Shown here in pieces: positions 1-64,000 of a DNA stretch of 64,000 bases. The notes below the pieces were generated by a model that saw nothing but the letters and a program-made list of their open reading frames with translations, did no database searches and was not told where the DNA came from. The translations under genes and the position numbers were made by a program. Source of the stretch: Iodidimonas sp. SYSU 1G8 (GTDB lineage: Bacteria > Pseudomonadota > Alphaproteobacteria > SMXS01); the NCBI RefSeq assembly GCF_039655775.1, contig NZ_JBBYXJ010000001.1, forward strand, positions 2,069,501-2,133,500, written 5' to 3'. How positions within the stretch are numbered: the first letter of the stretch is position 1; each line of letters begins with the position of its first letter.

Positions 1-765
1 GAGATCGTCAACCCGGCGGGGTCGAGCAGCGCCTTCCTGATCTGCGATCACGCCTCGAACCGCGTTCCCGCCCGTCTCGGCTCGCTCGGGCTGACCGAAG
101 CCCAGCGAGCCGATCACATCGCCTGGGATCCCGGCGCGGCGGAGATGGCCCGGCGGCTATCCGTCCTCCTCGACGCACCATTGGTGCTGAGTGGCTACTC
201 GCGGCTGGTCATCGACTGCAACCGCCCCCGGACCAACCCGCAACTGATGGCGTCCCAAAGCGCGGGCGTGCCCGTGCCGGGCAATACCGCGATCACAGAC
301 GAAGACAGCGCGGCGCGGCTATCGCAATTGTTCGAGCCCTATCACGAGGCCGTCGAGACACTGCTCGCGGCGCGCGCGGACCGGCCGACCACGCTGCTGT
401 CGATCCACAGCTTCACGCCCGACATCGGCGACGGCGAGCCGAGGCCGTGGCGGATTGCCATCGCCTACGGAAGAGATGATAGGCTCGCGCGGCTGCTGAT
501 CCCGGCATTGCGCGCCGACGGCACCATCGTCGGCGACAACCAGCCCTATTCGGTCACGGCGGACAGCGACTATTCCATTCCGGTCCATGGCGAGCGCCGC
601 GGCATTCCCCACGTGCTGGTGGAAACGCGTCAGGACGGTATCCGCACGCCGGAGACCGCATGGCAATGGGCCGAAAAGCTGGCCGCCGCCTACCGGTCCA
701 TCGAGGCGGACGCCATCCGGCTTACTCAGAGCGCGGGCGCGGCGCCGCCGGTTGACAGGAGATAA
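1..765 (+). CDS. N-formylglutamate amidohydrolase family protein (5' end outside window)
   Basis: The frame is open from the first base and 254 residues are visible. Motifs fit the FGase family (PF05013): DHASNRVP near the start, SRLVIDCNR around residue 75, SIHSFTP around residue 135 and VETRQD near residue 205. Family members hydrolyse N-formylglutamate to formate and glutamate, the last step of one histidine-degradation route, or act on related N-acyl substrates. The usual length is about 260-290 residues, so only a short N-terminal piece is missing. The last 40 bases overlap the end of the convergent membrane-protein gene. No hut genes are visible here, so histidine catabolism is an inference from the family alone. 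Confidence 0.88.
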   Translation, partial: EIVNPAGSSSAFLICDHASNRVPARLGSLGLTEAQRADHIAWDPGAAEMARRLSVLLDAPLVLSGYSRLVIDCNRPRTNPQLMASQSAGVPVPGNTAITDEDSAARLSQLFEPYHEAVETLLAARADRPTTLLSIHSFTPDIGDGEPRPWRIAIAYGRDDRLARLLIPALRADGTIVGDNQPYSVTADSDYSIPVHGERRGIPHVLVETRQDGIRTPETAWQWAEKLAAAYRSIEADAIRLTQSAGAAPPVDRR

Positions 766-1061
766 CCGCCCACGACCACGGCCTGGACCAGCATCAGCGC
801 GATGGGGCCATATCCCGCCAGGCGCAACAGCGATTCATGGGGCTTGGCCGCCTGCATCAGCGCGACGAAACCCGCCAGCGCCGGCACGAACGCGATGAGC
901 TGCCAGCCCAACATGGCCTGCACGCGGGTCACGCCGCTGGTGAAGCCGGTGCCGTCGGACACGACGGTCGCGAGCATGTAATAAGCGACGGCGGTCACCA
1001 CGAGCCAAGCCACCGCCAAGCCGTATACCCAGTTGCGCGTCACCATCGATTTTTCGCCCAT
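726..1061 (-). CDS. small membrane protein, unknown function
   Basis: This encodes 111 residues with three clear hydrophobic segments (about 10-30, 50-68 and 82-103). I do not recognise a family. The start at 1061 has a GGCGGG stretch just upstream; an internal ATG at 1046 is also possible. The 3' end overlaps the convergent amidohydrolase gene by 40 bases. Codon use is GC-rich like the neighbours, and the alternating charged loops and hydrophobic helices argue for a real protein rather than an antisense shadow. Role unknown; an inner-membrane location is inferred. Confidence 0.6.
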   Translation of the reverse strand: MGEKSMVTRNWVYGLAVAWLVVTAVAYYMLATVVSDGTGFTSGVTRVQAMLGWQLIAFVPALAGFVALMQAAKPHESLLRLAGYGPIALMLVQAVVVGGYLLSTGGAAPAL

Positions 1062-1125
1062 GACCCGCCGCGACGAGTGGCGGCAGGTCCATCTTCGTTC
1101 ATCGGCGGCGCGCTGTCACCCCGGC

Positions 1126-1935
1126 TCAGTCCGTGGGAACCTCGTCGGTCCACACCTTGAACTGCAGCAGCTCGGTCGGGCCGAAGGAGCTGCTGATCGC
1201 CACGTCGGACGCGTCGCGGCCCCGGGCGATCAGGATGCGCCCGATCCGCGGCGTATTGTGACGGGCATCGAACGTGTACCACTTTCCGTCCAGATAGACC
1301 TCGAACCACGCCGAGAAATCCATGGGGTCTGGCACCGGCGGCACGCCGATGTCGCCGAGATATCCCGTGCAATAGCGCGCCGGGATGTTCAGGCAGCGGC
1401 ACAGCGTGATCGCCAGATGGGCGAAGTCGCGGCACACGGCCTTGCCTTCGGTAAAGGCGTCGAGCGCGGTCCGAGTGGGCCGGGCCTCGGGATAGCTGAA
1501 TCGCAGGTGGTTATGGACGAAATCCACCACCGCCTGGACCTTTTCCCAGCCGCCCTCCACATGACCGAAGCGCGCCCAGGCGAACCCGGCGAGACGGTCG
1601 GTTTCGCAGTAACGGCTGCCGAGCAGGAACATCAGCGCATCGTCGGGCAATTGCTCGACCGGCGTCTGGGGCGTGCCCGGCGCGACGATATCCGGGAGCC
1701 CGGTGTCCTTGACCAGTGCATCGGCATAGATTCGGATCGGTCCAGGCGGGGCGACGAGGCGCGTGCACCAATTGCCGAACGCGTCCCGGTAGGCCTGCAG
1801 CGGCACCGCCGGATCCGTGGCCAAACGATCAGGCGTGATAATGTCCCCCGAGCGGGAGGAATGGATGTTGAGGGTCAAAATCATCGGCGTCGGCTGAACG
1901 CAATGATAGATCAGCTCATAGCCGACGCGAATCTG
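1126..1935 (-). CDS. transglutaminase-like family protein
   Basis: 269 residues. The N-terminal block starting QIRVGYELIYHC followed by QPTPMILTLN is typical of bacterial transglutaminase-like proteins (N-terminal beta domain plus papain-like core). The nucleophile region is GKAVCRDFAHLAI, and the second half of the core is AWFEVYLDGKWYTFDARHN. In the canonical motif the catalytic His precedes AW; here that position is Ser (FSAW), so the base may be the His of DARHN or catalysis may be altered. I chose 1935 because AGGGA lies seven bases upstream and the beta domain begins there; an ATG at 1977 lacks a ribosome site. Such proteins are cytoplasmic peptidases or amidases of mostly unknown substrate. 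Confidence 0.85.
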   Translation of the reverse strand, partial: QIRVGYELIYHCVQPTPMILTLNIHSSRSGDIITPDRLATDPAVPLQAYRDAFGNWCTRLVAPPGPIRIYADALVKDTGLPDIVAPGTPQTPVEQLPDDALMFLLGSRYCETDRLAGFAWARFGHVEGGWEKVQAVVDFVHNHLRFSYPEARPTRTALDAFTEGKAVCRDFAHLAITLCRCLNIPARYCTGYLGDIGVPPVPDPMDFSAWFEVYLDGKWYTFDARHNTPRIGRILIARGRDASDVAISSSFGPTELLQFKVWTDEVPTD

Positions 1936-2095
1936 CATGACCTGTTCCCTGGTGAGGATTGACGAAACGTCGTTCATCCGAGGAGCCCAAGAGTAGAGGC
2001 GCTATCCGCCAGGATGCGCCCGGGTTAAATGATGGAGCGCGTCCAGCCGTGCTGGCTCGCTCCTGGGGAATTACGAGCGAACTGGGCAAAGGTTC

Positions 2096-2650
2096 CTAGC
2101 GGCGGGCGTGCTTGCCCTCGCCCACTTCCTCGACGATCTTGGCGATGAATGCCGGGAGATCGTCCGGGGAACGGCTGGTAATCAGGCCGTTGTCGACGAC
2201 CACTTCCGAGTCTTCCCAGACGCCGCCCGCGTTCTCCACATCGGTGCGGATCGATCCGTACGACGTCACCGCGCGTCCCTGGATGACACCGGCCTCGGCC
2301 AGCATCCACGGGCCGTGACAGATGGCCGCGACGGTCTTGCCCGCGGCGACGAACTGCTGCACCAGTCCCACCGCTTTCTCGTCGGTGCGCAACTGGTCGG
2401 GATTGATCACGCCGCCTGGCAGGACGAGCGCGGCATAATCGGCCACCTTCACCTCATCCAGCGACAGATCGACCGGAACCGTGTCGCTCCAGTCGCCGTC
2501 TTTCCAGCTCTTGATCTTGCCTGATTTGGGCGAGGCCACGTGAACGGTCGCACCCGCGTGCTTGAGTTCCTGACGCGGCTCCAGCAACTCGGAACGCTCG
2601 AAGCCGTCGGTGGCCATGATCAGGATTTTCGTACCGGCGATGTCGGTCAT
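2096..2650 (-). CDS. DJ-1/PfpI family protein (protease/deglycase type)
   Basis: 184 residues. It has the class I glutamine-amidotransferase-like fold of the PfpI group: KILIMATDGFERSEL at the N terminus, VLPGGVINPDQLR in the middle and the nucleophile elbow AAICHGPWMLAEA carrying the reactive Cys-His pair. Length matches PfpI/YhbO-type proteins. The start at 2650 is preceded by AAGGAG eight bases upstream; upstream in-frame ATGs lack this. These proteins act in the cytoplasm in stress protection, described as proteases, chaperones or glyoxal/protein deglycases. It sits beside a Pmp3-like gene, which fits a general stress context (inference). Confidence 0.92.
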   Translation of the reverse strand: MTDIAGTKILIMATDGFERSELLEPRQELKHAGATVHVASPKSGKIKSWKDGDWSDTVPVDLSLDEVKVADYAALVLPGGVINPDQLRTDEKAVGLVQQFVAAGKTVAAICHGPWMLAEAGVIQGRAVTSYGSIRTDVENAGGVWEDSEVVVDNGLITSRSPDDLPAFIAKIVEEVGEGKHARR

Positions 2651-2740
2651 GACATGCTCCTTCAGAATTTCGGGGAGCCCCAAGCCACCGTTCCGCTAAC
2701 TTCAAGGCTGCCGGAAGGTTCCTGAAAACATGGCGCGCGC

Positions 2741-2902
2741 TCAGTCGCGGCTCGCGATGATCCAGACCGCGTGAATGATGCCGGGAATATAGCCCAGCAA
2801 GGTCAGCAGAATGTTCAGCCAGAAGGCACCGCCGAACCCGACCTGCAGAAACACGCCCAGAGGCGGCAATATAATGGCGATGATGATCCGGACGATGTCC
2901 AT
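2741..2902 (-). CDS. YqaE/Pmp3 family membrane protein
   Basis: 53 residues, the normal size for the Pmp3/UPF0057 family. It has two transmembrane segments: the first runs through IIIAIILPPLGVFLQVG, the second holds the family signature NILLTLLGYIPGIIHAVW. The start at 2902 has a consensus AGGAGG seven bases upstream; an upstream in-frame ATG would add a non-family extension. Homologues influence membrane potential and salt or cold tolerance in fungi and plants; the bacterial role is poorly defined. It is probably cotranscribed or co-regulated with the PfpI gene downstream on the same strand. Confidence 0.9.
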   Translation of the reverse strand: MDIVRIIIAIILPPLGVFLQVGFGGAFWLNILLTLLGYIPGIIHAVWIIASRD

Positions 2903-2997
2903 GGTTGCCTCCTGGCGATTGATCGATAGTCCGTGAACAAAATACGGCGCGACATTGTTCCCTAGGGGCAATCACATGGCAGGGAGGATATGACCGC

Positions 2998-3681
2998 ATG
3001 AAATGGATGTTTCTGGCCCTTGTGCTGATCGGAACGGCTTCGTGGGCGGCCATCCATTTCTCGCTGGTCAAGATCCCGCCCAACTGGGCCCCGTGGGGCG
3101 CCGTGGAACTGGACGAGGAGCCGGCCTGGTTCGCCCGCATGCAGATCAACAGCCTCACATCCGACCCGGCGGCCTGCTACGGCGCTCTGGACAACTCCAG
3201 CATCGAATACCGGCGGCTGGACGACCGGCCCATCGTCGACGGCTGCGGCCTGGAAGCGGGCGCGGAAATCCTGCGGTCGCAGATCGCCTATAGCAGCGGC
3301 TTCCGCACCACCTGCGGCATCACCGCGGCGCTGTACTGGTACGAGCGCCGGCTGGACGCGCTGGCAGTGGAACATCTGGGCAGCAAGATCACCCGGATAC
3401 GGCATCTGGGCACCTATTCCTGCCGCAATATCGGCGGCGGGCAACGGCGCAGCCAGCATGCCACGGCCAACGCCATCGATCTGGCGGGCTTTACCCTGGC
3501 AGACGGCACGACGGTGTCTGTCCTGCGTGATTGGGGCGATGGCGGCGACAAGGGCCGTTTCCTGCTGGCGGCCCGGGACGAGGCCTGCCGGTTCTTCAAC
3601 ACGGTGCTGGGGCCGGAGTACAATCAGGCGCATGCCGACCATTTCCATCTGGATCTGGGCCGGGCGCGGATCTGCCGCTGA
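2998..3681 (+). CDS. extensin-like family protein (LAS-type peptidase fold)
   Basis: 227 residues. It starts with a hydrophobic segment (residues 4-22) that serves as a signal peptide or anchor. The C-terminal domain matches the bacterial extensin-like family (PF06904): paired cysteines (AACYGAL, DGCGLEAG, TTCGIT, YSCRNI), then SQHATANAIDLAGF and AHADHFHLDLG. The His/Asp/His arrangement (SQHATANAID and HADHFH) is that of zinc-dependent LAS peptidoglycan hydrolases. It probably acts in the periplasm on peptidoglycan (inference). Its last 86 bases overlap the 3' end of the convergent DxDD gene. Confidence 0.88.
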   Translation: MKWMFLALVLIGTASWAAIHFSLVKIPPNWAPWGAVELDEEPAWFARMQINSLTSDPAACYGALDNSSIEYRRLDDRPIVDGCGLEAGAEILRSQIAYSSGFRTTCGITAALYWYERRLDALAVEHLGSKITRIRHLGTYSCRNIGGGQRRSQHATANAIDLAGFTLADGTTVSVLRDWGDGGDKGRFLLAARDEACRFFNTVLGPEYNQAHADHFHLDLGRARICR

Positions 3682-4513
3682 CGAGCCGGCGCGCCTGCCC
3701 GACGGCGGAACTGGTCCAGCGCATGAGCCCGTAAGGGCTGCCGCAGATGACAGGCGCGTCGCCGCATGACGCCTGACGCAGGCGACGCCAGAGCGGCGAC
3801 CGATCCATCAAGGCGCGCATCGGCGCCAGTTCGGACACACCCGCCGCGACCGCCGCCTCGACCGCCATGACCAGCTCGCCCGCCTCCGGATAGAAGGGCG
3901 ACAGGCTGGCGGCGCGCCCGGCATCGTCCGCGGCCCAGGCGACGCCGTCGGCGATCATGGCGCAGGCCTGCGCATAGCCGGGCACGGAGGGCAGCCCGGC
4001 TACCGCCAACATCATCAACACGTTGGCATTGACCGTGCAGTCCATCATCGCCGGTTCGGCGCCGCCGCGCAGCCAGGTCTTGAACGCGCCGATGCGCGGC
4101 CAGGACGGCCCCGGCTGCACGCTCGATTGCAGCCGGTGACACACAACGGTGCGACAAGCGAGCCCTCGAAGCTGATCGAGATCCATGCGGCCGCCGCGCC
4201 ACAGGGCCACGGCCATCAGGGCGGTGTCATCGGCGTCGCAGGGCAGGTTCGGCGCCCAGGCCGGGCGGCGCCCGTTCGGCCAGAACCGAAATCCTCCGGT
4301 GAGCGGATCGCGGCACGCTTCAAGGGCGTCCAACGCGGCCTCGTGCCAAGGGCCGAGAATCGCGGGCGCGGTTGGGCCGAGGGTGCGCAGGACGAGCGCC
4401 GTCGCGAACCCGTTGCGATCGTCGAGATCGACCCCGCCGCCGGTGACCCGGCTGGAAAAGCAGCCGTCGGCGCCGGGCCGCAGGCTCAGGGGCGCAGGCC
4501 GACCTGCATCCAT
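3596..4513 (-). CDS. alpha/alpha-toroid-like protein with DADD motif (terpene cyclase-like?)
   Basis: 305 residues, mostly helical. The segment CDADDTALMAVALW near residue 92 matches the DxDD acid motif that protonates substrates in class II terpene cyclases and squalene-hopene cyclases, with a helical context of the same kind. Repeated blocks such as DRNGFATALVLRTL and AMMDCTVNANVLMMLAVAG resemble squalene/prenyltransferase-type toroid repeats. The protein is about half the length of a full class II cyclase, so it may hold one domain only, or only share the fold. It is the last gene of the eight-gene unit, overlaps the gene before it by 28 bases and overlaps the convergent extensin-like gene by 86 bases. 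Cyclase activity is not shown. Confidence 0.72.
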   Translation of the reverse strand: MDAGRPAPLSLRPGADGCFSSRVTGGGVDLDDRNGFATALVLRTLGPTAPAILGPWHEAALDALEACRDPLTGGFRFWPNGRRPAWAPNLPCDADDTALMAVALWRGGRMDLDQLRGLACRTVVCHRLQSSVQPGPSWPRIGAFKTWLRGGAEPAMMDCTVNANVLMMLAVAGLPSVPGYAQACAMIADGVAWAADDAGRAASLSPFYPEAGELVMAVEAAVAAGVSELAPMRALMDRSPLWRRLRQASCGDAPVICGSPYGLMRWTSSAVGQARRLVSGRSAPGPDPDGNGRHAPDCTPAPAPC

Positions 4514-5427
4514 GGCCGGCCATCTCCCGCCACGCCGAAACCGATCATGCCGTGGCGCCCGGGCCGGTCCGACCCGGCCGTGCCGAGGAGCGCTTCGTAG
4601 ATGGTCGTGTCCCAGCCATAGCGGACCGCCAGTTCGCGCACCTTGGATGTCACCGCGGTGTCGCCGCCGAGGAGCGGCCCGGCATGGACGAAGAAGCCGG
4701 CGGCCACGAGGCGCCCGTCATGGGTCGCGAGGCTGAGGCCGGCGGTACCCGGAAGCAGATAATCGTCGCAATTTCGCCCGGTGAGATGGGATGCCACGTC
4801 GATGACCGCCGACGCGTCCAGGCCGCATCGCACCAGCAGGCGTTCGATTTCCCATATTTCCGGCTTCTGCAGCCGGCCATAGAGCTCGACGGTCCCGGCG
4901 CCGGCATCGACGCCCGCCATGCGCCAGACCATGCGCGACGGGATGGAGCGTTGGATCGAGGGCCGCAGCAACTCGCCCGGCAGCTCGGCATCGGCCATGT
5001 CGACATAGAGCTTGTAGCGGTCCCGTTCGCCATCGTGCCGCCCACTGACCCAGGCACCAAAGCGCAAGCCGCGTCCAGCATGGGGCATCAACCATGGCGG
5101 CACGTCCGTATCGGCGCCCAGATGGTGCAGGACGCGCTGGGCCGAACCCAGCCGTTCCGGCTCAGGCGTCTCCGGGCCCGCCGCCTCGGCGGTCCAGCGG
5201 ACCGACGCGTCGCGCGACGACCAGGACATTTCCACGGGATAGCCCGTATTGGTGAGGCTGCTGGCCTTCCACGCCACTTCAGGCCAGCGCGAGCGCCGCG
5301 TTGCCGCCAGCGTCGCTCCCAGCGCCCGGCCTGCCCGCCGCACGGCGAGAGGCGCAACGGGACGGAGCCGGCCAAGAACCGCGTCGAGGGGCGCCGCTTC
5401 CGGCGCAATGCGATCTGCGAACGTCAT
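4486..5427 (-). CDS. unknown protein, possible ABBA-prenyltransferase-like fold
   Basis: 313 residues, no confident family. The block TGYPVEMSWSSRDASVRWT resembles the first strands of aromatic (ABBA/DMATS) prenyltransferases, which often read P-x-E-x-S-W then VR(Y/F)T. A later RYKLYVDM resembles their K-x-Y diphosphate-binding strands, and the C terminus ends in alternating strands (HGMIGFGV, PWMQVGL). This is pattern similarity only; a structure prediction would decide. The start at 5427 forms an ATGA overlap with the stop of the preceding 1034-residue gene, so the two are translationally coupled. The pairing with the downstream DxDD protein makes a terpenoid-related role worth testing. Confidence 0.68.
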   Translation of the reverse strand: MTFADRIAPEAAPLDAVLGRLRPVAPLAVRRAGRALGATLAATRRSRWPEVAWKASSLTNTGYPVEMSWSSRDASVRWTAEAAGPETPEPERLGSAQRVLHHLGADTDVPPWLMPHAGRGLRFGAWVSGRHDGERDRYKLYVDMADAELPGELLRPSIQRSIPSRMVWRMAGVDAGAGTVELYGRLQKPEIWEIERLLVRCGLDASAVIDVASHLTGRNCDDYLLPGTAGLSLATHDGRLVAAGFFVHAGPLLGGDTAVTSKVRELAVRYGWDTTIYEALLGTAGSDRPGRHGMIGFGVAGDGRPWMQVGLRP

Positions 5428-8400
5428 ACCTGTATGGGCACCACTTCTTCTTCTGAAGTCTCCCAAGCTAGACGCCGGAAATCGCCATTGGTTCCCACCA
5501 CGGTGAAGCGATAGCGAAATTGTCGCTGGAGCGGGTCGAGCAGGGCGAGCCGCAGGCGGATATTGTCCGCCTGATCGCCCCGGATATCGATCCGCTCGGC
5601 CCGGCTGTAGCTGTTCGCCGGATCGTTGTATTCGACGTCGATGAACATCTGGCGGACGGCGGCCGCGTCGAACAGCGGCACGAATTCGATGTTCAGCGCC
5701 TGATCGAACGGATCGTGGACGATCAGGGTCGAGGCCTCCAGCGGCGCGGCCGGCACTTCGCGGACGGTCCCGTCCTTCAGATGATGCCTGAGCGCCGCGG
5801 TGATCTGCCGCGTCTCGGGCGCCACCGGCTTGGGCGCGCGCAGGCGCCAGAGCTGGGGTGGCGAGTCCGGCAGCACCACGAACACCTTGCGGCGCGCGAA
5901 CGCGCCCGGCCCCGCCGCGGCCAAGGTAACCTCGGTCGAGTTCACCACCCCAGCGTCGATGTCGCCCGGCGCGACGGCGATTTCGAGGAAGTCGAGCACG
6001 TCGTAGGGATTGACGAACAGGGTGCGATCCTCGGTCCGGGCGGCCGGCACCTCGATGCTGAAATCCTCCGCGTCCCAGCCCGAATCCGGGCTGAAATGGA
6101 ACTGCTGCTGCTGCGCATAATCCACGTCATGTGTGGAGTTCAGGAACACCGCGAACTCCTTGGGTCCCTTGTCGTCTGGCCGGAACACGAAGTCCCCGTG
6201 CTTGTGGTCGCGCGCGTTGGCGGGATCGCCATAGTCCAGCGCCACCTGCGCCGACAACAGGCCGATCTTGTCGAAATCGATGGGCGCTTCCGCCATCACC
6301 CTGAACTCGCGGAAGAACGGATCGTCCAGATCGACCTCGGTGAAATAGCTGTCCTTGTCGTCGAGATCGCCCAGCATCAGCCCGAAGAAGCCCTGCGGCG
6401 CGTAGACGCGGCGCACCGCCTCCGACCGGTTGTAGCGGAAGGTCATCTTCTTGCGCTCTTCCTGGCGGATGAACTTGAGCTTCAGGCTGACCACGCCGGG
6501 CATGCTGCTGGGCGCGGCGGGCGGCGTCTCCTTCTTGTCTTCCTTCTTCGGCGGCACGGGATCGATCTTGGGCGGCTCGATGACGGTGGATTTTCCGCGC
6601 GCCAGCGTGCCCCGGAAGGCCGAGGTCTGGCCGCCCGCGACGCGCCCCTTGATCTTCACCACCCGGTCGTTGGGGTCGCCCGTGTTGGGATTGCCGGCGG
6701 TGCCGCGCGCGTCCACGTCGCCATGTGAGCGCGCCGGCGTGGAGAGGGATGCGCCCGCGCGGGCGACCAGCGCCACGGCCACGTCCGAGCGCCGCATGGA
6801 CAGGCGCATGTTGTGCTCGCGCTGCTGGTCGCCGGTCAGCGGCGTCTGGCCACTGCCGGGCTGGGCGGCGGTCTCATAGCTGGCATGGGCGTCCAGTTCG
6901 ACCGTGCGCGGCGCGGCAAGCGTGGACAGCCAGCGGTTGAGCCTATCCCGGCCCCGCTCGGCGCCGCTCCAGGTCGCACCGTCGCCCTGGGCGATGCCGC
7001 TGGCGCTCTGGTAGCGCTGATCGGTGGTCGAGTTCTCCACATAGGCGCGGTACTGGGCGCTGGGCGGATTGGTGCTCCAGCCCGCCATGTCCGGCTTGTC
7101 GAAGTCGAAGAACAGGTGAAACGTCTCTTCCTGGGTCGCGGCCGGCCAGTCGACCTCGATCGGCACCGAGCCTTCCGGCGGCACGTCGATGGTGAACTGT
7201 CCCTGCGGGTTCAGGGTCTGGGCCGCGCCGCCCGCCTTGACCACCGCGCCCGCGCCGGTGACCGTGATGGTCTCGCGCGTCCCGTTCGCGGCGGGCACGT
7301 GAACGACGCCCCGTCCGGCCGGCAGAGGCGTCGGCGTCATGCTGGTCGGCGTCAGCACCGCCGGCTGCTGGATGACCTGCCGTGTCGCCGCCTCGCCCGT
7401 CGCCGCCGTCGCCTTGGTGTCGCCCGTGCCGCCGGCCTTGGTGTCACCCGTGGCCTTGGTGTCTCCACCGACCTTGGTCTCGCCGCTGGCCTTGGTATCA
7501 CCGCTGGCCTTGGTATCACCGCCAGCCTTGGTGTCTCCTCCGGTCTTGGTATCACCAGTCTTGGTGTCGCCGCCCGTTTTGGTGTCGCCGCCGGCTTTCG
7601 TATCGCCGCCGGCTTTGGTGTCCGGCGCCGGTGTCTCGCCGCGCAGCGCCTCGCGGGTGAACTTGGCGACCTCGGCGAGCGGGTCGGCCTGCGCCGTGGG
7701 CGAGGCAAGCTGACCGGGCGTGAAGGTCGGCTCGAACCATTTGGACAGCAGCTCGTCCTTGAAGAAGGCCAGCGCCCAGTCCTCCTGTTCCTTCTCGTCG
7801 GCATCGCCGGTGAAGTTGAGGATTTTGATCTTGATCGCCCCGGTCTGCTTCAGGCTTTCGAACGCGGCGTCGATGCCGGCGCGGATCCACTGGTACTGGG
7901 CTTCCAGGCTGGCGCTGAAATGGTTGAAGATCATCTCCAGATCGGCGGTGATCTCCACCTCGAGCGCCGGGCGCATGCCGCTATAGACGAAGCTGTAGAG
8001 CACGCCGATGGGCGCGAGCCCCTTTTCGAACGCCTGCTCGAGGATGGTCGCGCCTTCCTGCGAGAGGGTCAGGCTGAACGCGGCGCGGTTTTCCGCGTCC
8101 ATGGACGGCGTCGTCGCGCCCAGGATGGTCTGCACCGCGTTGAACGCGCCCGGCGGCGGTTCGACGGCGACGGCGCCGCCCGAGCCCTGGATGTTGAGGG
8201 CGATGCACTGCACCGTGCCGGATTCGAAGATCACCGGCGACAGGCGCGGCTGGGTCACGCCGGGCTCGCTCAGCACCGTGCTGCGGATCCTGCTGGCCAG
8301 GCTGTCCGGCAGTTTCAGCGTCGTCTCGAACATGGCGAAGCCGCCGCCCTTGACGCCCGCGCCGGCCACCGCCGGCTTGTACTTGATGAAACTGAACGCG

Positions 8401-8528
8401 GCCCGGTTGCTGTCGGCGCGCCGGGCCAGATTGACCGGCCCGGGCAGGTACCAGAACTGGTCCGGATCGGCATGGTCGCGGAAAACGGCGATGCCGTCGA
8501 CGGAAAGCGGCTTGTCGAGACTGAGCAT
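5424..8528 (-). CDS. giant beta-rich protein with OmpA-like segment and GDTK repeat; paralogous family member
   Basis: 1034 residues, no named family. The N-terminal block (about 1-270) has FRDHADPDQFWYLPGP and FSFIKYKP, shared with the next two upstream genes. Residues about 303-373 are a Gly-Asp-Thr-Lys repeat. Residues about 520-590 resemble an OmpA C-terminal domain: a VELDAHASYE strand and then LSMRRSDVAVALVARAGA, which parallels NxxLSxxRAxxVxxxL. About 690-740 carries the APQG and DLDDPFF block shared with its paralogues, and the C terminus repeats a roughly 100-residue beta module (FIDVEYNDPANSY). There is no signal peptide. The start at 8528 has GAGGGG upstream. The gap to the preceding gene is 21 bases, and the stop overlaps the next start (ATGA). 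A structural or envelope-linked role is inferred. Confidence 0.85.
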   Translation of the reverse strand: MLSLDKPLSVDGIAVFRDHADPDQFWYLPGPVNLARRADSNRAAFSFIKYKPAVAGAGVKGGGFAMFETTLKLPDSLASRIRSTVLSEPGVTQPRLSPVIFESGTVQCIALNIQGSGGAVAVEPPPGAFNAVQTILGATTPSMDAENRAAFSLTLSQEGATILEQAFEKGLAPIGVLYSFVYSGMRPALEVEITADLEMIFNHFSASLEAQYQWIRAGIDAAFESLKQTGAIKIKILNFTGDADEKEQEDWALAFFKDELLSKWFEPTFTPGQLASPTAQADPLAEVAKFTREALRGETPAPDTKAGGDTKAGGDTKTGGDTKTGDTKTGGDTKAGGDTKASGDTKASGETKVGGDTKATGDTKAGGTGDTKATAATGEAATRQVIQQPAVLTPTSMTPTPLPAGRGVVHVPAANGTRETITVTGAGAVVKAGGAAQTLNPQGQFTIDVPPEGSVPIEVDWPAATQEETFHLFFDFDKPDMAGWSTNPPSAQYRAYVENSTTDQRYQSASGIAQGDGATWSGAERGRDRLNRWLSTLAAPRTVELDAHASYETAAQPGSGQTPLTGDQQREHNMRLSMRRSDVAVALVARAGASLSTPARSHGDVDARGTAGNPNTGDPNDRVVKIKGRVAGGQTSAFRGTLARGKSTVIEPPKIDPVPPKKEDKKETPPAAPSSMPGVVSLKLKFIRQEERKKMTFRYNRSEAVRRVYAPQGFFGLMLGDLDDKDSYFTEVDLDDPFFREFRVMAEAPIDFDKIGLLSAQVALDYGDPANARDHKHGDFVFRPDDKGPKEFAVFLNSTHDVDYAQQQQFHFSPDSGWDAEDFSIEVPAARTEDRTLFVNPYDVLDFLEIAVAPGDIDAGVVNSTEVTLAAAGPGAFARRKVFVVLPDSPPQLWRLRAPKPVAPETRQITAALRHHLKDGTVREVPAAPLEASTLIVHDPFDQALNIEFVPLFDAAAVRQMFIDVEYNDPANSYSRAERIDIRGDQADNIRLRLALLDPLQRQFRYRFTVVGTNGDFRRLAWETSEEEVVPIQV
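7411..7623 (-). repeat. in-frame GDTK hexapeptide repeat (about 12 copies)
   Basis: A tandem, slightly degenerate 15-18 base repeat inside the 1034-residue gene encodes units such as GDTKAG, GDTKTG, GDTKAS and GETKVG. On the plus strand it reads as GCCTTGGTGTCGCC-like units. It forms a low-complexity, charged linker between the N-terminal block and the OmpA-like segment. Because the units are in phase, copy number can vary without breaking the frame. Confidence 0.95.
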
Positions 8529-8549
8529 GAGTGTTCCCCTCGCGTCCGG

Positions 8550-10835
8550 TCAGGGCGCCTTGATCTGCAGGATCGCGGCTTCCGACGCTTGCCAGTCGGT
8601 GCCTTGCTCCAGCCCGTTGTCATAGAGATACGTGGTGCGGGTTTCGTAGCGGTCGCGCGCCTCGTCCACGTAGTCGAACTCGAAATAGCCGCGCGCGCTG
8701 GCGTCCTCGAACACGAAGCTGTCGTTGAACGACAGTCCCGCCGCGAAATCCTCGTATCGCACCTCGGCGGTCGCCCGCTTCAGGTGCTTGGCGGCGAAGT
8801 CGGCCGGCGGCCGGACCTCGACGACGCGGCGTCCCTTCATGTCCGGGCGGACGACGATGCGGCGCTCCAGGGTCATGGATTCGGGCACCTCGACCATGCG
8901 GCCATCGACGAACAGGAAGGTGACCTTGAAGAACACCTGCTTCAGTTCCGGGTCCTGCATGTCGACCGTGAACTTCTGCGGCGTGCTGCCCTTGGCGAAA
9001 TTGAACGAGGCTTCCTCGAAGATGTCGTTCGCCTCGTCTTCGTAGCGCAGGTCGACGAACACCTGGTCGACCTGGTTCCAGTCCACATTGGCGACCACAT
9101 CCAGCACGCGCTTGCGCGGATAGGGATCGCGGACCGAAATCTGCTCCTCGTCCGTGGTCTTCCAGCCGGCGTCCAGATCGCGGTTGTCGGCGGCGCGGTA
9201 GACGAGCCGGTACGAGAACTCCCGTTTGCGCGGATCGAGGATGAAGATGCGCCACTGCGCGTCCTGCGCCTTTTCCGTCAGCTGGAACACCTCGCTCTGG
9301 TCCAGCCCGCTGCCCTCGTCCTGATACCGGACGTGAGCCTCGACCATGGGATAGGCCGCCCATGGGAAATTCACCGCGACGATGGGCACGGTGGAAATGG
9401 CGTAGAGTTCGCGCGGGTCGATCTCCAGGTTCTCGACCTCGGTGGTGAACCTTTCCGAGACGACCTTGCGCGGCCGTTCGGTGGTATCGACGCCGGTGAA
9501 ATTGACCTCGTACTGGACCTCGACCGGACGCCGCATGGCGCCGTTGTCGAGCACGCTCATCCACTCGAACGTCCCGGTCTGGGACGCCTTGCCGAGCAGC
9601 ACGTTCTTCGGGTTGTCGCCATAGCGTGCCTGGACGTTGATCGAGCCGATGGCGTCGGTGTCGAAATCGGCGCGGCTCACCACATTGAGCCGGCGCTTCT
9701 GGAACCACGGATCGTCCAGGTCCACATCGGTGATGAAGCGCTCGCGCGGCAGCGGCGTGTCGCGCAGCAGGCGGAACATGCCGGCCAGATGGCCCTGCGG
9801 ATGAATCGAGCGCTGGATCGCCACCCGTTCCGAGAAATTGACGTTGAGCATCTTCTTGTCGACGCGCTTGTAGTTGTTGTTGGCGTAGGAGAAGAAGGTC
9901 GAGGATGTCGCCGCGCCCGCCGGCCCGGCGCCGATGGCGCCGATGACGCCCGAGGCGACGCGCAGCGCCTCCTTCCACTCCTCTTCCTTGCCGGGCTCGT
10001 AGGGCGGCAGGCTGGGCGTGAAGAACGCCTCGGTGATCATGGAGCGGACCTGGGCCAGCGCGGCGTCGCGCCGGTCGAGGATGCCCTGGTTCTCCTCGTC
10101 CTCGGTGATGAAGGTGTCGGCCTCCAGCACGATGGCGCGCTCTTCCTCCAGTTCGTCGACCGTGTTCGCGATCTCGAAGGACGAGAACAGGAAACCGCCG
10201 GCGAACTTCTCGTCCATGTGCTTTTGCACCCGGTCCCAGTCGATGTTGAGACGGACGGAATAGGCCGGGCGCAGGCCGAGATAGTTGAGCGAATACACCA
10301 CGGCGATCGGCATGATCTCGCCGGCGAGGGACTTTTCGATCACCGTCACCCCGGCCTGATCGAGACGGATGGAGAACGCCGCCTGGTTGTTGCCGTAGAG
10401 CGACGGGCTGGCGTGATGGTCCATCTTCAGGACGAATTTCGGCCCGCCATCCGCCGCCGCGTCAGCGACAGCAGGATCATCGCCGGACTGACGGCCCAGC
10501 ATCAGCAGCTTGACCGTGCCGCTGACCGTGGTGACCGGCGCGAGGCGCGGCATCTCGCGAAGCCGCTCCTCGTTCTGGATCTGCCGCTTGATGGTCTCCA
10601 ACTTGTCGTCGCTGGCGCCGATATTGACGTCGAAGTTCAGGAAGCCGCCGGCTCCCGCCTCGCCGCGAAAGCGGATCAGCGAGAACTGCGGCACCTCGGC
10701 GTTGCCCGCCGCCTGGTCCCGGATGGTGGTCAGGTGCGGCGCCAGCGGCAGGTAGTAGTACTGCAACGGGTCCGCGTGATCCGGGAAGACGGTAATCCCC
10801 TCGATTTCCCGCTGCTTGCTGTCTAACAGGAGCAT
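8550..10835 (-). CDS. large beta-rich protein, paralogue in the eight-gene unit
   Basis: 761 residues, unrecognised family. The N-terminal block reads FPDHADPLQYYYLPLAP and FSLIRFRG, aligning by eye with the 1034- and 728-residue neighbours. Next come SLYGNNQAAFSIRLDQ and AVVYSLNYLGLRPAYSV, then a shared middle block (IHPQGHLAG, VDLDDPWFQ), then C-terminal copies of a beta module of about 100 residues (FVDLRYEDEANDIF, AEVRYEDFAAGLSF). No signal peptide or membrane segment is visible. A GGGAGG site precedes the start at 10835. It is 21 bases upstream of the 1034-residue gene and 25 bases downstream of the 728-residue gene. The tandem arrangement suggests duplication and then specialisation (inference). 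Confidence 0.85.
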   Translation of the reverse strand: MLLLDSKQREIEGITVFPDHADPLQYYYLPLAPHLTTIRDQAAGNAEVPQFSLIRFRGEAGAGGFLNFDVNIGASDDKLETIKRQIQNEERLREMPRLAPVTTVSGTVKLLMLGRQSGDDPAVADAAADGGPKFVLKMDHHASPSLYGNNQAAFSIRLDQAGVTVIEKSLAGEIMPIAVVYSLNYLGLRPAYSVRLNIDWDRVQKHMDEKFAGGFLFSSFEIANTVDELEEERAIVLEADTFITEDEENQGILDRRDAALAQVRSMITEAFFTPSLPPYEPGKEEEWKEALRVASGVIGAIGAGPAGAATSSTFFSYANNNYKRVDKKMLNVNFSERVAIQRSIHPQGHLAGMFRLLRDTPLPRERFITDVDLDDPWFQKRRLNVVSRADFDTDAIGSINVQARYGDNPKNVLLGKASQTGTFEWMSVLDNGAMRRPVEVQYEVNFTGVDTTERPRKVVSERFTTEVENLEIDPRELYAISTVPIVAVNFPWAAYPMVEAHVRYQDEGSGLDQSEVFQLTEKAQDAQWRIFILDPRKREFSYRLVYRAADNRDLDAGWKTTDEEQISVRDPYPRKRVLDVVANVDWNQVDQVFVDLRYEDEANDIFEEASFNFAKGSTPQKFTVDMQDPELKQVFFKVTFLFVDGRMVEVPESMTLERRIVVRPDMKGRRVVEVRPPADFAAKHLKRATAEVRYEDFAAGLSFNDSFVFEDASARGYFEFDYVDEARDRYETRTTYLYDNGLEQGTDWQASEAAILQIKAP

Positions 10836-10860
10836 GGTCGGCCTCCCTTCCGCCGGCCCG

Positions 10861-13047
10861 TCAGGCCGGCACCTCGAGGATCACGGTTTCGCCCTGTCCC
10901 GGCTGCTCGGCGACTTCCTTGCGCGAGCCGTCCGCCATGAAGAAGCGCGCGCTCCACTTGTAGTCGCGGGCCGCCTTGTTCTTCAGGTCCACCGTCCAGT
11001 TCTTGGCCTGCTCGCCCGACTTGAAGATGAAATCCTTGCGCTCGTCGATCTGGTTGGGATCGTCGGTGTAGCGCAGGCTGACATTGACCAGCTTGACCGC
11101 CGCGAAGTCGATCAGGTCCGGCACCACCATGACCTCGAGCCGGTCCGCGACCACGTCACCGAGCTGGATGGTCGAACGCGCCGCCACGGTTTCGGGAATG
11201 TCCCGTGTCGTGCCGTCGGCATACTGCACCGTACCGGAATATTTCAGCTCGCCCGCGTTCTCGTCGATCACCGGGAAGACCCAGTCGAAGAACGGCGTCG
11301 CCTTGGACAGCGCCATGGACTTGGTCTGGGTGTAGTTGTTGTTCCCCGCGTCCTTGTAGACGAGGTCGACCATGATCGACTGGATTTTGGTGTTCAGGTC
11401 GCCAACCGCCCGCAGGCCGACCGTCTTCATGGCCGAGAACGGATCGTTGATGTAGATCTGCGCCGCGTCCTGTTCCTTGCCCTTCACTTCGAACTCGCGG
11501 CCATCGATCATGAAGTACTTCACGTCGTATTTGATGGGCTTGGTGCGCGGCTTGAAGATCACTTCGCGAATCTGGAATTCGTTGTTCTGCTCGGTCATGG
11601 TGAACTGCCGTTCGACCGGGGTGATTCCGGCATCCTCGTAGCGCACCTTGATCTGCGCCTGTTTCACCTGGGTGAAGTTGATGTCGCCGGGGGCGATATC
11701 GACCACCAGAATACCCAGATCGTCCACATTGATGGTCAGCTGGGTATCGTCGGTCTCGATCTCGGGCGACGTGAACACCCGGTTGTCGCCCTTGTAGTTC
11801 ACCTGATAGACGAACTTGTACTTGCGGTTCTTGTCCTCGACGAAGGTACGGAACTTGGCGACATCGTCGGGCTTGGAGAAATTGTATTCCTCCACCTTGG
11901 GATTGGCGCCGAAAGGATAGGAAAGCTTGGCCTCGACGTTGAAGATGGGAAGATTGGTGAAATCCGCGTTGACGCGCACGGCCACTTCAAGCGTCTGGAA
12001 GAAGGGATCGTTCAGGTCCACCTCGAGAGCGTAGTCCGCCCAGTTGAAAGTCTTGCCGTCCGGCCCTTTCATGGTGGTGATGTTCGGCAGCAGACCCTGC
12101 GGCACGATGTTCCACTCGATGACCTGGCTTTCCTTGAAGTTGATGTTCACGTCGGAAATCTGGGTCTTGGACACGGTGCGCTTGATGTCCTCGATGTCCT
12201 GATCCTCGCGCAGGCTCTTGGTGTCCGGGTCGGTCGCCTCGATCTCCTTGAGCATGTTGCGCTCGACCGCGTCTTCCAGCTGCCGGGTGACGGCGGCGCG
12301 GATATCGTTCTCCATCTTGCGCTGGTCTTCCGCCGACATGGCCGGATTGCCGACGAAGTTGAACTCGGTGCCCATGACCTCGTTCTTGCGCATGGTCTCG
12401 CGGATGCTCTCCTCGTAGCTGTCCTCGCTCCAGAAATTGTCCTCGGTATTTATGGTCTGGACGAAGGAATAGAACGAGCTGGCATGCCACCAGCCGCGTG
12501 CCGTCACCGGCGGCAGCTTGGCCCAGATCTGCAGATCGTAGACCACCGAGACGAAACCGCCCTGGCCCTGCAACGCCTGCTCGAAGACGGTGGCGCCTTC
12601 CTTGGTCAGCTCGACCCAGAAGGTGGCGACGTTGTTGCCATAGAGCGACGGCTTGCCCGCGCCCCGCACCTTCTCGACCAGCGTGCCGCCCTCCCCGATG
12701 TTCAGGTTGGCGGTGCCGCCCGTATAGGTCAGCGGCCCGACGACGACCTGGGGCGGCTGCTGGCCGCGCTGCTGGTACTTCGCATTCACCTGGTTCTGAA
12801 GTTCGCCCTTCACCGCCGCCAGCTTGTCCGGCGCGACGACAAATTCAGTGTCGAAGGCGCATACGCCACCGAACAGGTCGTTCCCTTCCTTGCGCAGCTC
12901 GCGATACTTGATGAACTTGAAGACCGGCTTGCCATCTTCCAGGCGGAACCGCGGCGTCTGCGGCACGAGGTAGAAGGTGAAATCACTCTTGTCGTCCCCA
13001 TAGACGGTCACGTCCTGAATCTGCTGAATCTTGTCGATCTGAAGCAT
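10861..13047 (-). CDS. large beta-rich protein, paralogue in the eight-gene unit
   Basis: 728 residues, unrecognised family. Shared blocks: DVTVYGDDKSDFTFYLVPQT and FKFIKYRE at the N terminus, SLYGNNVATFWVELTKEGAT around residue 130, NIVPQGLLPN and EVDLNDPFFQ around 310-350, and C-terminal beta modules (KVRYEDAGITP, MVDLVYKDAGNNNY, NVSLRYTDDPNQID). It is less GC-skewed in residue use than its paralogues (more Lys, Asn and Ile), so it may be closest to the ancestral or core subunit (inference). A consensus AGGAGG precedes the start at 13047. No signal peptide, Cys-rich region or catalytic motif is evident. Confidence 0.86.
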   Translation of the reverse strand: MLQIDKIQQIQDVTVYGDDKSDFTFYLVPQTPRFRLEDGKPVFKFIKYRELRKEGNDLFGGVCAFDTEFVVAPDKLAAVKGELQNQVNAKYQQRGQQPPQVVVGPLTYTGGTANLNIGEGGTLVEKVRGAGKPSLYGNNVATFWVELTKEGATVFEQALQGQGGFVSVVYDLQIWAKLPPVTARGWWHASSFYSFVQTINTEDNFWSEDSYEESIRETMRKNEVMGTEFNFVGNPAMSAEDQRKMENDIRAAVTRQLEDAVERNMLKEIEATDPDTKSLREDQDIEDIKRTVSKTQISDVNINFKESQVIEWNIVPQGLLPNITTMKGPDGKTFNWADYALEVDLNDPFFQTLEVAVRVNADFTNLPIFNVEAKLSYPFGANPKVEEYNFSKPDDVAKFRTFVEDKNRKYKFVYQVNYKGDNRVFTSPEIETDDTQLTINVDDLGILVVDIAPGDINFTQVKQAQIKVRYEDAGITPVERQFTMTEQNNEFQIREVIFKPRTKPIKYDVKYFMIDGREFEVKGKEQDAAQIYINDPFSAMKTVGLRAVGDLNTKIQSIMVDLVYKDAGNNNYTQTKSMALSKATPFFDWVFPVIDENAGELKYSGTVQYADGTTRDIPETVAARSTIQLGDVVADRLEVMVVPDLIDFAAVKLVNVSLRYTDDPNQIDERKDFIFKSGEQAKNWTVDLKNKAARDYKWSARFFMADGSRKEVAEQPGQGETVILEVPA

Positions 13048-13092
13048 GGTGCCCTCCTGCTTTGACTTCCGATGTATGCCGTGCCGTCGCCC

Positions 13093-13746
13093 TCAGCGGG
13101 CGGCGGCCCAATCCGCCGCGTCCAGCCGGACGCTGAGTTTCTCGATCTCTTGCGTGGTTTCGCGGGTGGCCGTGGTCTCGGCCTGCCCTGATTCCGTGCT
13201 GCAGAACCCGTCCGGTCCACTGTCCTCGCGCGCCTCGCTGGTCGCCGCGTGCTCGGCCGTGACGCGGGTGACAGGCACCCGGCGCGTGAGGTCGTAACGC
13301 AGGGCGAGCACGAGTCGCTTGCCGTCGAGCGCCTCCTGCACGGTCTTCACCTGCGCCGCGTCGAGCATGATGTTGAAAGCCGCGTGATAGGGCGGCACGC
13401 CCGACGACTTGGTCTGTTGCAGCACCTTATCGCCATCCGCGCCGTCGCTCATGACCAGCGCCGCGCCCTCCACCGTCTCCGGCACGGGCAACAGCGTCAG
13501 CGCCTCCGGACGGCAGCCGAGCCTGCCGGCCAGTTCCTCTTTCAGCGCCGCGACCGAGGCGGCGCTCAATCCCCATGAGCCTGTGATCTGAAGGAACGAC
13601 ACGGTCCCTGCCGCGAGCAGGTTGAACTGGCGGCGTCCTTCGCCATCGGAGGCGATCCCCGGTGCCTTGGGCGCAAAATAGAAAATATCCGGCTCCGTCT
13701 CCCCGGCGGGATAGACCAGGCCATTGCTCAGTTCCAAGACGGTCAT
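13093..13746 (-). CDS. short paralogue holding the N-terminal block only
   Basis: 217 residues. GLVYPAGETEPDIFYFAPKA aligns by eye with the YLP block of the large paralogues, and YHAAFNIMLDAAQVKTV followed by LVLALRYDLTRRV aligns with their AAFSIRLDQAGVTV and VVYSL segments. It therefore looks like a stand-alone copy of the N-terminal domain without the C-terminal beta modules. The last 45 residues are polar and probably disordered or coiled (TRETTQEIEKLSVRL). The start at 13746 forms an ATGA overlap with the stop of the gene before it, which fixes the start and couples the two. Confidence 0.82.
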   Translation of the reverse strand: MTVLELSNGLVYPAGETEPDIFYFAPKAPGIASDGEGRRQFNLLAAGTVSFLQITGSWGLSAASVAALKEELAGRLGCRPEALTLLPVPETVEGAALVMSDGADGDKVLQQTKSSGVPPYHAAFNIMLDAAQVKTVQEALDGKRLVLALRYDLTRRVPVTRVTAEHAATSEAREDSGPDGFCSTESGQAETTATRETTQEIEKLSVRLDAADWAAAR

Positions 13747-15572
13747 CGGACGCCCTCCACTTCGCCGGACACGCTGGTCCTGGCGCTGCTTGTCAGAGTG
13801 AGCGGGCCGATGGCGGGATCGACCCGTCCCGACCACGGCGCGGGCGGCTCGCCCGGATTGCGGAACCAGCGCCAGCAAAAGCCGTCGCGCAGCGGATTGG
13901 TCACGAGCCAGCGCCATTCTCGTTTCGGCATAGCGGGCGTCAGCCTGACAAGGCCGATGGCGGCGGTCTCGTCCAGCCGGTCCTCCGGCGCGCACTCGAT
14001 GGCCGCGAGCCCGGCGCTATCGTCGAAGGCGCAGGTGATTTCGGCCATGGCAGGCCCGGCTGTCGGGAAGCTGGAGAGATCCAGCCAGCAATCATCGAGC
14101 GGCCGCGTATCGAGCCGCAAGGTCCGCCCATGGTCATGGCTCGTGGCCATGACCGACAGGGTGCCCTCGGCGACATCGAGCGGCACGGCGATGGCCAGGG
14201 ACGGTGTCGCCGCGTCCAGCCCTGCCTCGGCCGACCAGGCCGCATCGCCCCGTTTGCCCTTGCAGCTTATATGCAGAGTGGCGAGCGCAAGAAGCGCGGG
14301 GGTTGACTCGATACGCAGAAAGCGAACCGGAAAGCTGGCCGGCGCGATGGTGAGGTGCAGCCCTTCGTGGCGCAGGACAGGACCGGTCAGCCGCTGCGCA
14401 CCGCCAGCGCCGGTGACGAAGGCGACGGTCTGATAATCGAACGCCACCGGCTCGGCCGGCGATAATCGCAGCGGCAGTGTCCGGGTGGTGTCTCCGTCCC
14501 GGAACAGCGCCGATGCGCTCACTGTCTGCGGCCGATCCGGCAGGAAGGGCCGCACGCGGACCTCGGTGCTCAGCATCAGCACGCCGACGCGGCGCGCCGG
14601 AAGATTGGGATAGATGCTGAGCACATGCAATCCGGTGGCGAAAGGCACCACCGGCGCGTCGCGCGTCAGCCGGAAATCGTTGGCGGCCGCCTGCCGGGCG
14701 GTCTCAAGCGGGTTGGACGCCAGCACGAAGCCGCGCGGCGTCAACGTCTCGTCCGACAGGTCCCAGGTGACGTCGCCATCCAGCATGGCGGCGGTGTCGA
14801 TCACAAAGACCGGACCCGAGGCCGGGTCGGCGGCGGGCGCCAGGCAGCCATAATGGGCGATCACCCGTTCGGCGCAGGCCTGCGCGGCGGCCAACTTGTC
14901 GGCATTCGAAGCGAGCCCGATGAAGCCGAAGGCGGGCGTGTCGCCAAGTCCCATGAGCACCGCCGTGATGGCCTCGACCGTCGATCCGCCGTTCACGGCG
15001 GCGGCAGAGATCATCGGCGCCAGCGCCGCAGGATTGAATCGAACCCGTGCATTGGCGCGGCTGGAGAGACCGAGCGCATCCACCTCGGCCAGCGCCGTCA
15101 CCGTCACCATGCCGTTGGTCAGCGCGTCGTTCAGCAGCGCCGTCGCCGCCTCGCCCAGCTGGGCGGCGAAGGTCAGCGCGCCCGCGCCCGCCCAGACCAG
15201 CGGCTTCGGCGTCAGTAACTCCTCAGGGACGTCCAGCGCGGCCGCGGCCTGAAACCTCAGAAACCCGCCACGGGGGATCAGCGGCTCGACCCGGGCGTCG
15301 GGGTGTTCGAGAAACACGCTTTCCTGCCGTTCCGCGATCGCGAAATGGCTCGCGAAGCGAATGGTCAGCAGGCCGAACACATGCGGCCCGTCGGCGCCGC
15401 CGGTCAGTCGGATCAGCTCCAGCGCCAGCGCCGGCGCGCCGCCGGGCTCGACCGCGACCCGCAGATCGAGCGGCGGCGCGTAAATCCGCCGGGGCTCCTC
15501 ATGGGCGAAGTACATCTCGCCGCCGCCGGCCTTGACGGGCTGGGACCAGTCTGGGGATCCCTTCAACGACAT
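13743..15572 (-). CDS. large beta-rich protein, unknown function
   Basis: 609 residues starting MSLKGSPDW. The sequence has many short strands and Ala/Pro-rich loops with no family I can name. I do not see the YLP or DLDDPFF blocks of the paralogues, so it may be a distinct subunit. Residue pairs such as RIYAPPLDLRVAV and RVGVLMLSTEVRVRPFLP suggest beta-sandwich domains. The start at 15572 lies seven bases after the stop of the upstream gene, and the stop overlaps the next start (ATGA). No signal peptide or membrane helix is seen. Function unknown; membership in the unit rests on spacing. Confidence 0.8.
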   Translation of the reverse strand: MSLKGSPDWSQPVKAGGGEMYFAHEEPRRIYAPPLDLRVAVEPGGAPALALELIRLTGGADGPHVFGLLTIRFASHFAIAERQESVFLEHPDARVEPLIPRGGFLRFQAAAALDVPEELLTPKPLVWAGAGALTFAAQLGEAATALLNDALTNGMVTVTALAEVDALGLSSRANARVRFNPAALAPMISAAAVNGGSTVEAITAVLMGLGDTPAFGFIGLASNADKLAAAQACAERVIAHYGCLAPAADPASGPVFVIDTAAMLDGDVTWDLSDETLTPRGFVLASNPLETARQAAANDFRLTRDAPVVPFATGLHVLSIYPNLPARRVGVLMLSTEVRVRPFLPDRPQTVSASALFRDGDTTRTLPLRLSPAEPVAFDYQTVAFVTGAGGAQRLTGPVLRHEGLHLTIAPASFPVRFLRIESTPALLALATLHISCKGKRGDAAWSAEAGLDAATPSLAIAVPLDVAEGTLSVMATSHDHGRTLRLDTRPLDDCWLDLSSFPTAGPAMAEITCAFDDSAGLAAIECAPEDRLDETAAIGLVRLTPAMPKREWRWLVTNPLRDGFCWRWFRNPGEPPAPWSGRVDPAIGPLTLTSSARTSVSGEVEGVR

Positions 15573-15579
15573 GACGCCC

Positions 15580-17871
15580 TCACACGATCGGCAGCACGAG
15601 GAGGCTGAAATCCGCCTCGCGCCAGCTGGGGTCGATGACCTGCGACCCGTTCCGACGGATGATTTGTTGACGGAACCCATACTTGCCCTGGGTGTCGCGC
15701 CCGAGCAGGAGGTCCATCAGCGGCAGCTGCACCTGCGCCACGCCCGAGGGCTGCTCGCGACTCAGCTTCAGATTGCCGCCGCCCTTGAACTCCACGTTGA
15801 TGAGGATGATGGAGCCCGGATCGGCGGCATCGCCCAGAAGCTCGGGCATGGTCATCACCTCGATCTGCCGTTCGTACTGGGCCGGTACGGACATGTCGCT
15901 GATCAGCGGCAGTATCTTTTCCGGATCCGGCAGGATCTTCACCCAGGAGGTATCGAACAGGGCATCGAGCACGCCGTCGCCCGGCAGTGCCGCCTTTGGC
16001 CTGACGGTAAAGGTCACTTCGGCGCCGGGCGCGAGCTCGAGGGGCGGCTCGAAGGCGACGCCCTCGATCTCGGCGTCCACTTCCCGGTCACCCTTGCGGA
16101 CGCGCACCGGCAGGCCCGTGAGCCGCACGGGACTTTCAATGCCGTTCCGCATGCTGACAGCGATGGTGCCATCCGTGTCCGATGGCTGCTCGCCAAAGGC
16201 CAGGATTTCGCCCTGAGTGTCGGCGAAGCGGATTTCCACCGGGATCGGCTCGGGCGTGGCCAGGCCGGTTTCCACCAGCACCTGGCCGGAGAACAGGCTG
16301 GTCGCATCCTGGCTGTAGGCCGCCGCGTAGAGCTGCCGGAAGCCTTCGAGGGGCAGGGTCAGACTGTGGACGAAGCCGTTGGCCAGGTCGATGGCCACAT
16401 CCTTCTGATCGGACAGCGCCGCGCCGGCCACGCCGGGCACCCAGAGCTTCAGCGACGCCTTCGCCTGCAGCGGCCGCAATTCGGGCTCGGGCTGCGCCGA
16501 GGTCGCCGCCGGGATCTCCCGCTTCAGCGCGGCCCGCGCTGCGTTCAGCCGCGCCGCATCGATCCAGGGTTCGACCACGTAGTCGATGGTGACCGCGGCA
16601 TTGTCGATGGCCCCGTCGGGCGCCGCGATGCGCACCACCATCTGCGGCAGGAACGGCGCCACGTCCCGGCGCGAGAGCTTGAAGCGGTCGGGCAGGTAGT
16701 AAAACACCCACGGCTCGCTCTTGTCCTGGAGGTAGGCGTGGAACCGTGCATCGGGCGCGCCTTGCGGATGGGGCAGCACGATGCGGCGGAACTCCGCGAC
16801 ACGCGCGCCGCCGCCTACGGCGGCGCCGTCGTAGAGATAGGGGTGCAGGCGCGGGTCGAGAACGAAGGGTTCCGGGTCGGCCACGTCGTCTAGCGCCCTC
16901 TGGATCGTCTGATAGCGCGCCTCCGGCTGGGTCTGGACCGGCTCCACCGTCTGGATGAAACCCGGATTGATCATCGCCTCCATGGCCAGCGGTCTGGCCA
17001 TCATGTGCATCATCTGCGGCTTCGCGACGGGCGGACGGTCAATCGGCGGCGGCGTGACCGCCAGCGTATCGATCCGGGGACGCGCGACCCTCATGGTCAC
17101 CGGCTCGTTCACCATCAGCAACTCGGGCCTGATCTTATGGATCAGCACCGGCGGCTGGTCCGACTTGGCGTCTTCCGGAAGATTGACCGCCACGCTGATC
17201 GCACGCCGCACGAGCAGCGCGGGACGCGCGGCCGGCGTCTGGAGCGCGAACATCAGATTGTCGCGCGCGGCCAGGTCGAGAGTGACCGAGACGGTGATAC
17301 CCTTGGGATCGTTGGCGACCTCGGTGAAATCGACGCGCTTCTCGATCGCGTTCGATGGGCCGGCGCCATAGCGGAAGAACACCGCGACCTCGTGCGGCAG
17401 CTCGGCCGCGCCCTGAGCGGACGCACCCAATTCGGGGGCCGGGAAACGCTCGAGTCCCACGCTCAGCCGCCAGCCGCCCTGCGGCACGGCGGTGACGCCA
17501 ATCTCGTATCGCCCGCCATGCTCGCGCAGCCGGTAGCGCGGCAAATAGGATTTCTGCGCCGGATCAGCCGGCGCCTCGAACAGGACCGCATCGGTGGGCT
17601 CCGCCACCGGCGAGACCGGCACCGTAAGCTGGTCCCGCGCCGATCCCCGGCCGCGCAGCTTGTCGAGGATGTGCGGGCGAACCCGGATCATCTCGGCGGC
17701 GAGGCGGGGATTGGCCCGCGCCATGGGCTGGACCATCGCGGCGGCCCGCGCCTGGGCGCCGACGGTGGTGACCCGGGCGGGCGCTTCTTCTATCTTAGGT
17801 TGTATTGTCTGTGGTTGGAGACGAACGGCGGACAGATCACCGACCCGCATGAAAATAGGCGCCCTAGCCAT
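15580..17871 (-). CDS. large beta-rich protein, first gene of the eight-gene unit
   Basis: 763 residues, no named family. The N-terminal third is Ala/Arg/Pro-rich, then LPRYRLREHGGRYEIGV and SVGLERFPAPELG strands follow. Around residue 395 it has SEPWVFYYLPDRFKLSRRD, which resembles the YLP block that starts the other paralogues, here in the interior. The C-terminal part (SIILINVEFKGGGNLKLS, GVAQVQLPLMDLLLGRD) again looks beta-rich. The start at 17871 has GGAGGG nine bases upstream; an ATG seven codons in is an alternative. As the promoter-proximal gene it is probably the most strongly expressed of the unit (inference). No signal peptide is visible. Confidence 0.82.
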   Translation of the reverse strand: MARAPIFMRVGDLSAVRLQPQTIQPKIEEAPARVTTVGAQARAAAMVQPMARANPRLAAEMIRVRPHILDKLRGRGSARDQLTVPVSPVAEPTDAVLFEAPADPAQKSYLPRYRLREHGGRYEIGVTAVPQGGWRLSVGLERFPAPELGASAQGAAELPHEVAVFFRYGAGPSNAIEKRVDFTEVANDPKGITVSVTLDLAARDNLMFALQTPAARPALLVRRAISVAVNLPEDAKSDQPPVLIHKIRPELLMVNEPVTMRVARPRIDTLAVTPPPIDRPPVAKPQMMHMMARPLAMEAMINPGFIQTVEPVQTQPEARYQTIQRALDDVADPEPFVLDPRLHPYLYDGAAVGGGARVAEFRRIVLPHPQGAPDARFHAYLQDKSEPWVFYYLPDRFKLSRRDVAPFLPQMVVRIAAPDGAIDNAAVTIDYVVEPWIDAARLNAARAALKREIPAATSAQPEPELRPLQAKASLKLWVPGVAGAALSDQKDVAIDLANGFVHSLTLPLEGFRQLYAAAYSQDATSLFSGQVLVETGLATPEPIPVEIRFADTQGEILAFGEQPSDTDGTIAVSMRNGIESPVRLTGLPVRVRKGDREVDAEIEGVAFEPPLELAPGAEVTFTVRPKAALPGDGVLDALFDTSWVKILPDPEKILPLISDMSVPAQYERQIEVMTMPELLGDAADPGSIILINVEFKGGGNLKLSREQPSGVAQVQLPLMDLLLGRDTQGKYGFRQQIIRRNGSQVIDPSWREADFSLLVLPIV

Positions 17872-18325
17872 GGAGTACGCCCTCCAAGGCCATGAGGCAG
17901 TGCTGTTTGCACAGGTGACAGGTCACGCGAGTATCCCCCTCTTACGGATGTCACGCCGACGCGAGGCCCCCACCGCGCGGTTTTTACACAATCAATTTGG
18001 CCCCGTAATGCTCTACACCCCTCCGCCGACATCAATATTGCGACGCAAGCAAATCATTCACGAACAAGTCACAAATAACCCGCGCGAAAATACGCCGCCA
18101 ACCAGCGTGCGATTCACGTGTTTACTCGCTTCGTTCAGATTTCCCTGAGGCGATTCCTGTCAGGATTTTATGGCTAAACTGTGGCCGCGATATCCTGACG
18201 CCACGCGAAAGAAGCAACGCCGCCATTTTCCAGCGCCGCGGCGCGGACAGCGTCTCCGGCAACAAAAATGCATCCTAAAGTTGTGTTTGTGTCGCGCGCC
18301 CGACTCGCCGGCTAGCTCCGCATGC
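17872..18325. other. intergenic region upstream of the eight-gene unit
   Basis: This non-coding stretch holds the leader and, presumably, the promoter of the minus-strand unit. The part from about 17990 to 18180 is clearly richer in A and T than the rest of the window. I could not fix a -35/-10 pair with confidence. A GTGAC-N2-GTCAC dyad lies at 17915-17926. Short open frames here show no ribosome sites or protein-like composition. Confidence 0.6.
17915..17926. promoter_or_regulatory. GTGAC-N2-GTCAC dyad, possible operator
   Basis: This exact 5+5 dyad with a two-base centre sits about 45 bases upstream of the first start codon of the eight-gene unit. Its size and position would suit a dimeric regulator, but no regulator gene is adjacent. 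It is a single copy, so chance occurrence is possible. Confidence 0.25.
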
Positions 18326-18352
18326 AAAAAGGCCCCGCCGATGAGCGGGGCC
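18326..18352 (-). terminator. Rho-independent terminator after the Rieske oxygenase gene
   Basis: Read on the minus strand, the stem GGCCCCGC/GCGGGGCC (8 bp, 6-base loop) is followed directly by TTTTT. It lies 36 bases beyond the stop of the Rieske gene. It should separate that transcript from the eight-gene unit downstream, which therefore needs its own promoter. Confidence 0.9.
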
Positions 18353-18388
18353 TTGCCGAGGAAGCCTGATCCTCAATCCCTCAGGGGG

Positions 18389-19789
18389 TTAAGGCCGCAG
18401 CGGTTCGCCGGGCGGCGTGGCCACGTAGCGGTCGAGCAGGCGGTGCATGTGCCGCAGCCGCGATTCCTGGTAATTGCCCAGGGTGACGCCCTTCTCCAGC
18501 ATCTTCATGCCCTTCTGGACGCGCGGCATGTTCGAGACATCCTGCTCGAAGATGGCGGAAATCTGGTCCAGTTCAGGCGCTTCGGTGAAGGACTGGTCCG
18601 GCCGCAGGATCTTGAGCGGCGCCGGATCGGGACGCGGCCCCTCGTCCGGCACCGGATGCAGCAGCATCACGTCCATGATCGAGCTGTCGGGATCGTTGCC
18701 GTTGGGCCGGAACCGGTAGACCAGCGGCAGGCTGAAGTTGAACCAGGGGAAGAAGTTGGGAAACAGGAAGTACTCGATATTGTCGAGGATTTCCGTGGTC
18801 GTCAGGCTGGACAGATCGGCGCCGAAACGCTCCTCCAGATCCCGCCGCAACGCCCCCACATAGCGGCTCCGCGCCGTCTCGCCCGGCGCCAGCGCATCGG
18901 TCTCGCCCGGTTTCTTCAGGCGCGGCGACTGCATCATGATGTTGGCGATGTCCTGTTCGGACAGCGGCGCCATATGCGGGCTGGTAACTCCCGGTTGGGT
19001 GTAAAGCCGGCTGATCCGGTCGCCGAACAGATCGTACTGGGTGTTGGCGTCGCCGGTCACCGGCATGGCCTGGGCATGCGCCTCGACCACATGATAGGAT
19101 TCGATGAAGGCTTCCTGCGCGACCTTCCAGTTGCACGGCATGATCCGGCGCACATTAGCCGTCATGTAGCGCCGCTCCAGCGGGAAGGTCGAGAAATGCC
19201 GCGGCAGCACGCCCAGCCATTCCTCGAACGGCATGGCGTCCTTGTCCATGTTGATGAAGACGAAGCCGCCCCAGCGGCCCACCTTCACCTGCGGCAGGCT
19301 GAACTTCTCTTCGTCCACATGGGGGAAATCCCACTTGCAGGGAATTTCCTTCAGACTGCCGTCCAGGTTCCAGGTCCAGCCGTGGAACGGGCAGCGGAAC
19401 TGGTTGACGCTGCCATCCTCGGCGCGCAACTGGGTGCCGCGATGCAGGCAGGCGTTCTTGAAGGCCTTGATGCTGTCGGCGCCGTCGCGGACGATGATGA
19501 ATGACCAGTCGCCGATGTCGTAGACCACGTTGTCGCCGACCTCCGGAATTTCTTCCTCGCGGCAGGCCATCTGCCAGACCCGCGACCACATCCGCTCCAT
19601 TTCCAGGTCATGGTATTCCTGGCTGATGTAGCGGTCGACCGTGAGGTCACCGTCTCCGAGGAACTCGTACGAGTTTTCGCGAAACCACGCCGGCGGATTG
19701 TCGCCGTCCCGGTCGATGATCTGCTGGACGCTTGGTCCAACGCTGCGCGCGTCACCGGGCTTCAGTCCGCCCTTCACCTGTTTATTCAC
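18389..19789 (-). CDS. Rieske non-heme iron oxygenase, alpha-subunit type
   Basis: 466 residues. The Rieske [2Fe-2S] ligands are CLHRGTQL and CPFHGWTW near residues 115-140. The catalytic domain (RHO alpha C-terminal) carries the mononuclear iron motif ESYHVVEAH. Such enzymes hydroxylate aromatic rings or steroid-like substrates using electrons from a separate reductase, which is not encoded nearby. I chose the GTG at 19789 because GGGGAG lies six bases upstream; an ATG at 19870 would add a 27-residue, Arg-rich, non-family tail. A second alpha-type Rieske protein lies at 53260-54603. Monocistronic, with a terminator at 18326. The substrate cannot be read from sequence. Confidence 0.9.
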   Translation of the reverse strand: MNKQVKGGLKPGDARSVGPSVQQIIDRDGDNPPAWFRENSYEFLGDGDLTVDRYISQEYHDLEMERMWSRVWQMACREEEIPEVGDNVVYDIGDWSFIIVRDGADSIKAFKNACLHRGTQLRAEDGSVNQFRCPFHGWTWNLDGSLKEIPCKWDFPHVDEEKFSLPQVKVGRWGGFVFINMDKDAMPFEEWLGVLPRHFSTFPLERRYMTANVRRIMPCNWKVAQEAFIESYHVVEAHAQAMPVTGDANTQYDLFGDRISRLYTQPGVTSPHMAPLSEQDIANIMMQSPRLKKPGETDALAPGETARSRYVGALRRDLEERFGADLSSLTTTEILDNIEYFLFPNFFPWFNFSLPLVYRFRPNGNDPDSSIMDVMLLHPVPDEGPRPDPAPLKILRPDQSFTEAPELDQISAIFEQDVSNMPRVQKGMKMLEKGVTLGNYQESRLRHMHRLLDRYVATPPGEPLRP

Positions 19790-20033
19790 CGTCGTCTCCC
19801 CGTTCGGTAAACATGATCCATGGTCCAGAATACGGCGAAGAGCATAACCGCGAAGCCGGCGGCGAGTCACGCAGCGCCATCAGGCGTGATGGTATTCGAC
19901 CAGTTTGATTGTAGCCGCCGCTGCCGGGGAAAAGCCTCCAGCCCGCAACTTGTCGGCGCCATACGCGTTGACCCGATGGCGGAGCCGCTTACAACGTGCC
20001 TTTCCGCCGCTTCGCCGATCTGACAGAGCCGAC

Positions 20034-20654
20034 ATGCAGCCTTTCCACGATCCCGCCCGGTCCGAAATCCGTACCGCCGATGTGATGACCGCACTGCGCG
20101 AGGGCACGCGCGCCGCCCATGACCGCATGGAACGCGCGCTCGACCTTCCCGGACGGCTCGGCGATCCGGCGCAACTCGTCGCAGTGATCGAGCGATTTCA
20201 CGGCTTTCACGCCGTGTGGGAACCGGCCATCGGCGCCGCGCTCAGGGACCCCGCGTTCCACGCACCGCGAATGAAGCTGCCGCTCCTGCGCGCCGACCTG
20301 CGTGCCTTAGGGCACGCCGACGACGCCATCGACGCCTTGCCGGTGTGTCACGAGGCCTGGCGTCTGGCGTCCGAGCCTTGGGGATCGATCTATGTTCTGG
20401 AGGGATCGACACTGGGCGGACAAGTGATCGCCCGGCAGCTGGAGAGGCTGCCGAACGGCATGGTATCACCGGGTTACTTCCGCCCGTATGGCAACGTCAC
20501 CGGCGCCATGTGGCGCGCGCTTCAGGGGCGCCTGACTCTTGCCGCCGCCTATGTGGGCATCGACGCCATGGTCCAGTCGGCATCGGCGACATTCGATCTT
20601 CTGCACGACTGGCTTTCACCCGAGGCGAGGAACGGACATGAACGAGCCGCTTGA
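20034..20654 (+). CDS. bphO: bacteriophytochrome-associated heme oxygenase
   Basis: 206 residues of the bacterial heme oxygenase superfamily. The proximal heme-ligand His is His29 in GTRAAHDRME, and the distal helix region holds SIYVLEGSTLGGQVIAR, a typical family signature. It opens heme to biliverdin IXalpha, CO and iron; biliverdin is the chromophore of the phytochrome encoded next. The start at 20034 is favoured by size, since a longer frame upstream has non-family sequence. It overlaps the phytochrome gene by 17 bases, so the two are coupled. The promoter should lie in the 244-base gap shared with the divergent Rieske gene. Confidence 0.9.
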   Translation: MQPFHDPARSEIRTADVMTALREGTRAAHDRMERALDLPGRLGDPAQLVAVIERFHGFHAVWEPAIGAALRDPAFHAPRMKLPLLRADLRALGHADDAIDALPVCHEAWRLASEPWGSIYVLEGSTLGGQVIARQLERLPNGMVSPGYFRPYGNVTGAMWRALQGRLTLAAAYVGIDAMVQSASATFDLLHDWLSPEARNGHERAA

Positions 20655-22827
20655 TCTGGAAAGCTGCGCGCGCGAGCCCATTCACATCCCGGGCGGTATT
20701 CAGCCCCACGGGGCATTGCTGGCGCTCGACGCGGAAAGCTTCGCCATAGTGCAGGCCAGCGCCAATACGACCGATATCCTGCACATGGCGGCGGCGCCAT
20801 CGTCGCTGGCGGACCTGCCCCCGAGCACGCCGTCCCTGCACGAGGAACTGCGGACATGGCTCGCCGATGACGAGCCCCTGTTCCTTCGCTCCATCACCAT
20901 CGGCGAGACCTCGTTTCAGGTATCCGCCCATCTGACGCCGCAATGCCTTCTCGTCGAGTTCGAGGCCGTCGCCCAATCGGAAATGGAACGGTTCGATCGC
21001 CTCATGCCTCGGATCCGCCGGTTTCTCGATGGCATAGAAAGCGTTACCGAACTGGATCAGCTGTATCGCGAGGCCGCCGCCGAAGTCCGGCGGATGACCG
21101 GCTTCAACAGGGTGCTGATCTATCGTTTCGACGAGGACTGGAACGGAACGGTCATCGCCGAGGACGGCGACGGCACCCTGCCCTCGTACATGGACCTGAG
21201 ATTTCCCGCCTCGGACATTCCGGCGCAGGCGCGCGAGCTGTACCGCCGAAACCGCCTGAGACTGATCCCGACCGCGACGTACGAGCCGGTGCCCATGGTG
21301 CCGGCATTGCCCGGCGGCGACCCTCTCGACATGAGCATGGTGGCACTGCGCAGCGTGTCGCCCGTGCACCGGGAATACATGCGCAACATGGGCACCGAGG
21401 CCTCCATGTCCATATCCCTGCTGGACGACGGCAAGCTGTGGGGCCTGATCTCGTGCCACCACGCCACGGTCCACCTCGTATCGCCGCAGGTCCGCGCGGC
21501 GTGCGACTTCCTGGGGCGGATCGTCGCGCAGCGAATCGCGACCCGCGAACGCATGATCGAGGCCTCGGCGCGTCTCGATCTGAAGCAAGTCGAGACCGAG
21601 CTCGTCGCGAGACTGTCCCAGGCGGAAAGCTATCAGACGGGTCTGGTGAACAATCCACGCTCCTGGCTGCAACTGACCGGCGCGGAGGGCGCGGCCGTCG
21701 TATCGGGCGAGACCGTGCTGGTCGCCGGATCGACGCCGCCATCCGCCAATATCCTTGCCCTGGCGCGCTGGCTGGCGAAACGCGGCACGGAACAGGTTTT
21801 CGCGACGGACCGCCTGGCCTCGCTGTGGCCCGAAGGCGAGCTGATCACCGACCGGGCAAGCGGCGTCATCGCAGTGCCCATCTCGCAAATCCGCGCCAGC
21901 TTCGTCCTGTGGTTCCGGCCGGAGGTGGTTCGGACAGTGACATGGAGCGGCGATCCCCGGAAATCGGTGGAACCCGGGACGGACCGCCTTCATCCACGCC
22001 AGTCTTTCGAAATATGGAAGGAACAGGTCTGCGGCCGGTCATTGCCGTGGTCGCGCAACGAGGTGCAGAGCGCCGCCGATTTCCGCAACGCCATCGTCAA
22101 TTTCGTCCTGCGGCGCGCCGAGGAACGGGCCGAACTGGCGGACGAGCTGGAGCGCAGCAACAAGGAGCTGGAGGCATTCTCCTATTCCATCTCCCACGAT
22201 CTGCGCGCGCCGTTCCGCCACATCGTCGGCTATTCCGAGCTGCTCAGCGAGCGCGAGCCCGCGCTCGACGATACGTCGCGGCACTATCTGGACAGCATTC
22301 ACGGCGCGGCGCTGTCGGCCGGGCAACTGGTGGACGACCTGCTGAACTTCTCGCGCCTTGGCCGATCACAGCTCGCCACTTCCGGCGTGGACATGGAGAA
22401 ACTGGTGGCGGAAATCCGCCGCAGCGTGCAGGGCGACCTGACCGGGCGGCAGGTCGAGTGGGCGGTGGAGCCGCTGCCGCCCGCCTATGGCGACGCATCG
22501 CTGCTGCGCCAGGCGCTGGCCAATCTGATCGACAACGCCCTGAAATACAGCCGCCACGAAACCACCGCGCGCATCCGGATCCGGGGCGAAAGCGGCGACA
22601 AGGAGACCGTGTATTCGGTCTCGGACAACGGCGTCGGCTTCGACATGGCCTATGTGGGCAAGCTGTTCGGCGTGTTCCAGAGGCTGCACCGCGTCGATGA
22701 GTTCGAGGGCACCGGGATCGGTCTCGCCCTGACCAAGAGAATCATCGACCGGCACGGTGGCTGGATACGCGCGGAGGGAACGCTGGGCGAAGGCGCGACG
22801 TTTACCTTTGCGATACCGAAACGCTGA
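20638..22827 (+). CDS. bphP: bacteriophytochrome sensor histidine kinase
   Basis: 729 residues with the order PAS-GAF-PHY-HisKA-HATPase. The biliverdin-linking Cys is Cys10, followed by EPIHIPGGIQPHG. The GAF domain carries RFPASDIPAQARELY and the PHY tongue carries HPRQSFEIWKEQV (PRxSF motif). The kinase has SHDLRAPFRHI (phospho-acceptor His520), NLIDNALKYS, DNGVGFDM and GTGIGLAL. It senses the red/far-red ratio and phosphorylates a response regulator, most likely the next gene. All chromophore and kinase residues I checked are present, so it should be active. It is the second gene of a four-gene operon. Confidence 0.95.
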   Translation: MNEPLDLESCAREPIHIPGGIQPHGALLALDAESFAIVQASANTTDILHMAAAPSSLADLPPSTPSLHEELRTWLADDEPLFLRSITIGETSFQVSAHLTPQCLLVEFEAVAQSEMERFDRLMPRIRRFLDGIESVTELDQLYREAAAEVRRMTGFNRVLIYRFDEDWNGTVIAEDGDGTLPSYMDLRFPASDIPAQARELYRRNRLRLIPTATYEPVPMVPALPGGDPLDMSMVALRSVSPVHREYMRNMGTEASMSISLLDDGKLWGLISCHHATVHLVSPQVRAACDFLGRIVAQRIATRERMIEASARLDLKQVETELVARLSQAESYQTGLVNNPRSWLQLTGAEGAAVVSGETVLVAGSTPPSANILALARWLAKRGTEQVFATDRLASLWPEGELITDRASGVIAVPISQIRASFVLWFRPEVVRTVTWSGDPRKSVEPGTDRLHPRQSFEIWKEQVCGRSLPWSRNEVQSAADFRNAIVNFVLRRAEERAELADELERSNKELEAFSYSISHDLRAPFRHIVGYSELLSEREPALDDTSRHYLDSIHGAALSAGQLVDDLLNFSRLGRSQLATSGVDMEKLVAEIRRSVQGDLTGRQVEWAVEPLPPAYGDASLLRQALANLIDNALKYSRHETTARIRIRGESGDKETVYSVSDNGVGFDMAYVGKLFGVFQRLHRVDEFEGTGIGLALTKRIIDRHGGWIRAEGTLGEGATFTFAIPKR

Positions 22828-22843
22828 GACGCTAGGAGCCGTC

Positions 22844-23293
22844 ATGGGAACACTCAGGCCCATTCTTCTGGTCGAGGACAATCCGTCCGACCGCGAACTT
22901 ACCCTGGCCGCGCTTGCCAGATGCCAGCTCGCCAATGAGATCGTCGTGGCGCGCGACGGCGAGGAGGCGCTGAACTACATGTATGCCAGAGGCCAGTGGG
23001 AAAACCGCGACGCCGGCGATCCCGCCGTCATCCTGCTTGACCTGAAGCTGCCGAAGATCGACGGATTGGAGGTCCTGGAAAAGCTCAAGGCCGATCCGGA
23101 ACAGCGCCATGTGCCGATCGTGATGCTCACCTCGTCACGGGAAGAGCGCGACGTGGTGCGCAGTTACGAACTGGGCGTGAATTCCTTTGTCGTCAAACCC
23201 GTCGAATTCAATCAGTTCTTCGAGGCGATCCAGGATCTCGGCATGTTCTGGGCCATCCTCAACGAGCCGCCGCCGCTCGGCCTGCGGAGATAA
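22844..23293 (+). CDS. single-domain response regulator, partner of the bacteriophytochrome
   Basis: 149 residues, receiver domain only. ILLVEDNPSDRELTL holds the acidic pocket, ILLDLKLPKIDGLEV the phospho-acceptor Asp, MLTSSREERDV the Thr/Ser switch and NSFVVKPVEF the conserved Lys. This matches the Rcp1-type regulators that follow phytochromes in many bacteria, including the C-terminal extension after helix 5. There is no output domain, so it must pass the signal on by phosphorelay or protein contact, possibly to the hybrid kinase encoded next. The gap to bphP is 16 bases, with TAGGAG as ribosome site. Confidence 0.93.
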   Translation: MGTLRPILLVEDNPSDRELTLAALARCQLANEIVVARDGEEALNYMYARGQWENRDAGDPAVILLDLKLPKIDGLEVLEKLKADPEQRHVPIVMLTSSREERDVVRSYELGVNSFVVKPVEFNQFFEAIQDLGMFWAILNEPPPLGLRR

Positions 23294-23298
23294 TCCTT

Positions 23299-26031
23299 TT
23301 GTCACAGACCGGTAAAAGCAGCGCCTTACGGCTGCTGATGCTGGAGGACAGCGCCATCGACGCGGAGCTGTCGTGCCTGCATCTCGCCAGATCGTCGCTG
23401 GACGTGACGACGACGGTCGCGCGCGGCAAGCGCGAGTTTCTCGACGCGCTCGCCGAGGGCGGCTTCGACATCATCGTCGCCGATTATTCGCTGCCGGACT
23501 TCGATGGCCTGCAAGCCCTCGACGTCGCCCGCGAGGCCGCGCCGGGCACGCCCTTCATCTTCCTGTCCGGCGTGATTGGTGAGGAATTCGCCGCCGAGGC
23601 GGTCAAGCGCGGCGCGACCGACTATGTGCTGAAACGGAACATGGCTCGGCTGCCCGCCGCCGTCGAGCGCGCCGTGGCCGAGGCGACCGAACGCCGCGAA
23701 CGCCGCGCCGCCGAGATGGCGCTGCGGCAGAGCATGGTCGGCATGCGGCTCGCCATCGATGCCGCGCGCCTCGGCGCCTGGGACTATTCGCCGGTCGACG
23801 AAAAGCTCCATTGGGACCGCCGCTGCAAGGCGATCTTCGGCGTGCCCGACGACGCGGCGTTCACGCTCGAGACGGTGTACGCACGCTGTCACCCCGAAGA
23901 TACCGATCGCATCCTGGAGGGCGTCCGCGCGGCACTGGATCCCGCCGGCACGGGCGAGTTGTCAGACGAATACCGTGTGGTGCGCGACAACGGCGAAGAA
24001 GTGTGGGTCGCGGTGCGGGGCCAAGCGTTCTTCGAGGGTGGCGCCTGCATCCGGCTGACCGGCATCATGCAGGACATCACCGATCGCAAGCGGTCCGAGC
24101 ATGCCATGATGGCGCGCAATCAGGCGCTCGAGGCCAAGGTCCTGGAAAGCACCCGCGAACGCGACCGCATGTGGACGCTGAGCCAGGATCTGATGACGGT
24201 GTTCCTGCAGGACGGAACGATGGGCCTGGTCAACCCGGCCTGGCACCGCGTCCTCGGCTGGACCGAGTCCGAACTGCTTGGCCGTCACATGCTGGACATG
24301 GTGCACGAGGACGACGCGGCGGGAACCGGCGCGGCCATGCAGGGCCTGCTAGAAGGCGCGCCCTGTCCCGGCTTCGACAATCGGGTCCGCACCCGAGATG
24401 GCGCCTACCGGTGGATACGCTGGACCGCCAGTCCGGAAGGCGGCATGGTCTATGCCGTCGGCCGGGACATCACCGAGGAACTGGAGAACGCCGAGAAGCT
24501 GCGCCAGACCCAGAAAATGGAAATGATCGGCCAGCTGACCGGTGGCGTTGCCCATGACTTCAACAATCTGCTCACCGTCATCGTCGGCAATCTGGACATG
24601 GCGGCCAAGGCGGTCGTCACCCTGAACACGCCGCCAGCGACCGAGCGCGTCAGGCGGCTGCTGGAGAATGCCCGGCGCGGCACCGAGCGGGCGACCGCGC
24701 TGACCCAGCGACTGCTCGCCTTCGCGCGCCGTCAGCCGCTCGATCCCAAACCGATCGATTCGAACCAGCTCGTGCTCGGCATGTCGGATTTGTTCAACAG
24801 GACGCTTGGCGATCACATCGCCGTGTCCACCGAACTGGACCAGGAGATCTGGCTCACACACGCGGATGGCTACCAGCTCGAGAACGCCCTTCTGAACCTG
24901 GCGGTCAATGCGCGCGACGCCATGCCGGACGGCGGCAGGCTGGTGATCCAGACGCGCAACTGTTCGCTTGATGACCGCGACGCCGCCGAACAGGCCGACA
25001 TCGCGCCCGGGCACTATGTCCTGATCGCCGTTACCGATACCGGCACGGGCATGGACCGGGAAACGGTCGCCCAGGTGTTCGAGCCGTTCTTCACCACCAA
25101 GGATATCGGCCATGGCAGCGGGCTCGGACTCAGCCAGGTCTATGGCTTCGTGAAGCAGTCCGGCGGACATGTGAAGATCTACAGCGAGACGGGGCTGGGC
25201 ACGACGGTCAAGATCTACCTGCCGCGCATGGTCGAGCCACGCGACGATACTGGCGCCGACAACCCGACGGTGCGCGGCCCGGCGGATGGTCAGACGACGA
25301 TCCTGGTGGTCGAGGATGACGAGGACGTGCGCGTCTACTCCACCGAGCTGCTGCGTGACCTGGGCTACCGGGTTCTTGAAGCGGTCAACGGCGCGGCGGC
25401 GCTTGCCGTGCTGCGCGAGCATCCCGAGGTGCGCCTGCTGTTCACCGATATCGGACTGCCCGGCGGCATGAACGGGCGCGAGCTGGCGGACGCGGTCCGC
25501 CGCCTGCGGCCCCGTCTGCGCATCTTGTTCACCAGCGGGTTCGCCACCAACGCCGTTGCCCATAGCGGGCGGCTGGACCCGGGGATTCAGCTCCTGCCCA
25601 AGCCGTTCACCTACGAGCTGCTCGCCGCGCGGATCGCCGGCGTGCTTGGGGCGCCGACATCACCCGCCCGCGTGCTGATCGTCGAGGACGAGGTTCTGGT
25701 CCGGATGGTGGCCGTGGACATTCTCAGCGACATCGGCTTCCGGGTGGAAGAGGCCGGCAATGCCGGCGAGGCGCTGTCGAAGATGAGGGCGGCCGGGGAA
25801 CGCTTCGACGCCGCGATCATCGATATCGGCCTGCCCGACATGAAGGGCGACCGGCTGGCGGCGGAGCTGCGCGAGATCCGCCCCGACCTGCCGGTGCTGA
25901 TCGCCAGCGGCTATGACATGGAGGAAATCCGCGCCCGCCTGGACGGCGACAAGGGAATCGCCGTGGTGCCCAAGCCCTATGACGGCAGCGACCTGCGCCG
26001 CGAACTGGAGAAGCTCGGCGTGATGGTCTGA
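23299..26031 (+). CDS. hybrid histidine kinase REC-PAS-PAS-HisKA-HATPase-REC-REC
   Basis: 910 residues, cytoplasmic. The first receiver spans about 10-125 with phospho-acceptor Asp62 in ADYSLPDFDG. Two PAS domains follow (about 140-260 and 295-400). The kinase core has GGVAHDFNNLL (His419), a G1-type ATP motif (DTGTGM) and GSGLGLSQVYGF. Two more receivers follow, with LLFTDIGLP (about 717) and AAIIDIGLP (about 838). It begins with TTG at 23299, five bases after the preceding stop; the first beta strand of the receiver starts at residue 10, which rules out the next ATG. It probably integrates the phytochrome signal; no output domain is present, so a further regulator must exist elsewhere. Confidence 0.92.
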   Translation: MSQTGKSSALRLLMLEDSAIDAELSCLHLARSSLDVTTTVARGKREFLDALAEGGFDIIVADYSLPDFDGLQALDVAREAAPGTPFIFLSGVIGEEFAAEAVKRGATDYVLKRNMARLPAAVERAVAEATERRERRAAEMALRQSMVGMRLAIDAARLGAWDYSPVDEKLHWDRRCKAIFGVPDDAAFTLETVYARCHPEDTDRILEGVRAALDPAGTGELSDEYRVVRDNGEEVWVAVRGQAFFEGGACIRLTGIMQDITDRKRSEHAMMARNQALEAKVLESTRERDRMWTLSQDLMTVFLQDGTMGLVNPAWHRVLGWTESELLGRHMLDMVHEDDAAGTGAAMQGLLEGAPCPGFDNRVRTRDGAYRWIRWTASPEGGMVYAVGRDITEELENAEKLRQTQKMEMIGQLTGGVAHDFNNLLTVIVGNLDMAAKAVVTLNTPPATERVRRLLENARRGTERATALTQRLLAFARRQPLDPKPIDSNQLVLGMSDLFNRTLGDHIAVSTELDQEIWLTHADGYQLENALLNLAVNARDAMPDGGRLVIQTRNCSLDDRDAAEQADIAPGHYVLIAVTDTGTGMDRETVAQVFEPFFTTKDIGHGSGLGLSQVYGFVKQSGGHVKIYSETGLGTTVKIYLPRMVEPRDDTGADNPTVRGPADGQTTILVVEDDEDVRVYSTELLRDLGYRVLEAVNGAAALAVLREHPEVRLLFTDIGLPGGMNGRELADAVRRLRPRLRILFTSGFATNAVAHSGRLDPGIQLLPKPFTYELLAARIAGVLGAPTSPARVLIVEDEVLVRMVAVDILSDIGFRVEEAGNAGEALSKMRAAGERFDAAIIDIGLPDMKGDRLAAELREIRPDLPVLIASGYDMEEIRARLDGDKGIAVVPKPYDGSDLRRELEKLGVMV

Positions 26032-26141
26032 CCGGCCTCCCCAATCCCGGACGTCCAGCCCCTTCCAACGAACCGCCTGTCGCCTGTAGTGTTGCGGGAG
26101 AGAGAGCGGGACACACCGCCGGACAGACCAGGAGAAGACCG

Positions 26142-27761
26142 ATGGAACGATCGGCGGGGTACGAGGGGAGTTACGATTACATCATCGTCGGCGCCGGATC
26201 GGCCGGCTGCGTGCTGGCCAACCGGCTGTCCGCCGACCCGTCGAAGAAGGTGCTGCTGCTGGAAGCGGGCGGGACCGCCGACTATCATTGGGTGAACGTG
26301 CCCATCGGCTATCTGTTCTGCATGGGCAACCCGCGCACAGACTGGCTGATGAAGACTGAATCCGAGCCTGGTCTCAACGGGCGCGCGCTGGATTATCCGC
26401 GCGGCAAGGTGCTGGGCGGCTGCTCGTCCATCAACGGCATGATCTACATGCGCGGCCAGGCGGCCGATTACGATGGCTGGCGTCAGCAGGGCAATAGCGG
26501 CTGGGGCTGGGACGACGTTCTGCCCTATTTCATGAAATCCGAGGATCATCACGGCGGCAACAACGACCTGCATGGCCAGGGCGGAGAATGGCGGGTCGAG
26601 CGGCAGCGAATTTCCTGGCCGATCCTGGACGCGTTTCGCGAGGCTGCGGAAGAACTGGGCATTCCGCGCACCGACGATTTCAACAAAGGCACCAACGAGG
26701 GCTCGGGCTATTTCGAGGTCAACCAGCGGCGCGGCGTCCGCTGGCACACGGCGAAGGCTTTTCTGGACCCGGTGCGACAGCGCCCGAACCTGCGGGTGCT
26801 GACCGGCGCGGAGACGGAAGCGCTGGTCACCGAGGGCCGGACGGTCAAGGGCGTGCGGTTCCGGCATGGCGGCGGCATTTTCGAGGCCCAGGCGAGTGGC
26901 GAGGTAGTGCTGTCGGCGGGCGCGGTGAACTCGCCCAAGATCATGGAACTGTCCGGCATCGGGCCCGGCGCGATCCTCAACCATCTCGGCATTCCGGTTC
27001 TGCACGATCTGAAGGGCGTCGGCGAGAATCTGCAGGATCATTTGCAGGTGCGCACCGTCTACCGCATCGCCAACGCCGTGACCCTGAACCAGCGCGCCGG
27101 CAGCCTGTTCGGCAAGGCGATGCTGGGGCTGGAATATCTCGTGAACCGGTCGGGCCCGCTGTCCATGGCGCCCAGCCAGCTCGGCATCTTCGCCCGCAGC
27201 GACGCGCGACTGGAGACGCCCGACCTGGAGTACCACGTCCAGCCGCTCAGCACCGACAAGCTGGGCCAGCCGCTGCACCCCTTCCCGGCCGTGACCGCCT
27301 CGGTCTGCAATCTGCGTCCGGACAGCCGCGGCACGATCCATGTGCGCAGCGCCGACCCGCGCCAGCCGCCGGCGATCCGCCCCAATTATCTGTCGACGGA
27401 AAGCGACCGGATGGTCGCCCTCAGGTCGATCCGCCTGACGCGGCAATTGATGGCCACGCGCGCCATCGCGAAATTTCAGCCGGAGGAATATCTGCCCGGT
27501 CCGGGTGTCACGTCCGACGAGGACCTGCTGGCCCGCATCGGCGATATCTCCACCACCATCTTCCACCCCGTCGGCACCGCCCGGATGGGCCGGGACGAGG
27601 GCGCCGTGGTCGATGAGAGGCTGCGGGTCCATGGCCTGACCGGCCTGCGCGTGGTCGATGCCTCGGTGATGCCCACCATCGTCTCGGGCAACACCAATTC
27701 GCCGGTCATCATGATCGCCGAAAAGGCCGCCGACATGATGATCGAGGACGCTCGGCGCTAG
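26142..27761 (+). CDS. GMC-family FAD-dependent oxidoreductase (choline dehydrogenase-like)
   Basis: 539 residues. It has the FAD-binding start YIIVGAGSAGCVLANRL with LLLEAGG, the GMC signatures YPRGKVLGGCSSINGM and LSAGAVNSPKIMELSGIG, and the active-site loop IFHPVGTARMG followed by VDASVMPTIVSGNTN. Members oxidise primary or secondary alcohols (choline, long-chain or terpenoid alcohols) and pass electrons to quinone or oxygen. There are no bet genes nearby, so betaine synthesis is not supported. AGGAGA lies seven bases before the start. It ends two bases from the convergent kinase gene. The nearby oxygenases make an alcohol from a catabolic pathway a plausible substrate (inference). Confidence 0.93.
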   Translation: MERSAGYEGSYDYIIVGAGSAGCVLANRLSADPSKKVLLLEAGGTADYHWVNVPIGYLFCMGNPRTDWLMKTESEPGLNGRALDYPRGKVLGGCSSINGMIYMRGQAADYDGWRQQGNSGWGWDDVLPYFMKSEDHHGGNNDLHGQGGEWRVERQRISWPILDAFREAAEELGIPRTDDFNKGTNEGSGYFEVNQRRGVRWHTAKAFLDPVRQRPNLRVLTGAETEALVTEGRTVKGVRFRHGGGIFEAQASGEVVLSAGAVNSPKIMELSGIGPGAILNHLGIPVLHDLKGVGENLQDHLQVRTVYRIANAVTLNQRAGSLFGKAMLGLEYLVNRSGPLSMAPSQLGIFARSDARLETPDLEYHVQPLSTDKLGQPLHPFPAVTASVCNLRPDSRGTIHVRSADPRQPPAIRPNYLSTESDRMVALRSIRLTRQLMATRAIAKFQPEEYLPGPGVTSDEDLLARIGDISTTIFHPVGTARMGRDEGAVVDERLRVHGLTGLRVVDASVMPTIVSGNTNSPVIMIAEKAADMMIEDARR

Positions 27762-27763
27762 GC

Positions 27764-29947
27764 TCAAGCCCCGGTGTCGAGCGCCTCGCGAATCTTCAGT
27801 GCGAGGGGCTCGCGCGGGAACGGTTTCGTGAGCAGGATGACCCCCGGGTCCAGCCGGCCGTGGTGAATGACCGTGTTGTCGGTGTAGCCCGACATGAAGA
27901 GTGTTCGGCATCGGGGGACCCGGGCCTTGACCGCCCGCGATACGTCCGGCCCGCTCAATCCCATGGGCAACACCACATCGGCGAGCAGCAGATCAGGCTC
28001 CAGTCCCGTCTCGATCAGGCGCAACGCCTCGGGTCCATCGGACGCCACATGGACCTTGTAGCCGAAACGCAGCAGGCTCCGATGGACGCTGGCGCGCACA
28101 TCGGGATCGTCCTCAAGCAGGAGAATGGTTTCGCCGCGCGCGCGGGGCACCGTGACCGCGGGCTCGCGCGCGACCGTTGCCATCGGCAGGGCGGTGCGGG
28201 GAAAGAAAAGGGTCACCGTGGTGCCCGCGCCCTCGCTGCTCTCAATGGTGACGTGCCCACCCGACTGCTTGACGAAACCATAGACCATGCTGAGGCCAAG
28301 CCCGCTGCCCTTGCCAACGGGTTTGGTGGTAAAGAAGGGATCGAAGGCTCGCTCCCTGACCGAAGCGGTCATCCCTTCACCCGTATCCGTGACCGCGATG
28401 GTCGCGTAGTCCCCGGCCTGAACCTCCTTCTGGCGTTCCGCATAGGCCTGATCGAGGCTCACATTGCCGGTCTTGATGCTCAGCAGACCGCCTCCTGGCA
28501 TGGCGTCACGCGCGTTGACCGCCAGGTTGACCATGGCATTGGCAAGCTGACCGGGATCGATCTCCACCGGCCACAGGTCCTCCGCAAGATCGGTCGTCAC
28601 CTCGACGCTCCGCTCGAGCGTCCGGCCGAGAAGGCGCATGGTATCGCGAACCACGTCGTTGACGTTGGTGACCTTGGGCTGGAGTGGCTGCTTGCGTGAG
28701 AACGCCAGCAACCGGTCGGTCAGCTCGGCACCGCGCGCGATGGCGCGCTGGGCCGCCTTCATCGCCGCCGTGGCCTCCGGATCACCGGCCACCCGTTCCG
28801 CCACGACCTCCAGATTCATCTGCATGGCCATCAGCATGTTGTTGAAATCATGGGCCACGCCGCCGGTCAGTTGCCCCAGCGTCTCCATCTTCTGGACCTG
28901 CCGCATGCTCTCCTCCGCCGCCTTGCGGGCGGTGATATCCTGAATGCTGGCGATGAAGCTGCTGCGCCCCTCCATGGACATGCGGCTGACACCCAGTTCG
29001 AGGGGGAATATGTCGCCGTTCTTGCGCACGCCGCTCATCTCGCGGCCCGGCTGGCCAAGCACGTGGCTCTCGCCGGTCCGAAGATAACGGGCGATATGGG
29101 CGTCATGAGCCGCGCGCTCCGGCCCGGGCATGAGCAGGCCGACATTGCGGCCGACCACCTCGTCCCGCGCATACCCGAAAATCCGCTCGGCCTCGGGATT
29201 GAAGGATTCGATGATGCCCCGGTCGTTGATCGTGACCAGCCCCACCGCCGCCGCTTCCATGATCTGGCGCGTCCGGTCCTGCAGGCGCTCCAGTGCATTC
29301 ACATGCCGGTTCTGGCGGCGGCGGCCCACGGCGAAGATCAGCGCGATGGCAATGAACAGCAGGGAGATGCCGCTTCCGGTCCAGCGATAGGCCGCGACAT
29401 GCCCCATCCAGACACGCGCATCCACATCGATGCCGAGCACCGCGACGATCTTGCCGGTCGACGGGTCCCGGATCGGCGCCTCGCCGCTCACCCAGACGCC
29501 CCATTGATCGGCCGACGGCGGCTCGATGTAGGGCAGGCCGCTTTTCAAGACCGCGTCGAAACCCTGGACATTGCCGTCATAGACCTGGCCAGGCGGAGAG
29601 TAATCCCTCGACCCCGGCGCCTCGCCATCGGCCAGAAAGCGCCATTGTCCATGATGGGGCGCGACGATGTAGACGAAACGGGCATCGCTTATGGCGCGGC
29701 GTACCTTGCCGAGCGCGCTCCGGACGGCGTCGAACCGTTCGGTCCCGACATAATCGGCCGGACGGGTGGTCCGCGCCAGCGCCGCCACATCCGCCGCGTC
29801 GATCGCCGCGGCCACGGTCAGGGCGAGGTCGCCAAGCCGCCGCTGCTCGATCCGCTGGCCATAATGGCCCATGGCCAGAACGAGGGTGGCGCTGATGGCC
29901 AGGATCATGCCGCCGAACGCCAGTTCCCATTTTGATACGCGACTCAT
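27764..29947 (-). CDS. membrane hybrid histidine kinase (Cache-like sensor, PAS, HisKA, HATPase, REC)
   Basis: 727 residues. Transmembrane helices at about 8-28 and 186-206 flank a periplasmic region (about 30-185) whose RFVYIVAPHHGQWRFL and AVLGIDVDARVWMG fit a Cache-type sensor. A PAS domain follows (LVTINDRGIIESFNPEAE), then the kinase core GGVAHDFNNMLMAMQ, DTGEGM and GSGLGLSMVYGF, then a receiver with DLLLADVVLPMG. The ATG at 29947 is preferred over a TTG one codon upstream. It is monocistronic and convergent with the GMC gene. The ligand is unknown. Confidence 0.92.
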   Translation of the reverse strand: MSRVSKWELAFGGMILAISATLVLAMGHYGQRIEQRRLGDLALTVAAAIDAADVAALARTTRPADYVGTERFDAVRSALGKVRRAISDARFVYIVAPHHGQWRFLADGEAPGSRDYSPPGQVYDGNVQGFDAVLKSGLPYIEPPSADQWGVWVSGEAPIRDPSTGKIVAVLGIDVDARVWMGHVAAYRWTGSGISLLFIAIALIFAVGRRRQNRHVNALERLQDRTRQIMEAAAVGLVTINDRGIIESFNPEAERIFGYARDEVVGRNVGLLMPGPERAAHDAHIARYLRTGESHVLGQPGREMSGVRKNGDIFPLELGVSRMSMEGRSSFIASIQDITARKAAEESMRQVQKMETLGQLTGGVAHDFNNMLMAMQMNLEVVAERVAGDPEATAAMKAAQRAIARGAELTDRLLAFSRKQPLQPKVTNVNDVVRDTMRLLGRTLERSVEVTTDLAEDLWPVEIDPGQLANAMVNLAVNARDAMPGGGLLSIKTGNVSLDQAYAERQKEVQAGDYATIAVTDTGEGMTASVRERAFDPFFTTKPVGKGSGLGLSMVYGFVKQSGGHVTIESSEGAGTTVTLFFPRTALPMATVAREPAVTVPRARGETILLLEDDPDVRASVHRSLLRFGYKVHVASDGPEALRLIETGLEPDLLLADVVLPMGLSGPDVSRAVKARVPRCRTLFMSGYTDNTVIHHGRLDPGVILLTKPFPREPLALKIREALDTGA

Positions 29948-30140
29948 CAAGGCTTCTGTCGATCCGTCATTCAGGGCGATCCAGCATATGCCGAAGAGAA
30001 CGCCTCCGGACCCTGCGGGCGTTTCACGATCACGTGAGCCCCGGTCGCCAAGCCCCGCATGGTGTCAGAGCACCGAAAAAGCGGAACCGCGGCGACTCCC
30101 GTCACGTTAGCGGACCGATACGCCATGAAAGGAAATGATC

Positions 30141-30215
30141 GTGAACAACATCATCTATATCGTCGGGCTGGTCGTCGTTGTGATCGCGGTGCTGTCGTTC
30201 TTCGGGTTGCGCTGA
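30141..30215 (+). CDS. 24-residue single-helix membrane peptide
   Basis: This short frame encodes MNNIIYIVGLVVVVIAVLSF and ends FGLR. It is one hydrophobic helix with an Asn-rich start and an Arg end, a shape seen in conserved tiny membrane proteins of proteobacteria. I prefer the GTG at 30141, with AAAGGAA six bases upstream; an ATG at 30135 is the alternative and adds two residues. It stands alone between two signalling genes. Function unknown; location probably the inner membrane. Confidence 0.62.
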   Translation: MNNIIYIVGLVVVVIAVLSFFGLR

Positions 30216-30298
30216 CAGGCACGGGCGCGGCGGTCATGCCTCTCTCGCGACCGGTGTGACGCTAGGCCTACATTATAGCGCAAATATGACCGGGACCG

Positions 30299-30706
30299 TC
30301 AGCAGGGTCGGGTCGGCGCCAGCATGGTCGACATCATGGCCAGGACCTCTGCAAGCCGATAGGGCTTGAGGAGAACTTCAAGCCCATCGATGGCGCGCAT
30401 GTCGAGCGGTCGGCCCGTCGTGAGGACGATGGGCAGGCCGGGGCGATGGGCGGTGATCCAGTGCGCCAAGCCGACGCCGTCGACCCCGCCGGGCATCTCG
30501 ATGTCGGACAGAACGAAGTCGATCTCGGTGCCCGCCTCCAGCACTTCCACGGCCTTGGCGCCGGTTTCCGCTTCGAAAACGCTATGGCCTTTCAATCTGA
30601 GATAGGTCGAGATCGTCGTCAGCAGTGAATTGTCGTCGTCCACGAGCAGGATGGACATGGGCATTGCACTGGTGCCGCGATCAGTATCCATCAAAGTCCG
30701 CCCCAT
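30299..30706 (-). CDS. single-domain response regulator
   Basis: 135 residues, receiver only. ILLVDDDNSLLTT carries the acidic residues, DFVLSDIEMPGGVDG the phospho-acceptor Asp, IVLTTGRPLD the switch Thr and VLLKPYRLAEVL the conserved Lys-Pro. There is no output domain. GAGGAGGG stands four bases before the ATG at 30706; later ATGs also exist but lack such a site. It resembles the C-terminal receivers of hybrid kinases, so it may be a shuttle or phosphate sink for one of the three hybrid kinases in this window (inference). Confidence 0.92.
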   Translation of the reverse strand: MGRTLMDTDRGTSAMPMSILLVDDDNSLLTTISTYLRLKGHSVFEAETGAKAVEVLEAGTEIDFVLSDIEMPGGVDGVGLAHWITAHRPGLPIVLTTGRPLDMRAIDGLEVLLKPYRLAEVLAMMSTMLAPTRPC

Positions 30707-30920
30707 TCGCCCTCCTCACCCCGCCCATAAAATCTTAATCAGAGACTACAACCTAAAGTTGCTCATGCGTACCCAAAATGGGCAGACGGCGATAAAGCAC
30801 CGTCGCTGATTTTTTGAAGATTATCACAGCGTCCCCGCGCTATGGTAAGCCGACGTCACCGGCATGCCGGTCACGATCTGTCACAGAGCCGGCAAGGCCG
30901 AAACCAACGGGGAGGATGAA

Positions 30921-31325
30921 ATGCTGCAGGGTGACTATCTTTGGGTGGCGCTGGTCAGCGCCGTGAGCGTGCTGGTCTATTACCTGACCTTGCTCAATGC
31001 CGGTCTCGCGCGGGTCAAATTCAAGGTTCCCGCCCCCTCCCACGACGGCCCCGAGGATTACGTCCGGCGTGTCCGCGCTCATCAGAACACGGTAGAGCAT
31101 CTGGTGATGTTCCTGCCGTCCATGTGGACGTTCGCCCTGCTGGTCTCACCGATCTGGGCGGCGGCGCTGGGCGCGATCTGGCCGATCGGACGCTTTTTCT
31201 ACATGCTCGGCTACAGCAAGGCGTCGAACCTGCGCAGGCCCGGGCTCTACATCACCATGCCGAGCATTTACATCTTCATCCTCGGCTCGATCATCGGCGC
31301 CATCTATCGCATCGTCCAAGGCTGA
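30921..31325 (+). CDS. MAPEG family membrane protein
   Basis: 134 residues with four hydrophobic segments. The family pattern appears as RVRAHQNTVEHLVMFLPSMW after the first helix and GRFFYMLGYSKASNLRRPG before the third. MAPEG proteins include microsomal glutathione transferases and eicosanoid enzymes; bacterial members are mostly uncharacterised and may act in glutathione-dependent detoxification. The start at 30921 has GGGGAGG six to nine bases upstream and gives the standard length. It converges on the ABC transporter ATPase gene, with 13 bases between stops. Confidence 0.9.
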   Translation: MLQGDYLWVALVSAVSVLVYYLTLLNAGLARVKFKVPAPSHDGPEDYVRRVRAHQNTVEHLVMFLPSMWTFALLVSPIWAAALGAIWPIGRFFYMLGYSKASNLRRPGLYITMPSIYIFILGSIIGAIYRIVQG

Positions 31326-31338
31326 CGGCCGCCCGGGA

Positions 31339-32430
31339 TCAGACTTTCTTGACCCGCAGGGTCAGCGTGCCGGTGCCGCCGATCACACGATAATCGACGC
31401 TTTCCGACATGTGCCGGATGAGGATGCCGCCCAGACCGTCATCCTCGCCATCCGGTTCAAGCGGATTGCCCGCCTCGGCGGCGCATTCGCAGGTGAGATC
31501 GAGCGCGCCGTTCTTCTCGGAATAGGCGATGGTCAGGTCCAGCGGATGCCGGTCGAGGCTGGGCGCGTAGAGCTGCAGCAGTTCCTCAACGAGCAGGAGC
31601 AGGTTGTGCCGCGCCTTGGCCGGCAGGATCTGCTTCTCGCCGAAGGCCTCGATCTCGGCGTTCATGGCATAGAGATCGTAGTAGGGCGAGGCGACGTGGC
31701 AGGTGTAGCTGCGGATGCGGTTGATGAAGGCGCGCGTCTTTTCCCGCTGCGGATCGTCGAAGATCTGCGCCGGCGTGCCCTGTTCGTAGATCAGGCCTTC
31801 GTCCATGTAGAAGACGCGCTTCGACACGTCGCGCGCGAAGTCCATCTCGTGCGTGACGATGATCAGCGTCATGCCTTCCTTGGCGAGGCGGCGGATGACC
31901 GACAGCACCTCGCTGACCATGGTCGGATCGAGCGCCGAGGTCGGCTCGTCGAACAGGATGATCTCCGGCTCCATGGCGAGGCAGCGGGCGATGGCGACCC
32001 GCTGCTTCTGGCCACCTGACAATTCGTCTGGAAAACTGTCGACCTTCTCGGCCAGGCCGACGAGGCGCAGCAGCTCGAACGCCTTGCGCTCGGCGGTTGC
32101 CCGGTCCTGGCCCTTCAGCCGGATGGGCGCGATGGTCAGATTGTCGAGGACAGAGAGGTGGCTGAACAGGTTGAACGACTGGAACACCATGTTCATTTTC
32201 TGACGCACCCGCGCCACGTCGGCCTTCGGGTCGAGAATGTCCATCCCGCCGATCCGGATGGCGCCGCTGCTGGGCCGGTCGAGCAGATTGAGGCAGCGCA
32301 GGAACGTGCTCTTGCCGGTTCCGGATGGCCCGATGATCGAGACCACCTCGCCCTTTTCGATCCGGACGCTGATGTCGCTCAGCACGACGAGATCGCCGAA
32401 GCGCTTGGACAGCTTTTCGACCTCGATCAT
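31339..32430 (-). CDS. amino-acid-type ABC transporter ATPase fused to an anti-sigma-kinase-like domain
   Basis: 363 residues, about 120 more than GlnQ/ArtP-type ATPases. The ATPase has Walker A GPSGTGKST, the signature LSGGQKQRVAIARCLA, Walker B IILFDEPTSALDP and the switch His in VTHEMDFA. The extra C terminus (about 250-363) has NLLLLVEELLQLYAPSL, an AYSEKNGALDLTCEC strand and GGILIRHMSESVDY then TLTLRVKK. That order matches RsbW/SpoIIAB-like (HATPase_c_2) domains, whose usual end is GLxLIRxxxDxVEY. The start forms an ATGA overlap with the stop of the permease gene. Coupling of transport to a regulatory or ATP-sensing function is inferred. Confidence 0.9.
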   Translation of the reverse strand: MIEVEKLSKRFGDLVVLSDISVRIEKGEVVSIIGPSGTGKSTFLRCLNLLDRPSSGAIRIGGMDILDPKADVARVRQKMNMVFQSFNLFSHLSVLDNLTIAPIRLKGQDRATAERKAFELLRLVGLAEKVDSFPDELSGGQKQRVAIARCLAMEPEIILFDEPTSALDPTMVSEVLSVIRRLAKEGMTLIIVTHEMDFARDVSKRVFYMDEGLIYEQGTPAQIFDDPQREKTRAFINRIRSYTCHVASPYYDLYAMNAEIEAFGEKQILPAKARHNLLLLVEELLQLYAPSLDRHPLDLTIAYSEKNGALDLTCECAAEAGNPLEPDGEDDGLGGILIRHMSESVDYRVIGGTGTLTLRVKKV

Positions 32431-33935
32431 GCCCGGGCTCCCTTGCGGCGCTTGTATTTAGGATCGGTGGCCCGCTCCAGATAGCCGAGGAATTGCATCA
32501 GGCCCCAGGAAATCAGGAAGTAGAGGATGGCGACCATGACCAGCGGGAAGAACGCATCGAAGGTGCGGCTGCGGATGATGTCGCTGGCCTTGGTGAGGTC
32601 CTGCACGGCGATGTAGCCGACGATGGAGGTCATCTTGACCAGCGAGATGAACTCGCCCTTGTAGACCGGCAGAATGCGCCGGATCGTCTGCGGCAGCACG
32701 ATGTGATTGAAGGTCTGCACTTTCGTGAAGCCCATGGCGATGCCGGCTTCCGACTGGCCCTTGTCGACGCCTTCGATGCCGGTCCGGAAGATTTCGGACG
32801 AGTACGCGCCGAAGTTCATCCCGAACGCCACCACCGCGACCAGCAGCGGGCTGATGTTCACCGAGGCGAAGGCCACGTAATAGATCAGCATCAGCAGGAC
32901 CAGCACCGGCATGCCGCGCAGCACCGAGATGTAGATCTTGGCCGGCACGGACAGCAGCGCGCTGCGCGACATGCGCATGAAGCAGACCAGCGCGCCCAGC
33001 GCCGTGCCGAAGACCGTCGCCAGGATGGACAGCATCACGGTGACCTTCAGCCCGTCCCAGATCAGCAGATAGCGCTTCTCGTGAATGATGTTGCCGTGGA
33101 AACTGTCGGCGACGCGCTGGATGAACGAGCCGCCATGGGCCGGACCAGTTCCGCTGCTGGTCAGCACGACCTGACCGTTCAGGTAGTAGGAGTCGCTGAA
33201 GTCGACATATTTGCGCCGCTCGTCGGTGGCGCTCATGCCGGTGACGATCAGGTCGATCTTGCCGGACTGGAGCGCGGGGATCAGCGCCATGAACTTCATG
33301 TTGGAGAATACGATGGGCCGGCCCAGACGGACCGCGATCCGCCGCGCCAGTTCGCCGTCATAGCCGGTGATCCGCCCCGTCTCGTCGACGAAATTCACCG
33401 GTTCGCGTGTCGCGGCGACGCCGATACGCAAGGGATCGCCCTGCGCCGGCACGGCGATCTCGGGCTCCTCATAAGGACTGAGGTCTTCCTTGAACCAGCG
33501 CTTCTCCATCGACGCCAGCGTCCCGTCGGCCCGCAGATCGGCGATCAGGGCGTTGAGAACCGGCAGCAGCGGATCGTTCTTGCGCAGGGCGACGGACGAG
33601 TATTCCGGCTGCAGACGGCCGCCGATGATCTTGAACTCGGCGTTCTTCTTGGTCACCTGCAGCGCCGTGGAATAGGCGGTGACGATGGCGTCGAGCTGGC
33701 CGGATTTCACCGCGGCCACCGCATCCATGATGTCGTCGAACGATTTGAGCTCCGCGTCGGGGAAACGCTGCCGGGCGATGGTCTCGCCGGTGGAGCCGGT
33801 CATCACGCCGATGCTGGCGTCGCCCACGTCTTCCGGCGTGTTGATGACGCGTCGGTCATCGCCGCAACCGGCGAGCACCAGCGTGCAGACGAGAAGCACG
33901 CAGACCGCCGCAATCCGTCGCGCGATATGACCCAT
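32427..33935 (-). CDS. substrate-binding lipoprotein/permease fusion of an amino-acid-type ABC transporter (permuted binding domain)
   Basis: 502 residues. The signal peptide ends in lipobox LAGC (Cys24). Residues about 31-150 match the second half of an SBP_bac_3 domain (NTPEDVGDASIGVMTGSTGE, then VAAVKSGQLDAIV, then LIADLRADGTLASMEKRWF). Residues about 165-270 match the first half (LRIGVAATREPVNFVDETG, IPALQSGKIDLIVTGMSATD, YVDFSDSYYLNGQVVL). The halves are thus in swapped order. A HisM-type permease follows with YISVLRGMPVLVLLMLIYY and the EAA loop EAGIAMGFTKVQTFNHIVLP. The next gene is the ATPase, by ATGA overlap. It probably imports an amino acid; the substrate is unknown. Confidence 0.92.
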   Translation of the reverse strand: MGHIARRIAAVCVLLVCTLVLAGCGDDRRVINTPEDVGDASIGVMTGSTGETIARQRFPDAELKSFDDIMDAVAAVKSGQLDAIVTAYSTALQVTKKNAEFKIIGGRLQPEYSSVALRKNDPLLPVLNALIADLRADGTLASMEKRWFKEDLSPYEEPEIAVPAQGDPLRIGVAATREPVNFVDETGRITGYDGELARRIAVRLGRPIVFSNMKFMALIPALQSGKIDLIVTGMSATDERRKYVDFSDSYYLNGQVVLTSSGTGPAHGGSFIQRVADSFHGNIIHEKRYLLIWDGLKVTVMLSILATVFGTALGALVCFMRMSRSALLSVPAKIYISVLRGMPVLVLLMLIYYVAFASVNISPLLVAVVAFGMNFGAYSSEIFRTGIEGVDKGQSEAGIAMGFTKVQTFNHIVLPQTIRRILPVYKGEFISLVKMTSIVGYIAVQDLTKASDIIRSRTFDAFFPLVMVAILYFLISWGLMQFLGYLERATDPKYKRRKGARA

Positions 33936-34131
33936 GGTATCCGTGCCCCCAGCACTCGGCTCCGTCCGCAGCGGACTGTATCGGAAGCGCAACGGCGCTT
34001 TCAATGCGAGTCTTCATGTCACCGGGACACAAACCGGTTCCGGTCCGTTTGCCGCGCCACCAGGAATGGGGAAAAGACGTTCAAGCAGGCCTATTTCATT
34101 CCATATTGGCGTCAGGGAGTCACGGCAGGGT

Positions 34132-35832
34132 ATGGGCATCGCACGAGCAATCACGAGACACGCCGCGTCGTTCGCGGTGATCGTCGCGCTGCTTGCCGTC
34201 GGCATTCCCGCCTACAAGCATGTGCGCGCCGCGTTGGACGAGCGGCCCGCCATTGCCCGTCAGTTCGGCGAACTTGACCAACTGCGCACCCAGCTCGCCG
34301 CCTTCACGGCGGACGAAATCCGCAGGACCGAGGAACGCGTCGCCCGTCTGCAGGACGCATCGGGCGCGGCGCTGGACGCCCGCCTCGCGCAACTCAACCG
34401 CGACATGCTCGACCGGACGGGACGGCAGCGAAGCCGTCTGGCCCGCTCGGCCTCCATCCTCGTCGCCGATACGGCGATGGTCCGGCGCGACGTGGAGAAT
34501 GACGTCGCGCTGGCCCTGCTGGAGCAGGAGCGCCGCTATCTGCTGACCGCCATCGCCGCTACCGCCCGGCGCGAGAAGGCCGTCGCCGAAACCAGCATCG
34601 CCGTGGAGACGGCCGCGACGGCCTACCGCGCGCTGAGCACGCAACTCCAGGATATCCAGCGCCGCAAGAACGACATACGAGCCCGGCATGACGTGCTGGT
34701 CCGCATCCCGTGGTCGGCGGCGAACCGGGCCGTCGCCGACCTGAGCGAACAGGAACGCGCCGTCCGGACACGTCTCGCGGCGGCCCAGGCGGATTACACG
34801 AAGGCGCGGCGCCTGCGTGATCTGGCACGGACCAGAACGGCCGTGGAGGCGTTTCTCGTCACGCCCGTCGCCGCGGGGTCCGAGCTCGACGAGCGCATAG
34901 AGGCGCTACGTGCCCATCAGGACAAAAGCTGGCTGCGCACCATTCCCCAGGCCATTTACCAGGTTCTGCCGCAGGCGGTGCTGATCTTCATCGGCGTTCT
35001 GCTCAGCCCCGTCCTGATCAAGCTGTTCTTTTATTATGTCATCGCGCCCATCGCCGCCCGCCGCGCCCCGATCCACATCCTGCCCGCAATGTCGGGCGTT
35101 ATCGCCACGGGCGGCGATGATGGTCTCCGCCGCCGCATCTCCGCCGTGTCCATCGAGATCGCCCTGGAGGGCGGCGACGAGTTGCTGGTCCGGCCGGACT
35201 ATCTGCAGAGCTCGGCCCGCAGCGGCCAGATGGATACGGCGCTGCTGCTCGACTGGTCGTCGCCGCTGACCAGCCTGGCCTCGGGGATGTGGGGCCTGAC
35301 CCGGATCCGCGCCGATGCGCGGGAGCGGTTCGTGATCTCGGCCACCAAGGACCCGTTCGCAGAAATCGGCCTGGTCGACATCCCAGCGGGGTCGGCGATG
35401 ATCGTCCAGCCGCACAATCTGGTCGGCCTGATCCAGCCGCGCGGCGCGCCGGTCACGATCACCAAGCATTGGCGGCTTGGCACCCTGAACGCCTGGCTGA
35501 CGCTGCAATTGCGCTATCTGGCCTTTCACGGACCGGTGACGCTGGTGGTCATGGGATGCCGCGGCGTCCGCGTCGAGCGCGGCGGCGATGGTCGCAGCGT
35601 CAACCAGGCCGCCACCATCGGCTTCAGCGCCAACCTGGGCTATTCCACCAGACGCTGCGAAACCTTCGGCGCCTATCTGCTCGGCAAGCAGGAGCTGCTG
35701 AACGACCACTTCGCCGGCGAGGATGGCCACTACGTCTACGAAGAAATGCCCCATTTCGGCAAAAAAGGCAGCATCATGGGACGCGGCCTCGAGGGCATCA
35801 CGGATTCGCTCCTGAAAGTCTTCGGCGTCTGA
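34132..35832 (+). CDS. membrane-anchored coiled-coil protein with possible AIM24-like domain
   Basis: 566 residues. A hydrophobic segment lies at about 12-26, then a long charged, heptad-rich region (about 35-260; for example TADEIRRTEERVARLQDA and SEQERAVRTRLAAAQADY). A second membrane segment lies near 285-315 (VLPQAVLIFIGVLLSPVLI), then a beta-rich C-terminal domain. In that domain GGDELLVRPDYLQSS, AEIGLVDIPAGSAMIVQPHN and GPVTLVVMGCRGVRVE recall AIM24 (DUF124) proteins, but the match is weak. The start at 34132 gives a normal short cytoplasmic end; the ribosome site is poor. It shares a 196-base gap with the divergent ABC transporter gene. Function unknown. Confidence 0.72.
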   Translation: MGIARAITRHAASFAVIVALLAVGIPAYKHVRAALDERPAIARQFGELDQLRTQLAAFTADEIRRTEERVARLQDASGAALDARLAQLNRDMLDRTGRQRSRLARSASILVADTAMVRRDVENDVALALLEQERRYLLTAIAATARREKAVAETSIAVETAATAYRALSTQLQDIQRRKNDIRARHDVLVRIPWSAANRAVADLSEQERAVRTRLAAAQADYTKARRLRDLARTRTAVEAFLVTPVAAGSELDERIEALRAHQDKSWLRTIPQAIYQVLPQAVLIFIGVLLSPVLIKLFFYYVIAPIAARRAPIHILPAMSGVIATGGDDGLRRRISAVSIEIALEGGDELLVRPDYLQSSARSGQMDTALLLDWSSPLTSLASGMWGLTRIRADARERFVISATKDPFAEIGLVDIPAGSAMIVQPHNLVGLIQPRGAPVTITKHWRLGTLNAWLTLQLRYLAFHGPVTLVVMGCRGVRVERGGDGRSVNQAATIGFSANLGYSTRRCETFGAYLLGKQELLNDHFAGEDGHYVYEEMPHFGKKGSIMGRGLEGITDSLLKVFGV

Positions 35833-35865
35833 ACCGCAAGAGATGAAACAGGGAACGGGGAATCC

Positions 35866-36567
35866 ATGATGACGAGGAAATTCACGATGTCCGCCATCAG
35901 CGCCGCCGCGCTGGGCGGGTTGCTGGCGATGGTGCCCCTGCCCGGCGCACGCGTCCTGGCCGAGCCGGCCGCCCAGATGGCGCAGCCCGATCCGCGCGCC
36001 GTGCAGGAAATGCTGGACAAGCAGGCCGTCGCGGAAGTGATGATGACCTATTGCCGGGCGCTCGATCACCGGGACGAGGAACTGCTGCGCAGCGTGTTCC
36101 ATCCGGATTCCCAGCATAATCACGGCTTCGTAGGCCCCAGTTCCGATCCGAGCCTGCCCTCGGCCCCGGGCAAGCCCGGCGACTTCGTCGCCTATGCGCT
36201 GGAGGCGCTGTCGCGGATGCACCGGACGCACCACCAGCTCGGCAACATCTTCGTCGAGGTGGAGGGCGACGTCGCCTACACCGAGGCCTATTTCACCGCC
36301 TATCACCGCATGCGCGCCAAAGGCGATCCGCTGGCCGCGCCCAATGCGTACGATACGGAAATGGACCTGTTCGTGGCGGGCCGGTACATGGACCGGATGG
36401 AAAAGCGCGACGGCGTCTGGAAGATCGTGCGCCGCACGGCGACCACCGACTGGCAGCGCATCGAGCCGCCCTCGTCCACGAACCACTCGAGCGTGCCGCG
36501 CGAGATGCAGTCGCTGCAAAGCCGCGACGACTTCGTCTATCGTCGGCGCGAGGTCTATGGCCAGTAA
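35866..36567 (+). CDS. exported SnoaL/NTF2-like protein
   Basis: 233 residues. The N terminus is a signal peptide (AALGGLLAMVPLPGARVLAE). The body fits the SnoaL-like family PF13577: KQAVAEVMMTYCRALDHRDEE, a SVFHPDS strand, a GNIFVEVEGDVAYTEAYFTA strand pair and a GVWKIVRRTATTDW end. Members include polyketide cyclases and ring-hydroxylating-dioxygenase beta-like folds; many have no known activity. Export is unusual for this family. It is followed 12 bases on by a DsbA-like isomerase gene with which it probably forms an operon. A second, cytoplasmic family member is at 44236-44661. Confidence 0.88.
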   Translation: MMTRKFTMSAISAAALGGLLAMVPLPGARVLAEPAAQMAQPDPRAVQEMLDKQAVAEVMMTYCRALDHRDEELLRSVFHPDSQHNHGFVGPSSDPSLPSAPGKPGDFVAYALEALSRMHRTHHQLGNIFVEVEGDVAYTEAYFTAYHRMRAKGDPLAAPNAYDTEMDLFVAGRYMDRMEKRDGVWKIVRRTATTDWQRIEPPSSTNHSSVPREMQSLQSRDDFVYRRREVYGQ

Positions 36568-36579
36568 GGAGAGGCGGCG

Positions 36580-37227
36580 ATGAGCGGCAACGACGCGCAG
36601 GCGACCTTCTATTTCGACACCATCTCGCCCTTCGCCTATCTGATGTGGCGGGCGCTGCGCCGCGCGCCGCTGGCCAAGCCGTTCAAAGCGGTGCCGGTGG
36701 TGTTCGGCGCGCTGCTGAACCATTGGGGCCAGCTGGGTCCGGCCGAGATCGGGCCGAAGCGCCTGCACACCTATCGGTACTGCCAGTGGCTGGCGGACCG
36801 GGAAGGCATCCGGTTCCGCTTTCCACCGGCGCACCCGTTCCGGTCGCTGGACAGCCTGCGCCTGATCGTCGCGCTGGGCAGCACGGAGACCGCCGTCGAC
36901 GGCGTGTTTGGCGCGATCTTCGGCGAGGGCATGGATGCCGCCTCGCCCGAAGGCCTCGCCCGGATCGGCGAAAGGCTGGGCGTGGCCGACGTCCCGGCGC
37001 TCATCGCGTCGACCGGGGCGGCAGCGCGACTGCGCGACAATACCGAAGGCGCCATTTCCCAGGGCGTCTTCGGTGTCCCGACACTGGCCGTGGACGGCGA
37101 GCTGTTCTGGGGCTTCGACACCCTGCCCATGGCCATCGACTATCTGGCCGACCCCGCCCTGTTCGAGAGCGACGAGATGCGCCGCATCGCCGATCTTCCG
37201 GTCGGCATCGTGCGCCGGAAGGGCTAG
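36580..37227 (+). CDS. 2-hydroxychromene-2-carboxylate isomerase/DsbA-family protein
   Basis: 215 residues with a thioredoxin fold of the kappa-GST/HCCA isomerase type. FYFDTISPFAYLMWRAL carries the Ser that replaces the CxxC of DsbA, and GVFGVPTLAVDGELFWGFD carries the cis-Pro loop. HCCA isomerases act with glutathione in naphthalene and other polyaromatic degradation; many homologues have unknown substrates. GGAGAGG precedes the start. The 3' end overlaps the convergent TspO gene by four bases. The nearby oxygenases make an aromatic catabolic role plausible but unproven. Confidence 0.88.
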   Translation: MSGNDAQATFYFDTISPFAYLMWRALRRAPLAKPFKAVPVVFGALLNHWGQLGPAEIGPKRLHTYRYCQWLADREGIRFRFPPAHPFRSLDSLRLIVALGSTETAVDGVFGAIFGEGMDAASPEGLARIGERLGVADVPALIASTGAAARLRDNTEGAISQGVFGVPTLAVDGELFWGFDTLPMAIDYLADPALFESDEMRRIADLPVGIVRRKG

Positions 37228-37715
37228 TTGAGGCGGTAAATCTCGAAGTTGAGCAGGGCCGCGAAGCTGACCCAGGCGATGTAGGGCACGAAGCACAGGC
37301 CCGCGATCCGGTCCAGATGCAGGAACGAAAACAGGGTCGCGGCGATGGCGATCCACAGCGCCGAGATGACCACCAGCCCGGCCAGCGGGCTATGGGCGGC
37401 GAAGAACGCCCACGACCACGCGGCATTCAGCACCATCTGGAACAGGAACAGTCCGATGGCCGCCTTGCGGCCCGGCGTCTTCGGATCAAGCCGCAGGACA
37501 CGGAAGAACGCATAGGCCATCAGGATGTAGAGCATGCCCCAGGCCGGCCCGAACACCCAGTTCGGCGGGTTGAAGTCCGGCTTGTCCAGCCCGGCGTACC
37601 AGGTCGGGATGTTCGGCGTGGTCGCCAGATTGCCCAGCACCGCCGCGGTAAGCACGGGAAGAACCGCCAGGAGAAGGGCCCGCAACGGCGGCATCCGCGA
37701 TTGATCTGGCATCAT
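37224..37715 (-). CDS. tspO: TspO/MBR family tryptophan-rich sensory protein
   Basis: 163 residues with five transmembrane helices. The signatures are TWYAGLDKPDFNPPNWVF after helix 1, GPAWGMLYILMAYAF in helix 2, and NAAWSWAFFA in helix 3. TspO binds porphyrins and cholesterol-like ligands and in Rhodobacter controls photosynthesis genes in response to oxygen. GGAG lies ten bases before the ATG at 37715. It is divergent from a PAS/GAF hybrid kinase. With BphO and BphP in the same 20 kb, a tetrapyrrole or light theme is possible (inference). Confidence 0.93.
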   Translation of the reverse strand: MMPDQSRMPPLRALLLAVLPVLTAAVLGNLATTPNIPTWYAGLDKPDFNPPNWVFGPAWGMLYILMAYAFFRVLRLDPKTPGRKAAIGLFLFQMVLNAAWSWAFFAAHSPLAGLVVISALWIAIAATLFSFLHLDRIAGLCFVPYIAWVSFAALLNFEIYRLN

Positions 37716-37955
37716 GGTGTTTATTCTCCTTCGTGATCCTCTAAGGACCCTGAAACGTTACGATCACTATACGATGCCGGGAGCGGGCCGGTTCCCAAAG
37801 ACATGGTGAGCAGGCCGGGAACCATATATGGTCACGAAGCAGACACCGCGCCGGGGAGGGGCGAGGATGGAAGACATCCCGGGGAGCAATGGTCACTTCA
37901 TGACACCGGGCGAAAGTCTCGGGGAACGCCGCGCCGCGGGAGAGGTAGCGACGGC

Positions 37956-40799
37956 ATGAGCGGCCGCAAGGACAATACCACAGGCATGCTGGGTCAACTG
38001 GACACGATCCTGAACGAACTACCATACAGGTTGTTCGTGAAGGACACGGCGTCGGTTTATCTGGGCTGCAACACCGCCTATGCCGCCGATCTGGGACGCG
38101 CGCCGGAAGATCTCGTCGGACTTTCCGATTTCGATCTGTTTCCAGCGGCGCTTGCCGAGCGCTACCGCGCCGACGATCAGCGCGTCATGGCCGGAAAACA
38201 GGCGATCACCATCGAGGAGCCCTATGTCAGTAATGGCGTGCAGCTGTGGCTCCGGACCACCAAGAAGCCTCTCTTCGATGCCGACGGCGAGGTCACCGGC
38301 GTTCTCGGAATCTTCGAGAACATCACCCAGGAACGGCGAGCGCGCGAAGCGCTCCGCCGGCGCGGCTGGGCGCTGGAAGCTTTGAACCGGGCTCAGCACG
38401 CCATGGTGCACGCGGCTAACGAGCGCGAGCTTTTACAAGGTGTGTGCGAGGCCCTGACGCTGGGGGATGAATATCCGTTGTGCTGGATCGGCTGGGCCGA
38501 GGCGGACAGCTCTCATGCCGTGACCATCGCGGCGGTAGCGGGAACGGCCGGCACCTATGCGGACGGCCTGGAGATTTCCTGGGGCAAGGGTCCCCTCGCC
38601 CAAGGACCAACCGGCACGTGCATCCGCGAGGGCAGGTCGATCATCAGCACTCACGACGAGACCGACGAGAGATTGTCGCCGTGGCGCGAACGCGCGCGCG
38701 CCTATGATATCCGCGCTTCCGTATCCGTTCCGCTCAGGACCCCGGAAACCGTTCTTGGAGCCATGGTCGTCTATGGCCGGACCGAGGACAGCTTCGGTCC
38801 GGCCGAAATCGCCCTGTTCGAGGATTTTGCCGCGACCCTGCTGTTCGGCATCCAGTCGAGGCGCACCCGCGCCGCCTATGACACGGCGGTCCAGGAGAAA
38901 CTTGAACAAGAAGCCCAGATGAAGGGGGCGCTGGAGGCGATCATGGCAGGCGCCTCGGTCGGCCTGATCACCGCCAGCGCGCACGGCACGATCCAGTTCG
39001 TCAATCCGGCGGCGGAAGAAATGTTCGGCTACGGAGAAGGCGAACTGGTAGGCCGCGACCTCACCGTTCTGATGCCGGTCGGCGAGCGCCCCTTCCACAC
39101 GGATCATCTGGCTCGGTTCCGGGAAACCGCTGCGATCAGCCAGTTCACACGCCGGCCCCGGGAATTCACCGCGCTGCGCCAATCGGGAGAACGGTTCCCC
39201 ATCGAACTGGCGGTGAGTTCCGTCTCGCTGAACGGAACGACCGTGCTGATCGGCAGCGTCAACGACGTCTCCGAGCGCAAAATCGCCGAACGCGCCGCGC
39301 GCGAAGCCGACAGGCTCCTGCAGCAGATTTCCGAGACCATCGACGAAGTCTTCTGGGTGGCGAACCCTCGCGAAGGCCGACTGACCTACGCCAGTTCCGC
39401 GTTCGAGCGCGTCATCGGGCTGTCGCCGGACTTCATGAAACGCGACATGTATGCGCTTGAAGCCCTCATTCTCGAGGAAGACCGCGAACAGGTAAGCCGC
39501 ACCGTGCGAGAGGCGTTCGCCACCGGTGAACCCTATTTCAACGAATACCGCATCCGGCGCCCGGATGGCGGCCTGCGCTGGATCTGGGGCCGAGGCTTTC
39601 CCGTCTTCGACGACGACGGCGCCGTGACCAGCTTCATCGGCGTTGCCCAGGACGTGACCGAACGCAAGGAAGCCGAGGCCAAGTTCGTCCAGGCTCAGAA
39701 GCTGGAAAGCCTCGGGCATCTGGCAGGCGGGATCGCGCACGACTTCAACAATCTGCTGATGGCCGTGCAGATCGGCGCGCAGTTCGCCAAGGATGCCGGG
39801 GCCGCGGACAGCCGTCATCTGGATATCATTCTGGAGGCGGCGGACCGGGGCGCGGATCTGGTCAGGCGCCTGTCGACCTTTTCCCGCCATCAGGAACCCC
39901 GGTCCCGGATCAGCGATCCGCGCGAGTTGATCCGCCAGTCGCTCAAGCTGATACGCACGGCGCTGCCCGAGAGCATCGCCGTCGAGGCCCGGCTCGGCGA
40001 GGCGGTGTCTCCCGCCAGTCTGGACCCGGCGCTGCTCGAGAGCGCGCTGCTCAACCTGGCGATCAACGCACGGGACGCGATCACCGGCGCCGGCACGCTC
40101 GTGGTGGCGGCGCGGAATGTCCGGCGGCACCGGCCCGACCGGCCGAGAAAGCTGCATGATCTGGTGGAGATTTCCGTCACCGATACCGGCATCGGCATGG
40201 ACGGCGTCACCGTCCAACGGGCCCTGGAACCGTTTTTCACCACCAAGGAGGCCGGCAAGGGTACGGGCCTCGGCCTCAGCATGGTTCACGGATTCGTCAC
40301 TCAGTCCGGCGGCTTTCTCGAAATCGACAGCGCGCCGGGACAGGGAACGACCATCCGGCTGTGTTTTCCGGCCATGACCGGCGCGCCCCCTGCATCCCGA
40401 AGGCGAGAAGGCCTGGCGCCGCGCAGCCTTGCGCTCGGCACCGTGCTCCTGGTCGATGATGATGACAGCGTCCGAAAGGCCCTCGCCTCGATCCTGCGGC
40501 CGGTCTGCAGCGAACTGCTGGTCGCCGGCAACGGGCCCGAGGCGCTGGAGCTGGTCGGCCCGCTGCGCCATCTCGATCTCCTGATCTCGGATATCGTGAT
40601 GCCGAGCGGCATGACCGGCTATCAGCTCGCGGATCTGCTGGTGTTGCGTCACCCGACATGCCGGGTGCTGCTGATGTCGGGCTATAGCGCGGACGCGCGC
40701 CTGCAATATTCCTCGCTGCGTGACTTCCGGCTGTTGCAGAAGCCGTTTTCGCCGCAAACCTTGTTCACGGAACTGGAAAAAATGACCGGGTCCGACTGA
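37956..40799 (+). CDS. hybrid histidine kinase PAS-GAF-PAS-PAS-HisKA-HATPase-REC
   Basis: 947 residues, cytoplasmic, no membrane helix. A PAS domain opens the protein (LPYRLFVKDTASVYLG), then a GAF domain (about 150-320, with SVSVPLRTPETVLGAMVVYG) and two PAS domains (LITASAHGTIQFVNPAAEE; then DEVFWVANPREGRLTYASSA). The kinase core is GGIAHDFNNLLMAVQ, DTGIGMDGV and GTGLGLSMVHGF. The C-terminal receiver has LLVDDDDSV and LISDIVMPSG. The start at 37956 follows GGGAGAGG; upstream in-frame ATGs give a non-domain tail. The signal is unknown; the GAF domain could bind a small molecule or tetrapyrrole but lacks the phytochrome Cys motif. Confidence 0.92.
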   Translation: MSGRKDNTTGMLGQLDTILNELPYRLFVKDTASVYLGCNTAYAADLGRAPEDLVGLSDFDLFPAALAERYRADDQRVMAGKQAITIEEPYVSNGVQLWLRTTKKPLFDADGEVTGVLGIFENITQERRAREALRRRGWALEALNRAQHAMVHAANERELLQGVCEALTLGDEYPLCWIGWAEADSSHAVTIAAVAGTAGTYADGLEISWGKGPLAQGPTGTCIREGRSIISTHDETDERLSPWRERARAYDIRASVSVPLRTPETVLGAMVVYGRTEDSFGPAEIALFEDFAATLLFGIQSRRTRAAYDTAVQEKLEQEAQMKGALEAIMAGASVGLITASAHGTIQFVNPAAEEMFGYGEGELVGRDLTVLMPVGERPFHTDHLARFRETAAISQFTRRPREFTALRQSGERFPIELAVSSVSLNGTTVLIGSVNDVSERKIAERAAREADRLLQQISETIDEVFWVANPREGRLTYASSAFERVIGLSPDFMKRDMYALEALILEEDREQVSRTVREAFATGEPYFNEYRIRRPDGGLRWIWGRGFPVFDDDGAVTSFIGVAQDVTERKEAEAKFVQAQKLESLGHLAGGIAHDFNNLLMAVQIGAQFAKDAGAADSRHLDIILEAADRGADLVRRLSTFSRHQEPRSRISDPRELIRQSLKLIRTALPESIAVEARLGEAVSPASLDPALLESALLNLAINARDAITGAGTLVVAARNVRRHRPDRPRKLHDLVEISVTDTGIGMDGVTVQRALEPFFTTKEAGKGTGLGLSMVHGFVTQSGGFLEIDSAPGQGTTIRLCFPAMTGAPPASRRREGLAPRSLALGTVLLVDDDDSVRKALASILRPVCSELLVAGNGPEALELVGPLRHLDLLISDIVMPSGMTGYQLADLLVLRHPTCRVLLMSGYSADARLQYSSLRDFRLLQKPFSPQTLFTELEKMTGSD

Positions 40800-40807
40800 A
40801 TTTCCGC

Positions 40808-42043
40808 CTATGTCGACGTCCGTGACGGCAAGGCCAGGGTCAGCAGCCAACACGCCACCAGCATGACGGCCGAGGCGATCAGGCAGGCGTCGATGCCGCC
40901 CCAGCCATAGAGCAGGCCGGAAAGCAGCGTGCCCGCGAAACGCCCGGCGGCGTTGGCCGCGTAGTAGAAGCCTACATCCTCGGCGGCCTTTTCCGATCCC
41001 GCATAGGCGAGGACCAGATAGGAGTGCACCGAGGAATTGACCGCGAACAACACGCCGAACAGGGCGAGCCCGGCGACCAGTAGCATGTCGGGCGCGAGCG
41101 CAACCCAGGACAGCGCCGCGACGATCGCCGCCGGCACGAGCGCCAGCGCCAGCGACCACCACCGCGCCGCCGGCACCTCGCGGCTCAGGCCGTCGGCGCT
41201 GCGCCGCACGACCACGGGCGCCGCCGCCTGGACGAGGCCATAGACGATGGTCCAGACCGCGAGAAAGCCGCCCACCATGGTGAAGGTCCAGCCCGACGCG
41301 TAGAGGAACACCGGCACGCCGACCACGAACCACACGTCCCGCGCGCCGAACAGGAAGACCCTTCCCGCCGCCAGCAGATTGACGCCGCTGTTCTTGGCGA
41401 ACAACTCGCGCGCCGACCGCGACGCCTTCGCCTTGCCCATCATGGGCGGCAGCGCGACGACCACGCCGACGAGCACCAGCGCCAGCGCGCCGGCCATCAG
41501 CCACAGGGCCATGCGGAAACCGGCCACTTCCAGCAAAAAGCCGCCGAGGAAGAAGCCGATCCCCTTCATGGCGTTCTTGCTGCCCGTGAACCAGGCGACC
41601 CAGTGGAACAGCCGGCCCGACGCCTCGCCGGCCGTGACCTTGATCGCCGATTTGCTGGCGGTCTTGGTCAAATCCTTGGCGACGCCGCACAGACCCTGCG
41701 CCATCACGACCCAGACCACGGACAGCGCCGCCGTCCAATCCGGCGACAGGACCGAGAGCATGAGGAAGCCGATGATCTGGGTCATCAGCCCGACCGCGAG
41801 CATGCGGGCGATGCCGAAGCGCGTCGCCAGCCAGCCGCCGATCAGATTGGCGGCGATGCCGGCCGCCTCGTAAAGCAGGAACAGGAACGCCAGCGCGAAG
41901 GGCGAATAACCGAGGCGGAAAAAATGCAGCAGCACCAGCATCCGCAGCGCGCCGTCGGTCAGGGTAAACCCCCAATAGGACGCGGTCACGATCGCATAGT
42001 TGCGGGTCGCGGCGGCGGAAGGCGGGGCACCGGAGGCGCTCAC
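40808..42043 (-). CDS. arsJ: organoarsenical efflux MFS transporter ArsJ
   Basis: 411 residues with about eleven to twelve transmembrane segments. ArsJ signatures seen: YWGFTLTDGALRMLVLLHFF at the N terminus, GVAKDLTKTASKSAIK, LFHWVAWFTGSKNAMKG, GIGFFLGGFLLEV and LFGARDVWFVVGVPVFLY. ArsJ exports 1-arseno-3-phosphoglycerate made from arsenate by the dedicated GAPDH encoded just upstream (six-base gap), after which the compound falls apart outside the cell. This gives arsenate resistance without reduction. No ArsR regulator or ArsC is visible nearby. Length and context both fit. Confidence 0.93.
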   Translation of the reverse strand: MSASGAPPSAAATRNYAIVTASYWGFTLTDGALRMLVLLHFFRLGYSPFALAFLFLLYEAAGIAANLIGGWLATRFGIARMLAVGLMTQIIGFLMLSVLSPDWTAALSVVWVVMAQGLCGVAKDLTKTASKSAIKVTAGEASGRLFHWVAWFTGSKNAMKGIGFFLGGFLLEVAGFRMALWLMAGALALVLVGVVVALPPMMGKAKASRSARELFAKNSGVNLLAAGRVFLFGARDVWFVVGVPVFLYASGWTFTMVGGFLAVWTIVYGLVQAAAPVVVRRSADGLSREVPAARWWSLALALVPAAIVAALSWVALAPDMLLVAGLALFGVLFAVNSSVHSYLVLAYAGSEKAAEDVGFYYAANAAGRFAGTLLSGLLYGWGGIDACLIASAVMLVACWLLTLALPSRTST

Positions 42044-42049
42044 GGGATG

Positions 42050-43096
42050 CTAGATCCCTGCCTCGGCCATGTGGCAGGCCAGGTCCACCATGCGGCAGGC
42101 ATAGCCCATCTCGTTGTCGTACCAGGCATAGACCTTCAGCAGCGTGCCGTCGGTGACCATGGTGGAGGGCGCGTCGACGATGCTGCTGCGCGTGTCGCGG
42201 GCATAGTCCGCCGAGACCAGCGGGCGTTCCTCGTAGCCGAGGATGCCGGCGAGCGGGCCGGCGGCGGCGGCGCGGAACAGGGCGTTGACCTCCTCGGCCG
42301 TGGTCTCGCGCCGCATTTCGAAAACGCAGTCGGTCAGGCTGGCATTGAGCACGGGCGCGCGTACCGCATGGCCGTTCAGCTTGCCCTTGAGTTCAGGATA
42401 GATCAGGGCGATGGCCGTCGCGCTGCCGGTGGTCGTCGGTTGCAGCGACAGCATGGCGCTGCGTGCCCGGCGCAAATCCTTGTGCGGCGCGTCGGTCACC
42501 ACATTGGTGTTGGTCGGATCGTGAATGGTGGTGATTTGGCCGTGGCGGATGCCGATGGCCTCGTGCACCACCTTGACCACCGGCGCGAGGCAATTGGTGG
42601 TGCAGGACGCCGCCGTGACGATGGGATGACGCGCAGGGTCGTAGAGGTGCTCGTTCACGCCCACGACAACGTTGAGCACCGTATCGACCTTGACCGGCGC
42701 CGCGACGATGACCCGTTTCGCGCCCCGGTCCAGATGCCCCTGCAGCACCTCGGGCGTCAGGAACTTGCCGGTGCAGTCCAGGACGACGTCGACACCGAGG
42801 TCGCCCCAGGGAATGTCGCCCGGTTTCGCGTGCGCGGAGAAACTCAGCCGCCGGTCGCCAATGCGCACCGCGTCCTCGCCGTCGGCGGCGATGCGCGGTC
42901 CCTTCCAGCGGCCCTGCACGCTGTCGAATTCCAGCAGATGCGCGCAGGCGGCCGCACCGCCCTTGATCTCGTTGAGGTGGACGACATCGAGCCGGTTGTC
43001 CCGGAGCGGATCGTCATCGCCGCGCTCGGCCGCGCCCAGCGCCGCCCGCAATGCCAGCCGGCCGATACGGCCCATGCCGCTGATGCCCACTCTCAT
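42050..43096 (-). CDS. ArsJ-associated glyceraldehyde-3-phosphate dehydrogenase
   Basis: 348 residues. The NAD-binding start is [15 protein letters not shown]; the catalytic Cys is in [13 protein letters not shown], and substrate contacts are in [12 protein letters not shown] and [13 protein letters not shown]. The [19 protein letters not shown] segment is typical of the ArsJ-linked subgroup rather than glycolytic Gap. It uses arsenate in place of phosphate to form 1-arseno-3-phosphoglycerate, the ArsJ substrate. ATG 43096 is preferred (GGGAGAG upstream); a GTG lies one codon before. It is the first gene of a two-gene operon; the promoter is probably in the 82 bases before it. Confidence 0.93.
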
Positions 43097-43178
43097 CACG
43101 TCTCTCCCGTCAGGCCCCAGATGGCGGCGTACCCTAGTGAATCCGGGGCCTCAGGCCAGTGACATATTTATGACGGCG

Positions 43179-44117
43179 CTACTTCAGGGCGAGCGGGTTG
43201 ACCGGCGAGCCGAAGCCGTTGGTGAACGGGATCGGCGGCGCCGACAAGAGGAAGCTGTACCGGCCATCCGCCGCGCAATCGGCGGCCAGCGCATCCAGAT
43301 TGAACATCTCGCCCAGCGGACACCCCATGTCGCGCAGGCACAGCATGTGGAACGCCAGCGGCATTTCCGAGGTGAGGCCCTCGGGCGACAGGATCTCGAC
43401 GCCCAGATTATCGGCGCAGACCGCCGCCAGCGAATGCTCATGCACCCATTCGGCGCAGACCGGGCTGAGGCCGGGCTGCACCCCCGCGAACGCGGCGCGG
43501 TCGCCCTCCACGGTAAAGCGCTGGATATGGCCGGTGCGGATGAGGACCACGTCGCCCTTCATCATGGTCACGCCCTGCGCCTCGCAGGCGGCATCGAGAT
43601 CGTCGATGGTGATGGCATAGTCGACAGGAAGCCGGTCGGTGCGCTTGAGCCGGAGAATGTCCAGCAGCACGCCGCGCGACATGATGCCCGGCGTCGCCAG
43701 ATGCTCGATGCCGAGCCGGGCCGCCCCTTTGGTGCTCAGCGTGTCGCAGGCCTTGCAGTTGTTGTAGAGCACGCCGTCATAGTGGACATGGCCCAGCGCG
43801 TCCCACTGGGTCGCGGCTTGCAGCGGCATGTGGATCACGTCGTCGGAATAACGGGCGCTCGGATGGGCCGGGTTCAGCGGCGTGAACAGGTCCGTCGCGT
43901 AGAGCTTGGGGTTGAACCGGCCGCCGGTGCCGGGCTGCGGGCCGTTACTGTCGAAATTCAGCCCCAGATTGAACAGCTTGCCGGACTGCACGGTCGCGGC
44001 GGCCGTCTTGAGCGTCTCCGGCCCGATGTGATTGAGCGTGCCGCGCTGATCGGCGTCGCCCCAGCGGCCCCAGTTGCGAAGTTTCTCGGCCAATCGATCG
44101 AAATCCGCGCGGCTCAT
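43179..44117 (-). CDS. cyclase family protein (kynurenine formamidase-like metal hydrolase)
   Basis: 312 residues of the cyclase family PF04199. The metal-site region reads TQWDALGHVHYDG, the form seen in the longer branch of the family in place of HxGTHxD. VVLIRTGHIQRF, AAVCADNLGVEIL and FHMLCLRDMGCPLGE are further conserved blocks. Members hydrolyse amides or lactones, for example N-formylkynurenine or isatin. The start at 44117 has GGGAGG upstream; a longer frame adds a non-family tail. It lies in a group with a SnoaL-like gene on the same strand and is probably part of a catabolic set; the substrate is unknown. Confidence 0.9.
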   Translation of the reverse strand: MSRADFDRLAEKLRNWGRWGDADQRGTLNHIGPETLKTAAATVQSGKLFNLGLNFDSNGPQPGTGGRFNPKLYATDLFTPLNPAHPSARYSDDVIHMPLQAATQWDALGHVHYDGVLYNNCKACDTLSTKGAARLGIEHLATPGIMSRGVLLDILRLKRTDRLPVDYAITIDDLDAACEAQGVTMMKGDVVLIRTGHIQRFTVEGDRAAFAGVQPGLSPVCAEWVHEHSLAAVCADNLGVEILSPEGLTSEMPLAFHMLCLRDMGCPLGEMFNLDALAADCAADGRYSFLLSAPPIPFTNGFGSPVNPLALK

Positions 44118-44235
44118 GCCATTCCCTCCCCATGGCGGAATGACAGGCCGGCGCAACGGCACCGGCCCCATCCCCGTGAAGGAAGGCTATACCGCCGGGA
44201 ACAGGCCGGCAATCACCGCCGGGCCGTGCGACCGA

Positions 44236-44661
44236 TCAGTCGGACTGGATGCGGGTGCCGCGCCGGACAAGGTGATGGCGGGCGATTTTCCATTCGCCGC
44301 CGATCCGCTTCATCTGCGTTTCGTACGTGGCCCAGAGAGTCAGCGTGGTATCGGGCTGGTCCTTCAGGTAATGGGTCGCCTGGACGTCGGTGCGGCATTC
44401 CGCCGTGTCACCGTCGATGGTGGCGAGCTGCGGGCCCAGCATGTGCTGGGTCGGGCCGAACCGGCCAAGCGCCTCGACCACATAGGCGGTCCAGGCATCG
44501 CCGCCATGATAGGGCTCGTCGGTGAAGCCGCTGACCACCGCGTCGTCGGCGAAGACCGACCGGTACAGCGCCAGATCGCGGTTGTCGCAGCCCTTGGCGT
44601 ATTTCAACATCACGTCCATCAGCGCCATGCGATCGGAGACATAGCTGGCGGTATCGGTCAT
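44236..44661 (-). CDS. SnoaL/NTF2-like protein
   Basis: 141 residues, SnoaL-like PF13577. DRMALMDVMLKYAKGCDNRD, YRSVFADDAVVSGF, then ATIDGDTAECRTDVQATHYL and RIGGEWKIARHHLVRRG give the full cone-shaped fold. GGGGAAG precedes the ATG at 44661. It lies upstream of the cyclase gene with a gap of 118 bases. The fold is used by dehydratases, isomerases and dioxygenase beta subunits. His and Asp residues are present in the cavity strands, but no specific activity can be assigned. Confidence 0.88.
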   Translation of the reverse strand: MTDTASYVSDRMALMDVMLKYAKGCDNRDLALYRSVFADDAVVSGFTDEPYHGGDAWTAYVVEALGRFGPTQHMLGPQLATIDGDTAECRTDVQATHYLKDQPDTTLTLWATYETQMKRIGGEWKIARHHLVRRGTRIQSD

Positions 44662-44885
44662 GGTCTTCCCCTGTTTCGTCCATGCGGTTTCTTGCCGAGG
44701 CCGTGAGCATATGGCCTCGCCCGCGCCGCATCCAGCACGTTTCAGGGGAAACGCCGACGAATTCAGCACCGGTGAATGTGGCATCTGTCGCGGATCGCCG
44801 ACACAGGATAGACTGGCCGGGAATCAAACGGGGTTCACGCCCGACGGGTATGAACGCACCGCACTAGGACAACGGGGATTCGATC

Positions 44886-45914
44886 ATGAGCGACAACAAA
44901 TATTACCGGCGCGTGGCCGAGTGGCCGAAATATCCCGACGACATGATCTTCGAGATGGGATCGGGCGTCACCGTCGACGATGACGGCATCATCTACCTGT
45001 TCACCCGCGACCTGGAGCATTGGGCCGCGCACCCGCTGGCCATGAGCGCCAAGATGGGCAAGAGCAGCGTCTCCATGTTCGACCGGGACGGCAACTATCT
45101 GGGCAAATGGGGCCCGTCCGACGAGCCGGGCTTCGCGCTGGGCGCGCACACCATCTATTTCATCGACGGCCACATCTGGACCGTCGACCGCGACGGCCAC
45201 ATGGTGAAGAAATACACCAAGGACGGCCAGCTGGTGCTGAGCCTGGGCACCTTGGGCAAGCCGGGCAACGAGCCCTATCTGTTCAACGGTCCGACCGGCG
45301 TCGAGGTGCAGAAGAACGGCAACATCGTCGTCACCGACGGGTACTGGAACGCCCGCATGATCTGGTACACGCCCGACGGCGAGTACATCAAGGAGATCGG
45401 CGGCTGGGGCGACGCGCCGGGCCAGTTCAATTCGCCGCACGCCGTGGCGCAAACGCCGGACGGGCGCCTGCTGGTGGTGGATTTCCGCGGCGGCGACATG
45501 CACGCCTACATGACCGTGCCCGGCCAGATCGCCGAGGAGCGCAAGGTGAAGGACCCGGACCGCAAGAGCCGGATCCAGGTCTTCGACCCGGAGGGCAACT
45601 TCCTCGAGGAATGGACCCACATCACGCCACTCTCGCTGCTGGTCAAGGGCAACCGCATCTATGCCAGCGATGAGTATCACGACCTGGTGGTGATGGATGC
45701 GACCACCTTCGAGATCCTGGAGCGGCACGAGAATCTGGCCATCTATATCCACCAGCTCGCGGTGGACGATCATGGCGACTTCTACACCGCCACCGTCTAT
45801 CCGGAACACAAGGGCGCCGCGCGCGGCCGCGAAGGGCCGTCGCACAATCGCTGGACCCGCGAGCCGGCCGACGATGCCGCGTCATCCCGTGCGCCGGTGT
45901 CCGAACACGCCTGA
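44886..45914 (+). CDS. NHL-repeat beta-propeller protein (amidating-lyase-like)
   Basis: 342 residues. About six NHL-type blades are seen: GSGVTVDDDGIIYLFTRD, SVSMFDRDGNYLGKWG, LFNGPTGVEVQKNGNIVVTD, FNSPHAVAQTPDGRLLVVD, RIQVFDPEGNFLEEW and HQLAVDDHGDFYTATVYPEH. The pattern matches bacterial proteins annotated as peptidyl-alpha-hydroxyglycine amidating-lyase-like. It has no signal peptide. The ribosome site is weak. Such propellers occur in catabolic clusters next to oxygenases and may be lactonases or scaffolds. It is 107 bases upstream of the ABM-type gene on the same strand. Confidence 0.87.
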   Translation: MSDNKYYRRVAEWPKYPDDMIFEMGSGVTVDDDGIIYLFTRDLEHWAAHPLAMSAKMGKSSVSMFDRDGNYLGKWGPSDEPGFALGAHTIYFIDGHIWTVDRDGHMVKKYTKDGQLVLSLGTLGKPGNEPYLFNGPTGVEVQKNGNIVVTDGYWNARMIWYTPDGEYIKEIGGWGDAPGQFNSPHAVAQTPDGRLLVVDFRGGDMHAYMTVPGQIAEERKVKDPDRKSRIQVFDPEGNFLEEWTHITPLSLLVKGNRIYASDEYHDLVVMDATTFEILERHENLAIYIHQLAVDDHGDFYTATVYPEHKGAARGREGPSHNRWTREPADDAASSRAPVSEHA

Positions 45915-46021
45915 ACTCAGACCCATCCGATCACGGCGGATCTCCGCGCAAAATGCTTGCGCGCGGGTCCGCCGCTCGCTTAATCCACCACACGAAACGA
46001 ACCGCTCGGGGAGCCCATTAC

Positions 46022-46378
46022 ATGCCGCAGGTCATCATTCACGCCCATATCGATTTCGCCGACGAGGCCACGCGCGACGAGGCCGTGCGCCAGACCGCGC
46101 CGATCCAGTGGAAGACGCGCACCGAGGAAGCGGGCTGCCTGGAATATTGCTTCGCCGCCGACCCGTGCGTGCCGACCCGCGTCACCATCCACGAGTTGTG
46201 GGAAGACCATGACTCGCTGCACGCCCACTTCGCCCACCACTATTACGATCAGATGCGCAAGGTGCTGGGCGCGCTGAAGCCGACCGGCTCGTGGAACCGC
46301 ATGTATGAAGTGGGACGCAACACGTCGGTGTATGAACCGGGCGGCGTGGTCCGCAAGAAGTTCTTCGAGGACGCCTGA
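46022..46378 (+). CDS. putative antibiotic biosynthesis monooxygenase (ABM) domain protein
   Basis: 118 residues, ABM fold (PF03992). VIIHAHIDFADEATRDEAVR is the first strand-helix, EAGCLEYCFAADP the second strand, and TIHELWEDHDSLHAHFAHHY the third strand and helix. ABM proteins are small cofactor-free oxygenases, quinol monooxygenases such as YgiN, or heme-degrading enzymes. GGGGAG lies eight to nine bases before the ATG. It ends at a hairpin shared with the convergent SDR gene. Substrate unknown; the context suggests ring oxidation. Confidence 0.88.
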   Translation: MPQVIIHAHIDFADEATRDEAVRQTAPIQWKTRTEEAGCLEYCFAADPCVPTRVTIHELWEDHDSLHAHFAHHYYDQMRKVLGALKPTGSWNRMYEVGRNTSVYEPGGVVRKKFFEDA

Positions 46379-46407
46379 TCGCCCAACGGGCGCTCGGCGC
46401 TCGGCCT

Positions 46408-46437
46408 GGCGCGTCACGGACCCGTCCATGACGCGCC
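46408..46437. terminator. hairpin between convergent genes
   Basis: A perfect 9-bp inverted repeat (GGCGCGTCA and TGACGCGCC, 12-base loop) lies between the stops of the ABM gene (46378) and the SDR gene (46453). There is no T tract, so it may work as a weak bidirectional terminator or protect mRNA ends. Confidence 0.55.
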
Positions 46438-46452
46438 GCCGGCATCCGATCC

Positions 46453-47232
46453 CTAAAGCGTCGAGTTGACCTGACCACCGTCGATCAGCACGTTCTGGCC
46501 GACGAAGTATCCCGCCTGCGCCGAGCACAGGAAGGCGCAGGCCTCGCCGAACTCGTAGGGCGAGCCGAGGCGTCGCGCCGGGATGGTGCTGACCATGCCC
46601 GCCATCACCTCGTCCTCGTCCTTGCCCTGCTGCGCCGCCATGGCGCGGACCGGCACGCGGATGCGGTCGGTGTCGAAGGCGCCGGGCAGCAAATTGTTGA
46701 TGGTGACGTTGTGTTCGGCCAGCTGCCGCGAAATACCGGCGACGAAACCGGTCAGGCCGGCGCGGGCGCCGTTGGACAGGCCGAGCGGCGCGATCGGCGA
46801 TTTCACCGCCGACGAGGTGATGTTGACGATGCGCCCGAACTTGCGGGCGATCATGGGATCGACCGTCGCCTTGATCAGCTCGATGGCGCTGAGCATGTTG
46901 GAATCGATGGCCGCGATCCAGTCGTCACGGGTCCAGTCGCGGAAATTGCCGGCTTTCGGGCCGCCGCAATTGTTCACCAGGATGTCCGGCTCGGGACAGG
47001 CGGCAAGAACCGCGGCGCGGCCCGCCTCGGTCGCCACGTCGGCGACCACGGCGGTGACGCTGGCGCCGGTTTCGGCGCGGATGGCCGCGGCGGTTTCCTG
47101 CAGCGCCTCTTCGCCGCGCGCCGAAATGGTCAGCACGACGCCTTCGCGCGCCAGCGAGAACGCGCACGCCCGGCCCAAGCCCTTCGAAGCCGCATTGACG
47201 ATCGCGGCACGGCCGCGGATGCCCAGATCCAT
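46453..47232 (-). CDS. SDR-family oxidoreductase lacking the usual catalytic Tyr/Lys
   Basis: 259 residues with a Rossmann fold. The cofactor loop is NAASKGLGRACAF, then VVADVATEAGR and LVNNCGGPKAGNF, and the catalytic Ser is in VNITSSAVKSP. Where the standard YxxxK appears, the sequence reads LGLSNGARAGLTGF, so the Tyr is missing and the Lys position is Arg. A known SDR subgroup shares this SNGARAGLTGF pattern. The C terminus INNLLPGAFDTDRIR and GQNVLIDGGQ is normal. The enzyme may use another residue or serve as a non-standard reductase. GGGGAGG precedes the start at 47232. Confidence 0.88.
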   Translation of the reverse strand: MDLGIRGRAAIVNAASKGLGRACAFSLAREGVVLTISARGEEALQETAAAIRAETGASVTAVVADVATEAGRAAVLAACPEPDILVNNCGGPKAGNFRDWTRDDWIAAIDSNMLSAIELIKATVDPMIARKFGRIVNITSSAVKSPIAPLGLSNGARAGLTGFVAGISRQLAEHNVTINNLLPGAFDTDRIRVPVRAMAAQQGKDEDEVMAGMVSTIPARRLGSPYEFGEACAFLCSAQAGYFVGQNVLIDGGQVNSTL

Positions 47233-47380
47233 TGAAAACCTCCCCTTGTGGATGTGACCGATCATCGGCCGATAGCCTGTCATATCGGGCAGTCCGCCAA
47301 GGCGCCAGCCGATACTTGTCCGGATTTGGCGGGAACAAAGCAGCGCTCCCTCCGGTTGTCTCACTAGACAGGAGGGTTCA

Positions 47381-47452
47381 ATGGCAAGACACGCGGCGCG
47401 CCGAAACGACCAGGCCAGGAAAATCGACACCGGTCGCGGCCAGCTTCGGTGA
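47381..47452 (+). CDS. 23-codon leader ORF coupled to the epimerase-membrane fusion gene
   Basis: It begins MARHAARRNDQARKID and ends GQLR; seven of 23 residues are Arg or Lys. The ATG at 47381 has a consensus AGGAGG five bases upstream. Its TGA overlaps the next ATG (TGATG at 47450-47454), and the large downstream gene has no ribosome site of its own. This suggests translation of the large protein depends on termination and restart at the leader. Whether the peptide itself has a role is unknown. Confidence 0.55.
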   Translation: MARHAARRNDQARKIDTGRGQLR

Positions 47453-49941
47453 TGGACAATCCCGCAAAGGACAAGCCGCTCGTCGTCATCACCGGCGCGG
47501 CGGGCAATATCGGCCGCTCGCTGGCCGCCGCTCTCGCGCAGGACTACCGGATCGTCGGGTTTGACCTGAAGGACAGCGGGACCGATTTCCCCCTGATCGA
47601 GGTCGACATCACCAAGGATGACTCCGTGCGCGCCGGGATGGACCGGCTGCGATCGGAACACGGCGACGCCATCGCGAGCGTGATTCATCTCGCGGCCTTC
47701 TTCGACTTCTCTGGCGAGGAGAAGCAGGCCTACAAGGCGGTCAACGTGGAGGGAACCCGCCGACTGCTGCGCGCGCTGCAGTCCTTCGAGGTCGAGCAGT
47801 TTCTTTATTCCGGCACCATGCTGGTGCACGCGCCCGGCGAACCGGGCGAGGTCATCGATGAAAGCCAGCCCATCGAGCCGGGTTGGGCCTATCCCAAATC
47901 CAAGGCCGAGACCGAGGACGTGATCCGCGCCGAACATGGCGCCATTCCCTATGTGCTGCTGCATCTCGCCGGCGTCTATGACGAAACCACGTCGGTGCCC
48001 ACCTTCGCGCACCAGATCGCGCGCATCTACGAACGGGATTTCCAGAGTCACCTCTATTCCGGCGCGACGGATGCCGGCCAAGCCATGCTCCACCGCGAGG
48101 ACATGATCGACGCCTTCGTGCGGACCGTGAACCGCCGGGAGAGCCTGCCGCCCGACGCGGTCATCCTGGTCGGCGAAAGCGAAACGCTGGGCTATGACGC
48201 GCTGCAGGACCGGCTGGGCGCGCTGATCCATGGCGAGGATGAATGGACCACCATCCGCGTTCCCGCGACGCTCGCCGCCGTCGGCGCCTGGGCGCAGGAC
48301 AAGGCCGAGCCGCTGGTGCCCGATGCCATCGATCAGGGAGAGCGGCCCTTCATCCAGCCTTTCATGACCCGGATGGCCAGCGACCATTACGCGCTGGACA
48401 CGCGCCGGGCGCAGGAATGGCTCGGCTGGCGGCCCAGACACAGCCTGGCGGAGACCCTGCCCGCCATGGTCGACACGCTCAAGCGCGACCCGGCCGCCTG
48501 GTACGCCGCGAACAAGGTGCCGGCGCCCGAATGGCTCAAGGACGCCGAGGACGAGGGGCAGGACCCGGAAGCCTTGCGCGTGCGGTACGAGACCGTCCTT
48601 CGGGCCGAGCACCGGTCCACCCGCTGGGTCCATTTCGTCAACATGGCGCTGGGCCTGTGGCTGCTCACCCAGCCGGTCATGGTGCAGGTGACCGAGCCGC
48701 TGCTGTTCTGGTCCGAGATCGCCTTGGGCGGCCTCGTCATCGTCTTCGCGACCCTGTCGCTGTCCTGGCGGATGGGCTGGGCGCGCTGGGTCTGCGCCGG
48801 CCTGGGCGCCCTGATCATGGCCATCCCCTTCGTGTTCTGGACGACCAATCCCGCGGCTTTCCTGTCGGATACACTGGTCGGCGCGTTGATCTTCGGTTTT
48901 GCCATCGGCACGCGGCCGGAAGTCGGCCCGACGCCGACGTCGGCGCTGCACGGGCCGGAAAAGCCTCCCGGCTGGGACTTCAACCCTTCAAGCTGGACGC
49001 AGCGCCTGCCCATCATCCTGTTCGCGCTGGTCGGCCTGCTGGTGTCGCGCTACCTGGCCGCCTATCAGCTCGGCCAGATCGACGGCGTCTGGGAACCGTT
49101 CTTCGCGGGCTCACCGGATGACCCGCAGAACGGCACCGAGGAGATCATCACCTCGAGCGTGTCCGAGGCCTGGCCCGTGCCCGACGCGGCCATCGGCGGC
49201 TATACCTACGCCCTCGAGATCCTGACCGGCATCGTCGGCACGCAGAAGCGGTGGCGGACCATGCCCTGGCTGGTGCTGCTGTTCGGCCTGATGATCGTGC
49301 CGCTGGGCGTGGTGTCGATCTTCTTCATCATCATCCAGCCCATCGTCATCGGCACCTGGGCGACCCTGACACTGCTGGCGGCGGCGGCCATGCTCATCCA
49401 GATTCCCTATGCTCTGGACGAGATTCTCGCCACCGTCCAGTTCATGCGCCGCCGCGTCCGGGCCGGCAAGTCGTGGCTGCGGGTCTTCCTGTTCGGCGAT
49501 ACCGACGAGGGCGCCTCCCAGCCCCGCGACGAATTCGACCAGGCGCCCGGCGCCGTGGTCCGCGACATGTTCGGCGGCGGGGTAGGATTGCCCTGGAACC
49601 TGGCCGTTGCCGGACTGATCGCGCTGTCGCTGCTGTTCACCCGCCTCACTTTTGGCGCCGGCGGCGCCATGGCCGACATGGACCATCTGATCGGCGCCCT
49701 GTCGCTGACGGTGATTTCCATCGCCGCCTCCGAGGTGGCCCGGCCGGTCCGTTACCTGCTGATCCCGCTGGGATTGGCGCTGATCGTGGCGGCGTTCGCC
49801 ACCGGCACGAGCGGCCTGCATCTGGTCGCCAGCCTCGTGGCCGGCGTGGCTCTGGGCGTCCTGAGCCTGCGGGGCGGGACCATCCACAACCATTATGGGG
49901 ACTGGCGCACCGGATCGCGTCCGGTGCGGACCGCCTCGTAA
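47452..49941 (+). CDS. NAD-dependent epimerase fused to SPW-repeat and polytopic membrane domains
   Basis: 829 residues. Residues about 8-310 form an extended SDR: VVITGAAGNIGRSLAAAL and AYPKSKAE (YxxxK). Residues about 388-480 are four hydrophobic helices with the SPW-repeat look (STRWVHFVNMALGLWLLTQP). Residues about 515-650 hold four to five helices reminiscent of a VKOR bundle, but the protein has a single Cys (WVCAGLG), so disulfide chemistry is excluded. The last part (713-800) has further helices (LPWNLAVAGLIALSLLF). Similar fusions are sometimes annotated as vitamin K epoxide reductase or SPW proteins. The membrane part may bind a quinone or lipid substrate for the epimerase (inference). 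Confidence 0.88.
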   Translation: MDNPAKDKPLVVITGAAGNIGRSLAAALAQDYRIVGFDLKDSGTDFPLIEVDITKDDSVRAGMDRLRSEHGDAIASVIHLAAFFDFSGEEKQAYKAVNVEGTRRLLRALQSFEVEQFLYSGTMLVHAPGEPGEVIDESQPIEPGWAYPKSKAETEDVIRAEHGAIPYVLLHLAGVYDETTSVPTFAHQIARIYERDFQSHLYSGATDAGQAMLHREDMIDAFVRTVNRRESLPPDAVILVGESETLGYDALQDRLGALIHGEDEWTTIRVPATLAAVGAWAQDKAEPLVPDAIDQGERPFIQPFMTRMASDHYALDTRRAQEWLGWRPRHSLAETLPAMVDTLKRDPAAWYAANKVPAPEWLKDAEDEGQDPEALRVRYETVLRAEHRSTRWVHFVNMALGLWLLTQPVMVQVTEPLLFWSEIALGGLVIVFATLSLSWRMGWARWVCAGLGALIMAIPFVFWTTNPAAFLSDTLVGALIFGFAIGTRPEVGPTPTSALHGPEKPPGWDFNPSSWTQRLPIILFALVGLLVSRYLAAYQLGQIDGVWEPFFAGSPDDPQNGTEEIITSSVSEAWPVPDAAIGGYTYALEILTGIVGTQKRWRTMPWLVLLFGLMIVPLGVVSIFFIIIQPIVIGTWATLTLLAAAAMLIQIPYALDEILATVQFMRRRVRAGKSWLRVFLFGDTDEGASQPRDEFDQAPGAVVRDMFGGGVGLPWNLAVAGLIALSLLFTRLTFGAGGAMADMDHLIGALSLTVISIAASEVARPVRYLLIPLGLALIVAAFATGTSGLHLVASLVAGVALGVLSLRGGTIHNHYGDWRTGSRPVRTAS

Positions 49942-50051
49942 ACCCGATAAAGAAGATGAATCATGAGCCCCACGTCCCCGAACGAACATGCTGCCACCAC
50001 GGGCAGCCTGCGCCAGGACATCGTGCTGGCGGTCGTCCTGCTGGTGCTACG

Positions 50052-51317
50052 TTAGGCGCGGTCGAAGCGCACGTGGATCTGTTTGAGCGCCCGGAGCCAG
50101 AAGCCCGGGATGTGGGTGTAATCATCCTTTTCCGGCACCGGCCTGAGGTTGTCCAGGCGATCGAGCAGCGCCGTCCATGCCAGGTTCTGCTCGAACCGGC
50201 TGAGCGCCGCGCCGGGGCAGATGTGCTCGCCGATGCCGAACGCCAGATGCGCCGCCGAGGCGCGGCGGTCCAGATCGGGCCGGTCCGGATCGGGATAACG
50301 CTCGGGATCGCGGTTGCCGGCGCCGTATCGGACATGAACCACGGCGCCTTTCGGAATGTCCACGCCGCGCAGGCACGTATCCTGGGCGGCGATGCGCATC
50401 AGGCCCTGGGTGGGCGATTCGATGCGTAGCGCCTCCTCGACGAAGATGCGGATCTTGGAGCGGTCGGCCTTCAGTTCCTCGTACACGTCCGGATAGCGGA
50501 ACAGCAGCCACATGCCGCTGGCCAGGGCGAAGGTGGTGGTCTCGTTGCCGCCGGTCAGCAGATGGTCGCTGATGCCGATCACCTCGGCATCGGTCAGCTT
50601 GCGGGTCTCGCCCGTCAGCGGATCGTCGTAATCGGTGGTCGCCAGATGGCTGATGACGTCGTCGGTCGGGTTGACCCGCTTCTTCTGCGCCGTCTCGTGG
50701 ATGTAGTGCTGGAATTCGATATGGGTGCGCACGCACTCCTTCTCTTCCTCCAGCGTCAGGCCGCGCGACCACGGCTTGACCCAAGCCGCCGACCAGCGCT
50801 TGAGCTGCGGCAGGTCGAGCCTGGGAAAGCCCAGCGCCTCGGCGATGATCGCCATGGGCAGCGGCTCGGCGAACTCGCGGATGAACTCGACCTCGCCCTT
50901 GTCGATCCAGCTGTCGATCAGCTCGTGGATGCGCGCATTGACCAGCGCCTCGCGCTTGCGCACCGCGGTCGCGGTGAAGAACGGGTCGATCAGCCCGCGG
51001 AACGAGCGGTGCTCGGGCAGATTGGTCGACAGCGGCATCAGCCGCGGCCAGCCTTCGCTATGGTATAGCGCCTGCGCCTCGGGATGCTGGATCAGCGTCT
51101 CCTGCGCCTCGGCCGAATAGTCGTTGGGAAAGCCGACGGGATCCTTCAGCACCCGGTCCAGATCGTCATATTTGGTGACGATGTACATGCCCAGATCAGC
51201 CATGTGATGGACCGGCGCGTCCCGGTGCAGCACCTCGTAGGCATCGAACCAGTTCTCCTGGACCTTCGGGTCCATGAAGTTGATTTCCTGCGGCGACGCG
51301 AACGGACATTTCGACAT
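50052..51317 (-). CDS. cytochrome P450
   Basis: 421 residues, bacterial class. The oxygen-binding I helix has LLTGGNETTTFALASG, the K helix ExxR is EEALRIES, and the heme Cys lies in AFGIGEHICPGAALSRFE. No membrane anchor, so soluble, needing ferredoxin and reductase from elsewhere. The ATG at 51317 follows AGGGAGGAAG; an ATG ten codons upstream adds a non-family tail. The divergent neighbour is an MFS transporter (202-base gap), a common pairing for uptake and oxidation of a substrate (inference). The protein belongs to a group acting on terpenoids, fatty acids or aromatics; the CYP family cannot be given without alignment. Confidence 0.94.
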   Translation of the reverse strand: MSKCPFASPQEINFMDPKVQENWFDAYEVLHRDAPVHHMADLGMYIVTKYDDLDRVLKDPVGFPNDYSAEAQETLIQHPEAQALYHSEGWPRLMPLSTNLPEHRSFRGLIDPFFTATAVRKREALVNARIHELIDSWIDKGEVEFIREFAEPLPMAIIAEALGFPRLDLPQLKRWSAAWVKPWSRGLTLEEEKECVRTHIEFQHYIHETAQKKRVNPTDDVISHLATTDYDDPLTGETRKLTDAEVIGISDHLLTGGNETTTFALASGMWLLFRYPDVYEELKADRSKIRIFVEEALRIESPTQGLMRIAAQDTCLRGVDIPKGAVVHVRYGAGNRDPERYPDPDRPDLDRRASAAHLAFGIGEHICPGAALSRFEQNLAWTALLDRLDNLRPVPEKDDYTHIPGFWLRALKQIHVRFDRA

Positions 51318-51519
51318 GGCGCTTCCTCCCTTGGTAGCTGCCGCCATCCTATCGTTCCCCCGGCGATGCGCGCCACGTGTTTCGGACGCGTGTCATACAA
51401 AAAATGCACGTGAGCAGAAAAAATACCGCGCAGCCTCGACGCGGCCCGCCAGACATGCGAGGCTTCGCTCCGGAGCCTTCACCTGACGCGGCGACACCGC
51501 GATCAGGGCTTGATGTGGC

Positions 51520-52875
51520 TTGGGTTCGGAGCGGGGAGGCTCGGGGACACTGTCGACGATTCAACAGCCTGACAACGTCGAGGCCGGCGAAAAGCCCGCC
51601 TGGTCCATCGGCGGACGGAACTATGTGCTGGTGCTGCTGACTTCGGTCGCCGCCATCAATTTCCTGGACCGCCAGATCCTGGGCGTGCTGCTGGAGCCCA
51701 TCCGCGAGGAATTCGGGCTGGCCGACTGGGTGCTCGGCCTGCTGACCGGCTTCGCCTTCGCCGTGTTCTATGCCTCGCTGGGCATTCCCATCGCCGCGCT
51801 GGCCGACCGCTTCAGCCGCCGCAACATCATCGTCGTCTGCACCGGCATCTTCAGCGTGATGACCGCCGTGTGCGGCATGGCGCAGAACTTCTGGCACCTG
51901 TTCCTCGCCCGCGTCGGCGTCGGCATCGGCGAGGCCGGCACCATGCCCGCGTCCCAGTCCATGGTGTCCAACCTGTTCCCCATCGAGAGCCGGGCGACGG
52001 CCATGGGCCTGCTGGCGACCGGCGGCAATATCGGCCTGATGCTGGGGCTACTGATCGGCGGCTGGGTCAACGAATGGTGGGGCTGGCGGTGGGCGTTCGT
52101 CGCCGCCGCCGCGCCCGGCCTTTTGCTGGCCCTGACCATCTGGCTCACGGTCAAGGAACCGAAGCGCCCCCACAACCCGGCCGTCGATCCGGCCGCCCGG
52201 CCCCATCTGGTCAAGGAGACCCTTGCCAGCATCGCCTACATGGCGCGGGTGCCGTCACTGCGCTGGTTCACGGCGGGCGGCGCGCTCTATGGCCTGACGG
52301 GCTACGGCCTCTATACCTTCATGCCGTCCTATTTCATCCGCTATCACGACCTGAGCACGGGCGAGGCCGGCACCGTCATCTCCATCATGACCGGCGTCAT
52401 CGGCGCCATCGGCACCTTCGCGGGCGGCTGGTTCTGCGCCAGGCTGGCGCGGCGGCACGGCATGCACTGGAACGGCTGGCTGCCGGCCATGGCCATCCTG
52501 CTCAGCGCGCCTTTCATGGTCACCATGCTGCTGTCGGACAATACCTGGCTGGTGATCGGCCTGTTCGTGATGCCGGGATTCCTGTCCAGCGTCTACGCTG
52601 GCCCGACCTGGGCGATCATCCAGGAACTGGTCGCGCCCGGCCGCCGGGCCATGGCCGCCTCGGTCTACATGCTGATCTTCAACCTGATCGCCCTGGGCCT
52701 GGGCCCGGTGTTCACCGGCACGGTCAGCAGTGCCATCCAGCCCATGGTCGGCGACCAGTCGCTGCGCTACGCCATGGTCGCGGTGGTCGCGATCAGCCTC
52801 GCCGGCGCCTTCGCCTATTTCATGGCCGGCCGCACGGTGACCCGCGACCTGGAGAAATTGCGCGCGCAGTTGTGA
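51520..52875 (+). CDS. MFS transporter, spinster-like group
   Basis: 451 residues with 12 transmembrane helices. The family motif between helices 2 and 3 is ALADRFSRRNIIVVC, and the first helix holds AAINFLDRQILGVLLEPI; LARVGVGIGEAGTMPASQS follows in helix 4. This matches proton-linked transporters often found beside aromatic or steroid catabolic genes. The reading frame starts at a TTG (51520); a start farther in (near 51550, behind GGGGAGG) is also possible. The stop overlaps the next ATG (TGATG). Divergent from the P450 gene, with which it may be co-regulated. Confidence 0.9.
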   Translation: MGSERGGSGTLSTIQQPDNVEAGEKPAWSIGGRNYVLVLLTSVAAINFLDRQILGVLLEPIREEFGLADWVLGLLTGFAFAVFYASLGIPIAALADRFSRRNIIVVCTGIFSVMTAVCGMAQNFWHLFLARVGVGIGEAGTMPASQSMVSNLFPIESRATAMGLLATGGNIGLMLGLLIGGWVNEWWGWRWAFVAAAAPGLLLALTIWLTVKEPKRPHNPAVDPAARPHLVKETLASIAYMARVPSLRWFTAGGALYGLTGYGLYTFMPSYFIRYHDLSTGEAGTVISIMTGVIGAIGTFAGGWFCARLARRHGMHWNGWLPAMAILLSAPFMVTMLLSDNTWLVIGLFVMPGFLSSVYAGPTWAIIQELVAPGRRAMAASVYMLIFNLIALGLGPVFTGTVSSAIQPMVGDQSLRYAMVAVVAISLAGAFAYFMAGRTVTRDLEKLRAQL

Positions 52876-53162
52876 TGGTGACGGGTGTTATCGGGATGAT
52901 CGCCTATGACGGCTACCTGGAATGGCGTCTCGACAGTTACGATACAAACGGCGATGGCGTGTTCTCACCGGATGAACAGAGCCTCGGCCAAAGTGAGGCG
53001 ATGGATGGTGTCGTCAACGGCTTGGGTAGAACAGTTTTCGTAACAGTCTCCTGGCCCCTGATCTCGCTGATTCATTTCGGCGTGCTCTATGTGTCGACGA
53101 AGGTCTCGCGCCGCCATGCCTCGTTAACCAACGCATGGAGCCGCAGATTTGGCCGAGGCTGA
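52875..53162 (+). CDS. small membrane protein with one EF-hand
   Basis: 95 residues. A short hydrophobic start leads to the EF-hand loop DTNGDGVFSPDE (Asp-x-Asn-x-Asp-Gly...Glu spacing of a calcium loop), then a hydrophobic segment (TVFVTVSWPLISLIHFGVLY). Its start overlaps the MFS stop (TGATG), so it is probably translated by coupling. Calcium binding is supported by the loop residues; the role is unknown. It could modulate the transporter (inference). Confidence 0.7.
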   Translation: MVTGVIGMIAYDGYLEWRLDSYDTNGDGVFSPDEQSLGQSEAMDGVVNGLGRTVFVTVSWPLISLIHFGVLYVSTKVSRRHASLTNAWSRRFGRG

Positions 53163-53259
53163 ATTCTCATTGACAGTGTTGGATCGAGAGGTACGCTGCC
53201 TATAGATGGTGTTCAACTGATCAAGATCTTTGGTGGTTGACCCACAGGGGAGACGGACC

Positions 53260-54603
53260 ATGACCGAGATCATCACGCACCCATTGGCTGTCAACGGCAA
53301 GGACCCTCGCAACCTGCGCGGCGATCCCATCACCCAGGAGCGATACTACTCTCGCGACTGGATGGAGCGAGAGTGGGACCACCTCTGGACCCGGATCTGG
53401 CACATCGCCGGCCGCGAGAATGAACTGCCGGAACCCGGCGACTACATCGTCCACGACTTCATGCATGAGTCGGTGATCATCGCGAGACAGCCCGACGGGT
53501 CTCTGAAGGGCTTCTACAACGCCTGCGGCCATCGCGCTCAGAAGCTGGTCCGCGGCAACGGGTCTCAGGACAGCTGGACCTGCGCCTACCATGGCTGGGT
53601 CTGGGGCCTGGATGGCAGCCTGCTTGATGCCTGCGACCGGGACGATTTTCCCCAGGGCGACCCCGTCGGGAAGGTTCGGCTGATCGAGGTAAGGGTGGAT
53701 ACCTGGGGCGGCTTCGTCTGGTACACCATGGACAACGAGGCGCCGCCGCTGCTCAAATACCTTGAGCCAATCCCCGATATCCACAGGAATTTCCCGCTGG
53801 AGAAGCTGGTGCGCATCCTCCGGGTGCGAGTCGAGTTGAACTGCAACTGGAAATTCTCGACCGACAATTTCAACGAATCCTACCACACCCGCACCGCCCA
53901 TCCGCAGGTGCCGCCAATCATCGACCAAGATCATTTCACCTCGCGCTACGAGATGTTCCCCAACGGCCACGCGCGAATCATCCAGATGGGCCGGCCTTCC
54001 CTGCGTGACCGGCTGCCCGAAGGCGTACCGCACCCGTTCGACGACCAGCTCCGCGCCTGGGATATCGACCCGGCGCGCTATGCCACCTTCGAGGAGAAGG
54101 TGATGCGGGGCTGGCACGACCTGAAGGAGGCCAAGCGCAAGCTGGGCCCGGAGCGCGGCTACGGCCATTTCGCTCAACTCACCGACGAAGAAATGACAGA
54201 AAGCCCGTTCGGCGTCGTATTTCCCAACATCGCCTTCGGCGCCAACGCCGAAGGCATGGGCTTCTTCCGCTGGGAGCCGCACCCGGACGACCCGGAGAAG
54301 TGCTTCTTCGACCTGTGGGAGTTCGCCTATCCAGCCAAGAACAGCTATCGAGGCCGTCTTACCCAGACCACGCTGGAGATGAAGGAGGCCGAGTTGGATT
54401 TCCGTGTCTACACCGGCCCCGAGGCGGTCGCGGATCTAAGTGATCGAGTGGTGTTCCAGGATTGGGGCCTCAGTCCGGGCCAACAGGCCGGCTGGCGGTC
54501 GCGCGGTTACCAGGAACCATACCTGGCCGCCCAGGAAACCCGCGTGCGCCGCTTCCACGAGGTATTGCACGACTACCTTGCAGGTAAACCGCCGGGACGG
54601 TGA
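53260..54603 (+). CDS. Rieske non-heme iron oxygenase, alpha-subunit type
   Basis: 447 residues. Rieske ligands: CGHRAQKL and CAYHGWVWGLDG (about 95-120). The mononuclear iron motif is NFNESYHTRTAH. The order RIWHIAGRENELPEPGDY, then VRVDTWGGFVWYTM, is standard for ring-hydroxylating oxygenases. There is no beta-subunit or reductase gene adjacent. GGGGAG precedes the ATG at 53260. It differs clearly from the other Rieske protein in this window (18389-19789), so they are not recent duplicates. The region after its stop looks truncated by rearrangement, so a partner gene may have been lost (inference). Confidence 0.92.
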   Translation: MTEIITHPLAVNGKDPRNLRGDPITQERYYSRDWMEREWDHLWTRIWHIAGRENELPEPGDYIVHDFMHESVIIARQPDGSLKGFYNACGHRAQKLVRGNGSQDSWTCAYHGWVWGLDGSLLDACDRDDFPQGDPVGKVRLIEVRVDTWGGFVWYTMDNEAPPLLKYLEPIPDIHRNFPLEKLVRILRVRVELNCNWKFSTDNFNESYHTRTAHPQVPPIIDQDHFTSRYEMFPNGHARIIQMGRPSLRDRLPEGVPHPFDDQLRAWDIDPARYATFEEKVMRGWHDLKEAKRKLGPERGYGHFAQLTDEEMTESPFGVVFPNIAFGANAEGMGFFRWEPHPDDPEKCFFDLWEFAYPAKNSYRGRLTQTTLEMKEAELDFRVYTGPEAVADLSDRVVFQDWGLSPGQQAGWRSRGYQEPYLAAQETRVRRFHEVLHDYLAGKPPGR

Positions 54604-54891
54604 CGTCGCTCAAGAGAGCGGTTCATCGACGGACAGGAGCAAAAGACGTGGCGACGACATGATGTCGTGCGTCTTCGCTTCGATCATGAGCTGCAGGAAA
54701 AGCCGCTAACGGCACCGGCATGGCGAGGCTGTTTCGCGCCGCCGTAAAATCAAAACATGAAATGAAAACAATCAGACAGTCTGGCTGTGGACGCAGTCTG
54801 CTGCGAACCGGTCTCCCCGTCGTATCCCGTGAGCATTCCCTGTTATTAGCGATTAACAGGGTAGATTTCATTTTTCCCGGCCACTCAAACC
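54604..54891. other. rearrangement scar between the Rieske gene and IS630 remains
   Basis: After the Rieske stop comes AGGAGCAAAAGAC and then GTG, the look of a following gene start, but it meets TGA after four codons. The remaining sequence has mixed composition, is richer in A and T near 54750-54880, and holds a perfect inverted repeat. No coding frame is credible. It reads as a junction left by insertion and deletion. Confidence 0.5.
54838..54861. repeat. perfect inverted repeat CCCTGTTA/TAACAGGG
   Basis: The arms are 8 bases with an 8-base centre (TTAGCGAT), followed by an AT-rich stretch ending in TTTTT. It could form a hairpin on RNA or bind a protein dimer as DNA. It lies about 30 bases from the IS630-like remains. 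Confidence 0.6.
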
Positions 54892-55317
54892 TCAAATCGC
54901 CCTCATTTCCCCAGCGTTTCCGCGGGCTTTCGGCCGGAGAGCGCGAAACTCGTCCCAGATCCACTGCGCCAGATCGGCAAGCCGCCAGCGCACCACGCCA
55001 TGCGCCGCAGGGATCGGGCCGGCCTCGACGATCTCGGCGTGCCGGGCACGTTGCTCGGCGTTAAGGATCGGGGCCCGCCCCGGAGCCTTGCGCGTTGCCA
55101 GACCATTGGGAGCGCTCGCATTGAACCGGAGTACCCAGTCGCGCACGATCTGCAGGGTTGCGCCGGCAATCCTCGCCGCTTCGCCCGGTCTCCCGCCGTC
55201 GAGGATCAGGGCTACCGCCAGCAGACGCCGCACCTGATCCGCATCCCCACTGCGTCGCGCAAATCGACACAAATCCGCCGATGTGTAGTCAGACCGAACC
55301 CCAATCGCCGCTGCCAT
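54892..55317 (-). pseudogene. IS630-family transposase, N-terminal fragment
   Basis: 141 residues are open. The helix-turn-helix part of IS630-type transposases is visible: DADQVRRLLAVALILDGGRP, then GEAARIAGATLQIVRDWVLR and PNGLATRKAPGR. It breaks off after DLAQWIWDEF, where the family continues into the second helix-turn-helix region and then the DDE catalytic domain; what follows is unrelated to it. Full transposases are about 340 residues, so over half is missing and no activity is possible. It marks a past insertion. Confidence 0.85.
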
Positions 55318-55569
55318 CGCAAGCCTCCACGTGATTGCAACGTCGAATCAGCTTTTCAGCAACTTGGGACCCCCTGCGTGAGTCAGGTTCAGTGCGCAGT
55401 GGTATTAGAGAGCGTAGAAACCGGCACTTCAAGGAGGACCATTTTCCAGGCGCAGACCAGAGCGGGTCAGCGGGCTGGGCTCACGAAGGTCAATAACCCA
55501 TGCCGTTGGTATGAAACGACACTTGCCAGTCGATTCAGCACGGCAGGCATCTTCCTTTGACCCGAGCAG
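55318..55569. other. non-coding stretch between IS630 remains and porin gene
   Basis: No frame with a ribosome site and protein-like composition is present. An AGGAGG at 55431-55436 leads nowhere on the plus strand. This may hold more degraded insertion-sequence DNA and the downstream end of the porin transcript. I see no clear terminator. Confidence 0.4.
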
Positions 55570-56835
55570 TTAAAAGACCTGTAATCGAACCATGAAGGTA
55601 TTGATACTGTTGCGGGCGAGTTGGTCGACCACGTTGGACTCTCCCGTGACAGGATTGCGCAGATCGAGAGCGTCACGAACCTCCGACCGCTGATAGTTGA
55701 ACTTCACCACCACGTGATCGTTGATATACCAGTTCAACCCAGCGATATAGCCGAGCTGTTCGCCGCCATATTGGTGGGTCGCGTCGCCCACGAGTTCCAC
55801 ATAGTCAATGCGGATGTTGACCATCCAGGCGCCCCATCCGCCCTGAAAGACCGGCCGCAAAACATTGGTGCGAACCAGCGCGCCCTGCCTGTAGCCGCGC
55901 TCCTCACCGGTGATAAACCAGCCGAGACCAAGGTAACCGCCCTCGTAGGTGGACCGAGGCTGACGGAAGTCCCCTTTGATCTGCAGGTCGTTGAGCCTAA
56001 GCCAACCATATTCGGATTCCCAAAAGAACGGCCCATGGAAGGCCGCCACCTCCACGCCGAAGAACAGATCGCCGCCAACGCTCAACTCAAGCGTGTCATT
56101 GTAGTAGAGCTTCGAGATGCGCGAGAGCGGCCGAAGACGGTAGCGGACGAAATTGCTGGCCGAGGGATTTCCGTAGTTGCGGTAGAGGATCGACGCACCG
56201 AGGTGCAGGCGCGTATCCCAGAATTCGGGGAACGTCGCGAACCGTCCGGCGATGGCATAGCCGTGACTGTCCGATTTGATCCCTGCCTTGTCGAGAGACG
56301 GGCCTCCCTCGTAGAAGCCCACATCTGCCCGAACAAACTCGTCCAGCCAGGTGAGTGAAACACCAAGTTTGTGCTCAAAGCCGTAGCCCTCCGAAAAGGA
56401 GTTCGGCTCAACGAGCGTCAGATTGCGTAGATCGGAGAAGTTCTCGAGGCCATTCGGCGTCTTCATGTTGCCGACCGTAATCTGCAGCGGCCGGAACCCA
56501 GCATACTGCACATATGCCTCCTCCAACTGCAGGTCGTCATCGTCGACCACCACGCCTTCGGCCTTAAAGCGAAAATCATCCCAAAGCGTGCCGTCGAGAA
56601 CGAGACCGAACTTCCTCAATTGTACATCGCTCGTGCTCTGCTTATCGTACTTGTCTGAAATATGGCCGAAATCGACCATCAACAGGCCAGAAAGCCGGGC
56701 CGAAAACGGTCCATCGGCAAACCACACGGAAGGATCTAGATTCCACTGATCGTCGGCCTGGGCACAGGCTGGGTACCCAAGCACCATGGTGCCCGCCACG
56801 ATACTCAGCCATACTCCCAACTGTCCCAGCCGCAT
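55570..56835 (-). CDS. OprO/OprP-type porin
   Basis: 421 residues. The N terminus is a signal peptide ending near YPACAQA. The rest is a chain of amphipathic strands ending in Phe (MVRLQVF), as in 16-strand porins. LLMVDFGHISDKYD, VQLRKFGLVLDGTLWDDFRF and LQLEEAYVQYAG followed by VGNMKTPNGLENFS match the phosphate-selective porin O/P family (PF07396). It passes phosphate, polyphosphate or other anions through the outer membrane. GGAGG lies five bases before the start. There are no pst or pho genes nearby, so phosphate specificity is not certain. Confidence 0.92.
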   Translation of the reverse strand: MRLGQLGVWLSIVAGTMVLGYPACAQADDQWNLDPSVWFADGPFSARLSGLLMVDFGHISDKYDKQSTSDVQLRKFGLVLDGTLWDDFRFKAEGVVVDDDDLQLEEAYVQYAGFRPLQITVGNMKTPNGLENFSDLRNLTLVEPNSFSEGYGFEHKLGVSLTWLDEFVRADVGFYEGGPSLDKAGIKSDSHGYAIAGRFATFPEFWDTRLHLGASILYRNYGNPSASNFVRYRLRPLSRISKLYYNDTLELSVGGDLFFGVEVAAFHGPFFWESEYGWLRLNDLQIKGDFRQPRSTYEGGYLGLGWFITGEERGYRQGALVRTNVLRPVFQGGWGAWMVNIRIDYVELVGDATHQYGGEQLGYIAGLNWYINDHVVVKFNYQRSEVRDALDLRNPVTGESNVVDQLARNSINTFMVRLQVF

Positions 56836-57015
56836 CCAATCCTCCCGTTTCTATTCAGCCTTGTCTGTCGTTCGGCCCGGAGGCGTCAGACACTGTGGCT
56901 ACTTTTGCAAACTCTCCGCCTCAAGCATTCCAGTCGCATCCGGCGCCAGTTTGACGAACCGCGTTCCCCGATGTCAACGAGGGGCCGCCAGGCTGCATCG
57001 TCGTATCAGCGCCAC

Positions 57016-58338
57016 CTAGTCCGCTGCTGGCTTCGCCACCGCTGCCGGTGCCCCAGGCGCGACGGAGGCGAAGGTGTTTCTGTAGAGCTGCCGCAAGCTG
57101 TCCGCGGCCAGCAGAATTAGGATGATCTGCAGCAGCGCTGGTCGCAGCAACGAACCCAGCCCCACCCCGAACTGAAGATAAACCGGCCGCTGCGCATAAT
57201 AGCTGTAAGCCGGAAATGACGGCACCGTCCCGAATGTGAATTCGGCGGGAATGGCCAGTATATACGCGATCACCAAGGCAACCTTCTGGAAGGGACTGTG
57301 CCATTTCTCCATAAATACGAAGTAAAGCAGAATTATCTGCGTGTATCCGCCCGCCTCAACCGAAATCAAGGTAAATCCGATGCACAAAAGCGCCAGCCTC
57401 GTGGTGCTCAAGGTGCCGGAACGAAAGAATGACCACATGCACGTCGCGATGATGAGAAGCTGGGTCGAGCGTAACAGCAGAGGAACAACAACCTCCATGA
57501 TCTCGACCCCGGTAGATCCCACGAAGTGCGTCAGCGGGAATGGCCCCTGCGCAAGCGAGACCATCGGGATGTAGGTCCCTGAATACCAGAGATCCAGAAC
57601 ATTGACGGCCTGATAGAAGCCCTCGAAATCGACGATATTGCGATAAAGGGCAATTGGTGAGCCATCGCCAAGGATTATCCATGTGACGGCATAGACGGCC
57701 ACGACGGCTATCACGCAACCTTCGAAGCGCGACCATCGTCGCTTAAGCAGGTGCGGCGCGAGCGACGCGATGAGATATGGCTTGAAATTGATGGCGATCG
57801 CCGTCGCGATCCATCGAAAGCGCGCGGAGGAAACGATGTTGCCGAACGCCAGCACCACGAAGGTGAAGCAAACGATCAGCAACTGGCCCCGGTTCAATGT
57901 ATAGAGCATGGGCAACCCCATGCTGGCGGCTATGGTGCGCCACAAGGCGGTGCGGGGGTCCAGCTTGAAATAGGAGCGGCCCACCAGGAAAATATTGAGG
58001 ATGAAGAAACCGTGCAAAGTTGCGAGACCAACCCAATCGCACAGCCGTGCGAGACCAGGCGTGGAGGTCTCGTAGCATTCACCGAGGGAAAATATTTTCA
58101 GAAAGACGAAGGAGATCGGCGGGTAGATCGTGTTGAACGTGTCGTATGCGCCTCCCACATTGGCCCAATAGGAGACGTTGAACCAGTCCATGTAGGTATC
58201 GTCAACGGCGTAGAAGAAGGGCTGCGGAAGGAACAATTCCTCGGTCAGAAACCACAAGGAGTGGGCGATTCCCACAAGGACGAGAATCGCCAGGACAGGC
58301 TCAAGGATCAGGTTCAGCGGGCGCTTGCCATTAGACAT
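57016..58338 (-). CDS. polytopic membrane protein, GT87/DUF2029-like
   Basis: 440 residues with about ten hydrophobic helices. The first periplasmic loop holds DDTYMDWFNVSYWAN and YNTIYPPISF-like sequence (YDTFNTIYPPISFVFLK), the kind of Asp-rich loop seen in lipid-phosphate-sugar-dependent (GT-C) glycosyltransferases such as GT87/DUF2029. NRGQLLIVCFTFVVLAFG in the middle is also typical of that group. It overlaps the GtrA gene by eight bases and is the last gene of the polysaccharide operon. It may transfer a sugar from the lipid carrier made by the GT2/GtrA pair (inference). Confidence 0.78.
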   Translation of the reverse strand: MSNGKRPLNLILEPVLAILVLVGIAHSLWFLTEELFLPQPFFYAVDDTYMDWFNVSYWANVGGAYDTFNTIYPPISFVFLKIFSLGECYETSTPGLARLCDWVGLATLHGFFILNIFLVGRSYFKLDPRTALWRTIAASMGLPMLYTLNRGQLLIVCFTFVVLAFGNIVSSARFRWIATAIAINFKPYLIASLAPHLLKRRWSRFEGCVIAVVAVYAVTWIILGDGSPIALYRNIVDFEGFYQAVNVLDLWYSGTYIPMVSLAQGPFPLTHFVGSTGVEIMEVVVPLLLRSTQLLIIATCMWSFFRSGTLSTTRLALLCIGFTLISVEAGGYTQIILLYFVFMEKWHSPFQKVALVIAYILAIPAEFTFGTVPSFPAYSYYAQRPVYLQFGVGLGSLLRPALLQIILILLAADSLRQLYRNTFASVAPGAPAAVAKPAAD

Positions 58339-58735
58339 GGTGATGATCGCCGCGGCGCTGAAAGACTCCGTATCTGAGGACAAAAAATATGATGAGCGAC
58401 CCACATAAGGCGGCTGCGATGCCCGCAATGTACGGCGAGCTCACAATAAAGCTGGTCAGATATAGCAAGAAGACATTCAGAATTCCGCTCAATACATACA
58501 CTAACGCAAAGCGGAATTTATTTCCGGGCCCCCGGAAGGCGTGCATACTATAGGTAAAGTAGTTGAAAATGACACCGATTACATGTGCGACTATCTGCGC
58601 ATAATACATATTGAAGCCAAAATATATCAGTGCCGCATATAGGGAGATCCCGAAGATCGTGTTAACGATCGCGGCCTGATAGAACCGGATAACCGTATAC
58701 AGGGACTCCTTCGAAAAACGTACCGGGACCTTCAT
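58331..58735 (-). CDS. GtrA-family flippase
   Basis: 134 residues with four transmembrane helices (PF04138). VIRFYQAAIVNTIFGISLYA opens it and VLRYGVFQRR closes it, both typical. GtrA proteins are thought to flip polyprenyl-phosphate sugars across the inner membrane for O-antigen or wall modification. The start overlaps the stop of the GT2 gene (ATGA), a very common pairing. Residue use is less GC-driven than in the rest of the window (many Tyr, Ile, Asn and Phe). Confidence 0.92.
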   Translation of the reverse strand: MKVPVRFSKESLYTVIRFYQAAIVNTIFGISLYAALIYFGFNMYYAQIVAHVIGVIFNYFTYSMHAFRGPGNKFRFALVYVLSGILNVFLLYLTSFIVSSPYIAGIAAALCGSLIIFFVLRYGVFQRRGDHHHV

Positions 58736-59682
58736 TGTGTCTGACCGAGATTGATTCGCTCCTTTTCGACGACCAACGGCGTGCGGCGGGTGCGTTCGGA
58801 GATCAGACGAATCTGGTCGCCCAGAAGCCCGAGGAAGATCAGCACCACGCCGACATTGATTTCTATGATGGCCCACAGGAATAGCGGCCAAGCTGAATGG
58901 TCGCTAATAAGCACCACAGCGCCAATCAGGAGCAGGACAAGCCCAAGCAGTCCGCTGAGAATACCGAGATAAACGGGAAGCCGCAGCAGCCTCTTCCCCA
59001 TGCCAGCCAGCGCGGACATGGAAAAATCCAGCAGGGTGAAGAAGTTGTTGTTGGATTTGCCGCCGGCCCGGCCGGGTCGATCATAGGGGATGAGCGTTAG
59101 CGGGTATCCGAACTCGACCAGAAGTCCGCGAAAAAAGGGTTCGGGCTCGTCAATGGCGGACAACGTGTCCACGACCTTGCGGTCGTAGAGGCCGAAGCCC
59201 GTCGCGTGGGGAATGACAGGATGGTCGAAGAAGCGGTTGGAGAACGAATAGGCGAGATGCCGGAACACCCCCAGCATGAAACCGTTGCGTTCCGTTTTCC
59301 GGACACCGAGAACGATCATCGCGCCGTCGCGCCATGAACGAATGAATTCAGGTATCAGCGCCGGTGGATCCTGAAAATCCGCGCACAGATTGATCACCGC
59401 CGCGCCGCGGGCCTGGTAGATGCCGTAGGTGGGTGATCGCATCTGCCCGAAATCATTCTGGTTGGCGATCAGGTTGATCCGGGGATCGTCTTGGCACATC
59501 GCCTTGATCACCGCCACCGTACCGTCGGTCGACGCGTTGTCGATGAATATAAGCTCAAAACTAACTTGCAGTTTCTCAAGCTCCGCGATCACCGCGGTCG
59601 CAATCGCCCTGGCGTTCTCTACTTCGTTTCGTGTCGGGATAACGACGGAAATCTCTGGAGCAGGACGGTCAGTTCGTCGCAT
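58732..59682 (-). CDS. GT2-family polyprenyl-phosphate glycosyltransferase (GtrB/DPM1-like)
   Basis: 316 residues. The GT-A domain has SVVIPTRNEVENARAIATAV, FIDNASTDGT and the metal-binding CADFQDPPALIPEF, the DPM1/GtrB pattern. Two C-terminal transmembrane helices follow (about 232-257 and 266-288), as in GtrB. It transfers a sugar from a nucleotide donor to undecaprenyl phosphate on the cytoplasmic side; the GtrA protein would flip the product. It overlaps the Wzz-like gene by 14 bases at its start. Confidence 0.93.
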   Translation of the reverse strand: MRRTDRPAPEISVVIPTRNEVENARAIATAVIAELEKLQVSFELIFIDNASTDGTVAVIKAMCQDDPRINLIANQNDFGQMRSPTYGIYQARGAAVINLCADFQDPPALIPEFIRSWRDGAMIVLGVRKTERNGFMLGVFRHLAYSFSNRFFDHPVIPHATGFGLYDRKVVDTLSAIDEPEPFFRGLLVEFGYPLTLIPYDRPGRAGGKSNNNFFTLLDFSMSALAGMGKRLLRLPVYLGILSGLLGLVLLLIGAVVLISDHSAWPLFLWAIIEINVGVVLIFLGLLGDQIRLISERTRRTPLVVEKERINLGQTQ

Positions 59683-60775
59683 GATCGCGGGACTCCCGTA
59701 AACCGGCCTTGGGATTAAAGAGATTAAATTCCATCGCTGCGGCGATCGCCAGGGTGAGTGCGAGCAGGGAGAGCGGGATGAGATTCAACTGGTAGCCAGG
59801 GTCGAGATACGGTCGCTCGATGATGCGCAGGTTACCGTTAGAGACCAGATCCTCAAAAGTCGTACCGTCGATGAGGCGCTTATAGGTCTTATACAGATCC
59901 AGCGAATATTCGAGTTCCCGCAGAAGGTCCTCGAATTCCTTACGCCTCTCGATCGTCCAGTCGACCGACTGGTACCGATCGGCGGTCGATGCGGTATAAA
60001 AGGTGATCAGTCGCTCGAGCTCGGCGATTTCGGCTTGGATCGTCTGGACCTGATAGCTGTTATTGGTCTGGAATTGCCGCATGACCTCCAACTGGCTCTG
60101 CTTGTCTCGCAGCAGATTCCGCAAACCCGGCACCCGGTCGGCGGCGGTGCTCAACGCACCGTCGGGAGCAGGTAGCCCATACTTCTTTCCGAACTCGGCT
60201 AGATCCGCTTCCGCCTTATCCTTACGCTCGCTCGCTTCAATGAAACGATTGCGCAGCACTTCTCGCTTGAAAGCTGTCTGGTCGCGTATCAATTGTCCGG
60301 CTTGGGCGCGAATCACGTCCGAATAGACTTGCACGAGTTGTAATGCGAACTGGGGATCATGAGTCTTCGCCTCGATTTGGACCATGCTGCCGCGCAACGC
60401 GCGCAACGTGACGATCCGATCCAGCCGGCGCATCATGTATGAGGTGTTTTCCGTATCCCAGCGGTCAGAGAGATTCAGCTGCTTAATCACTTCCTCGCGG
60501 ACCTGGACTCCCCGGGACAACTTCAGCAACACATCGACAACCTGTTGTGACCCGATGAGGCCAGCGAACGCGCCAACGGTGCCGGCCGCCGCAGCCAAGC
60601 CGCCCGTGGTCTGGTCGGCGGGTGTCAGCGTGACATAGGCCTTGTAAGGACGGGGGAAGACTGTCAGGACGGCGAGGACCACCGCCGCGGCGCCGAACAG
60701 GAAGCGCCGCTTTCTGGCCTCGGCGAACCACGGCCATCGGAAAACGTGGCCCATTATCCCGTGGTACGGCGTCAT
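59669..60775 (-). CDS. Wzz-family chain-length determinant/polysaccharide co-polymerase
   Basis: 368 residues. An N-terminal transmembrane helix (about 24-40) and a C-terminal one (about 340-360, LIPLSLLALTLAIAAAMEF) flank a long coiled-coil periplasmic domain, the Wzz topology. The conserved Pro-rich motif lies just before the last helix (ERPYLDPGYQLNL). There is no tyrosine-kinase domain, unlike Wzc-type proteins. It sets chain length or links polymerisation to export. The start at 60775 forms an ATGA overlap with the Wza gene. Confidence 0.9.
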   Translation of the reverse strand: MTPYHGIMGHVFRWPWFAEARKRRFLFGAAAVVLAVLTVFPRPYKAYVTLTPADQTTGGLAAAAGTVGAFAGLIGSQQVVDVLLKLSRGVQVREEVIKQLNLSDRWDTENTSYMMRRLDRIVTLRALRGSMVQIEAKTHDPQFALQLVQVYSDVIRAQAGQLIRDQTAFKREVLRNRFIEASERKDKAEADLAEFGKKYGLPAPDGALSTAADRVPGLRNLLRDKQSQLEVMRQFQTNNSYQVQTIQAEIAELERLITFYTASTADRYQSVDWTIERRKEFEDLLRELEYSLDLYKTYKRLIDGTTFEDLVSNGNLRIIERPYLDPGYQLNLIPLSLLALTLAIAAAMEFNLFNPKAGLRESRDHATN

Positions 60776-62730
60776 TGTGCCAGCACCGCGAAAGCGGCCG
60801 CTCCCAGTCCAAGTTGACCGACGATTACGCTGATGTCCCGGATTTTCGACCAAGCCGACGAATACTGCGCCTTCACGGGCACGAACACCAGATCCCCAGG
60901 CAGCAGCATCTCCTTCAGTGCCCCCCTATTCTTGGGAATGACGTCCCCATTGGCCCGCAGCAGGAAAATCGAGCCTTTGTCCGCAGTGCGGGTAGCCCCG
61001 CCCGCCCGGTCTACCAGTTCCCTGACCTCCAGACTCATGTCAAGCTCGAATGATCCCGCGCGATAGACCGCGCCGAAGACGCCCACGGTGGTCGGCCGGG
61101 GGGGGATATAGATGTGGTCGTTGTTTTCCAAGGTCATGGTCGAGGGCAACGTCGCAGCCCCGGGAACCATGGACAGTACAATTCGACCGTCTGGCTGAGT
61201 TTCCCTGAGCTTGGCGAGTACGGCCTGCGCCGCCGCCTGCTGCCTCGCCGCAGCCCCGGCATCCATGAGGTCATTACCTCTCAGCGGCGCGCTCAAAAGT
61301 GCGATTTCGAGCTGATTGATCGCTTCCTGATAACTCTCTCGCTGCTGTTCGCGCACGGAAACACGCCGGAACTTGGTGCCGTAGACGAATGCCTTGTCGG
61401 TAAGGCCGCCCGCCATCACCACGACATCACGCATCGGCGTGTTGGGAGCTACATAGTAGTCGCCCGGCCTCTGGACCTCGCCGTCGATCCGGACGAGTAC
61501 GGCCTGCTGTTCGAGGGGGCGAGCGATGCTGCCTACGGAGAGTATCTGTACGATGTCGCCGGTCTGCACCGGCATCGCAGCAGCTTCGGCCATGGTGATT
61601 TCACGGCTGCCTACGGTCTGCAGATATTCGACTCGATAAAGCAGCACCCGCTCGGCATTGGCGAGCGAATTCAGGCCACCCGCATATCGGTCGATCACAT
61701 CCGCGATCGATTCACCTGGTTTGGCCTCGTATATCGCCTCCTCATTGATGCTGCCCGATACTGCGATCTGGAACCCGACCGGCGGGATTACGATAACGTC
61801 CTCGTTTTCCAGCACGACGTCCTGCGACTGATCGCCAGAGCGCAACAGCGTATACAGGTCGAATTCCTTGATCAGGTTTCCTGCGCGGATGAGCTGGATT
61901 GACCGGAAACTTCCACCTCCAGAAGGACCGCCCGCAGCGAGGACGGCGTTGACCAGAGTCGAGAGGCTGCTGACCGTGTAGGCGCCGGGCTGATTTGCAT
62001 AGCCGGTGACGTAGACCCGCATGCCTCTTAGCTTGGGAATGGTCACCGTCACATCGAATTTGCGATAGCGAGTTCCCATCGACTTGCTGACGACGCCCTG
62101 CAGGTCGGCGTAACGGGTTCCCGCCACTTTCACGCGGCCAACAGTGGGAATGAAAACGGTTCCATCGCGGTCCACCTTGACATCGAAGTTGGCCTCCACG
62201 CTGCCCGTCGATCTCACAGACAGCCAGTCGCCCGGATTGACCATGTAGGAAGGCGGGATGGTGGTGGACGGGGATACGGCGAAATCCCGCGACTGTGGCA
62301 CGAGCAGGTTGGACCCGAAGCGAATGACTTTGCGACCCAACTGACGTTCTACGTAACGCTCGAACTCACCTGGTTCCGCCGGCTTCGCAGGTGTTGCACG
62401 GTCTAAAGGCGAAAGGTCGGCATCGAGCAAACGGTCACCGGAGATTTCGACGGGCCCGCTCACCAGAGGCGTCGTGAGCGTCTCCGTATCAGAAGCATTA
62501 TCGCGATCGCGGTCGCGATATGTGTTCCGGCTGCGCTCGCCGTTCGCCCCGCGCTGCTGATCCTGGTAGTCGTTCTGTTGTGTTCGCTGAGTGTCATACT
62601 GTGCATGCGCGGGCGGCGCGATGGATGAGACGCAAGCGATGGCCAGGCCCATGAGGCACCAGAACCTGAAATCGTGTACGTCAGCCCACAATTTGCGTAA
62701 GAGCCACGACGGACTAGTCGTTGCCATCAT
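60772..62730 (-). CDS. Wza-like polysaccharide export outer-membrane protein with several SLBB domains
   Basis: 652 residues. A signal peptide (about 24-44) is followed by a long polar Gln/Arg/Asp-rich segment (DTQRTQQNDYQDQQRG and on). The Poly_export domain (PF02563) begins at YMVNPGDWLSVRSTG. Several SLBB domains follow: VYVTGYANQPGAYTVSS, AVSGSINEEAIYEAKPGE, VRIDGEVQRPGDYYVAPN and VFGAVYRAGSFELDMS. It is much longer than Wza (about 380), as in proteins with extra SLBB units. It forms the outer-membrane channel for a capsule or exopolysaccharide. The start overlaps the epimerase stop (ATGA). Confidence 0.93.
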   Translation of the reverse strand: MMATTSPSWLLRKLWADVHDFRFWCLMGLAIACVSSIAPPAHAQYDTQRTQQNDYQDQQRGANGERSRNTYRDRDRDNASDTETLTTPLVSGPVEISGDRLLDADLSPLDRATPAKPAEPGEFERYVERQLGRKVIRFGSNLLVPQSRDFAVSPSTTIPPSYMVNPGDWLSVRSTGSVEANFDVKVDRDGTVFIPTVGRVKVAGTRYADLQGVVSKSMGTRYRKFDVTVTIPKLRGMRVYVTGYANQPGAYTVSSLSTLVNAVLAAGGPSGGGSFRSIQLIRAGNLIKEFDLYTLLRSGDQSQDVVLENEDVIVIPPVGFQIAVSGSINEEAIYEAKPGESIADVIDRYAGGLNSLANAERVLLYRVEYLQTVGSREITMAEAAAMPVQTGDIVQILSVGSIARPLEQQAVLVRIDGEVQRPGDYYVAPNTPMRDVVVMAGGLTDKAFVYGTKFRRVSVREQQRESYQEAINQLEIALLSAPLRGNDLMDAGAAARQQAAAQAVLAKLRETQPDGRIVLSMVPGAATLPSTMTLENNDHIYIPPRPTTVGVFGAVYRAGSFELDMSLEVRELVDRAGGATRTADKGSIFLLRANGDVIPKNRGALKEMLLPGDLVFVPVKAQYSSAWSKIRDISVIVGQLGLGAAAFAVLAQ

Positions 62731-63719
62731 GGAATAGTCACTCCTATCAGTCTGCTCATAATCCTGCGCAGCGACTGCTCGACCGTGAATGAAATTTCGA
62801 GCCCCAGTTGCCGGCGCGCCTTCGCTACGGACGGAACATAACGATCCGCCGCGTCGGAAGCGAGCGCAGGAATCTCCGCAGTGGTTCGGAACACATCCGC
62901 TGCGGTGAGAGCAATTTCCTGGACTGTCAAGCTCTCGTCTGACCCGACATTGAATACTGGGCAGGTTACATCTGCGGCGGTCACCATCGTCATCAGCCAC
63001 CGCACAAGATCATCCGCATGCATATAACTACGATACACGGGATGCCTCGCGTGTACCGTGATCGGGCGGCCAGCGACGCCGGCAGCGATGAAATTGCCGA
63101 TCGCGAAATGCTGGTCGCGGGGCAGGTAAACGCCGACAAAAGCAAAGCAGCGGGCGATGGCCACCTTGAAACCATCGTTTCCGAGACGGGCGATCTGCCG
63201 TTCGACCTCCCGCTTGGCTTCCGCATAGTCCCGCTTGTAGGCGACCATGTCATCCACGTCGCCAAAAGCGGAGGTTTCATCGATGTGTGTCACTGTATCC
63301 GGCTGCTGACCATAGACGGCACCACTGCTTGTGTAGAGTATCCGTGCCGCCGCCAAATCGGTCCGTGCAATGCGCTTGAAGTTCTCAACCGAGGCCAGGA
63401 TGTTGGCTCGCTCGCTCTCGGCGTTCGTGACGTAACGCCGGGCATCGCTGGAGGTCGCGGCGTGAATTACCAGATCGGCCTTGGGCAGGATGCTACAGCG
63501 AGAGACGTCCGCGTCCAAGAGCCGCAACCCGGGACTCATCAGCTCCGGATGGGCAGTGGCGAGCGCGCTTGCGTGCCGCGCAACGACAATGATTTCCCTA
63601 ATTCTCCAAGGGGCGAGCGCGCCACGACTAAACGCGTCCAAGAAGGATTTGCCAAAAAATCCCGACCCTCCGATGAGCATAAGGGTCTGCTCAGACGGAC
63701 CTGGCTGCAGCGACGTCAC
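62727..63719 (-). CDS. NAD-dependent sugar epimerase/dehydratase
   Basis: 330 residues, extended SDR. LMLIGGSGFFGKSFLDAF is the cofactor loop; YTSSGAVYGQQP holds the Ser and DYAEAKREVE gives YxxxK; RCFAFVGVYLPRDQHFAI and MHADDLVRWLM are standard blocks for nucleotide-sugar enzymes. It should act on a sugar nucleotide for the polymer of this operon. Both ends overlap the neighbouring genes by ATGA, showing tight coupling. The sugar cannot be named from sequence. Confidence 0.9.
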   Translation of the reverse strand: MTSLQPGPSEQTLMLIGGSGFFGKSFLDAFSRGALAPWRIREIIVVARHASALATAHPELMSPGLRLLDADVSRCSILPKADLVIHAATSSDARRYVTNAESERANILASVENFKRIARTDLAAARILYTSSGAVYGQQPDTVTHIDETSAFGDVDDMVAYKRDYAEAKREVERQIARLGNDGFKVAIARCFAFVGVYLPRDQHFAIGNFIAAGVAGRPITVHARHPVYRSYMHADDLVRWLMTMVTAADVTCPVFNVGSDESLTVQEIALTAADVFRTTAEIPALASDAADRYVPSVAKARRQLGLEISFTVEQSLRRIMSRLIGVTIP

Positions 63720-64000
63720 CGATTTTCCAGGTAGTCGATTTCCGGCGTCATCCGATCAATCGGATTCGACTCCATTGATCCGCTTGCAGTGATCCGGCTG
63801 GAAATTTTGGGGAAATAGGTCTGCTCAGGATCGATGGGAACAATGAACGCCGCAGGCCCTTCACTGTCCATCATCTCCCTGAATGTCGCGGATCGTTCGA
63901 AATCGAGCGGCAGCGACATGACCGGAATCGACCACGCTCCGAACACCTTTTCCCAATGTGGCAGACCAAGCCCCGAAGGACGGTCGCAGCCGAGATATTT
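63716..64000 (-). CDS. thiamine-diphosphate enzyme, C-terminal end (acetolactate-synthase-like; start outside window)
   Basis: The frame is open to the window edge and 94 residues are visible. GLGLPHWEKVFGAWSIPVM and GPAAFIVPIDPEQTYFPKIS followed by SMESNPIDRM are the end of the TPP-binding domain of acetolactate-synthase-like enzymes. In polysaccharide operons such enzymes can add a two-carbon branch to a sugar (as in yersiniose pathways) or have lost that role. It overlaps the epimerase start by ATGA and is the earliest gene of the operon within view. Confidence 0.85.
   Translation of the reverse strand, partial: KYLGCDRPSGLGLPHWEKVFGAWSIPVMSLPLDFERSATFREMMDSEGPAAFIVPIDPEQTYFPKISSRITASGSMESNPIDRMTPEIDYLENR

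What the first reader, a model, noticed from the sequence alone, without database searches (positions are those of the whole stretch)
3596..17871. Eight-gene unit of large, unclassified beta-rich proteins
Eight minus-strand genes over 14.3 kb have gaps of 45 bases or less, several with ATGA overlaps. A terminator at 18326 isolates the unit from the gene upstream. Six encode large or mid-size beta-rich proteins with no family I can name and no signal peptides; two encode smaller enzyme-like proteins. The set looks like one multi-subunit assembly or delivery structure, not a metabolic operon.
Basis: partly seen in the sequence, partly recalled or inferred. Interest (0 to 1): 0.88.

Follow-up and report, generated by a model that had tools for sequence, protein, structure and literature searches.

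The report
Terpenoid-enzyme operon of beta-rich paralogues
Eight bacterial genes travel together across distant bacteria: six make large or mid-size proteins, most of them related and none in a curated family, and two look like enzymes that attach a prenyl chain to an aromatic group and fold it into rings, which suggests a protein assembly carrying a terpenoid tag.

Summary
The eight-gene unit is real and conserved. In 6 of 7 loci found with g4, all eight occur in the same order and strand (Lysobacter, Hydrogenophaga, Nitrospira, the window's genus); the seventh lacks g5. The larger proteins share ancestry: g3-g6 clearly, g2 probably, g1 weakly. The surprise is the two 'enzyme-like' genes. g8 models as a stand-alone class II terpene cyclase domain (VIA Z 20.9 to drimenol synthase) with an invariant DxDDT motif; g7 weakly resembles DMATS/ABBA aromatic prenyltransferases. 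g7-g8 with one g4-like protein form a minimal triad in Azospirillum, Calothrix and an unnamed alphaproteobacterium. Relatives carry changing neighbours: Mak-type pore-forming toxins, caspase, trypsins, subtilase, amidase, PLD. Best reading (0.35): g1-g6 form one assembly; g7 then g8 put a cyclised prenyl group on an aromatic residue, probably of a member protein. This chemistry has a published parallel (NctPC on peptides); its coupling to such a protein set was not found in ten open-access searches. Acceptor, assembly, export and activity are not shown, and the window set has no recognisable effector.

The parts
15580..17871 (-). g1, 763 aa; weak similarity to g6 in two stretches (profile positions 697-768, and 362-467 against the shared N-domain)
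   Evidence: hhalign to g6 52% and 40%
13743..15572 (-). g2, 609 aa; distant paralogue of g4-g6
   Evidence: hhalign to g6 92%, E 5e-7
13093..13746 (-). g3, 217 aa; shared N-domain alone; ATGA overlap with g2
   Evidence: hhalign 96-97% to g4, g5, g6
10861..13047 (-). g4, 728 aa; the type also found next to g7-g8 in minimal triads
8550..10835 (-). g5, 761 aa; N-part about 1-360, Ig/FnIII-like domains about 379-757
   Evidence: AlphaFold pLDDT 79, pTM 0.39; the 50 listed VIA rows lie in 375-761
5424..8528 (-). g6, 1034 aa; N-domain, low-complexity linker, extra domain, Ig-like part
7404..7625 (-). about residues 302-375 of g6: DTKAGG repeat linker; SGGSSGG or GGTGGT repeats in three Lysobacter copies
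6642..7130 (-). g6 residues 467-629: OmpA-C-like by eye only
   Evidence: no Pfam family at E<=1
4486..5427 (-). g7, 313 aa; DMATS/ABBA-type aromatic prenyltransferase-like; E66, R77, K139, Y141, Y183 invariant in 11 of 11
   Evidence: Trp_DMAT at E<=1 in 6 of 8 members, best E 0.0072, under the cut-off
3596..4513 (-). g8, 305 aa; stand-alone class II terpene cyclase-like domain; D93, D95, D96, T97 invariant in 10 of 10
18326..18356 (-). terminator-like hairpin and T-run of the gene upstream

Best explanation
The unit encodes one protein assembly plus its own terpenoid-tagging enzymes. Shown: eight genes co-inherited in fixed order. Shown for g3-g6, likely for g2, weak for g1: the larger proteins are paralogues sharing an N-terminal domain, modelled in g5 to be followed by about four Ig/FnIII-like domains. 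Inferred: g1-g6 assemble into one hetero-oligomer. Inferred from fold and motif: g7 moves a prenyl group from a prenyl diphosphate to an aromatic side chain, and g8 then protonates and cyclises the attached chain (class II chemistry). g7-first is favoured because a drimenyl-type diphosphate is not an allylic donor (chemical reasoning, not tested). Inferred, least certain: the acceptor is a Trp or Tyr of a protein of the set, most likely the g4 type, since a g4-like protein is the steady neighbour of g7-g8; the cyclised terpene would anchor the assembly in a membrane. In relatives the run also holds changing lytic or protease-like genes, so the assembly may present or unleash effectors; the window copy has none that I recognise. 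My odds per step: one unit 0.97; g8 a class II cyclase 0.85; g7 an aromatic prenyltransferase 0.75; both acting in series 0.65; acceptor a protein of the set 0.4.
For: Order: 6 of 7 loci with all eight. Paralogy: hhalign g4/g5/g6 100%, g3 96-97%, g2-g6 92%, g1-g6 52%. g8: model pLDDT 82, pTM 0.81; Foldseek rank 1 AsDMS drimenol synthase, E 3.5e-7; VIA Z 20.9, 252 aligned, rmsd 3.3, against 14.6 for the next group; DxDDT in 10 of 10. AsDMS D331 and D333 are catalytic, and its binding mode resembles the monodomain cyclase merosterolic acid synthase (PMC12365925, passages). g7: Trp_DMAT at E<=1 in 6 of 8; 11 of 11 keep E66, R77, K139, Y141. Coupling: g7-g8 directly after a g4-like gene in 3 of 3 minimal loci (Azospirillum, Calothrix, G371); a 698-aa Paracoccus ORF looks like a g8-g7 fusion, by eye and SQHop_cyclase_N E 0.076. 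Precedent: NctPC, a prenyltransferase-cyclase fusion that puts C20 on Trp and then cyclises it (PMC13290415, section 8).
Against: g7 misses every curated cut-off, its fold was not modelled, and PDB profile searches gave only E 0.77 and 1.1 to a Trp dimethylallyltransferase, below unrelated chains. g8 matches no Pfam family and its PDB profile search found no cyclase (one unrelated hit, E 0.027); some class II cyclases score no better than glycosidase toroids against it (Z 11.1-12.6). hhalign finds no support for the Paracoccus fusion. Lysobacter G594 holds g1, g2 and g4-g7 but no g8 in the 39 kb read. Pararhizobium and G1058 sets show neither g7 nor g8 at significance, G114 only a g7-like gene. 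Across 19 g4-like proteins (the L007 hybrid left out) no Trp is invariant; Tyr26, 48, 377, 564 are, which may be structural. No acceptor, complex, export route or activity was shown.
Confidence: 0.35

Rival explanations
1. Small-molecule pathway: g7-g8 make a meroterpenoid from a free aromatic compound, and g1-g6 bind, store or carry it.
For: DMATS-type enzymes mostly act on small aromatics (recalled); MstE-type cyclases act on prenylated dihydroxybenzoates (titles). Tyrosinase and P450 genes lie near two relatives.
Against: No aromatic-supply, polyketide or peptide-synthetase family was matched in the unit; six larger proteins are an odd carrier; minimal triads keep a g4-like protein.
Confidence: 0.2
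2. Effector-presenting or conflict device: g1-g6 form a carrier or scaffold that holds or releases lytic and protease effectors; g7-g8 are secondary.
For: Changing neighbours in or beside the runs: MakB and MakA-type toxins, caspase, EAD1-trypsin, STAND-like NTPase, PLD, trypsin, NAL1 trypsin and Amidase_3, subtilase, a weak nuclease match.
Against: Window and Lysobacter sets show no recognised effector; the effectors differ between lineages, some lie at the edge of the run, and EAD1/STAND genes were seen in one Paracoccus plasmid only.
Confidence: 0.2
3. g7-g8 modify a short ribosomal peptide, as NctPC does, and the peptide gene was missed.
For: Split-enzyme parallel to NctPC.
Against: In the window no gap above 45 bases inside the unit leaves room for a precursor gene. 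The 517 bases upstream of g1, and the wider g3-g4 gaps of the Lysobacter loci, were not searched for short ORFs.
Confidence: 0.1
4. Cell-surface structure: Ig/FnIII-like adhesin or layer proteins with a lipid-like anchor.
For: Foldseek and VIA lists for g5 are rich in adhesin, pilin, FnIII and alpha-2-macroglobulin chains; repeat linker in g6.
Against: No signal peptide-like start by hydropathy; the matches are to common beta-sandwich domains, best Z 7.1, Foldseek TM to the query 0.17 or less in the first 50.
Confidence: 0.1

Closest known systems
NctPC (prenyltransferase-cyclase enzyme of polycyclic isoprenoid ribosomal peptides)
   Same: Alpha-beta-beta-alpha barrel prenyltransferase plus an MstE-like cyclase acting in series on Trp (PMC13290415 section 8)
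   Different: Here two genes; no small precursor seen; tied to large beta-rich paralogues. The review's other example, ChrPC, has a different (trans-IDS-like) transferase. The primary paper (Hubrich 2024) was not held, so sequence kinship was not compared
AsDMS drimenol synthase, TC-beta domain
   Same: Best fold match of g8, over residues 1-284 of 305 (Z 20.2-20.9); DxD acid
   Different: g8 lacks the HAD phosphatase domain; 14-15% identity
MstE, merosterolic acid synthase
   Same: Single-domain class II cyclase that takes prenylated dihydroxybenzoates
   Different: Z 13.7-14.1, 13-14% identity
Bacterial and fungal DMATS (Trp_DMAT, TIGR03429)
   Same: Weak profile match over the N-terminal motif; E/R/KxY residues kept
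   Different: Under the cut-offs; acceptor unknown
EAD1/STAND conflict systems (Kaur 2020, PMC7159879)
   Same: Paracoccus relative has EAD1-trypsin and a STAND-like NTPase upstream
   Different: Absent from the window; the paper's main text holds no 'prenyl', 'terpene' or 'tyrosinase'
Mak tripartite alpha-pore-forming toxin operon
   Same: Azospirillum relative begins with MakB and MakA homologues
   Different: That operon's accessory proteins MakC and MakD were reported similar to each other with no close structural relatives (PMC11484084 abstract and passages); kinship to g4, g7, g8 was not tested

Membership tests
Class II terpene cyclase (g8) | DxDD-type acid motif | tested here: met
   D93, D95, D96, T97 in 10 of 10
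Class II terpene cyclase (g8) | alpha-alpha toroid fold | tested here: met
   Z 20.9 to 9mhs; best glycosidase toroid 11.8
Class II terpene cyclase (g8) | Pfam cut-off for a cyclase family | tested here: not met
   0 families for 8 of 8 members at E<=1
Class II terpene cyclase (g8) | protonation-initiated cyclisation | not testable with these tools
   needs enzyme assay
DMATS/ABBA aromatic prenyltransferase (g7) | curated profile score | tested here: not met
   16.1 of 25 bits in Pfam, 14.6 of 163.85 in NCBIfam
DMATS/ABBA aromatic prenyltransferase (g7) | substrate-binding E, R, KxY residues (identity of these recalled from FgaPT2) | tested here: inconclusive
   invariant in 11 of 11; register seen only in weak alignments
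DMATS/ABBA aromatic prenyltransferase (g7) | PT-barrel fold | not tested
NctPC-type peptide modification | small ribosomal precursor peptide | not tested
   no room inside the window's unit (gaps 45 bases or less); region upstream of g1 not searched
Contractile or phage-tail-like injection system | phage-structural (sheath, tube, baseplate) proteins | tested here: inconclusive
   none named in Pfam, PHROGs or NCBIfam scans of the eight; g5 has no relative in 50,697 phage records
EAD/STAND conflict system | EAD or STAND NTPase in the unit | tested here: not met
   none in the Pfam or PADLOC scans of the eight; seen at L088 only

The most novel reading that the evidence does not exclude
A heteromeric toxin- or protease-presenting assembly whose subunits are lipidated by a cyclised terpene on an aromatic residue: a protein-scale, ring-forming prenylation that anchors an effector platform, spread sporadically across at least Pseudomonadota, Nitrospirota and (as a minimal triad) Cyanobacteriota.
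Probability: 0.18. Interest if true: 0.92.

Novelty: categorically new. Interest (0 to 1): 0.72.

Why it matters
If right, bacteria tag large protein assemblies with ring-folded terpenes, a lipidation that the review read here describes for ribosomal peptides. It would give a testable membrane-anchoring route for proteins without signal peptides, and would explain why a prenyltransferase-cyclase pair sits beside pore-forming toxins, caspases and trypsins. Even if the acceptor proves different, a rare gene set kept in order across phyla, with six larger proteins outside curated families, is a defined target. The rating 'categorically new' is for the whole set; the g7-g8 chemistry taken alone is of a known kind.

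Tried and rejected
Phage-tail or injection-system origin: only two weak PHROGs hits; with g5, no relative in viral contigs (82 pattern stretches, 0 relatives) or phage records. Viral fold search of g5 gave Ig-repeat and tail-fibre-like proteins, TM to the query 0.06-0.17 in the 50 rows shown, read as generic beta repeats. Defence system: one PADLOC hit, E 0.029. Rfam and tRNA: none in the window. OmpA domain in g6: looks so by eye, not supported by Pfam. MakC/MakD as g7/g8: abstract and passages suggest no link. PDB profile search with 20 g4-g6 rows: 0 hits at E<=10; with seven g5 rows one unrelated hit, E 1.2. The N-part of g5 was barely tested by fold (note), so a known fold there is not excluded. 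A 'Kuenenia' locus (L007) is not a planctomycete: same contig as G003, same genus as the window. Weak g8 hits: G357 has no g4- or g7-like ORF in 14 kb; G042 and G1287 none in about 3 kb. G189: no other cluster gene in 15 kb. Of the three plasmid records two were opened; the third, a second Paracoccus plasmid of the same length, was not. Lysobacter genomes G546, G572 and G613 were seen only as short loci.

Papers: PMC12365925 passages; PMC13290415 section 8 and passages; PMC7159879 passages; PMC11484084 outline, abstract, passages; PMC7253389 and PMC3227686 passages. Other papers named by the search calls were seen in listings only. Hubrich 2024 (PMC11484575) and Moosmann 2020 were not held and are known only from the review. 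'Not in print' rests on searches of an open-access library alone.
Full report
1. The observation. Eight minus-strand genes fill 3596-17871 with junctions from a 28-base overlap to a 45-base gap. A hairpin and T-run at about 18356-18326 closes the upstream Rieske-type gene. No member reaches a curated cut-off in Pfam or NCBIfam; PHROGs and PADLOC gave only weak hits.

2. Conservation. A scan of 84,980 species genomes with g4 gave 31 pattern stretches and 7 loci. In 6 of 7 all eight genes lie in the same order and strand; two of these, Hydrogenophaga L008 and Nitrospira L011, hold a second g6-like gene with a caspase-type gene between the copies (Pfam was run on the L008 one only). In L011 g1 is split in two ORFs and g2-g3 are fused. 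The seventh, L007, has g4's front half joined in frame to g6's back half and no g5; this may be assembly collapse. L006 and L007 belong to the window's genus, so the spread beyond the genus rests on the other five. L011 is a MAG contig of 31 kb, but a second genome drawn from its phylum holds the set on a 518-kb contig (G750).

3. Rarity. Counts include the centre genome of each draw. Profile searches found the large proteins in 3 of 60 relatives, all in the window's genus; 3 of 398 in the phylum, one of them weak; 6 of 198 in the Lysobacter family; 2 of 198 in the Nitrospira phylum; 2 of 250 in the Hydrogenophaga family; 3 of 72,556 plasmid records with g5; none, with g5, in viral contigs or phages. 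This is patchy, as in horizontal spread.

4. The large proteins. g4, g5 and g6 are plain paralogues; g3 is their N-domain alone (96-97%); g2 aligns to g6 over 550 columns (92%); g1 aligns to g6 only weakly (52% and 40%) (hhalign, pairwise and not calibrated for a database). The g5 model (20 rows, pLDDT 79, pTM 0.39) shows a mixed N-part of about 360 residues and strands consistent with four Ig/FnIII-like domains. The 50 VIA rows listed all lie in residues 375-761 and are generic, best Z 7.1 (Foldseek list). The N-part is untested by itself.

5. g8. The model is confident (pLDDT 82, pTM 0.81). Its five best VIA rows are crystal structures titled drimenol synthase or AsDMS, over residues 1-284 of g8, Z 20.2-20.9. 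Most other class II cyclases and squalene-hopene cyclases score 12.9-14.6, oxidosqualene and a plant copalyl cyclase 11.1-12.6, and glycosidase toroids up to 11.8. DxDDT is invariant in 10 of 10, including a cyanobacterium. In AsDMS, D331 and D333 mutants lose all activity (PMC12365925 passages). Pfam sees nothing, and a PDB profile search found no cyclase.

6. g7. Six of 8 members match Trp_DMAT at E<=1, best E 0.0072, below the cut-off. Eleven of 11 members keep E66, R77, K139, Y141 and Y183. That these correspond to the DMATS indole- and diphosphate-binding residues is recalled, with weak register from the alignments. The fold was not modelled.

7. Minimal triads. Searching plasmids with g8 and g7 led to g4-like, g7, g8 in Calothrix NIES-4101 plasmid3 and Azospirillum lipoferum AZO_p5; a genome search added G371. 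In 3 of 3 the g4-like gene directly precedes g7-g8. Next to them lie MakB (E 2.7e-122), MakA (5.4e-129) and a MakA-like gene below cut-off (1e-21) in Azospirillum; a weak MnuA nuclease match (2e-5) and a 1494-aa protein in Calothrix; a 1197-aa protein with a sub-cut-off CV39L lectin match (6e-10) in G371.

8. Divergent larger sets. Paracoccus plasmid: EAD1-trypsin, a second EAD1 protein, a STAND-like NTPase (AAA_16 above cut-off, nSTAND below), PLD, tyrosinase, trypsin. G114: NAL1 trypsin (2e-57) and Amidase_3 (7e-12) plus a g7-like gene (hhalign 89%). G1058: subtilase (5e-45) fused to a region that Pararhizobium and G114 carry as a separate gene. That this shared region is papain-like is my reading by eye; no Pfam or NCBIfam family at or near cut-off matched it.

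9. Synthesis. The steady theme is a g4-type protein with a prenyltransferase-like and a cyclase-like gene; the changing theme is lytic and protease genes. The parallel to NctPC, which puts C20 on Trp and cyclises it (PMC13290415 section 8), makes protein prenylation with ring closure the most economical reading. Steps shown: co-inheritance, paralogy of g3-g6, the predicted fold and the motif of g8. Inferred: assembly, g7 activity, order of the two steps, acceptor, membrane anchoring, effector role.

10. Against. g8 is missing beside one Lysobacter set (G594: g1, g2, g4-g7 seen); G114 has g7-like only, Pararhizobium and G1058 neither; no Trp is invariant among 19 g4-like proteins, though four Tyr are; the window set lacks any recognised effector. 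A g8-like protein without the set also exists (G357, weak).

11. Verdict. The finding stands and is more interesting for its two small genes than for the six larger ones. Interest 0.72.

Noticed in passing
L007 (CALQFM020000035.1): Record titled Candidatus Kuenenia stuttgartiensis is the same contig as G003:C35, a genome of the window's own genus: mislabelled or contaminated MAG.
   Followed up: partly
L007:10001-12274: g4 front half fused in frame to g6 back half, g5 missing; paralogue collapse in assembly or a real deletion.
   Followed up: partly
L087:4984-9255: 1423-aa Pararhizobium protein with a P450 match (1.3e-9) and a Dyp-type peroxidase match (5.4e-4) upstream of the relative of the unit.
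   Followed up: partly
L088:12541-17428: EAD1-trypsin, EAD1 protein and STAND-like NTPase directly upstream of the Paracoccus relative.
   Followed up: partly
window 7404-7625 (g6 linker): Low-complexity linker built from different repeats in different lineages: DTKAGG, SGGSSGG, GGTGGT.
   Followed up: no
L099:12001-12552: Bradyrhizobium pNK6d keeps only an N-terminal fragment of a g4-like gene among transposases, a likely remnant.
   Followed up: no
L008:16791-17696 and L083:16855-17763: Caspase-type peptidase gene between two g6-like copies in Hydrogenophaga (Pfam 1.9e-23) and, by likeness, in Nitrospira.
   Followed up: partly
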